Assembly (NCBI GenBank): GCA_025350905.1
Contig: JANXWY010000365.1
Coordinates: 1-38,001 of the forward strand
Reading direction: 5' to 3'
DNA from: Verrucomicrobiota bacterium
GTDB lineage: Bacteria; Verrucomicrobiota; Verrucomicrobiia; Limisphaerales; JADLHS01
Length of the DNA stretch: 38,001 nucleotides
Of this stretch, positions 1 to 38,001 are shown in pieces; within the stretch, counting starts at the first letter, position 1; each line of letters opens with the position of its first letter. Made by a program: the position numbers and the translations under genes. The notes under the pieces were generated by a model. It saw only the letters and a program-made list of their open reading frames with translations. It was not told where the DNA came from and did not search any database.

Positions 1-1
1 T

Positions 2-1405
2 TTCGTTGCCTATCCCGCCGACGCTTTCAAAACCGCCTGGTTGCGGTACTTGATTTGCCTGACCTTGCCCGTGAGCGTGTTCATCGCGACTCGCTATCTC
101 CTGCCCTTTTTTCGGCGCGGCAAGGTGACTTCGCTCTTTGAGTATCTGGAAGCGCGTTTCGGTCCGAAGACTCGGGTGTATGGGGCCAGCGTATTCCTCC
201 TCGCGCAATGCATTCGGATCAGCATGATTCAATACCTTGTCGCCCTGCTCATGCACACGCTCACCGGGTGGAGCGTGCCGGTGTGTCTGTTGCTCGGCGG
301 CGCCGTCACGGCTTACTACACCATCGTCGGCGGTCTGGAAGCAGTGATCTGGACCGACGTGGTACAATCCATCATCCTCACCGCGGGCGGCCTGCTCATT
401 CTGGTGACCATTGTATGGAAACTGCCCGGCGGCCTCGGGCAGCTGTTCGCCACGGCCGCCGCGGACGGTAAATTACTTTTCGGAGAACCGGGTGGCGATG
501 GCCAGATCCACGCCATCCCCTGGGGTTTTTCGTGGACGCGAAAAACTGTTGTCATGCTCCTGGCGGTCGGCGTCATTCAATGGCTCACCGATTATGTGAC
601 GAATCAGGAAGTCGTCCAACGCTACTGTGCCGCCAAATCCACGAAGGACGCGCGCCGGGCGATGTGGATCTGCTGCTGGTCGTGTCTGCCCACTTGGGGT
701 TATTTCATGCTCCTCGGAACGGGACTGTACGTTTTCTACAAGGTGTTCCCCGACCCAAGCGCGGCGGAAATGCTATCGGGGGTCCGCAAGGCGGAGGGCA
801 TTGTGCCCTTCTTCGTGACCACGCAGTTGGGTCCGGGCTTCACGGGTTTGGTGGTCGCCGCCGTGCTCGCCGCCGCCATGTCGAGCATGTCGTCGGCCAT
901 GAATTCCATTTCCTCGGTTGCGATCACGGATCTCTACAAACGCCATCTCGCTCCGGGCCGGCTGGACACCCACTACATTCGCGCCGCCAAAGCCATTACA
1001 CTCGGCAGTTCGCTCATCATGATTGCCGGTGCGTGGTCGCTATTTCGCGCCGAGACGATGACGCTCCAGCATCTGTGGACGGAGTTTCAATCCATTCTCG
1101 CCGGCGGATTGCTGGGACTGTTTCTGCTGGGCTTCCTCACCACCCGGGTGGACGGTCGGGCCGTCGGCATCGGTATCGGCTGTGCCGTGGTTTTCTCCGC
1201 CGCGATGTCACTGGTCGCGCTCGGCCTGCTGCCAGCGAGCTGGATCAAGGCGGTGGAATCGCGTTTCGATTCCTACTACACGGGCATCGTTGGAAACGTC
1301 CTGACGTTTGGGGTGGGTTACGCCGCCGCCCGCCTGTTAGGTAGCACCCCGCGCGAGGTGAAGAACCTGACCTTGTGGACGCGAAGTTCCACCGCGGATG
1401 AATAG
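2..1405 (+). CDS. Sodium:solute symporter (SSS) family protein, 5' end outside the window
   Basis: Frame is open from base 2 (FVAYPADAFKTAWLRYLICL...), multiple hydrophobic helices, SSS-like segments (SLFEYLEARFG, YTIVGGLEAVIWTDVVQ, AAAMSSMSSAMNSISSVAITDLYKR). Confidence 0.88.
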   Translation, partial: FVAYPADAFKTAWLRYLICLTLPVSVFIATRYLLPFFRRGKVTSLFEYLEARFGPKTRVYGASVFLLAQCIRISMIQYLVALLMHTLTGWSVPVCLLLGGAVTAYYTIVGGLEAVIWTDVVQSIILTAGGLLILVTIVWKLPGGLGQLFATAAADGKLLFGEPGGDGQIHAIPWGFSWTRKTVVMLLAVGVIQWLTDYVTNQEVVQRYCAAKSTKDARRAMWICCWSCLPTWGYFMLLGTGLYVFYKVFPDPSAAEMLSGVRKAEGIVPFFVTTQLGPGFTGLVVAAVLAAAMSSMSSAMNSISSVAITDLYKRHLAPGRLDTHYIRAAKAITLGSSLIMIAGAWSLFRAETMTLQHLWTEFQSILAGGLLGLFLLGFLTTRVDGRAVGIGIGCAVVFSAAMSLVALGLLPASWIKAVESRFDSYYTGIVGNVLTFGVGYAAARLLGSTPREVKNLTLWTRSSTADE

Positions 1406-1473
1406 TTCGCCCGTCGAGCAATCGCGGGCGACGCCATTGGCAGGCGAGCCGCCAATGCAACCGGGAGGCAGGC

Positions 1474-2874
1474 TTACGGCGCCGGGGGGGCGGCCATCGC
1501 GCCCATCGCGTGCTCGAGGCGAGCCACCGCTACGGCGTAATCGTGCAAGGAGGAGGATTGAGTCGTGCGCGCCTCGGTGAGGGCGGTCTCGGCATCGAGC
1601 ACGTCAAGTTGCGTGCTGGTGCCAGCGTCGGCCCGGGCGTTGGCAAGCCGCAATGATTCCTCGGCCTGCTCCTGCACTTTCTTTTGTGATTCCAACACTT
1701 CGCGCGCCTCGATGAAATCCGAGTAGGCCGTGCGTACTTCGAGTTCAATGCGGCGGGTCGTATCCGTCAGTTCGGTCTGGGACTTCTGATGAACCGCTTT
1801 GGCCTCCATGACTTTGCCGCGCGTAAGCGAGCCGTCAAAAATGTCCCAGGTCAACAGCGCGCCCGCCAACCAACCATGCCGCTCCGTACTCAAATCCGAG
1901 CTGAAGGAAGAACTGCGGTCCCCATAGCCACCGAAAATTTGTACGCGGGGTTTGTAGCCGGCGCTGGCGTCCACAATCCCCTCCGCCCTTAACGCTTCGG
2001 TTTTGCGCAACGCGCCGAGCTCGGGGCGCTGCTCCAAGGCCCGGCCGATCGCGGCGGCAAGATCAATTTGATAGGGCGCTGCGTCCAGCTTGTCGGTCAA
2101 TTGCACCGGCACATCCTCCCCCACTGTGCGAGGCAAGTTGTAACCCAGCAGGTTTACGAGATTATTCTTGGCCACCCGTTCGGCGTTGCGGGCGCGAATC
2201 AATTGCGGGCGCGCATTGGCAACGGCGACTTCTGCCCGCAACACATTGAACCGCGGCACCGTGCCCGCATCAAAACGGCGTTGCTGATCATCCAGTTCGC
2301 GCTGAAGCAAATTGACCGAGGCTTCGCGCACGACAATCTGTTGCCCGGCCAGCAGGATGGCGTAGTAATTGGTGCGCACCGCCAGCAACGTGTCCGCGAC
2401 CACGGCCTGGTAATGCAGCAAGGCCCGCTCTTGGGTCAAGTTGGCCGCACGCAGCGCCGCATTAATGCGTCCGCCTTCGTAAATGGATTGCACGAGGCGA
2501 ACCTCCGTGGTCCAGTTCTTATCCGTGCCCAGCGTGAAGGTGGTGCCCGCGGGCGTATCCACCGCACTTTGCGCAATGGCCTGAAACTGCGCCCCAAAGC
2601 GAATCTTTGGCATGGCGATCGCGCGCGTCTGTACCACGATGCCGTACGCCGCCTCGAGGTCGCTCTTGCCTTTGAGAATCGTGCCGTTTTGTTGCAGCGC
2701 CAGATCGAGCGCCTCCGCCAGCGCCAGCTGACGGGTGTTCCAATCCCGGGGAATGGCATTGGCGCTGTCGCCGGCGCCGGCCTTAAAAACCATCACGAGC
2801 ACAGCGATCACGGGCAAACCCAAAAGCCGGAAGACGCCGGAACCTAAACCGTAGTATTGTTTCATCATAAACAT
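1474..2874 (-). CDS. TolC-like outer membrane efflux protein
   Basis: Signal-like N-terminus, internally duplicated OEP helices (ALDLALQQN, ALRAANLTQERALLHYQAVVADTLLAVRTNYYAILLA, LRLANARADAGTSTQLDVLDAETALTEART). Confidence 0.88.
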   Translation of the reverse strand: MFMMKQYYGLGSGVFRLLGLPVIAVLVMVFKAGAGDSANAIPRDWNTRQLALAEALDLALQQNGTILKGKSDLEAAYGIVVQTRAIAMPKIRFGAQFQAIAQSAVDTPAGTTFTLGTDKNWTTEVRLVQSIYEGGRINAALRAANLTQERALLHYQAVVADTLLAVRTNYYAILLAGQQIVVREASVNLLQRELDDQQRRFDAGTVPRFNVLRAEVAVANARPQLIRARNAERVAKNNLVNLLGYNLPRTVGEDVPVQLTDKLDAAPYQIDLAAAIGRALEQRPELGALRKTEALRAEGIVDASAGYKPRVQIFGGYGDRSSSFSSDLSTERHGWLAGALLTWDIFDGSLTRGKVMEAKAVHQKSQTELTDTTRRIELEVRTAYSDFIEAREVLESQKKVQEQAEESLRLANARADAGTSTQLDVLDAETALTEARTTQSSSLHDYAVAVARLEHAMGAMAAPPAP

Positions 2875-3255
2875 TATCCGAGACCAGCATGCGGTAAAGT
2901 TGCGTCGTAATTCAACTCTTTGCTGCGGCCAACCAATCGGCGCGGCCGCGGTGACTTCGGTTGGAGGGACTCGTCACCCCGCGACAAACTCGCTCGCGCC
3001 GCGTGAGCGGAAAGCGCCGCGGCGATCTGTCCGCGCAGACCATCAGTTCAAGACATCTACCGAGGCCGTTGCGCCGCTGCACGCGGCACTGGTCGTCGCA
3101 GCGTGACGACCCTACCTTGGGCAAACGTGCGGATGCGCTGCGCCAAATTGGAGGAGCGGTTCAAGGAAAAAATGTTCCGTAGTTTTCGGTAACCCTTCAA
3201 AACATTTGCATCAAGCAATCCCGACAACTATTTTCCGCCGTCGCAAAACCAGATT

Positions 3256-3693
3256 ATGTTGCATCGTTTGAAAAACTCCGAACTTCACGAGTTGCCGTCT
3301 GAGTCGGCGCCGCCATTGCGGAATGAAGCCGTCGCCTCACCCTCGCTGGCGCGCCTTCCGGTCGGTCCCAAATCCACTTACGCCAAAGTTTTCCGCTGGC
3401 GGTTGCCGACGGGCCAGACGGCCGAGCCAGCAACGGTGGAGGTCATCGGCTCATTTACGGACTGGCAACGCGTGCCCTTGTTCCGCGAAAATGGGCGGGA
3501 TTCGTGGGCCGCGACGCTTCCGGACATCGCCGGCCATCGTACGCATCACTACATGCTGCTCGTCGACGGCCTGCCCGCCACGGATAAGAATTGCGACGGC
3601 CTCGCCGTTCCGAATGGCCCGGAAGAGCAGCAGTACGCCCTGGCCACACCGCGCGGCCCACGCCTGTTCATGCTCTTTGCGCAGACGAAGTAG
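3256..3693 (+). CDS. Stand-alone glycogen-binding (CBM48/E-set-like) domain protein
   Basis: 145 aa; KVFRWRLP...VEVIGSFTDWQRVPLFRENGRDSWAATLPDIAGHRTHHYMLLVDG resembles AMPK/isoamylase N-terminal glycogen-binding folds. Confidence 0.65.
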   Translation: MLHRLKNSELHELPSESAPPLRNEAVASPSLARLPVGPKSTYAKVFRWRLPTGQTAEPATVEVIGSFTDWQRVPLFRENGRDSWAATLPDIAGHRTHHYMLLVDGLPATDKNCDGLAVPNGPEEQQYALATPRGPRLFMLFAQTK

Positions 3694-3757
3694 ATTCCTG
3701 TCGGCGTACCTATGCCGAGGATGTCCGCCCAATGAGGCAACCCACCCAGCTTGCGGA

Positions 3758-4165
3758 TTACTTTGGCCGAACCGGATAACCGACTGGTTGTGGTGGGAGG
3801 TCAGTGGTCGGCCCATGTGAGTCAGGCAACAGTACGTATATGCTACCGGCTTTTTCGACTTGGTATTTGTGAATATACCTGTTCACACCGATGCGCTTTC
3901 TATAATTTTTTGGCAACGGAGTCGCGGGCATTTCGTAGTTCCAAATTCCGTCACCATGTCGCACTTGGAGTTTATACCAAACGTTGACCCGAACCGCCTA
4001 ATTGTTTCCAATAGAATACGAGGTTGCCTTCAATTCGCTATCCAACGAGAGTACAACTAAATCCTGTCCGCTCTTGTTCGTCACTTCGATTTCATATCCT
4101 GGATGACACGAGGTCAACAACAGCGACGCGAAGACCAAAAGCGATGAGCGCCATCGGTTACTCAT
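3758..4165 (-). pseudogene. Small lipoprotein gene interrupted by an in-frame TAG codon
   Basis: MSNRWRSSLLVFASLLLTSC lipobox; frame reads ...YSIGNN, TAG at 3998-4000, then continues open in the same frame AVRVNVWYKLQVRHGDGIWNYEMPATPLPKNYRKRIG...VRPK and ends at TAA 3758. Confidence 0.55.
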
Positions 4166-4283
4166 GATCGAGTTGAGCGCGCCAGGAGAACGTTCCACTT
4201 ACAGCACTCCATCTCATCGTGACAGATCTGTGCATTCGCGCCAAGAGTCGATCGCGAATTTGTGATACTTAGCAATCCGTGGC

Positions 4284-5084
4284 TCAGAGTTTCTTAAGCG
4301 TTTCCTTCCAACGTTGCCATGCCTCTTCCCGCGCCTTCTTGTTCTCGGCGTTGGTGTCCGGGGCTTCGCCGGCGCGCATGAAACCGTGACCCGCGCCCTC
4401 GTAGATCACCGGCTCATACGTCTTGCCCGCTTTCTTCATCAGCTCCGTCGAAGTGGGAATGGTGGCGTTGATCCGGTTGTCGTTGCCGCCATAAAATCCG
4501 TAAACCGGACAGCCGATGCGGGCGAGGTCGGCCTCCTTTTCCGGCCCCGAGCCGTAAAACACGAACGCCGACTTGAGACCCTTGTGGTTCGTCGCGAAGC
4601 GGAACGTTTGCGTCCCGCCCCAGCAAAAGCCGCCCACCGCCACCTTGCCATTGCACGCGAGCAGCTTGGTCACATACTCCGCGACGGCGTCGAGATCGGC
4701 GGTGACTTGTTCCGGCGGTAACGAGGAAATGGCCTTGCGCACCGCATCGCCGCTCCCCAGTTCCGCCGTGCCGCCCCCGCCCGGCGCGCTGCCCGAAAGC
4801 AAATCCGGCGCAATCACGATGTAGCCAGCCTCCGCCAGTTGATCCGTCACCCCGCGCACCCAATCCGACAAACCAAAAATCTCATGGATGACAATCACGG
4901 CCGTGGCCTTGTCTTTCACCTCGGGATACGCGATGAAACAATTCACTTCGCGGTCGCCGTGTTTCACCTTCACCCACTCCAGATGGCGGGGAGATTTCTC
5001 GAGCTTGGCCTTGGCCCAGTCCTGGGCCGGCCCGACGGCGACCGTCAACAAGACGACAAACAATACGAACAGGAATTTTTTCAT
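4284..5084 (-). CDS. Dienelactone hydrolase family protein, exported
   Basis: Signal peptide MKKFLFVLFVVLLTVAVGPAQ; VIVIHEIFGLSDWVRGV, VGGFCWGG nucleophile-Cys motif, GAGHGF. Confidence 0.9.
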   Translation of the reverse strand: MKKFLFVLFVVLLTVAVGPAQDWAKAKLEKSPRHLEWVKVKHGDREVNCFIAYPEVKDKATAVIVIHEIFGLSDWVRGVTDQLAEAGYIVIAPDLLSGSAPGGGGTAELGSGDAVRKAISSLPPEQVTADLDAVAEYVTKLLACNGKVAVGGFCWGGTQTFRFATNHKGLKSAFVFYGSGPEKEADLARIGCPVYGFYGGNDNRINATIPTSTELMKKAGKTYEPVIYEGAGHGFMRAGEAPDTNAENKKAREEAWQRWKETLKKL

Positions 5085-5147
5085 AAAACCGGTCGGAAGT
5101 TGGTTTGAGATTGACCCTAAGTGGATCTGAACATTCAGGTGCTGAAG

Positions 5148-5819
5148 CTACGCCGCCGGAGTGAAACCCATGACGATGTCAAACCGCGCCGTGAGTTCGC
5201 CGGCCCGCGAGGCTTTCAACGGCGCGAAGGGGATAATGACGGAGGCGCGGGCTTTTGGGTCCGTAATGCCTTTCAGCACACCATCGCGGTCATTGCCCGG
5301 TTCGCCCTGGATATAGCATTGGGTGGTAAATTTGTCGCGGCCCTTGTACTTCACCGCAAAGTGAATGTGCGGGGTGCGTCCCGGATACGGCACCGGCTTG
5401 ATGGTGCGGAACTGGTATTCGCCGCTCGACCCGGTGAGGAACCGGCCGAAGCCCTGGAAATTTCCGTCCCGCTTGCCGGCGTTGTCGCTGCCGTGATGGA
5501 GATAAACGCCGTTGTGGTCTGCCTGCCAGATTTCGACGAGCGCGTTGCGGATCGGATCACCGTGCGCATCGAGGATCCGGCCGTTAAGCCAGGTGATTTC
5601 GCCCGCGGCCGGTGTCAGCGCGTCGTTGATGACGATCAGATCATTGTCCGTATCGAGCGGGAGTTTGTCCGGGTAAAACGGCCCCTCGGTCTGGAGCGGA
5701 GTCAGCTGCAACGCCTCGGCAAACGCCCCGGGCACGGCGAAAAACGCGGACGCCAAGCCAAGACCGGATAGAAACCGGCGCCGATTTTGCGACCGCACGA
5801 TGGGTTGGATGAGGTTCAT
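5148..5819 (-). CDS. Intradiol ring-cleavage dioxygenase-like protein, Tat-type signal
   Basis: Likely start MNLIQPIVRSQNRRRFLSGLGLASAFFAVPGAFA; TEGPFYP, GDPIRNALVEIWQADHNGVYLH, GEYQFRTIKPVPYPGRTPHIHF. Confidence 0.88.
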   Translation of the reverse strand: MNLIQPIVRSQNRRRFLSGLGLASAFFAVPGAFAEALQLTPLQTEGPFYPDKLPLDTDNDLIVINDALTPAAGEITWLNGRILDAHGDPIRNALVEIWQADHNGVYLHHGSDNAGKRDGNFQGFGRFLTGSSGEYQFRTIKPVPYPGRTPHIHFAVKYKGRDKFTTQCYIQGEPGNDRDGVLKGITDPKARASVIIPFAPLKASRAGELTARFDIVMGFTPAA

Positions 5820-5984
5820 GCGGTGAACTTGATATAATACCTTGAAGCAGGCGAGCTTTTTTTCGAGCGTAGTTTTCACCGGGGCACGACCAGCGCCCGG
5901 TCGCAGCGCATGATGCCAGCGTGGCCGCCGAGGCTGTTTGTGCTTCCGGATTGGACGACGCGCTGCAAGCGTGGAATCGCCCGC

Positions 5985-6005
5985 GCTCCCACCGCGGTTG
6001 GGAGC
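5985..6005. terminator. Hairpin GCTCCCA-ccgcggt-TGGGAGC in the intergenic gap
   Basis: Perfect 7-bp inverted repeat downstream of the minus-strand sulfatase; no obvious U-tract, so a terminator role is tentative. Confidence 0.3.
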
Positions 6006-6091
6006 CCAGACAAAGTGGGCACAGCTCCGAACCACAATCGAGCATGAACTGGAAGCTCGAGAAGTCGCCGCCCCGACGGGCGAAGCCAGCG

Positions 6092-7564
6092 CTACGGCTT
6101 TGCCGGTTCAACCGGTGTGGAGGTTTTTTCGGGCTTTTTGATCGGCCAGTCGCTCGCTTCGGTGCGCGCCGTCTTGAGATAAGCCTCGAACTTCGCGACC
6201 ACTTCCGGGTTGTTCTGCGCGACGTTTTCCTTTTCGCCGACATCGGTCTGGAGGTTGTAAAGTTCCAGCGGCTCGTCGGCTTGCGGCCGGAACGCTTTCC
6301 AATCGCCCATCCGGGCGGCTTGCTGGAAACCGCGCTCGTGAAATTCCCAATAAAGAAACTCGTGCCGGTTCGTCTGAGTCTGGCCCGTTAGCAACGGGTA
6401 AATCGAGATGCCGTCGATGGCCTTGGGCGCTTTCGTCAGCGCGATGTCGGCCGCCGTCGGCAGGAAATCCCAGTTGGCCCACGCGAAATCGCTCACCTGC
6501 CCGGGCCGGATTTGCGCCGGCCAATTCACGATCATCGGCACCCGAATGCCGCCTTCATATAGATCGCGTTTGAGGCCACGCAACGGACCGGCGCTCGCAT
6601 GGAACTTCGGGTCCACCCCTTCCGCATGCGGGCCGTTGTCACTGGTGAAAAAGATGACCGTGTTGGTGTCGATCCTCAGCTCCTTCAGTCTCGTGCGTAG
6701 GCGACCAATGTCCGCGTCCAGCAGGGTGATCATGGCGGCCTTGTTTTTTTCCGGCGCGGGCCAAGGTTCATCGGCGTACGGTCCCGCGCTGGGCACTTGC
6801 ATGGTATTGCCCGTTCGCGCGCCGGCCTCGTTATTGGCATGCGGAATCGTGTACGCCAGGTAAAGGAAAAATGGACGATAATGATTGAATTGATCGGGCT
6901 TGTTAATTTTGACGAAATTAAGGGCCGCTTTGGTGAACAGATCGTGGGTATACTCCACCTGTTTCCCGCCCAGATTGCCATGCAGATTGATCCAGCCGTC
7001 GAAACCGGTGCCCGGATCGTGCCGCCAAAGGTGATCCGTGTAATAATCGTGCGCATGCGTCTGATTCAAGTAACCGAGCACGTCGTCGAACCCCTGCAAT
7101 TCGGGCAACCCGGTCGTGTGCTCATCCCCGAGCGCCCATTTCCCAATCATGGCCGTGCGGTAGCCCGAGGCCCGCAACATTTTCGCGACGGTGACATGCT
7201 CCGGTTGCAGCGGCAGGCTCTGGGAATTGCCGCGCAAAAAAACATGGCCGGTATGCTGACCGAGCATCAAAGCCGCGCGGGACGGCGCGCAGACCGTGCT
7301 GCCGGCATAACAACTCGTAAACCGGATGCCCTCGGCGGCGAGCTGATCCAGATTCGGCGTCTTGATGCGAGTCTGGCCATAGCAACCGAGGTCGCCGTAA
7401 CCGAGATCATCAGCAAGAATAAAAATGATGTTGGGCCGGCGCGGCGCGGGCGGCAGCGTATTGGTGACTTCAGCGGAGACGTTCAACACCCGGGCCAAGG
7501 CCGCCGCGGTGGCGACCAGGGCGAGGACGGGACGGGTCATTTGCTTTCGAGATGGCGCAATCAT
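6092..7564 (-). CDS. Arylsulfatase (S1-type sulfatase, CxPSR motif)
   Basis: RRPNIIFILADDLGYGDLGCYGQ; TVCAPSRAALMLGQHTGH; ends GDWKAFRPQADEPLELYNLQTDVGEKENVA. The long ORF extension beyond 7564 is antisense to the next gene. Confidence 0.92.
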   Translation of the reverse strand: MIAPSRKQMTRPVLALVATAAALARVLNVSAEVTNTLPPAPRRPNIIFILADDLGYGDLGCYGQTRIKTPNLDQLAAEGIRFTSCYAGSTVCAPSRAALMLGQHTGHVFLRGNSQSLPLQPEHVTVAKMLRASGYRTAMIGKWALGDEHTTGLPELQGFDDVLGYLNQTHAHDYYTDHLWRHDPGTGFDGWINLHGNLGGKQVEYTHDLFTKAALNFVKINKPDQFNHYRPFFLYLAYTIPHANNEAGARTGNTMQVPSAGPYADEPWPAPEKNKAAMITLLDADIGRLRTRLKELRIDTNTVIFFTSDNGPHAEGVDPKFHASAGPLRGLKRDLYEGGIRVPMIVNWPAQIRPGQVSDFAWANWDFLPTAADIALTKAPKAIDGISIYPLLTGQTQTNRHEFLYWEFHERGFQQAARMGDWKAFRPQADEPLELYNLQTDVGEKENVAQNNPEVVAKFEAYLKTARTEASDWPIKKPEKTSTPVEPAKP

Positions 7565-7668
7565 TTTGATTTCAGATGTTGGGAGACTTGCGGCGGTGCG
7601 TCCAACGAATTTATCTGACCAGCGAATTGGCTTTTCATTCAAACTCGTTCCTCGCAAGCTGGGCGCGC

Positions 7669-8373
7669 ATGTCCGAGAGCGAAGCACCCATTCCCAGTTC
7701 CTCCGCAACTTCCGGCGCGAAACCCGCCGACGGTGATCGCCGGCGCCATCGCGGGCGGCGCGGCGGGCGCGGACGGCGCAAGCCTGGTACCGCCCCCGCC
7801 GACCGCCCCCGACCAACTCCCGCCGACCGGCAGCCACTGGTGCTCGCCGCCCCGACGGCGCCAGCCCCCACGGAGTCAGCGGCGCCGACGACCGGCGAGA
7901 CTTTCTCCCCCGAACCATTGGCGCAACCGACCCTCCCCGCGACGCCTCCCGCGACCGTAACGGCCCCCAGTGCGGCCCCCAAGCCTTTGCTGCAACGGAT
8001 CCAACGTCTGACCGAACGCGTCGCCGTCCAGCGCGCCGCGATCGCCGCGCCGACCCATCCTGGTTCTGCGATTGGCCAGGCGATCGACGAGGTGATGGAA
8101 ATCGTCGAAGCGCTGAAACGGGCGGCGGATCAAATGGAGGATGTTTTGGAACTGGTGGAACTGGCCGAACGTCAGCAGTTGGGAGACGAGCGGGAGATCG
8201 AATCACTGCGCCGTGCCTTGCGCAATGTCCACCAACGTCCGGACGTCCGACGGGGTGGCGACGAACCACGCCGCGGCGGCGGCGAGCCACGGCGAGGTGG
8301 TGACGCCCCCCGGCGCAGCGGCGACGAACCACGCGCCAGCGAAGACGAATCGGCGCCGGCGCAGGAAGACTAG
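7669..8373 (+). CDS. Low-complexity basic protein with RGG-like N-terminus and C-terminal heptapeptide repeats
   Basis: RRRHRGRRGGRGRR near the N-terminus; central helix; RRGGDEP/RRGGGEP/RRGGDAP/RRSGDEP at the C-terminus. Confidence 0.6.
   Translation: MSESEAPIPSSSATSGAKPADGDRRRHRGRRGGRGRRKPGTAPADRPRPTPADRQPLVLAAPTAPAPTESAAPTTGETFSPEPLAQPTLPATPPATVTAPSAAPKPLLQRIQRLTERVAVQRAAIAAPTHPGSAIGQAIDEVMEIVEALKRAADQMEDVLELVELAERQQLGDEREIESLRRALRNVHQRPDVRRGGDEPRRGGGEPRRGGDAPRRSGDEPRASEDESAPAQED
8248..8331 (+). repeat. Four tandem 21-bp units encoding RRGGDEP-type heptapeptides
   Basis: Read directly: RRGGDEP RRGGGEP RRGGDAP RRSGDEP. Confidence 0.85.
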
Positions 8374-8420
8374 CGCGGGTTGATGCGACGGGAAATGCCG
8401 GTGAGGACTCGATCGGTCGC

Positions 8421-8555
8421 GTAGGACAGGCGTCGCGCCGGTCTCCATATTCATCCCCCCGGGCCTCACTATTTTGTGAGCGTTGCGCTCGCTCGATAAG
8501 CGTTGAGGAGAACCCTTCCAGATGAGATTAGAGACCGGCGCGACGGTTGTCCTAC
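8421..8555. repeat. 135-bp palindromic element between convergent genes
   Basis: Left arm GTAGGACAGGCGTCGCGCCGGTCTC (8421-8445) pairs with right arm GAGACCGGCGCGACGGTTGTCCTAC (8531-8555), 23 of 25 positions complementary; inner hairpins CTCAC-tatttt-GTGAG and GAGCG-ttg-CGCTC. Confidence 0.75.
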
Positions 8556-8710
8556 TACTTGTTGGCTACTGCCAAGCGGCGATCCTCAATTTCACCCCAG
8601 CCGACCGTCCGCGCTGTCGTCGTCCGGAAAACCAGGGAGGCATCGAAGACGAAAACAGCATCGAGGCCAAATCGGCACGATGAATTTTCAATTTATCGTT
8701 GGCTACAGGC

Positions 8711-8887
8711 TTACCGCAACGGCCCGCCGGTCGCCGGCATCTCGGGGGAGCGTTGCTCATGGATCCGCCGGGCTTCAGCTCGAACCCACACCACCGCCAG
8801 CACGACGCCCAAAAGCAGCAACGCCGCCAGTACCCACGGCCAGGTACGGCGCGGATTTATTTCGGCGGCCGGAGCTTCATTTTCCAT
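8711..8887 (-). CDS. 58-aa single-TM small membrane protein
   Basis: MENEAPAAEINPRRTWPWVLAALLLLGVVLAVVWVRAEARRIHEQRSPEMPATGGPLR; one clear TM helix, divergent from the 8993 gene. Confidence 0.5.
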   Translation of the reverse strand: MENEAPAAEINPRRTWPWVLAALLLLGVVLAVVWVRAEARRIHEQRSPEMPATGGPLR

Positions 8888-8992
8888 GCGGTGGATTATT
8901 TCCCCGGCGCCCGGATAGCACAATGGCAATATCGCGGGCAAGTTTGCCGCTTGCTGCGCGGCGCGTTCCTTTCTAAAGCTAAAGCCAGGTTT

Positions 8993-9382
8993 ATGTCCGC
9001 CACACCCAAAATCATTCCCAAACCCGTGATCGTCGGCTTCTTCATCGTGGGCCTGCTGTCCTCGGTGGCGTTCCGCGCGATCATCCTGTTGCAGAAATTT
9101 GATCCCCACTGGGTCCGTCCCGTTTGGTATCTGGGCGTCCTTGGGTACATGGTGTTCTTCATTTACCGCTATTTCATCTCGCAGCGCCGCAAGCGCACCA
9201 TCGCGCAGTCCAACATTATCGAAAAAATCCACGCCGGCACCGCGCTCACGGCCGAGGACCGCGCGGCGGCGCTGTATTTGTTGAACTCCATCCGCAAGTC
9301 GCCGGAGGATTGGAATTACTTGGCCATCTTCATCCTGTCCGCGCTGGCCATCGTGCTGGATCTGGCGCTGCCGGGGAAATGA
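8993..9382 (+). CDS. Hypothetical membrane protein (129 aa)
   Basis: Start MSATPKIIPKPVIVGFFIVGLLSSVAFRAIILL; at least three hydrophobic segments. Confidence 0.7.
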   Translation: MSATPKIIPKPVIVGFFIVGLLSSVAFRAIILLQKFDPHWVRPVWYLGVLGYMVFFIYRYFISQRRKRTIAQSNIIEKIHAGTALTAEDRAAALYLLNSIRKSPEDWNYLAIFILSALAIVLDLALPGK

Positions 9383-9531
9383 ATGTGCGACGGTGGGCGC
9401 GCAAGTTGACGCCGATTTGAAAATGGTCGCGTCGGCCAGCCGGCCGGATGGAGCGTTGAGTCCCCAGCCCGGCGGAATAAGCCGCGCGCGACGGCCGACC
9501 GGAAGCTCCGCTGCTACCGATCTCCCGGCGA

Positions 9532-11253
9532 TTAAAGCGCCAGCTTCGCCCGCTTGAAGGCAGCGCTACGGGTGGCGTAAGTCAGATCAATTTCGCGCAA
9601 CAGCCCCGGTCGGTCGGCGGCCACCTCGGCTTCCGTCGGCACGCGCCCGAGCTTGCGAGCTAGGGCTTGCAGGTATAGCTCGATCTCCCGCTTGGACACT
9701 TCACCCCGCGTCCGGAGCACCGAGGCGCGCGGCACGGCGAATTCGCCGAACAAGTCCATGTGCTCGCTCATCGCCGCCAGCTTGTCCTTGGTAATGCGGA
9801 CATAATCCGCATCGACGTCGGTCACCACAAACTTCCGCCCGAGTTTAACGGCGGCCATCGCCGTCGTGCCTGCGCCGCAAAACGGATCGAACACCACGTC
9901 GCCCGGCCGCGTAGTGAGTTTGATGATTCGTTCCATCAACTTCTCCGGCAACTGACACGGGTGCGCGTCGCGGTCGCGCTTGTGTTTGATCCGGTGAATG
10001 TCGGACCAGATGTCGGACAACTCCACCTTCGCGTCATCGCCCGCCGCCTTGCGCGACTTCACACACTTGGCGCGCAAACAATATTTCAATGAATCGGGTG
10101 GTTGAACCAAGTGGCTCCGTGACTTGGTACCAACGGGCGCGTAGTTGAAGGTCGGTTTGCCGCCGGGCTTGGTATAATAAAGCAACGCATAATGCGCCGG
10201 CATCAGCTTGCCGCGCGGATCGGACAGTGCTTCCCAAACAATCCAGTGCCGGAAGTCCAGTCGCCGATTCAAAAACGCTGCGTGATGAACGGCCCACTTC
10301 GGCAGATTCAGCACCAATAGGCTGCCCCCAGGCTTGAGGGTGTCTGCCATACCTGCAAGCCAGGCCTGGCACCAATCCAGGTAATGTTGCTCGGCCAGCG
10401 CATCATCCCACTTGCCGTAGTTCTTTTGCAAGTTGTAGGGCGGATCGGCAAACGCGAGATCAAACACCCCGCCGGGATGCAACGCCTTCACCCGCCGCAA
10501 AAATGAAACGCAATCGCCCAGATAAACATGGTCGAATTCCAGGGCCGTGAGTTTGAAGTCATTGCCCTCGCTACCCGCGGCGGCGGCCGGAGGCTCACCC
10601 TGCCCTAGCAGAACGCGCGCGGAGGATTTCAAGTCCGAGGGCAATGCCAAGTGCAGGCTGTTCTCCACCGTGGCTTCGCTGAGAATACTAATCCGACTCA
10701 GCACGTCTGCCGGGATCACCCCATCGCGCAATGGGCGGCGCGGCAGATCCCGCCACACGTCCGCCGGCGCCGCGCCGCGCGGATTCATCAAGTGTTTCTT
10801 GCCGCCCCAATCCTTGACGTTCAACCCGCACGCGGCGCAATTCACATGCGGCACGCGGACTTCCGCCGTATTCAACCGAAACTGCGTTGGAGATTTTCGC
10901 GTCACGTCGCGTTTCATGAACAGCAAAAGTCCCTGGTGGTTCGGTTGCAGAAAGTGATCCCGAGGGCGCTCGGCCAGATCCAGCGCGATCCAATACTTAA
11001 AGACCATCGGTCCAGTTGGGGCGGACGCCGTCAGCAGCTGCTCGCCCCACCCGGCCAGTTCGCGGGGCGATCCATAAATCCACAGCCGTCCGCCCGGCCC
11101 CAGCAACCGCACCGCCTCGGCCAGCAGGCCCACCGCCGGTTCGTTTAGCGGGTCGTCGCCCGCACTCACCGCAATGACGTCCTTGCTGCCGGCCGCGAGC
11201 GCCGCGGTCGCCGTCGGGGCATGAAAATCAATTCGCGGAAATGTTTGGTTCAT
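9532..11253 (-). CDS. Site-specific DNA methyltransferase (N4/N6 amino-MTase type) with degenerate N-terminal MTase-like half
   Basis: FADPPYNLQKNYGKWDD (motif IV), DVVFDPFCGAGTTAMAAVKLGRKFVVTDVDADY (motif I), DSLKYCLRAKCV...ELSDIWSDI; N-terminal NCAACGLNVKDWGGKKHLMNPRGAAPADVWRD. Confidence 0.88.
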   Translation of the reverse strand: MNQTFPRIDFHAPTATAALAAGSKDVIAVSAGDDPLNEPAVGLLAEAVRLLGPGGRLWIYGSPRELAGWGEQLLTASAPTGPMVFKYWIALDLAERPRDHFLQPNHQGLLLFMKRDVTRKSPTQFRLNTAEVRVPHVNCAACGLNVKDWGGKKHLMNPRGAAPADVWRDLPRRPLRDGVIPADVLSRISILSEATVENSLHLALPSDLKSSARVLLGQGEPPAAAAGSEGNDFKLTALEFDHVYLGDCVSFLRRVKALHPGGVFDLAFADPPYNLQKNYGKWDDALAEQHYLDWCQAWLAGMADTLKPGGSLLVLNLPKWAVHHAAFLNRRLDFRHWIVWEALSDPRGKLMPAHYALLYYTKPGGKPTFNYAPVGTKSRSHLVQPPDSLKYCLRAKCVKSRKAAGDDAKVELSDIWSDIHRIKHKRDRDAHPCQLPEKLMERIIKLTTRPGDVVFDPFCGAGTTAMAAVKLGRKFVVTDVDADYVRITKDKLAAMSEHMDLFGEFAVPRASVLRTRGEVSKREIELYLQALARKLGRVPTEAEVAADRPGLLREIDLTYATRSAAFKRAKLAL

Positions 11254-11311
11254 CCGACGCAAGTTGGTGGGCGCCGCCGGAACTTGCGGACGGTGGTATA
11301 TCCGGCGCGGA

Positions 11312-12286
11312 TCACGGTTTCACCGCCTCGCTGGGCGGGGCATTGGTAACCATGGCTTTGGTCTCCTCCTCGTTGAGACTGCGCGTCAGTCGGCGTTTCA
11401 ATTCCGCATACATCTCGTTTGTGACGTTCTCCAGATGCAGCCGCGCCTCGTCGAAGCGACCGACATGTATTTTCACGCGGGCAAAATGGGTATGCACCCC
11501 CTGCCGCTCAATGTCATCCTGCGCCAGATTGAAGGCGTTGGTCCACGCGCGGAGGGCGTCGTCGTTGCGCGGCGGCCGGATGCCGTAAAAGGTCTGCGCG
11601 ACGTCGGAGGCGAGTGGGAAATCGTTGGGGGCGAGTTTCATCGCCTCGTGATACAGCGCCAGGGCCTTGTCGAACACCTGTTGCTCGTTGAGCTGGTAAT
11701 GCTCCCGCGCATCCTTGCGGAATAAGAAAACCGTCGTGCCGAAATTGTGGTAATAGACGGGCTCCTTCGGGTTGAGGGCGATCGCTTGCGTGTAATAGTC
11801 GAAGGCTTTGGTCACCGGGCCGTTATGGCCGTAGAAATTGGCGAGGTTGTTCCAGACCGAGGGTTCGCTGGGATCGAGTTCCCGCGCCAGTTCGAGTTGC
11901 GCCATCGCCGCTTCTTCATCATGGATGTCATCGAGAAAACTTCCGTAGGCGATCCGGGCGCGAACGTGATTGGTGTGTTGCTGGAGGAAGGCTTCATACC
12001 CTTGGCGCACCGGCGCAAAACGATCCAGGATGCGCTGGCGCATGACTTCGGCGGACACGCCCGCGCCGGCGGTGACGAATTCCTGATTATCCCGGATCCA
12101 TTTGTCCACCTCGGCCTGCGCCGTGTCATCGTCGTCCATCAATTTGTGGTACTGTTTTTCGACGGGATCGTTGAGGTCTGGGGCCACCATCGCGGCGTTG
12201 GTCAAGCCGTCCGCAGCATTGGTGAGCGCCACGGGTTGATTCGTGGCGACCAGCGCGCTTACCACACTCACCAAGAGATTGGTCAC
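11312..12286 (-). CDS. TPR-repeat protein
   Basis: Repeat-like helices (AMAQLELARELDPSEPSVWNNLANFYGHNGPVTKAFDYYTQAIALNPKEPVYYHNFGT). Confidence 0.8.
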   Translation of the reverse strand: MTNLLVSVVSALVATNQPVALTNAADGLTNAAMVAPDLNDPVEKQYHKLMDDDDTAQAEVDKWIRDNQEFVTAGAGVSAEVMRQRILDRFAPVRQGYEAFLQQHTNHVRARIAYGSFLDDIHDEEAAMAQLELARELDPSEPSVWNNLANFYGHNGPVTKAFDYYTQAIALNPKEPVYYHNFGTTVFLFRKDAREHYQLNEQQVFDKALALYHEAMKLAPNDFPLASDVAQTFYGIRPPRNDDALRAWTNAFNLAQDDIERQGVHTHFARVKIHVGRFDEARLHLENVTNEMYAELKRRLTRSLNEEETKAMVTNAPPSEAVKP

Positions 12287-12406
12287 GCGCCCAGCTTAGC
12301 AGTTAATCCGCGGTCGAGTCGAGCGGCAAGCGCCGGATCGACGGGAAATAGCACCACCGCTTTCTGGCGCGGTCAATCGGAAGCGGGCGTTTGGAACGGC
12401 CCCCGC

Positions 12407-14845
12407 TTATTTGTCTTCCGGAATCCGCATGGCGTAGAACGAGCGATAGACAAACACCAACGCGATGAGGAAGAAAACGGAGCCAATGACGGTCTTCATC
12501 GTTTGGTCCTTCATGGTCACGGCGATTTCCACCGCGAGCAGACCGAAGAGCGTGGTGAATTTAATCACCGGATTGAGCGCCACGGACGATGTGTCCTTGA
12601 ACGGATCGCCCACGGTGTCGCCCACCACCGTGGCCGCGTGGAGTTCGGTGCCCTTCTGCCGCATGTCCACCTCGACGATTTTCTTGGCGTTGTCCCACGC
12701 GCCGCCGGCATTGGCCATGAAGATGGCCTGGAACAAGCCAAAGAACGCGATGCCGATAAGGTAACCGATGAAGAAGTAGGGATTGAAAAACGGCAGCGCG
12801 AGCGCGAAGCAAAACACGACGATGAAAATGTTCCACATGCCTTTCTGCGCATAAACGGTGCAGATACGCACGACTTCCTTGCTGTCCTTCTCCGAAGCCG
12901 TGGTCGCGTCGAGCTTCATGTTCTCCTTGATGTAAACCACCGCGCGATACGCGCCGGTCACGACCGCCTGGCAGGAAGCCCCCGTGAACCAGTAAATCAC
13001 CGAGCCGCCCATGATCAGGCCGAGGATAATTTCGGGCTGCACGATCGAGAGCTTGTTCACCACGCCGCCAAACATGTTTTCGAGCAGCATGATGATGCCA
13101 AACACCATCGTGGTGGCCCCGACGACCGCCGTCCCAATGAGCACCGGTTTGGCCGTGGCCTTGAAAGTGTTGCCGGCGCCATCCCCCTTCTCGAGCTGAT
13201 ACTTGGCGTTCTCAAAGTCCGCATCGAAACCGAAATCCTTTTTGATCTCGGCCTTGATGCCTTTGCGGCCTTCGATCTGGCTCAGTTCACAGACGGATTG
13301 CGCGTTGTCGGTGACGGGTCCATAGCTGTCCACCGCGATGGTCACGGGCCCCATGCCGAGGAAGCCGAATGCCACGAGGCCGAACGCAAAAATTGGGGCC
13401 GCGAACACGAACTGCGGCGGCATGATGGCCATGAGCGCCGATTGCGTGGAAAACTGCCACGCCACAAACATCAGGAGCATGATGATCAGCCCCATCCAGA
13501 AGGCCGAAAAATTGCCCGCCACAAAGCCCGAAAGAATATTGAGCGAAGCGCCCCCGTGCTTGGAACAGTTCGTCACTTCCTTGACGTGCCGGGACTTGGT
13601 ACTAACGAAGATTTTGGTGAACTCCGGAATCAGAGCGCCCGCCACGGTGCCGCAACTGATGATCGCCGAAAGCACCCACCACAGCGCGGGTTGGACTGCC
13701 CCCGCGCCATCCTTGAAGTCCCCCAGCAACAGTTTACTCGCGAGGAACGTCACGGCGATGGACACCGCCGAGGTGATCCACACCAAATGCGTCAACGGCG
13801 CTTCGAAATCGAAATCCTTCTGGCCGCTGAACATGGCTTTGCTGATGCCCTCGTTCAAGAAATAGGAGGCGAGCGAGGTCACAATCATCAACGCCCGCAT
13901 GACGAACAGCCAGATAATGAGCGTGGCGCACACCGTCGGGCTGGCCGCCAGGGCTAGGGCCAAGAACGCGATCAAGGCCACGCCCGTCACCCCGTAAGTT
14001 TCAAAACCATCCGCCGTCGGCCCCACCGAGTCGCCCGCGTTGTCGCCGGTGCAATCCGCAATCACGCCGGGATTTTTGGGATCATCCTCGGGCAATTTAA
14101 AGACGATCTTCATCAGGTCTGAGCCGATGTCCGCGATCTTGGTGAAGATGCCGCCGCAAATGCGGAGGACCGAAGCGCCGAGGGATTCGCCGATGGCGAA
14201 GCCGATGAAGCACGGGCCGACGAGTTCCTGCGGCAGAAAGATGAGGATGCTGATCATGAAGAACAGTTCCACCGCGACGAGCAGCAAACCCACGCTCATG
14301 CCGGAACGGAGCGGGATACCGAGCGTGGCGAGCGGGTTGCCCTTGAGCGCGGAGAACGCGGTGCGGGAATTGGCAACCGTATTGATCCGGATGCCGAACC
14401 AGGCCACGCCGTAACTGCCGAGAATGCCGAGGATGGACGCGAGCAGGATGACGATGACATGACCCGCTGTATTCCCCTGGAGCACCTTGAAGTAGTAGAC
14501 CATGCACGCCGCGATCAAAAACCAGAGGATGGCGAGAAATTTGCCCTGGGTGAACAGATAGGTTTTGCACGTTTCCCAGATCGTGTTCGAGACGTTCGCC
14601 ATGCTCTCGTGGACGGGTAGGTTCTTGGTCTGCACATATTGCACCAGGCCAAAAGCGGCCCCGATGACGCAGATGCCGATGCCGAGATGCATCAGGGTTA
14701 TCCCGCTGACGCCGCCGAGACCGGCAAACTTCACGGTCGAGAGATCAGGGATTTTGATGTCGGCTTCGCTGGCGGAAGCACAGACCGCCAGCCCGAGGGT
14801 GATGAGGAAGAATACGCTCCAGAACCTGAGTGATTTTGTTGCCAT
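12407..14845 (-). CDS. hppA: Membrane-bound ion-pumping pyrophosphatase
   Basis: DCTGDNAGDSVGPTADGFETYGVTGVA, SKHGGASLNILSGFVAGNFSAFW, VDSYGPVTDNAQSVCELSQIEG, GGAWDNAKKIVE, GDTVGDPFKDTSSVALNPVIKF. Confidence 0.95.
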   Translation of the reverse strand: MATKSLRFWSVFFLITLGLAVCASASEADIKIPDLSTVKFAGLGGVSGITLMHLGIGICVIGAAFGLVQYVQTKNLPVHESMANVSNTIWETCKTYLFTQGKFLAILWFLIAACMVYYFKVLQGNTAGHVIVILLASILGILGSYGVAWFGIRINTVANSRTAFSALKGNPLATLGIPLRSGMSVGLLLVAVELFFMISILIFLPQELVGPCFIGFAIGESLGASVLRICGGIFTKIADIGSDLMKIVFKLPEDDPKNPGVIADCTGDNAGDSVGPTADGFETYGVTGVALIAFLALALAASPTVCATLIIWLFVMRALMIVTSLASYFLNEGISKAMFSGQKDFDFEAPLTHLVWITSAVSIAVTFLASKLLLGDFKDGAGAVQPALWWVLSAIISCGTVAGALIPEFTKIFVSTKSRHVKEVTNCSKHGGASLNILSGFVAGNFSAFWMGLIIMLLMFVAWQFSTQSALMAIMPPQFVFAAPIFAFGLVAFGFLGMGPVTIAVDSYGPVTDNAQSVCELSQIEGRKGIKAEIKKDFGFDADFENAKYQLEKGDGAGNTFKATAKPVLIGTAVVGATTMVFGIIMLLENMFGGVVNKLSIVQPEIILGLIMGGSVIYWFTGASCQAVVTGAYRAVVYIKENMKLDATTASEKDSKEVVRICTVYAQKGMWNIFIVVFCFALALPFFNPYFFIGYLIGIAFFGLFQAIFMANAGGAWDNAKKIVEVDMRQKGTELHAATVVGDTVGDPFKDTSSVALNPVIKFTTLFGLLAVEIAVTMKDQTMKTVIGSVFFLIALVFVYRSFYAMRIPEDK

Positions 14846-15332
14846 AAGCTGCGGCAGAGTATGCGGACGGCGAATTCAGATGCCAGTCATTTCTTGCGAC
14901 AAGCCCTGCAAAGATTGGCGAACCCGGCGGCCCGAAGGACGATGGCGCGGGTGGAAGTACGCGTCCCTCGCCCGCTTGTTTGAATTGAAAACCCGCTCCG
15001 TCGCCATTGCGCAAGAACCGGACGGTATGTTCGCGACGTCGCCTGCGTCGAGCTGCCGTTTTTTCTCCAGTCTCTCTCGGACGACTGATCAAGCGCTCAC
15101 GGCCGGCCGTCGGACGACGAGGCTCACGGAAGCAAAGGTCCTCAGGATCGCGCAGCGCCGCGATTTGTGCCTCAATCCGTAACGCAGACGGACCGCCTGC
15201 GACATCGCGGACTGGTGATGCGCTGCGAACCGCTGGGCTACCGCGAGCCGACAGCCCGTCGGCGAAACCGCAGTTGAGCCGCTAAAAGACGTGCAACGTA
15301 GACGAATTTCGGAAATAATTTCCCAACAGGAT

Positions 15333-16202
15333 ATGAATATGAGTATCCGCAAAATCAAACTTCGGTTGAGCCAGCGAATCGCGGCGGCGGCCATGCGCCT
15401 TGCATCGGTTTCCACCCTTGGTATGGGCCTGCTGGGCTGCGCCCATTCTCAAAGTGGGGGCGGGCGCTTGACGGAGATGGGAGGATTCTCTCCCGCCGAG
15501 ACCCTCGCGCTGCTCACCGGTCCAGTTAGCCTGCTCGCGAGCAATGCCGCGGGATTCAATGCCCACGTAACGGTGATTTCGACTGCGGCAGCCGCCAACA
15601 CCCCACCCTCGCTCACGGGTACACTCTGGGCGCAGCCCGATTGGCTTTTGTGGACGCCCGCCGCGGCCAAGGGCCACTCCCCGTCCGGCGGGGGCCAGAG
15701 TTTCAGTTTTATTTGGCACGTAAGTCAAAGCAGCGGTTACGCTCTGAGTGAAGCCTTGCAAGCCTACGCCCCCATCACAACGTCTTGGCGCTATACCAAT
15801 TTCACCGTCGCCCCCGATCCCGAAAATGCTCCCTCAGAAAATTTGGACGGACACCTATGCCACCCGGAGCAAATCACCGCGGGGTCGAGCGACGGCACGA
15901 CTCACCGCTTCCGCGTCTGGCGGGCGGAGGACCTGAAGGAGATCCCATTAAAAGTGGTGGCGATCGGCGACTATCCCACCACCACGGTGTTGCTTTCTCA
16001 GGTGCGCGTGCTGAAATCAGCGCCCGACCGGTTCGAGCCGCCCAATGATTTTACCCGGTACGAGAATGCGGAGGCCATGGCCAATGAACTCTTGCTGCGC
16101 CAGCAAAACTTGCAGCAACGCCCGGACGGCGGGAACGCGGCGCCGGGGATGCGCACTCCCCCCGCAGCGTCCCAAGGCCACCCCGCGTCGCGGACGTATT
16201 GA
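15333..16202 (+). CDS. Hypothetical lipoprotein
   Basis: N-terminal MNMSIRKIKLRLSQRIAAAAMRLASVSTLGMGLLGC lipobox. Confidence 0.65.
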   Translation: MNMSIRKIKLRLSQRIAAAAMRLASVSTLGMGLLGCAHSQSGGGRLTEMGGFSPAETLALLTGPVSLLASNAAGFNAHVTVISTAAAANTPPSLTGTLWAQPDWLLWTPAAAKGHSPSGGGQSFSFIWHVSQSSGYALSEALQAYAPITTSWRYTNFTVAPDPENAPSENLDGHLCHPEQITAGSSDGTTHRFRVWRAEDLKEIPLKVVAIGDYPTTTVLLSQVRVLKSAPDRFEPPNDFTRYENAEAMANELLLRQQNLQQRPDGGNAAPGMRTPPAASQGHPASRTY

Positions 16203-16342
16203 GCCGGCCTCGCGGGTGGCGGCCGTCGGGCGGGGCGCGCAATTAAGCGCTGCAGTTGGGCGCCGGATGCTGGCGGCGCCGCTGGAGCACGGCGATGCCA
16301 GGTTTGATTGACCGACGTTAAATTCGCCTTGGGCAGAGAACA

Positions 16343-16978
16343 TTGTTTTGGAAATCAAAAACCATGCAAACCGACGAGATGGATGAATTGAAACAGTTGG
16401 TGGCGGAACTAAAAGCTGATCGCGCGGCCCAAAAGGAAAAGGAAAAACGCGAGCATTGGACCAAATACGTGTCGCTCACCATGGTATGCGTGGCGGTGCT
16501 GGCGGGCCTGGCCACGCTCAAGGGGGGTGGCTTTACCACGCGCACGCTGAAGGAGATGAACGAAGCCACTTTTAATCAGTCCGAAGCGTCCGACCAATGG
16601 TCCTTTTACCAGGCCAAATCCATCAAACAGAATCTTTACGAGATCGAACTGGAGCACGCGCGCGCCGCCACCCTACCGACCACGGGTTTGGTGGAAAAAT
16701 TGCAAGCCAAGATTGAAAAGTATGAGCGGGAAAAGGCGGAGATCACAGCCAGTGCGAAAAAGTTTGAAGCGACGCGCGATGCGGCGCGCTCCACGGCGGC
16801 CCGGGCAGCGGAACATTCCAAGGGGATGGGGTTAACCATCACGCTCTTTCAAATCGCCATCGCCCTGGGCGCGGTGTGTTTGATTGTGAAAAAGAAACCG
16901 TTGTGGATCATCTCCATCATTCTCGGCGCGGTGGCCACCGCCGAAATGATTCGCGTGCTAAATTTCATGCCGTTGTGA
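16343..16978 (+). CDS. DUF4337-like membrane protein
   Basis: SEASDQWSFYQAKSIKQNLYEIELEHARA core between two hydrophobic segments. Confidence 0.75.
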   Translation: MFWKSKTMQTDEMDELKQLVAELKADRAAQKEKEKREHWTKYVSLTMVCVAVLAGLATLKGGGFTTRTLKEMNEATFNQSEASDQWSFYQAKSIKQNLYEIELEHARAATLPTTGLVEKLQAKIEKYEREKAEITASAKKFEATRDAARSTAARAAEHSKGMGLTITLFQIAIALGAVCLIVKKKPLWIISIILGAVATAEMIRVLNFMPL

Positions 16979-17039
16979 CGCGGGGTGAGAAAGCTTGGCT
17001 CCGCGTCGCCCCGGCGCAAACTCGCCCTAAACGCACCCG

Positions 17040-18419
17040 ATGAAAAACCCCGGCGCGATGATTTGGCACCGAAGGCAGGAGGCCGACGCTCAATTCCTGC
17101 TGCTTGAAGTCGGCTTAGCCCGCCTGCGACGGGCGCGGACAGGTTGCGCCGCGTTGATTATTTTCTGCGGCCGCAGGCGCAGGAGGCAACGCGCAGCGAC
17201 CGCAACCGCTGCCGCCCGTTCCGGACCAACGCGGCAACCACGGCGGCTCGCCCGCGGCAAAATAGGATTGTTCGAAATTGGCGTTGCCCTCCAATTGTTG
17301 GCTTCGCACTCGCCAATCTTCGCCGCAGATGCAGATGTTTCCCGCAGTAGAATCCGCGGCGGAGTCATCATCAATCGGACGACCGCAGCGTGGGAGTCGC
17401 AGCAAGTACAAGAGCCGTGTATCCTCCCAAATCCGAAAAACCCGCAACGCCTCGTGATGTTTTACTCGGGCGTGCCGGCGACCAACCGTAACCTTTGTTT
17501 CATCGGCAAGGCCTGGGCGCTCAAGTCCGATCCGCTCGCATGGCATCAGGACGAGCACAACCCGGTGTTCCGCCCCGGGACCCAGGGCTGGGATTCCGGG
17601 AGCATCCGGCTCGACGCTGTGCTCTACCTCGCGGAGGAGGATGCGTACTACCTCTACTATTCCGGCACCACCAACTCGATTCAGGACCGTATCGGACTGG
17701 CGATCTGTCCCGCCGGGGTCGACGGCTATTCCGACATCACGCCCGCAAACATCCAGCGCGTGGGCTTACAGCCGGTGCTCGCGCCGGAACCGTCCGCGCC
17801 CTATTTCGAGCAAATGGCCTCGCAGGCGGCGGTACTGCGCGAATGGAATCTCCAGGCTCGGCGGTGGGACTGGTTCATGTATTACTCCTATCGCGGCCAA
17901 GACGGAATTCTCCCGGGTCTCCGGCTGGCAACCTCACACGACGGGAAAGCCTGGACGCGACAATTCAATCAGAACGATCCGCGCGGCATGGGCCAGATTT
18001 TCCGGTCGACGCCCGCCGCCTATTACGAGTGGCATCAAGTTTCCAAAATTGGCGACACCTATGTGCTCGCCATCGAAGTCGGCACGTCTGCCGGCCGACG
18101 CTGGCGTCCTGTCATCGCGGTGAGCCAACACCCTTCCGCCGGCTGGGTGCAATTAGATGTCGATGCCTTGCTCCAGACAAAGTGGGCTGGCTTGTATCGC
18201 GACGAGACGATGTACCACGTGGCCACACCGGCGCTGTATCAGATCGCTGACAAATGGTTTCTGTACGCGCAAGCCTGCCCGCTACCCGACAACGGCAACT
18301 ACATCGACGGCCACTGGGACTTATGGGGTATCGCTTGCGACCGTCTGATCCCAAGCTTGCCCGGCTGCGCAAGCATCCCCCTCCCCGGTCCGCCGACGGC
18401 TGCGGCAACCGGGCGCTGA
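17040..18419 (+). CDS. Five-bladed beta-propeller glycosidase-like protein; true start uncertain
   Basis: RLVMFYSGVPATNRNLCFIGKAWALKSDPLAWHQDEHNPVF, AYYLYYSGTT, GLRLATSHDGKAWTRQF; the first ~80 codons look non-coding, start may be near 17260. Confidence 0.65.
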   Translation: MKNPGAMIWHRRQEADAQFLLLEVGLARLRRARTGCAALIIFCGRRRRRQRAATATAAARSGPTRQPRRLARGKIGLFEIGVALQLLASHSPIFAADADVSRSRIRGGVIINRTTAAWESQQVQEPCILPNPKNPQRLVMFYSGVPATNRNLCFIGKAWALKSDPLAWHQDEHNPVFRPGTQGWDSGSIRLDAVLYLAEEDAYYLYYSGTTNSIQDRIGLAICPAGVDGYSDITPANIQRVGLQPVLAPEPSAPYFEQMASQAAVLREWNLQARRWDWFMYYSYRGQDGILPGLRLATSHDGKAWTRQFNQNDPRGMGQIFRSTPAAYYEWHQVSKIGDTYVLAIEVGTSAGRRWRPVIAVSQHPSAGWVQLDVDALLQTKWAGLYRDETMYHVATPALYQIADKWFLYAQACPLPDNGNYIDGHWDLWGIACDRLIPSLPGCASIPLPGPPTAAATGR

Positions 18420-18579
18420 TGGCGTAGCCGCTCTGACCGCCGAAGTGTTTACCCAGGGCAATTCAGTCGACGAACCACGGCGGCGCGCCGGCCCTTCCCG
18501 GATTTCAGTTCGCCACCACCACGCCCAACCAGGTTGGGAGGTTTCTCTCCCTTCCACCTCTGGGTTTGGAATGCCGACT

Positions 18580-19584
18580 TCACGCCGCCACCGCGAAGGC
18601 GATCGCCTCTTTCGCGACCGGTTGATCCCGTTCCTCCATTTTCGACCGCAGTTTCCTGAGGGCCTGCTCCTGAATCTGCCGGATGCGTTCGCGCGTGAGG
18701 TCAAAATGCTTGCCGACCTCTTCCAATGATCTTTCCTGGCCGTCCTTCAGTCCGAAGCGCAGCGCCAGGATCTCGTTTTCCCGCCTATCCAAAGTGGTCA
18801 GAACTTCCTTAACCAACTCGGTATCGGTTTCCAGAAGGACCCGATCAAACGGCGCTGCCGCATTGGGGTCCGCCACCACATCCGCGACCCGATTCGAATC
18901 GTCATCACCAATCGGTGCGTCTAGCGAAACCGGGGCGCGAGCCGCCTGCCGGTACAATTGGACGCGGCGGAGGTCGATTTGCAATTCATGCGCCAGCTCT
19001 TCATCCGTCGGGTCGCGTTCCAGCAGTTCGTGCAGCTTCCTTTCCGCGCGCCGGAGCTGAGCCACTTTATCCACGACATGCACCGGCAGGCGGATGGTTT
19101 TCGATTGGTTGGCCAAGGCCAGCTTGATGTTCTGCTTGATCCACCACGACGCGTAAGTCGAAAGCTTCGCGCCTTTCCGAGGGTCAAATCGTTCGACCCC
19201 TTTCATCAACCCGAGGTTGCCTTCGTTGATGAGATCGAGCAGCGGCAGTCCCAGTCCGTCATAATCGCGCGCAATTTTCACGACCAAGCGCAGGTTGGCC
19301 TTGATCATCTGCTCGCGCGCCTGTTGGTCCCCGCGCTTGATCCGTCGGGCCAGCACGATTTCTTCCTGCGGCGTCAGCAGCTTCACCAGGCCAATCTCGT
19401 TGAGATAAAGTTGCAACGAGTCACCATGTGCGTAGGCGGATCGCGCCGGCGCCCGTTCCGACCCGAACGGCAAATCAGCCCCAACCGATCGTGGTTTGGC
19501 CAGTCGGGACGAGATCAATTCCAAGCGCGGTGACGTAGGCTGGTTTTTCCGTGCGCCAGCAGTCGGTTTGAATGCAATTTTCAT
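18580..19584 (-). CDS. RNA polymerase sigma-70 family factor (regions 1.2-4.2)
   Basis: DSLQLYLNEIG, LLDLINEGNLGLMKGVERFDPRKGAKLSTYASWWIKQNI, SLEEVGKHFDLTRERIRQIQEQALRKLR; start MKIAFKPTAGARK at 19584. Confidence 0.95.
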   Translation of the reverse strand: MKIAFKPTAGARKNQPTSPRLELISSRLAKPRSVGADLPFGSERAPARSAYAHGDSLQLYLNEIGLVKLLTPQEEIVLARRIKRGDQQAREQMIKANLRLVVKIARDYDGLGLPLLDLINEGNLGLMKGVERFDPRKGAKLSTYASWWIKQNIKLALANQSKTIRLPVHVVDKVAQLRRAERKLHELLERDPTDEELAHELQIDLRRVQLYRQAARAPVSLDAPIGDDDSNRVADVVADPNAAAPFDRVLLETDTELVKEVLTTLDRRENEILALRFGLKDGQERSLEEVGKHFDLTRERIRQIQEQALRKLRSKMEERDQPVAKEAIAFAVAA

Positions 19585-19639
19585 AGTTTGTTCGCGGTTG
19601 CGTGGCAGGGCAAAAATTGATGACCATCCGGCTTGGGTT

Positions 19640-20290
19640 TCAAACTTCAGCCAGCACGTCCGCGTTGGCGAAGCGGACTTTTTTCGCGCCGGCAGACTTG
19701 TCGCCGCGGGCGCGATAACCGGCCGTCGCCACGACGACCGTGCGCAGGCTCTGGGAATTGAGGCCGAGAATGTTGTCGTATTGCGCCGGCTCGATGCCTT
19801 CCATCGGGCACGCGTCAATCCCCAAGAGGGCGGCACTGGTCAGGAAATTGCCCAGCGCGAGATAGACTTGATTCGCTGCCCAAAGTTGCCGTGCGACTTC
19901 GTCACGGCCCTTGATAAGGCTGCCCACCATCATGTCGCGATAACCCGCCAGGGACTCGGGCGTCACGCCGCGCACTTCCGCCATCCGGTTTACGTAGGCC
20001 GCGATGCTCTGCTCGCTGAGATGTTGTTTGATGGTGAAAACGACGAGATGCGAAGCGTCCACCACCTGCCGTTGCCCCCAGGAGGCGGGCAACAACTTTT
20101 CCCGCATCGCCGGGTCGGTGACCACCAAGAACTTCCAAGGTTGCAAGCCGAACGACGATGGGCTGAGCACCAAAGCGTCTTCGAGCGCCGCCCAGCATTC
20201 GGGATTGATCTTGCGCTGCGGATCGAATTGTTTCGTCGCATAGCGCCAGTTGAGTTGAGCCAACAATTGTTGGGGAGGAATCGAATTCAT
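19640..20290 (-). CDS. Nitroreductase family NAD(P)H-dependent oxidoreductase
   Basis: LNWRYATKQFDPQRKI, ALVLSPSSFGLQPWKFLVV, GIDACPMEGIEPAQYDNILGL. Confidence 0.93.
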   Translation of the reverse strand: MNSIPPQQLLAQLNWRYATKQFDPQRKINPECWAALEDALVLSPSSFGLQPWKFLVVTDPAMREKLLPASWGQRQVVDASHLVVFTIKQHLSEQSIAAYVNRMAEVRGVTPESLAGYRDMMVGSLIKGRDEVARQLWAANQVYLALGNFLTSAALLGIDACPMEGIEPAQYDNILGLNSQSLRTVVVATAGYRARGDKSAGAKKVRFANADVLAEV

Positions 20291-20354
20291 ACTATTGCGG
20301 TTCTTTCGTTAGTTAAGGTTTGAGGTCTGATCGGGTGGGAGAAAAAGGTTCGGC

Positions 20355-20687
20355 TCAGGCCGCCAGCGCCAAGCTTTCGAGGGTGAGCGCAATTTCCTGC
20401 CGGCTGACCGTACCCACACTCCGCTGACGCACTTGGCCGTCGGCGATGTAGAGCAGGGTCGGAATGGACTGAATGCCAAACCGCGCCGCCAGCGCAGGAT
20501 TTTCGTCCACGTTGACCTTGGCAACTTTCACACGAGCGGATTGCTGCGTGGCAATTTCGTCTAGCACCGGCGCGAGCATCTTGCACGGCCCACACCACTC
20601 GGCCCAAAAGTCCACCAGGACTGGCCCCGTGGATTGGAGAACTTCAACTTCAAAGTTCGCCTCGTTGATTTCAATGGTTGGTTTCAT
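20355..20687 (-). CDS. trxA: Thioredoxin
   Basis: VLVDFWAEWCGPCKMLAPVLDEIA, VNVDENPALAARFGIQSIPTLLY. Confidence 0.95.
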   Translation of the reverse strand: MKPTIEINEANFEVEVLQSTGPVLVDFWAEWCGPCKMLAPVLDEIATQQSARVKVAKVNVDENPALAARFGIQSIPTLLYIADGQVRQRSVGTVSRQEIALTLESLALAA

Positions 20688-20736
20688 ATTTTATTTTTTT
20701 GTCCGGGATTCATGGTCACGATCCGCTGACATCCGT

Positions 20737-21081
20737 TCAGGCGGCCAGGGCGAAAACCGCGCTGGTCTGCCGCACGGTTTGCTGACGGGCGACCCAGGCG
20801 ATGACCGCTTGAACTTTTTCTGTGGCGAGGACAGGGAAAACGAGCTCGGGATAAAGCGTTTGCCCGGCCACCGCCTCGGCCTCATTCAACGCCAACCGTA
20901 GCAGGTGCACTTGCGCCGTGAGCGCCGGGGACGACTCGGCAAAAATTGTCGCTTTGGCGGTGGAAATTTGCCGCCGCAACCTCGGGCCCGCGGCCGCGCC
21001 CGCCTTTTCAAGGCGCCGGCCGACGCTCCCCTTCCCGCCCCGGCCATAGCTATAATTCAAATTCATATTTTCATTTCTCAT
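20737..21081 (-). CDS. Small conserved-looking protein of unknown function
   Basis: Co-directional with short gaps; LLRLALNEAEAVAGQTLYPELVFPVLATEKVQAVIAWVARQQ; alternative start MNLNYSYG at 21066. Confidence 0.7.
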   Translation of the reverse strand: MRNENMNLNYSYGRGGKGSVGRRLEKAGAAAGPRLRRQISTAKATIFAESSPALTAQVHLLRLALNEAEAVAGQTLYPELVFPVLATEKVQAVIAWVARQQTVRQTSAVFALAA

Positions 21082-21084
21082 TTT

Positions 21085-21105
21085 ATGTAATTTCAGTTGT
21101 TACAT
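21085..21105. promoter_or_regulatory. Inverted repeat ATGTAA-tttcagttg-TTACAT, candidate operator (site 1)
   Basis: Perfect 6-bp arms in the gap downstream of rrf2; shares GTAAT-N6-TGTTACA with site 2. Confidence 0.5.
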
Positions 21106-21127
21106 TATTACTCAAAAAAAGAGACCG

Positions 21128-21574
21128 TCAACTGACTTTTTTTTGCCCACAAGCGCCGGAGGTCTTGACCATATCCAGGAGGGTCGCCAGCGTCGTTTTC
21201 TCCAGGTCCCGTTCCAAAGCGTTCTGGGCGGAAAGAAAAATCCGATTCAAGGTCTCCCGGATACAATTCCCCACCGGGCAGGCCGCATTCGGTTTGCGAT
21301 TCGGCGTGGCAAAGCTCTCAGAATCCTCAACCGCCCGGAAGACTTCGGCCAGATTGATGCGACCGGGAGAACGGCTCAGCCGAGATCCTGATCCGGCCCC
21401 TTTGCAAGTCTCCACCAGTTTGGCGCGCTGCAAGTCCAACAGCAGCCGACGAACCATGACCGGGTTGGTGTTGATACTACCCGCTAACAACGTGGACGTC
21501 ACCCGATCGCCCTCCTTGTAAGCGAGGACGGCCAGCACATGGACCGCCATGGCAAAACGACAACTGGTTCGCAT
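21128..21574 (-). CDS. Rrf2 family transcriptional regulator
   Basis: FAMAVHVLAVLAYKEGDRVTSTLLAGSINTNPVMVRRLLLDLQRAKLVETCKGAGSGSRLSRSPGRINLAEVFRAVE; AACPVGNC cysteines. Confidence 0.93.
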   Translation of the reverse strand: MRTSCRFAMAVHVLAVLAYKEGDRVTSTLLAGSINTNPVMVRRLLLDLQRAKLVETCKGAGSGSRLSRSPGRINLAEVFRAVEDSESFATPNRKPNAACPVGNCIRETLNRIFLSAQNALERDLEKTTLATLLDMVKTSGACGQKKVS

Positions 21575-21586
21575 AAACTGAACTTT

Positions 21587-21607
21587 AAGTAATCGTTTGT
21601 GTTACAC
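21587..21607. promoter_or_regulatory. Inverted repeat AAGTAAT-cgtttg-TGTTACAC, candidate operator (site 2)
   Basis: GTAA-N9-TTAC with the same spacing as site 1; 13 bp upstream of the rrf2 start. Confidence 0.5.
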
Positions 21608-21765
21608 TTGTCAAACAAAATTACCGCAAAGCTTTCGCTTTGGCTCTCGCCAGTTACCCGAGCCCGCCACAGTCCCAAGCCGGCGGCGGGCAACCCGTAA
21701 CTGTCAGACTTGACGAATGGGCTGGCCTCCGCGAAAGTCAATCGGCAACGAAACCAAAGCTGCTT

Positions 21766-22614
21766 ATGAAAAACCTGATCCTTCGGCAATCGCTGGCGGT
21801 GGTAGTGAGCGTGGCGGGGTTGGTTTATGCCACAGCGGAGGGGGCGGCGCAAAATTCTTCCACTCCCGCAGCCGCGACGGACACCCCCGCTACCGGGACC
21901 GTCCGTCAGCCCGCGTTGGTGCCACTCTCGGCGGGTGTTCCTGATGTGCTAAGGCTGGCGCAAGCTAAAATCGGCGACGACACCATCGTTGCCTTTATTG
22001 AGTCTTCCAAAACGGCCTACAAATTAAGTGCGACAGAAATCATCTACCTGCGGCAGCAGGGAATATCCGATCGTGTGCTCACCAGCATGCTAATGCAGCG
22101 TCCGAAATCGGCACCGGTCGCGGCGCCAACACCCCCGCCCGCATCAGCGCCATCGAACAATCTCAGTGCGAGCGCACCTCAATACGCGGCGAACTACGTC
22201 CCGACGTCACCGGCGGATGGATCGACTTCAACTATCTACGTCATGCCCAATTCATCGCCGGCGTACGCGTATCCCAATTACGGATATTATCCCTACGCCG
22301 GCGGGTATTATGGTTATGCCTACCCTTGGCTGTCCCTGGCTTATGGCGTTGGAGTTGGCTACGGCGGGTGGGGTTGTTATGGCGGCGGCTATTACGGGCG
22401 TAACTGCTACCGAGGCGGCTACTATTACGGGCACCGATATGGCGGAAACTGCTACTATGGCGGCTACCGCGGGGCGGGGTATGCGAGTGGTGCTTCAGCC
22501 GGCGTTTATCGCGGCGGAGCGACCTACGCCAGACCGCAAAGCATCGCTTACCATGGCGCCGGCAACGGGGGCGGTGGTTACCGAGGTGGAGGCGGAGGCG
22601 GGCGACATCGCTAG
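21766..22614 (+). CDS. Secreted YG-rich repeat protein
   Basis: Signal peptide MKNLILRQSLAVVVSVAGLVYATAEGAAQ; VPDVLRLAQAKIGDDTIVAFIESSKTAYKLSATEIIYLRQQGISDRVL; YGGWGCYGGGYYGRNCYRGGYYYGHRYGGNCYYGGYRG. Confidence 0.8.
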   Translation: MKNLILRQSLAVVVSVAGLVYATAEGAAQNSSTPAAATDTPATGTVRQPALVPLSAGVPDVLRLAQAKIGDDTIVAFIESSKTAYKLSATEIIYLRQQGISDRVLTSMLMQRPKSAPVAAPTPPPASAPSNNLSASAPQYAANYVPTSPADGSTSTIYVMPNSSPAYAYPNYGYYPYAGGYYGYAYPWLSLAYGVGVGYGGWGCYGGGYYGRNCYRGGYYYGHRYGGNCYYGGYRGAGYASGASAGVYRGGATYARPQSIAYHGAGNGGGGYRGGGGGGRHR

Positions 22615-22748
22615 CAGCAACCTCCAAGCCCTTGCCCGCCATCCGCAGCCTCGCGCCCCTCACGCCCCTCTTCGGAGCACAAACCTAGAGGTCCCCGACG
22701 CAGGCCGATGCCGGTTTGCTTTATTTATTAGTTCGGGGATACCCGGAA

Positions 22749-23732
22749 TCAGACCCGCTCGCCATCGCGCGGTTGATTCAGGAACGAGACGGCGCGGGAT
22801 TCCGACCAATATTCTCCAAGCGGGTTGAACGCCATAAACCCGACATGCCCACCGCCCGCGGGTGTTTCCAAAAAAAAGTGGGCGCTCGCCGCGGCCTCGG
22901 TGAAGGGATAACACGATGCGGCCAGAAACGGGTCATTCCGGGCATTGACCAAGAGCGTCGGGATGGAAATGTTTTTCAAGGCCGGCAGGCAACTGGACTG
23001 GCACCAATAATCCTCCGCATCAACAAAGCCGTGCAGGGGCGCGGTATATCGGTCATCGAAATCCTTAAACGTTCGGAGTTTTCCGTAATCGTGATCGTCG
23101 ATTTTTCCGGGCAGCACTTTCATTTTCGCGCGAATTTTTTGCCGGAGACTGCGGAGGAAGTGGCGCATGTAAATTTGATTGGTAAAGCCAGCCAGTTGCC
23201 GTGAGCCGGACTGAAGATCACACGGGACGGAAAAAGTAACGGCCTGCTTGATTCGCGGGTCCAACGCCCGGCTCCGCTCGCCCAGATACTTCAACGTCAA
23301 GTTGCCTCCGAGACTGAAGCCAATCAGCGCCAGCTCAGTGCAGTCGCGCGTCGTCGTGACATGCGAAATCACGGTTTGCAGATCGGCGGTGGCGCCGCTG
23401 TGCGTAAACCGAAGTCCGCGATTGGGTTCGCCGCCGCAGCCCCGGGCATTCCAGACCACGGCATCCCAACCGTTCCGGGCGAGGGCCTTGACCATGCCCA
23501 AGGCATAGGCCCGCCGTGAATCCCCTTCCAAGCCATGCGCGATCACCGCCAGGCGCGGGTACCCCTGGGCGGCCCAATCTAAGTCCAGAAAATCACCGTC
23601 GGGCGTCGCGATGCGTTCCCGTTGATAGGCCACTCCGACCACCTTGCGGAAGAGCGCCGGAAGCAGGGTTTGCAAGTGGCCGTTCGCCCGCCCACCGGGC
23701 GACGCGTAGCTCGAAGGCGCAACGATGGGCAT
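22749..23732 (-). CDS. YheT-like alpha/beta hydrolase
   Basis: GHLQTLLPALFRK, VIAHGLEGDSRRAYALGMVKALARNGWDAVVWNARGCGGEPN, LIGFSLGGNLTLKYLGE. Confidence 0.9.
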   Translation of the reverse strand: MPIVAPSSYASPGGRANGHLQTLLPALFRKVVGVAYQRERIATPDGDFLDLDWAAQGYPRLAVIAHGLEGDSRRAYALGMVKALARNGWDAVVWNARGCGGEPNRGLRFTHSGATADLQTVISHVTTTRDCTELALIGFSLGGNLTLKYLGERSRALDPRIKQAVTFSVPCDLQSGSRQLAGFTNQIYMRHFLRSLRQKIRAKMKVLPGKIDDHDYGKLRTFKDFDDRYTAPLHGFVDAEDYWCQSSCLPALKNISIPTLLVNARNDPFLAASCYPFTEAAASAHFFLETPAGGGHVGFMAFNPLGEYWSESRAVSFLNQPRDGERV

Positions 23733-23743
23733 GGATCGAAGGA

Positions 23744-25519
23744 TCAGAATACCTGAGCCCATTGCGCACGATCGTGCAGCATGATTTCACGCAGCAGCCG
23801 GATCGGCGGGGCCCCGTGGTTGAGCAGCTCATCGTGGAATCGTTGCAGGGAGAAAGCGTCCCCTTCCTGCGCCTGCCAGTCGCGGCGCAGCTTGAGCAGC
23901 TGCAACTTGCCCACCGTGTAATAGAGATAGCCGGGATCGAACGTGCCGCGAATCGCCTCCTGCCGCGCGGGTTTGGGTTCATAGTAGCAGTTATCCACGA
24001 AAAACTTCGTCGCCGCTTCGACGGTCATTCCTTGGCAATGAATACGAACCGAAACGCACAGGCGGCACAAGCGCAGCAAAGCTTCGTCGGATTGCGCGAG
24101 GCGATACTTCGCGGCGCGCCGCCGGTCGGCCGGCGTCGGCGCGTCGTAGTGGCTTAGCCCGAAACCCTCGTCGAGCGCCATCTGCTCGGCGTAATGCGCC
24201 CAGCCTTCGACAAACGCGTAGCTGTTCAGGATTTTCCGCAGCCGGTTGGCAGGCGACGCATTGAGGTGGAGAAACTGCAGGTAGTGCCCCGGATACGCTT
24301 CATGAATGGAAACCACATCGGTCGTGTAGTAGTTGAACGCCGTAAGCCACTCGTCCTTTTTCTCCGGAGTGTCCTTCGCATCGGGCGGCGTGACATAGTA
24401 ATAGGCCTCCGTCGCCTTCGTTTCGAACGGTCCGGGCGTGTCCATGCTGGCAAAGCTCGTTGCCCGTGCGAACGGCGGCGTCTCCTCAACCCGCACCCGC
24501 CCGTCGGTCGGCAGCGAAACAATCTTCCGATCAATGAGGAACTGGCGGATGGCTTCCAGGTTTTTCCGCGTGTCGGGGATGAGTGCCACTTCGGTGGGAT
24601 GGTCCTTCTGGATTTCCCTGAATACCTCGCTGGGGGTCTTCGCCGGATCAATCTGGCGCGCCGCCTCGGCTAAATTCGTTTGCTCGCGCCGTAATTCCGC
24701 CAGGCCAAGCTGCAACACACGCTCCGGCGAAAGCGTGAGCAACTCGTCGTTCCGCAACATGCGGGCGTAGTTCTTCCGCCCCAGCGCGTAGTGGGCATGC
24801 GCGTGCGGCAGCCGCTCCTGTTCGAGCCATTTCACGAAGGTGCGGAGTTCGGCCACGGCCCGTTGGTCTGAGGCATCGAACTCGGCCATGAGCGTTGCGT
24901 TCGTCACGGCCTTAAACGCGACCACGAGGTCCTGGCTGAGGAAATCGGCCGAGCCGTTGGCGACTTCGATCGCGGTCTCAACGAACGGTTGGGCGAGCGC
25001 GCCCTCCAGATTCGCACGTGCGTCGGCCAATACCTGTGGCACCTGCTGGAGAATCGCAACCGTCGAACGGAGCCGTTCCTCGAGCGGGGCGAAGTTGCGC
25101 TTGATGTAAATATTTACATCGAACGCGCCGGCGTACGTCATCGGGTTGCGCGTGTAGCTGCGCAGCGTGTCAAACTTGAACAATTCGCCCCGCACGGTGG
25201 CCTGCAGCAGCCGCAAATCCTGGTAAGCCGTCGGGCTGAGCTGGCTGACCGGCCAGCGGGCCAGTAGGCGATCCACCGTCTTCAACCGCGCGCGCTCGGC
25301 GGCGAGCGAGGCGCGTCCAAAATCGGTAATCTTGCCATCGTATTCATGCAGTCCTAGCGCGGTGCCCGTCTGGGGACGCCAGGCCAAATATCCGGCGAGA
25401 AAGTTGTCCGCGACCCGGGCGAATTCCGCATCACCCGCGGCCGCCGCCGCCGCCGCAGGTTCCAACCGGGCGAAACCGATGATGAGAATGAGACTCAAAG
25501 CGCAGAAATGACGATTCAC
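23744..25519 (-). CDS. DUF885 family protein, exported
   Basis: Signal peptide with GTG start (NRHFCALSLILIIGFARLEPAAA); VSIHEAYPGHYLQFLHL, SYAFVEGWAHYAEQMALDEG. Confidence 0.88.
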   Translation of the reverse strand: MNRHFCALSLILIIGFARLEPAAAAAAAGDAEFARVADNFLAGYLAWRPQTGTALGLHEYDGKITDFGRASLAAERARLKTVDRLLARWPVSQLSPTAYQDLRLLQATVRGELFKFDTLRSYTRNPMTYAGAFDVNIYIKRNFAPLEERLRSTVAILQQVPQVLADARANLEGALAQPFVETAIEVANGSADFLSQDLVVAFKAVTNATLMAEFDASDQRAVAELRTFVKWLEQERLPHAHAHYALGRKNYARMLRNDELLTLSPERVLQLGLAELRREQTNLAEAARQIDPAKTPSEVFREIQKDHPTEVALIPDTRKNLEAIRQFLIDRKIVSLPTDGRVRVEETPPFARATSFASMDTPGPFETKATEAYYYVTPPDAKDTPEKKDEWLTAFNYYTTDVVSIHEAYPGHYLQFLHLNASPANRLRKILNSYAFVEGWAHYAEQMALDEGFGLSHYDAPTPADRRRAAKYRLAQSDEALLRLCRLCVSVRIHCQGMTVEAATKFFVDNCYYEPKPARQEAIRGTFDPGYLYYTVGKLQLLKLRRDWQAQEGDAFSLQRFHDELLNHGAPPIRLLREIMLHDRAQWAQVF

Positions 25520-25634
25520 GCGGGCAAGTGTTAGCGGAGAACCGGGCCGGAGCAAAGCGGGAACTCAGATGGAGCCGGGAAACTTACAATTTTGTGATTT
25601 AACCGGCGGCGATCTCGAGCCACTCTTCCGCGCC

Positions 25635-26672
25635 ATGAAGCCAATCGACCTGACGCTGGTTCCGAAAACCGATCCGCTGGCAATCTACCGCTACCGCGAT
25701 GGCATGTATGCGGTGGACCTACTCACCGCGGCGGTCGTTCATCTGGATTTCTTCACGTGGCTGAGCCAAAACCCTTCCGACCCAGCCGCGATCTGCGCGC
25801 ATTTCGCCCTGACACCTCGCCCGACGGATGTGATGCTGACTTTGTTCACGGCGAATGGGCTGATTGAATCGCACTCCGGTATTTTTCACATCACGCCTTT
25901 GGGGCGGGAACATCTCACCCAGGATTCGCCGTGGAATCTGGCCCCGTATTACGCCTCGCTGAAGGATCGTCCTGTCACAAAGGATTTCCTGGCCGTGCTC
26001 AAAACCGACAAACCGGCCAATTGGGGCAGCGCCAAGGACGCGCTCGACTGGCACCAAGCCATGGCGACCGAGGCGTTTGCCAATTCCTTTACGGCGGCGA
26101 TGGATTGCCGCGGACTCTATCTCGGGCAGGCCTTGGCCACACGCCTCGACCTGCGCGAAGGCACCCGACTGCTGGATATCGGCGGCGGCTCGGGCATCTA
26201 CGCCTGTTCGCTGGTCGCCCACCACCCGCACTTGCGCGCGACGGTTTTTGACCAGCGACCAGTGGACCAGATTGCCACAAAACTCATTGCCCAACGCGGG
26301 TTCAATGACCGCATCGGCGTGCAGGCGGGCGACATGTTCACCGATCCATTGCCGCGCGATTGCGATGTTCACCTGTATTCGAACGTACTGCACGATTGGG
26401 GCGTGCCGGAAGTGCGGCAACTGGTCGCGGCTTCCTTCCGCGCGCTCAAGCCGGGCGGCATCCTGATTGTTCACGACGCCTTCATCAACGCAGCCAAGAC
26501 CGGTCCGTTACCTGTGGCCGCTTATTCGGCCTTGCTCATGCATTCGACTCAAGGAAAGTGCTACTCCACGACTGAGTATGAAGCGCTGCTGAGCGAAGCC
26601 GGCTTCCGTGAGTTCCAATTTTGCACCACCGCGGCCGATCGCGGCGCCCTGACGGCAAAAAAGCCCAAATAA
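25635..26672 (+). CDS. O-methyltransferase family 2-like SAM-dependent methyltransferase
   Basis: LLDIGGGSGIYACSLVAHHPHLRATVFDQ, DVHLYSNVLHDWGVPEVRQLV, LKPGGILIVHDAF. Confidence 0.88.
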   Translation: MKPIDLTLVPKTDPLAIYRYRDGMYAVDLLTAAVVHLDFFTWLSQNPSDPAAICAHFALTPRPTDVMLTLFTANGLIESHSGIFHITPLGREHLTQDSPWNLAPYYASLKDRPVTKDFLAVLKTDKPANWGSAKDALDWHQAMATEAFANSFTAAMDCRGLYLGQALATRLDLREGTRLLDIGGGSGIYACSLVAHHPHLRATVFDQRPVDQIATKLIAQRGFNDRIGVQAGDMFTDPLPRDCDVHLYSNVLHDWGVPEVRQLVAASFRALKPGGILIVHDAFINAAKTGPLPVAAYSALLMHSTQGKCYSTTEYEALLSEAGFREFQFCTTAADRGALTAKKPK

Positions 26673-26753
26673 TTGCGGCTCGCGCCACGGCGAGGATTTC
26701 ACAACGCCGCCGCAGCGAGGCACGGCCCCGGGCTCGCACAATCACCAGCCAAA

Positions 26754-28301
26754 TCATTTCCGCAAGCGAAAGAACCGCCTGGCTCCGTCAGTAGGAAGGT
26801 TGGCGGCGATATTCGTCGCATTGGTGATGGTTCCATACCCAGATGGACTCCACGAAATTGGGTTCAGCGAATCCGACTGGTCGAGTTGAAAGTCGGCGGC
26901 GAACAACGGCCACGACGCAACCGCGTTGGCGCCGGATGGCGCGAGGTCGAGTCGTGGAGGCGGCACCGAATCGTACGCGCCCACCGGCAGATTGGTGGAG
27001 GTACTTTCGAAGGCGCCGATGTCCCGCGCCCCGCTTCGCACGCGCCAGAAGCGGTTGGTCGCCTCGTTCAGATAATATTCTTTCCCCGGCAAACCGTAAA
27101 CGGAGGCGTTGGCCGCGCCGAGACAGACACTGTTCGGCGCGAGGGTGTAATCATTCGCGCTGGGGTTGCGAAATCCCGGGGCCGGGGATTGCACCGAACC
27201 GGTCAGCGTTCCGACCACGGCGTTCGTCTTCAGCCAGTTGTTCGCGCCCGTCACCGTGCCGTGCAGGACATCCTCCACCAGGATCGGACGGCTGGTCCCC
27301 GAGATAATGTTGTCCGCGATTTCCGCGCTCATGGCCGTGCCATCCACGTTCGATACATGCACGAACGCCGCGGCTCCGCCATTGCCGACGAACGTGTTGT
27401 AAAGCGCACGCACGTTGAGGGTCAAGTTGCCAAGCCCACCGTCGTTATACACCGCAATCACCTGGGAGTTATTGAGCGGCGACGCCTTTTGAACAATGAC
27501 ATTGCCGCGTAATGTCATTGCCTGGCTGAACGGTCCTGCGCCGTTGAAATCGTCGTCCGTCATCAGGTCGCCCTCGTACGAGTTGGCGCGCGCGAACCAG
27601 TTATATTCGAGCGTCGCGTTCCGACAGCGGAGGTGGAAATTCTGCCCTTGGACTGGATCGTGCACGTAGCAATACCGAAGCGTGAGGGAGCCACCGTAAA
27701 CGTAGATATTATGTGTCGGCGCGGATAACGACGCGTTGGTATTGCCGTTGGCGTTGAACTCGCAAAATTCCACCGTCGCTTCACTGTCTTGCGTCCCACC
27801 GGTCAGGCCGTTGTCGTTGAGCGTGAATCGACAGTCCTGAAGGAGTAGATTGGTCGTCCCATTGTAGTAACGAATCCCAGCGGAATTAAAGGCAGCGGTG
27901 CGGCAATTTCGGAAAACAATTCCCGAAAGGCGATAATTGCGCGCCCCGCTGAATTGCCATCCGCCGCGACCACGATCGCCGGCAGTGTAACTGCCCGGTG
28001 CGTTTTCCACGTAGGTCGTCCCGAAATCCCAAACGGGTGGATGGGCGGGATCCTGGGCGCGGATAATGATCGGGTTCGCCGGGGTCGCTTGCTTGGTGAG
28101 GTACACCCGAAAGGCATACGTTCCTGGGGCGATCACGACTTCATCGCCGGGGTTGGCGGATTCAATCTTTGAGTACGAATCCGTGGGGCCGACATTGATC
28201 ACGGCAGCCGCCAACCGCGGACGGGCCCACCCAAACGCCAACGCCACCAGCAACACCGATCTTAAGAATTGAAGCCACGAGTTCATCAATAAAGCCTGCA
28301 C
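26754..28301 (-). CDS. Right-handed parallel beta-helix repeat protein, exported
   Basis: INVGPTDSYSKIESANPGDEVVIAPGTYAFRVYLTKQATPANPIIIRAQDP; YRLSGIVFRNCRTAAFNSAGIRYYNGTTNLLLQDCRFTLNDNGL. Confidence 0.85.
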   Translation of the reverse strand: MQALLMNSWLQFLRSVLLVALAFGWARPRLAAAVINVGPTDSYSKIESANPGDEVVIAPGTYAFRVYLTKQATPANPIIIRAQDPAHPPVWDFGTTYVENAPGSYTAGDRGRGGWQFSGARNYRLSGIVFRNCRTAAFNSAGIRYYNGTTNLLLQDCRFTLNDNGLTGGTQDSEATVEFCEFNANGNTNASLSAPTHNIYVYGGSLTLRYCYVHDPVQGQNFHLRCRNATLEYNWFARANSYEGDLMTDDDFNGAGPFSQAMTLRGNVIVQKASPLNNSQVIAVYNDGGLGNLTLNVRALYNTFVGNGGAAAFVHVSNVDGTAMSAEIADNIISGTSRPILVEDVLHGTVTGANNWLKTNAVVGTLTGSVQSPAPGFRNPSANDYTLAPNSVCLGAANASVYGLPGKEYYLNEATNRFWRVRSGARDIGAFESTSTNLPVGAYDSVPPPRLDLAPSGANAVASWPLFAADFQLDQSDSLNPISWSPSGYGTITNATNIAANLPTDGARRFFRLRK

Positions 28302-28401
28302 TGACCGACTCGCCGCAACGCGCGTACTGAATTACCTGACCCGGCCGATCATCAATTGTCTCGCGGGCGGTAAATCCCATCCTCGCCGCCTTGCTCCCGC
28401 T

Positions 28402-29685
28402 TCACGGTTCGGCTCGCAGATCCAGACAAACTAACTGCGCTTTACTCCGGGCGAACAGGTAACCATTGGCCAAAGCCGGCAAGGCACGCACCTCCGATGG
28501 CAAAATCTGCGCCTGGGCGCTGGCTTTGAATCCAGCGGGCGTGGCTGGCACGCGGATCAGAAGTCCCTTCTCGGTGAGCAGCAGCAGCTCTTCGCCGGCC
28601 AGCGTCACACTGCCGGCTTTCAATCCGGCCTCGCTCCATCGCACCTTGCCCGTCTTCAGTTCCACGCAACGCAATTCACAGCCTTGTTCCTGTCGGCCGT
28701 GCCAGCCAAACAGGAAACCGTTGTGCTGCACACTGGTGGCATAGTGATTCGAGAGCGCGTCGTCGCGCGACCAGATTTCCACTGGTCCCCGCTCCTGGAA
28801 CCGCAGCAGGCTCGCGCCCGCCCCGTAAGACGCCGACAGAAAAATGAAGTCGTCCAGCACCAATGGCGTGGCAGCGCTCACCGTCGCGTTCCCGCGCGGA
28901 CGCCAGGGATGGCGAAAAATAATTTGCCCATCCTTCGGCTGCAACGCCACGAGTGCCTCGCGGGTCAGGGCGAAAATAATTCGGCGACCGCGAATGTCCG
29001 CCACCGTCGGGGAAGCGTAACTCGCCTCATCCCCGGTGGCCTTCCAGCGGACTTTGCCGGTCGCCACATCCAACGCAACCACGCCCGCGCCCTCTCGTCC
29101 GCCGGGCATCAGAATCACCAGATCGCTTTCCACCAAGGGCGAAGCGGCCCGGCCAAAAAATCCCTTTTGCGATGCGAACTCTTTCACCGCATCCACCGTC
29201 CACAACAGGGCGCCCGTGGCCAGCTGCCAGCAACTGAGCCGGCCTTCCGCACCATAGGTGAACACCCGCCCGTCGGCAATGGTGGGCGTCGCTCGGGGGC
29301 CTTCATCAAATCCAAAATCATCCCGGTATTCCGTGGCGTAATCGCCTTTCCACATCGCCTTGCCGGTTCGGGAGTCCAGACATTCCACCACCGCTCGCTC
29401 TTCCCGCCGATGGAATAAAATCAATCTTTCTCCGCTGACCGCCGGGCCGGCAAGCCCGGGGCCGACCTCGCGCTTCCACACCACGGGCGGGCCTTCTTTC
29501 GGCCAGACCTTGGCTAGCGGCGGGCCCAGATAGACTCCGTCGCGCTGCGGTCCGAGCAACTGCGGCCAGTCGGAAACCGTCGTCGCCCCGAGGAGAGGGG
29601 AGCCAACCGAAACGAAAGCGGCAACTGCCAGACCCACGCCGCGCCAAACCGAGGCGCCAATGGTTGTCAATTTTAAGCGGTACAT
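28402..29685 (-). CDS. PQQ-binding-like beta-propeller repeat protein
   Basis: DWPQLLGPQRDGVY, VVWKREVGPGLAGPAVSGERLILFHRR, DVATGKVRWKATGDEASYASPTVAD. Confidence 0.9.
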   Translation of the reverse strand: MYRLKLTTIGASVWRGVGLAVAAFVSVGSPLLGATTVSDWPQLLGPQRDGVYLGPPLAKVWPKEGPPVVWKREVGPGLAGPAVSGERLILFHRREERAVVECLDSRTGKAMWKGDYATEYRDDFGFDEGPRATPTIADGRVFTYGAEGRLSCWQLATGALLWTVDAVKEFASQKGFFGRAASPLVESDLVILMPGGREGAGVVALDVATGKVRWKATGDEASYASPTVADIRGRRIIFALTREALVALQPKDGQIIFRHPWRPRGNATVSAATPLVLDDFIFLSASYGAGASLLRFQERGPVEIWSRDDALSNHYATSVQHNGFLFGWHGRQEQGCELRCVELKTGKVRWSEAGLKAGSVTLAGEELLLLTEKGLLIRVPATPAGFKASAQAQILPSEVRALPALANGYLFARSKAQLVCLDLRAEP

Positions 29686-29715
29686 GACGAAGACTTAGCA
29701 GGGGAAGACGGAAAT

Positions 29716-29743
29716 GCAAAGCTTTGGCAGCAAAGCTTTGGCA
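29716..29743. repeat. Perfect tandem duplication of 14-bp GCAAAGCTTTGGCA, each unit with palindrome CAAAGCTTTG
   Basis: Read directly in the divergent intergenic region between 29685 (-) and 29781 (+). Confidence 0.85.
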
Positions 29744-29780
29744 CTTTCCCTCGCGGCCGCCTTCTGATTCAATCCAGCGC

Positions 29781-32700
29781 GTGCAGCCAACGAAACGAAA
29801 TCAGTGGGGACAATTTATATTCGCCGTGTTGCTGCTTTTGCTTTCGGTCTGGGGACTCCACGCCCAACCCGCCTTCACCAACCGCGTCCTCGAACTCGAT
29901 GGCACCGGCGGTTACGTGGAACTGCCGCCGAATATCTTCAACGACCTCGAAGAGGCCACGGTGGAAGCCTGGGTACGATGGGACGATATCAACGGGACCG
30001 GCAAGGGCCTGTTCAACTACGGCGACGCCATGCGGGACATGTCGCTCATGTCGTGGAACGGCTCAAAAAGACTGAGCTTCGTGGTGGCCGATTCGACCGC
30101 GATTTCTCTGTCAGACTTACATTTTGTCAACGCCGAGGGCTTCTTGCGCCCGCAGCAATGGGTTCACGTGGCAGGCGTCTCCGGCAAAGGCGGGATGAAA
30201 CTTTACGTCGATGGCACGCTCGTCGGCACCAACGCCTACACCGGCAGCTTTTCGACGTTGAAAAATGGCACGCGCAATTACCTCGGCCAACGCGTTTCCA
30301 CGAATGATCCGCCCACGAACTTCAAGGGCGCCATGGATGAAGTCCGCGTCTGGCGGGTCGCCCGCTCCGCTGATCAAATCCGCGAGACCATGCTCCAGCG
30401 GTTGACGGGGCGCGAGGAAGGCCTGGCCGCGCTCTGGAATTTCGACGACGTAACGGAGGGCGTCGTGAAAGATTCCGGACCTGGCGCGCATCACGGCAAG
30501 CTGATCGGCAGCGCCAAGGCCGTCGTGGGCGGCACGCCCGCGTCGCTCGCGCGGGCGAGAGTTTCAAAAGTCCTCGAACTCGATGGCAAGCACAGCTACG
30601 TCGAATTCCCGGCGGGCGCGTTTACGAATCTTGACGAAGTGACCGTCGAAGGCTGGATCAAGTGGGAGAGCTTCGAGTCCATGTCCCGGTTCTTCGACTT
30701 CACGCTCGCGGGTTACACGCTGAACGTTATGAACCGCGAAACGAAATCGGAATTGTTTTCCGAAATGTATCGCGGCGATTACCGTACGCCACTGTGGGTG
30801 CCTGGAATTCTTTCATTGGGAAGATGGACTCACATCGCGGCGACGGCTGGAAAGGACGGACAGAAACTTTTCGTTGATGGCGCAGCGGTAGCGACCAATG
30901 GTGTTCCAGGAACAATGCCCACGGCTGGTCTGGAGAAGCGCAACTACCTCGGGCGCTCCAATTTTCGCGTCGTCTATCCCGGCGATGCCGACTTCCACGG
31001 GCAGATGGACGAAGTCCGCCTCTGGAAAGGCGTGCGCACGGAGGAGCAGATCCGCGAGAACATGTTCAAAAGCCTCACCGGCAATGAGGAGGGCTTGGCG
31101 GGCCTCTGGAATTTTGAGGACGGCTCGGCCAACGACTCGACCACGAACGCGCATCACGGGAAGTTGATGGGCCAGGCCAAAGTGGTCGAAGCCACGCTGC
31201 CTGAGGCGACCGCCCTGGCGCCCTGGTCGCGGCTGCTCGTGATTGTCACGGATGCCGCCGGTGCGCCCTTGCAAAATGTTGATATCCGCGCCGAAGTGAA
31301 TGGCGTTGAAGTCGTTCGCGCCGCGAGCGATCGGCAGGGCCTCACTCCGCTCACTATTTGGACGAACGTGCCCGCGGTGGACCTGGTCGCTTCCGGCTCG
31401 AACGACCTCGGCGGCTGGCAGTTTGCCGTCCCCATCACGCCCTACACCGAACGAACGAACGAATGGAAGCTGCGCCCCGCCCTTCGGCTGGCCGGGCGCG
31501 CGACGACGCTGGACGGCAAGACGCCGCAGGCCAACCTGGTCGTGGAATTGGTGCAACCCACCGATGGTAGCAGCCAGCGTGAGGAGGCTCTGACCTCCCA
31601 ATCCCCAATCCGAAATTCGCAATCCGAAATTGAAGTGAGCTTCCTCACGTCGGCTGCTACGAATCGCGTGCTGCAACTCGACGGCACGAACAGCTTCGTG
31701 GAACTGCCCCCGAATCTGCTGGTGGACGCTCGCGAGTTGACGTTCGAAGCCTGGGTGAAGTGGGATGCGTTCGGTTTTCACCCAACTGCCTTCGATCTTG
31801 GGTCCCGCTCTCGAAGTCTGCTGCTCGCGCCTGGCGATAACAACAATGAGGTTTTCGGTATCCAGACCGAGGGCACACCAGTCTACCCATCGTTTGTCGG
31901 AGGGCCGGGCGCAATCGAACTCCACCAGTGGGAGCATGTGGCGGGGGTGGTGAGCACCAACGGCCTGCGACTGTACCTCAATGGCAGTCTGGTGAATACG
32001 AACGATTTCACGGAACGCTTTTTCACAAATGGCCCAGTTCAGCAGGCTTTTCTCGGCCGCTCCGTCATCCCCGCTTTTCTTGCGAATTTGCGCGGCGAGA
32101 TGGACGAGGTCAGGCTTTGGAGAACGGTGCGCACGCCGGAACAGATTCGCGAGAACATGGGTCGGAGGCTGACCGGAAGTGAAGAAGGTCTGGTCGGGCT
32201 TTGGAACTTTGACGATCCCGCTAATCCCGGGCGCGACGCCTCGCCCGGCGCGCATCACGGCAAACTCATCGGCCAGGCCACCGTTACGAACGCGGCGTTG
32301 CCGGTGACCGTGTTTGGAAAAATCACCGACGCCGACGGCAAGCCTCTGGCGAACGCGAGCGTTGAAATCCACCAGTCAGGCCAGCTTGACCGGCGCATCC
32401 CCGCCACCGCGGCGGGCGAGTATGCCTTCACGATGGCGCCCGCCGCGCGCTGCGATCTGTTTGTTTCAAATGGCGAGCTGTCCGCCTACCGCCTCGGCTT
32501 CCAACCCACTGCCGAGCCGCAGCGGCGCCTCGACTGGACGCTGGCGGATCCGGAGAAGACGCCCGTTATTCTTGGTGGTAGCAGCCGACGTGAGGAGGCT
32601 CTGGCTTTAAAATCTCCAATCCCAAACCCCAAATCCCAATTCGATCAGAGCCTCCTTACGTCGGCTGCTACGAATTTCCCCGCCGGGACGGTTGTGGGCA

Positions 32701-35700
32701 CGGTCGTCACGGACGAGCAGGGCAATTTCAAATTCCCGAACGTGAAGCCGGGCGCGTATCAGGTGCGCGCGCAGATTCCCGGCGGACGCGCGTGGCTCGA
32801 TGGGGGACGGGTTCTTTACGCCGCTCCCGAGGCATCGGACGCCGAGCGCACCCGGCTGGCGAATCTGGATTTTCGCCTGGCGCCGTTCATCCAAGGGCAT
32901 TGGAAACGATTCGGCGTGCCGGACGGACTGCCGAACGCCGAGGTGTATCGGGTGATGTTCGCGCGGGATGGCGCGGCCTGGTTTTGCACGGCCGGCGGCA
33001 TCTCCCGGTTTGATGGTTACGAGTTCTCCAACCTAACCCGCACGGAAGGCCTGCCTACCGTTTCGGCTAATGGGGTCGCTCAAACTCGCGATGGCGACGT
33101 GTGGTTCGCCTGCGGGTTGGGCGGTCTCGTGCGTTACGTTCCGGCCAGCTCGGCGACTCCCGCCCGGGCTGTCGCCGTGAGCGAACCTTCGCTGAAGAGA
33201 TTCGACGTGGAACTTCGGAGCACACCCGATGGCGCTCTTTGGGGACGCAGAATGAACGGGGATGTGGTGCGTTACGACGGGAAACAGGAGACCGTCTTCA
33301 CGAACGCTTACCCCTTCATCGACTATTATTTCGGCGCGCATTTGGCGGTGGCTCCGGACGGCCGTGTGTGGCTCACGGGGGCCGGGTCGGGACTGGTCCG
33401 CTTCGATCGAACGAATATGACCCGCCTCACCCCCGAGGATGGCTTGCTTTCCATGGACACGGGCGGCCTGTCCGTGGCTCCCAATGGTGCGGTCTGGTTT
33501 GGCGATGGCCCCGGCGCGCTCACCCGCTACGACGGGACCAACTTCATCCATTTCACCACGCGCGATGGCGTTCCCTCGGGCGACATCGTCGCAGTTCATG
33601 CGACCCCCAGGGGCAGCGTCTGGCTCACGACGGCGGAGGGGCCGCCGTGCCGCTACGATGGCACGAGTTTTGTCCGCTTTACCGAGCAGGGCCGGGTGAA
33701 AGCGAGTGGCTTCCTAGAAATCGAAACCAGCCCGGACGGCGCCACCTGGTTTGCCACGAGGACCGGTGCTCACCGATATGAGGAAGACGCGTTGGCCCTC
33801 TTCTCCGTCGCCGACGGGCTGCCAAAGGAAGGGGCGGCGTTTGTGAGTGAATGGCCAAAGTTGCTTTCGGCGCGCGATGGCAAGCTCTATCTGGGAAGCA
33901 TGACGAATGGGCTGGTGCGTTTCGATGGGAAAAAATTCGAGGCGTTCGACGACAAGAACAGCCTGTCCGGAGGCTATGTGTATGACTTGGTGCAAGCCGC
34001 GGACGGCCTCCTGTGGCTGACGACGAGCAACGCCATTGTGCGCTTCGACGGAAGCCGATTCCTACCCTCGCCCACCAACTTGCATCTTCCTGTCATGGGC
34101 GAGGGAGCCAGCCTGACAAAGGCTCGCGACAGCGCAATCTGGGTTAGCACTCAACGTGGTGGCGTAGGCCGCTACGTCGGAACTGAACTCACCCACTGGT
34201 TCAGCGAGACCAATGGACTGAGCGCCTCTGACACTTTCACCATTCATGGCGACGCGCATGGTGATGTTTGGCTGGGCGGCGCTCTTCACGCCTCGCGTTA
34301 CGATGGCCGGAGTTGGACGCATTTCACTACGGGAAATGGGCTGCCGGATTTAGGTACCGGAACCATCGCCGACGGCCCGGATGGTTGGCCCTGGTTCGGG
34401 GCAACCACAGGCTGGGGCCTCGCGCGCTTTGACGGCCGCGCGATAAGCCTGGTCGGCGGGTCAAAGTTGATTCCCGGTTCGGTGAATTACATTTTTCGCG
34501 ACGCGGAGGGCGGGATGTGGATTGGCTGCGGCGACGGCGTGGTCCGCTTCGATGGGCTCACCTGGTCGGAACTGGATGAAGAAGACGGACTGCCGCCTCG
34601 CGGTGTTGGGCGTATTGCGCAGGATGGGACCGGCGCGATGTGGTTTTTGGGACACCACGAGCTGGTTCGTTATCGTCCGGTCCGTGCCTCGTTACCGGCG
34701 CCGACGGTGAGCGTGCAACTGGACCAGCTTTACCTGGACGTGAGCCAGTTGCCGAAAGTCCTGGCGGGCCGCCTGATGACTTTCAAGTGTGCCGCCGTGG
34801 AATTCCGCACGCGGCCCGCCCGGCGCCTGTATCGCTACGCCATCGTGCCCGGACATCAAACGGACGCGCCCGCGAAGACCAACGCGTTGTGGGTGGCAGC
34901 GGATTCGTCGCCACAATTCGCCTGGCGCACAAACAAGGCCGGCGCTTACACCTTCTTCGCGCAGATGATTGACCGCGACTTGAATTACTCCGCCCCCGCC
35001 GTCGTGCATTTCGAGATTGTGCCGCCCTTCTATGCCAACGCCTGGATCATGGTGCCGGGTGGTGGTGCGCTGCTGGGATTGGTGGGCTGGGCGTTCGTGG
35101 CGCGATCGCTGGTCATCCGGCGCAAGCGGGAAGCGGAGCAGTTGCGCGAACGGTTGCTGCGGGAGGAACACGACGCGCGCGAGGCCGCGGAAAAAGCCCG
35201 GGCCGACATCGAAGCAAAGAATGCGCAGTTGGAAACGGCCAAAGCCGCCGCTGAAACCGCCCGCGAACAGGCCGAGGCCGCCAACGCGGCCAAGAGCGAG
35301 TTCCTCGCGAACATGTCGCACGAAATTCGCACTCCGATGAATGCGATCCTCGGCTTCTCGGAATTGCTCCGCACGCAGATGGCGGCGTCGAAGGACCGCA
35401 ATTATCTCGACGCCATTTCGTCCAGCGGGCGGACGCTGCTGGCGCTCATCAACGACATCCTCGACCTCTCCAAGATCGAAGCCGGCAAGCTGGAATTGCA
35501 GTACGAGCCGGTCTGCGTGCCGCGACTGGTGGACGAGATCCAAAAACTCTTTTCGATCAAAGCGGGCGAGAAAGGGATCAAGCTGCTGACCGAGATTGAT
35601 CCGCAACTGCCGCGCGGTTTGATGCTGGATGAAGTGCGGTTGCGGCAGGTGATGTTCAACGTGGTCGGCAATGCGCTCAAGTTCACGGAGAAGGGGCACG

Positions 35701-36839
35701 TGAAGATTCGGGCCACCTTCAATCGTAGCAGCCGAACTAACGAGGCTCTAAATTTCAAATCCGAAATTGATCAGAGCCTCCTCACGTCGGCTGCTACGGA
35801 GGAAGATGACGAAACCCGCATCAACCTCATCCTCGAGATCTCGGACACCGGCATCGGCATTCCGAAGGCGCAACAAGAGCACATCTTCGGCGCGTTCTCG
35901 CAAGTGGCCGGACAGAGCACCCGCAAGTTCGGCGGCACGGGCCTGGGACTCACCATCACCAAGCGGCTGGCCGAGATGATGCACGGCGTGATCACCGTGG
36001 AGAGCGAGCCCGGCCAGGGCAGCACCTTCCGGTTCACCTTTCCCAACGTGGCGATCACCGAGCTGGCCGAGTCCGACGCGGTGGCGACGGGCGGCGAAGG
36101 CGACTTCACGCAGTTCGCCCCGGCCACGATCCTGGTCGCCGATGACGTGGCGCTGAACCGCGCCTTGCTCACCGGCTACTTCGAAGGCACGGGGCACAAG
36201 GTGCTGCTGGCGACGAACGGCTTGGAAGCGCTGGCCCAGGCGGAGCAACATCGCCCCGACGTGATCCTGATGGACATGCGGATGCCGGAGCTGGACGGGC
36301 ACGAGGCGACGCGACGGCTGAAAGCGAATCCTGCGTTGCAGCACATCCCGGTGATCGCGGTCACGGCGTCGTCCTTCCGCGAAGAAGAAGCCAAGGCGCG
36401 GAAGATTTGCGACGGCTTCATCCGCAAGCCGTTCAACCGCGCCGAACTGATCGCCGAGTTGAAGCGATTTTTGAAGCCGACTTTAGGGCAGCCATCGGAG
36501 CCGGCCGCCGCCGGGACACCAGTTCTCGAAGTGGCGCCGGCCCGCCCGGTGCCGCCGGAAGTCGCGGGGCGACGGCCGGAATTGCTCGCCCGCTTGAACG
36601 CGGAACAAACGAGCGCCTGGCCTCGGTTGCGCCAGACAATGGCGATTGGCGAGATTGAAGACTTCGCCGCAAAACTTAAAGGGCTGGCCGAGGCAGGCCA
36701 TTGGCCGGAATTGCGCGCTTATGCGGAGGCGCTCGAACGGCAGGCCCAGGACTTTGATTTGGACCGCCTGCCACAAACCCTAGGGCGTTTCCCGGATGTG
36801 GTTCAAGCCCTCAACGGCAGTAACACCCCGAACGCATGA
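29781..36839 (+). CDS. Giant hybrid sensor histidine kinase: 3x LamG-like, carboxypeptidase-regulatory-like segments, Reg_prop propeller, Y_Y_Y-like, TM, HisKA-HATPase, REC
   Basis: GTG start with signal peptide ([29 protein letters not shown]); three LELDGT..YVELPPN...[12 protein letters not shown] units; propeller repeats ([20 protein letters not shown]...); [57 protein letters not shown]. Confidence 0.92.
31567..31660. repeat. In-frame palindromic element, copy 1 (94 bp)
   Basis: Arms GTAGCAGCCAGCGTGAGGAGGCTC / GAGCTTCCTCACGTCGGCTGCTAC (21 of 24 complementary); encodes [33 protein letters not shown]. Confidence 0.9.
32578..32671. repeat. In-frame palindromic element, copy 2 (94 bp)
   Basis: Arms GTAGCAGCCGACGTGAGGAGGCTCTG / CAGAGCCTCCTTACGTCGGCTGCTAC (25 of 26 complementary); encodes [33 protein letters not shown]. 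Confidence 0.92.
35725..35797. repeat. In-frame palindromic element, copy 3 (73 bp), inside the HATPase domain
   Basis: Arms GTAGCAGCCGAACTAACGAGGCTCT / AGAGCCTCCTCACGTCGGCTGCTAC (21 of 25 complementary); encodes [26 protein letters not shown]. Confidence 0.9.
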
Positions 36840-37954
36840 GCACCGTTTCCAATCCCACTCCTGGCCCGGCAAGCAAGACCCGTGTTCTGGTCGTGGATGA
36901 CATCACGAAGAACCTGCAGGTCGTCGGCACGATGCTCCGGAACGCCGGCTACGAGGTGATGCCCACGACCAGCGGCGCCCAGGCGCTGGAGCGGGTCCGC
37001 GCGCAATTGCCGGACCTGATTCTGCTGGACCTGATGATGCCAGAGATGGACGGCCTGGAGGTTTGCCGGCGATTGAAGGCCGACACCGCAACCCGACAGA
37101 TTCCGGTAATCTTCCTCACGGCGAGTAATGAAATGGAACACCTTGTGAGCGGCTTTGAAGTGGGGGCGGTGGATTACGTCACCAAACCATTCAACCCGCC
37201 CGAGTTGCTGGCGCGCGTCCAGACGCACGTCGAGCTCCGGCAGGCGCGCGAGCGCTTGCGCGAGCTGAACGAGGAAAAGAACGAGTTCATGGGCATCGCC
37301 GCGCACGACTTGCGAAATCCACTCTCGGCCATCCAGGGTTATGCCGAGATGGTAGTGGAGGACGCGCAGGCGCTGGCACACCGCGAACTCGAAGGCAATG
37401 GTGCGCGCATCCGCGAAACCGCCAAACGCATGGCCGAGATGGTGCAAAATCTCCTCGATGCCAATCGGATCGAGCGCGGGGAGATGCAGTTGGAACTGGC
37501 GCCCACCAACCTGGCGGCCACTGTGGCGACCGTGCTGGAAACGCAGCGCCCCCGCGCGGCCGCCAAACAGCAGACCCTCCACTGGCAGAACGAAGCCGGG
37601 CCGGTCTCGGTGCTGGCCGATTCAACCGTGCTCACGCAGGTCGTCGAGAATCTGGTTTCCAATGCGATCAAGTATTCGCCGCCCGGCAAAAGCATTTACG
37701 TGCGCTTGCAGAAGTCTGCGGCGACGGTTCGCTGCGAAGTGCTGGATGAAGGACCCGGTTTGAGCACCGACGATCAAAAGAAACTGTTCGGCAAGTTTGC
37801 CCGCTTGAGCGCCAAGCCCACGGGCGGCGAACACGCGACCGGCCTCGGCTTGTCCATCGTGAAGAAGATGGTGGAGGCTATGAACGGCCGGGTCTGGTGC
37901 GAAAGTGAACCGGGCAAAGGCGCAACCTTCATCGTGGAGTTTCCGGCGACTTGA
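36836..37954 (+). CDS. REC-HisKA-HATPase response regulator/histidine kinase
   Basis: [27 protein letters not shown]...[13 protein letters not shown]...[63 protein letters not shown] overlap with the preceding CDS. Confidence 0.94.
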
Positions 37955-38001
37955 ACGTGAAGCCCCGGCTCCGCCGTCCGCGCCACGACCAGCCGCGCGC
38001 C

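Follow-up and report, generated by a model that had tools for sequence, protein, structure and literature searches.

The inverted repeat TGTAA-N9-TTACA led to the discovery of the Rrf2-family repressor SifR, which has been measured to bind it (PMC9218516). The same repeat is described as the core motif of HypR and was first recognised through HypR (PMC9218516). The cysteine that starts helix alpha5 of SifR reacts with quinones, after which SifR leaves its operator, and its targets (catE, ywnB, yhdA and fre) are scattered (PMC9218516). HypR senses HOCl/HOSCN via the C33-C99' intersubunit disulfide (PMC10715087), and SaiR is defined by a C-X7-C arrangement in its connector (PMC9218516).

The window, i.e. 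the whole stretch of 38,001 nucleotides that was analysed, contains an rrf2 gene with one such dyad on either side. We consider it very likely that the two dyads, O1 and O2, are operators of the Rrf2 protein encoded between them, which in its reduced form would repress two promoters, P1 and P2, and upon thiol modification would release them.

The paired dyads and their candidate promoters

The upstream dyad, O1 (21587..21607, minus strand; GTGTAACACAAACGATTACTT), reads TGTAA-N9-TTACt and lies 12 bp 5' of the rrf2 ATG, rather than the 13 bp given in the initial annotation, where it was called site 2. O2 (site 1; 21085..21105, minus strand; ATGTAACAACTGAAATTACAT) is a perfect TGTAA-N9-TTACA. It begins 22 bp past the rrf2 stop codon and 18 bp ahead of the ATG at 21066, and the gene coordinates bear out its placement between rrf2 and the gene coding for a 109-aa protein. 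The two sites have GTAA-N9-TTAC in common and are indeed the matching 21-mers that had been reported, with 13 of 21 positions identical (counted by eye). The genome scan that had been proposed, carried out with the original degenerate pattern and up to two mismatches, returned two exact matches, which are the two sites themselves, plus one site with two mismatches. The pattern GTAAYN7RTTAC occurs at four places in the 6.27-Mb genome, namely O1, O2 and two positions on contig C382, both of which appear to be within coding sequence. The own-genome backgrounds used in this work comprise about 176 kb of genome stretches together with the window.

For the footprinting we collected Rrf2 orthologues from 18 other genomes (56-84% identical) and further homologues from related genomes. 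The 18 orthologous loci, 101,731 bases in all, contain 33 copies of GTAA-N9-TTAC, at the same two positions relative to rrf2. One hundred dinucleotide shuffles gave a mean of 0.18 and a maximum of 2, and with spacers other than N9 (from N3 to N15) these arms are found 0-2 times. The paired dyads are thus far above chance. It could be argued that arms of just 4-5 bp make a fortuitous likeness of two short AT-rich palindromes easy to obtain, but the four genomic places and the 33 occurrences against 0.18 render this practically impossible, and we regard the explanation as refuted by the shuffles and the footprinting.

The O1-equivalent dyad is found 26-43 bp 5' of the rrf2 start in 17 of the 18 close orthologues, and at the exception (L019) the contig reaches just 26 bp upstream of rrf2. 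The O2-equivalent dyad lies 14-33 bp past the rrf2 stop in 16 of the 18; it is absent from L014, which has a terminator-like palindrome directly 3' of rrf2, and from L017, which has a different gene downstream. Both dyads are present at the more distant homologues L036, L037, L038 and L041 (40-60% identity) and, outside the order, at L147, while L145 and L148 possess the upstream dyad; exact dyads were not found at some other distant homologues (L039, L040, L042, L144 and L149). Among 23-25 aligned sites the GTAA/TTAC arms are invariant, as the search required them to be, and the N9 spacer drifts; the flanking T/C and R/Y positions and a neighboring TTGACA are conserved although the search did not require them. 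An rrf2 locus of almost identical layout to those of Limisphaerales, with a disrupted rrf2 frame, occurs in an Acidobacteriaceae bin (PMBA01000024.1), probably as a result of mis-binning or lateral transfer.

The TTGACA element (21609..21614, minus strand), a probable -35 box of promoter P1, is conserved 5' of the upstream dyad with 2-3 bp between them, its T, T, G, A, C and A being found in 21, 21, 20, 19, 20 and 22 of 25 loci, respectively. O1 would therefore fill the place of the spacer between the -35 and -10 elements of P1 and of the -10 element itself, which is poorly defined. The candidate promoter P2 (TTGACG-N16-AATAAT; 21104..21131, minus strand) is the only sigma-70-like site in 19500-22000, with 10 of 12 consensus matches, against 0.6 such sites expected. 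The first 2 bp of O2 fall within the -10 element of P2, and the -35 element overlaps the rrf2 stop codon. Across loci, TTGAC(A/G)-N16-NAnnAT stands 5' of the intergenic dyad, and the distance from TTGAC(A/G) to the dyad is kept in L008, where the stop codon is TAG and has moved, and in L018, where it has also moved; hence, the TTGAC element does not simply result from the stop codon. The P2 spacer contains, on the minus strand, about seven consecutive T and then a G (window 21110-21120), a feature conserved in most loci, and the 3' end of rrf2 is A-rich. These features refine the initial annotation in that they suggest O2 to be the operator of a separate internal promoter, rather than a mere second copy of O1.

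The position of O1 within a promoter spacer also bears on the reading that the dyads work as RNA, in the form of a hairpin, attenuator or terminator. Inverted repeats can of course form hairpins, and a T-tract lies 5' of O2. Nevertheless, the folding energies are no better than those of shuffles (z -0.84 and +0.40), the minimum free energy structure of the O1 stretch leaves its two arms unpaired with each other, and the arms are without covariation in the collected sites, which were collected by fixed arms. The terminator scan was negative at both sites, and on this ground, together with the folding energies, we rejected the hairpin or terminator as very improbable.

A different objection is that only one of the two dyads works as an operator, the other being a remnant or a minor roadblock. 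It agrees with the departure of O1 from perfect symmetry (TTACT) in most loci and with the presence of O1 alone in L014 and L017, but we consider it quite unlikely, as the close orthologues keep both positions at equal frequency, O2 has conserved promoter elements of its own, and O2 persists in loci at 46-48% identity (L037 and L038). It was also suggested initially that site 2 could act on the divergent YG-rich gene. The comparison lends no support to this idea: the site is kept beside orthologous rrf2 genes though the YG-rich gene is not, save for one weak 28% low-complexity match (L036).

Among the matches listed from the 146 relatives searched, every close motif pair is an rrf2 locus, a recurrent second target is not evident, and at a distance from rrf2 the motif is matched no more often than a reversed control pattern. 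With pairs at rrf2 and no excess elsewhere in these matches, control appears to be local. This has consequences for the possibility that the dyads are bound by another regulator, encoded outside the rrf2 locus and acting on it (e.g. a CRP/FNR-like protein or some other wHTH protein). In its favor, TGTAA-N9-TTACA is a generic half-site design, and Rrf2 binding at this locus is deduced from sequence. On the other hand, the motif pair is confined to the surroundings of rrf2 across relatives (again among the matches listed), it tracks rrf2 while the downstream genes vary (109-aa protein, thioredoxin, HtrA-like protease, sigma factor), and it coincides with the operator measured for this protein class (PMC9218516). 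We therefore regard an outside regulator as unlikely, and retain Rrf2 as the probable ligand of O1 and O2.

The Rrf2 protein and its putative thiol switch

The product of rrf2 (21574..21128, minus strand; 148 aa) was assigned as a YwnA/SifR/HypR-like repressor according to Pfam, the match to 1xd7, the alignment and a fold search. Its membership in the Rrf2 superfamily is indicated by a PF02082 score of 99.1 bits against a gathering score of 30. The best sequence match among solved structures is YwnA (1xd7, E 5e-23), and the AlphaFold model retrieves 1xd7 and 1ylf first and also IscR and CymR, with superpositions that are loose owing to the moderate confidence of the model. The helix-turn-helix segment SINTNPVMVRR aligns with SVNTNPVVVRR of YwnA, and the CPVG motif is aligned as well. 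C99 and P100 are invariant in 17 aligned homologues, V101 and G102 are conserved in at least 90%, and a helix is predicted in the model to begin at residue 100, so that C99 provides the conserved Cys, within CPV and at the start of helix alpha5, that characterizes the YwnA/SifR class. C5 is likewise invariant in the 17 homologues, and C104 (CPVGxC) is present in most close orthologues. The position corresponding to HxxPNPxC reads NRKPNAAC, with PN and the Cys kept and the His and second Pro not. The operator of the class, TGTAA-N9-TTACA (PMC9218516), is matched perfectly by O2 and with one deviation by O1, and the match is conserved in orthologues. By sequence, the regulator is a YwnA-class relative of SifR and HypR.

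More specific identities were considered and rejected. The protein is not HypR itself, since residue 33 is Ser and the NCBIfam HypR equivalog scores 51.3 bits against a cut-off of 180; nor is it SaiR, as it contains C99-X4-C104. An Fe-S sensor of the IscR/NsrR/RsrR type is excluded by the absence of the three-Cys ligand set, with C99 and C104 only in the effector region, and the regulator falls far below the cut-offs of the NCBIfam IscR and NsrR models. The same genome encodes a YwnA-class paralogue, 38% identical (G000:C463:9-398; L091), with a palindrome, CTGTTACTATTATAGTCACAG, upstream of position 404 on the minus strand, in which TTAC rather than GTAA points inwards; it is possibly a second operator type. 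This different-looking dyad implies that operator preference varies within the family.

As the dyads are conserved at orthologous rrf2 genes, coincide with promoter elements and match the SifR/HypR operator, the sequence data support the autoregulation and operon control by Rrf2 that the initial annotation had envisaged; with both dyads conserved and a known operator matched, the sensor most likely shuts off itself together with the downstream set. We propose the following scenario, in which the identity of Rrf2 as the ligand, its role as a repressor and the signal it answers are inferred. A reduced Rrf2 dimer would bind TGTAA-N9-TTACA; at O1 it would cover P1 and limit its own synthesis, and at O2 it would cover the internal P2 and keep the genes for a helical protein, thioredoxin, nitroreductase and a group-2 sigma factor off. 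Oxidants, or electrophiles such as quinones, would modify C99, perhaps by formation of a disulfide with C104 or C5, and the modified repressor would leave both O1 and O2, so that the operon would be induced. Once the stress is over, repressor made from P1 would restore repression, P2 being an independent start for the cargo. The addition of C5 and C104 in this clade indicates that the regulator is not strictly monothiol, and a disulfide may form either between C99 and C104 of one subunit or between C99 of one subunit and C5' of the other.

The downstream genes and their C-terminal tails

The first gene behind O2 (20737..21066, minus strand; its start, the ATG at 21066, was set by orthologue alignment) codes for the small 109-aa protein of no named family, for which neither Pfam nor NCBIfam gave a match. 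It is predicted to form a long helical hairpin (pLDDT 78), with residues 1-22 disordered, and in 13 further loci tblastn places it between rrf2 and the gene that follows. The family as such is common in Limisphaerales (42 of the 96 genomes searched), its members for the most part not being next to rrf2 and lacking dyads nearby (loci L119-L143). In the window, the gene is followed by a thioredoxin of 110 aa with the WCGPC motif (20355..20687, minus strand; TIGR01068, 122 bits, cut-off 96.8), found downstream of rrf2 in 14 other loci (tblastn), and by an NfsB-like nitroreductase-family flavoprotein of 216 aa (19640..20290, minus strand; Pfam PF00881, 77 bits). The latter scores 138.6 bits with NCBIfam PRK11053, under the cut-off of 227, and is present also in L006 and, shortened, in L033 (tblastn). 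The last gene (18580..19584, minus strand) encodes a group-2 (RpoD/RpoS-like) sigma-70 factor of 334 aa, in which Sigma70 regions 1.2, 2, 3 and 4 were matched and region 1.1 was not; its scores with the RpoD and RpoS models, around 310 bits, are below their cut-offs, and it has four paralogues elsewhere in the genome. The operon outlined initially may thus be extended, via thioredoxin and nitroreductase, to this sigma factor, although the sigma factor and nitroreductase genes could have promoters of their own.

A sigma gene lies 3' of rrf2, in the same orientation, at 17 further loci (L004-L013, L015, L016, L019, L021, L029, L033 and L038), and it is the most constant partner of rrf2 in Limisphaerales, even where thioredoxin and the small protein are missing. 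The alternative cargo includes an SDR dehydrogenase (L004), a DUF5069 protein (L006) and an HtrA-like trypsin-PDZ protein (L013, L036 and L037), and the distant homologues are accompanied by a flavodoxin-fold reductase (L147), an NmrA-like protein (L145) or a glyoxalase (L148). The theme of the downstream genes is repair under thiol and electrophile stress, combined with protein quality control. The strongest argument that O2 serves the cargo is that it stays at the head of these genes whichever of them comes first.

An ALAA or AVAA terminus is present in three of the five operon products, namely the 109-aa protein (VFALAA; 20737-20751), thioredoxin (SLALAA; 20355-20369) and the sigma factor (AFAVAA; 18580-18594; all on the window minus strand). 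The genome contains a tmRNA gene (L094, about 1502-1852; 151.8 bits) with the tag ANEELALAA (read by eye), and the ESLALAA terminus of thioredoxin matches six of the last seven residues of this tag. An AA ending is found in 3 of 142 own-genome ORFs of at least 150 aa, this sigma factor being among the three. In the orthologous loci, it occurs in 7 of 11 complete sigma factors, 9 of 14 homologues of the 109-aa protein and 4 of 14 thioredoxins; the pooled comparison, 20 of 39 versus 2 of 141 (Fisher p 7e-14), is made on related and hence non-independent sequences. Although the tails were noticed afterwards, this suggests that they are built-in ssrA-like degrons. It is tempting, though rather doubtful, to combine the Rrf2 thiol switch, the twin operators and the degron-tailed products (helical protein, thioredoxin and group-2 sigma factor, with the HtrA-like protease in some species) into a self-limiting circuit, where thiol stress would elicit a burst of sigma factor and thioredoxin followed by ClpXP-type clearance, at a speed possibly set by the protease load of tagged proteins.

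Comparison with described systems

Operators of the SifR/HypR type are already known, and are encountered here in a new phylum: if our reading is correct, this thiol-stress operator, measured in Firmicutes, also occurs in a branch of Verrucomicrobia that is uncultivated. What appears to be new is the layout, with one operator on the promoter of the regulator and one on an internal cargo promoter, together with the cargo of helical protein, thioredoxin, nitroreductase and group-2 sigma factor; we did not find this combination in the literature searched.

Like HypR of Staphylococcus aureus and its hypR-merA operon (PMC10715087, PMC9218516), the window regulator combines the core operator and the Cys99 position with a regulator-first operon that would be redox-controlled. 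However, with Ser at residue 33 the C33-C99' pairing of HypR is unavailable, and the cargo of HypR is the disulfide reductase MerA. SifR of Streptococcus pneumoniae, from the YwnA/SifR cluster, resembles the window protein in the conserved Cys in CPV at the start of helix alpha5, in TGTAA-N9-TTACA and in having redox enzymes as targets. It differs in that the window has two operators flanking the regulator gene, one of them on an internal promoter, that the scattered targets of SifR have no counterpart in a recurrent second target evident in the relatives, among the matches listed, that the window clade adds C104 and C5, and that thioredoxin and sigma factor genes are part of the operon. YwnA of Bacillus subtilis (1xd7), the closest solved structure by sequence and the top fold match, shares both CPVG and NTNPV; there the gene layout is ywnA-ywnB, and a description of the YwnA operator was not found in the literature searched. 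With IscR, NsrR and RsrR the window protein has the fold family in common, but not their three-cysteine ligand set.

A group-2 sigma factor usually comes last in the cargo, which implies that the local redox switch may trigger a wider transcriptional programme. In this respect the locus invites comparison with the SigR-RsrA-thioredoxin circuit of Streptomyces, where both a sigma factor and thioredoxin are governed by a thiol switch, the sensor being the anti-sigma factor of an ECF-type sigma. The outline of the two systems is alike; in the Verrucomicrobial locus, however, the sensor would be a DNA-binding repressor, of a different family, placed upstream of a group-2 sigma factor.
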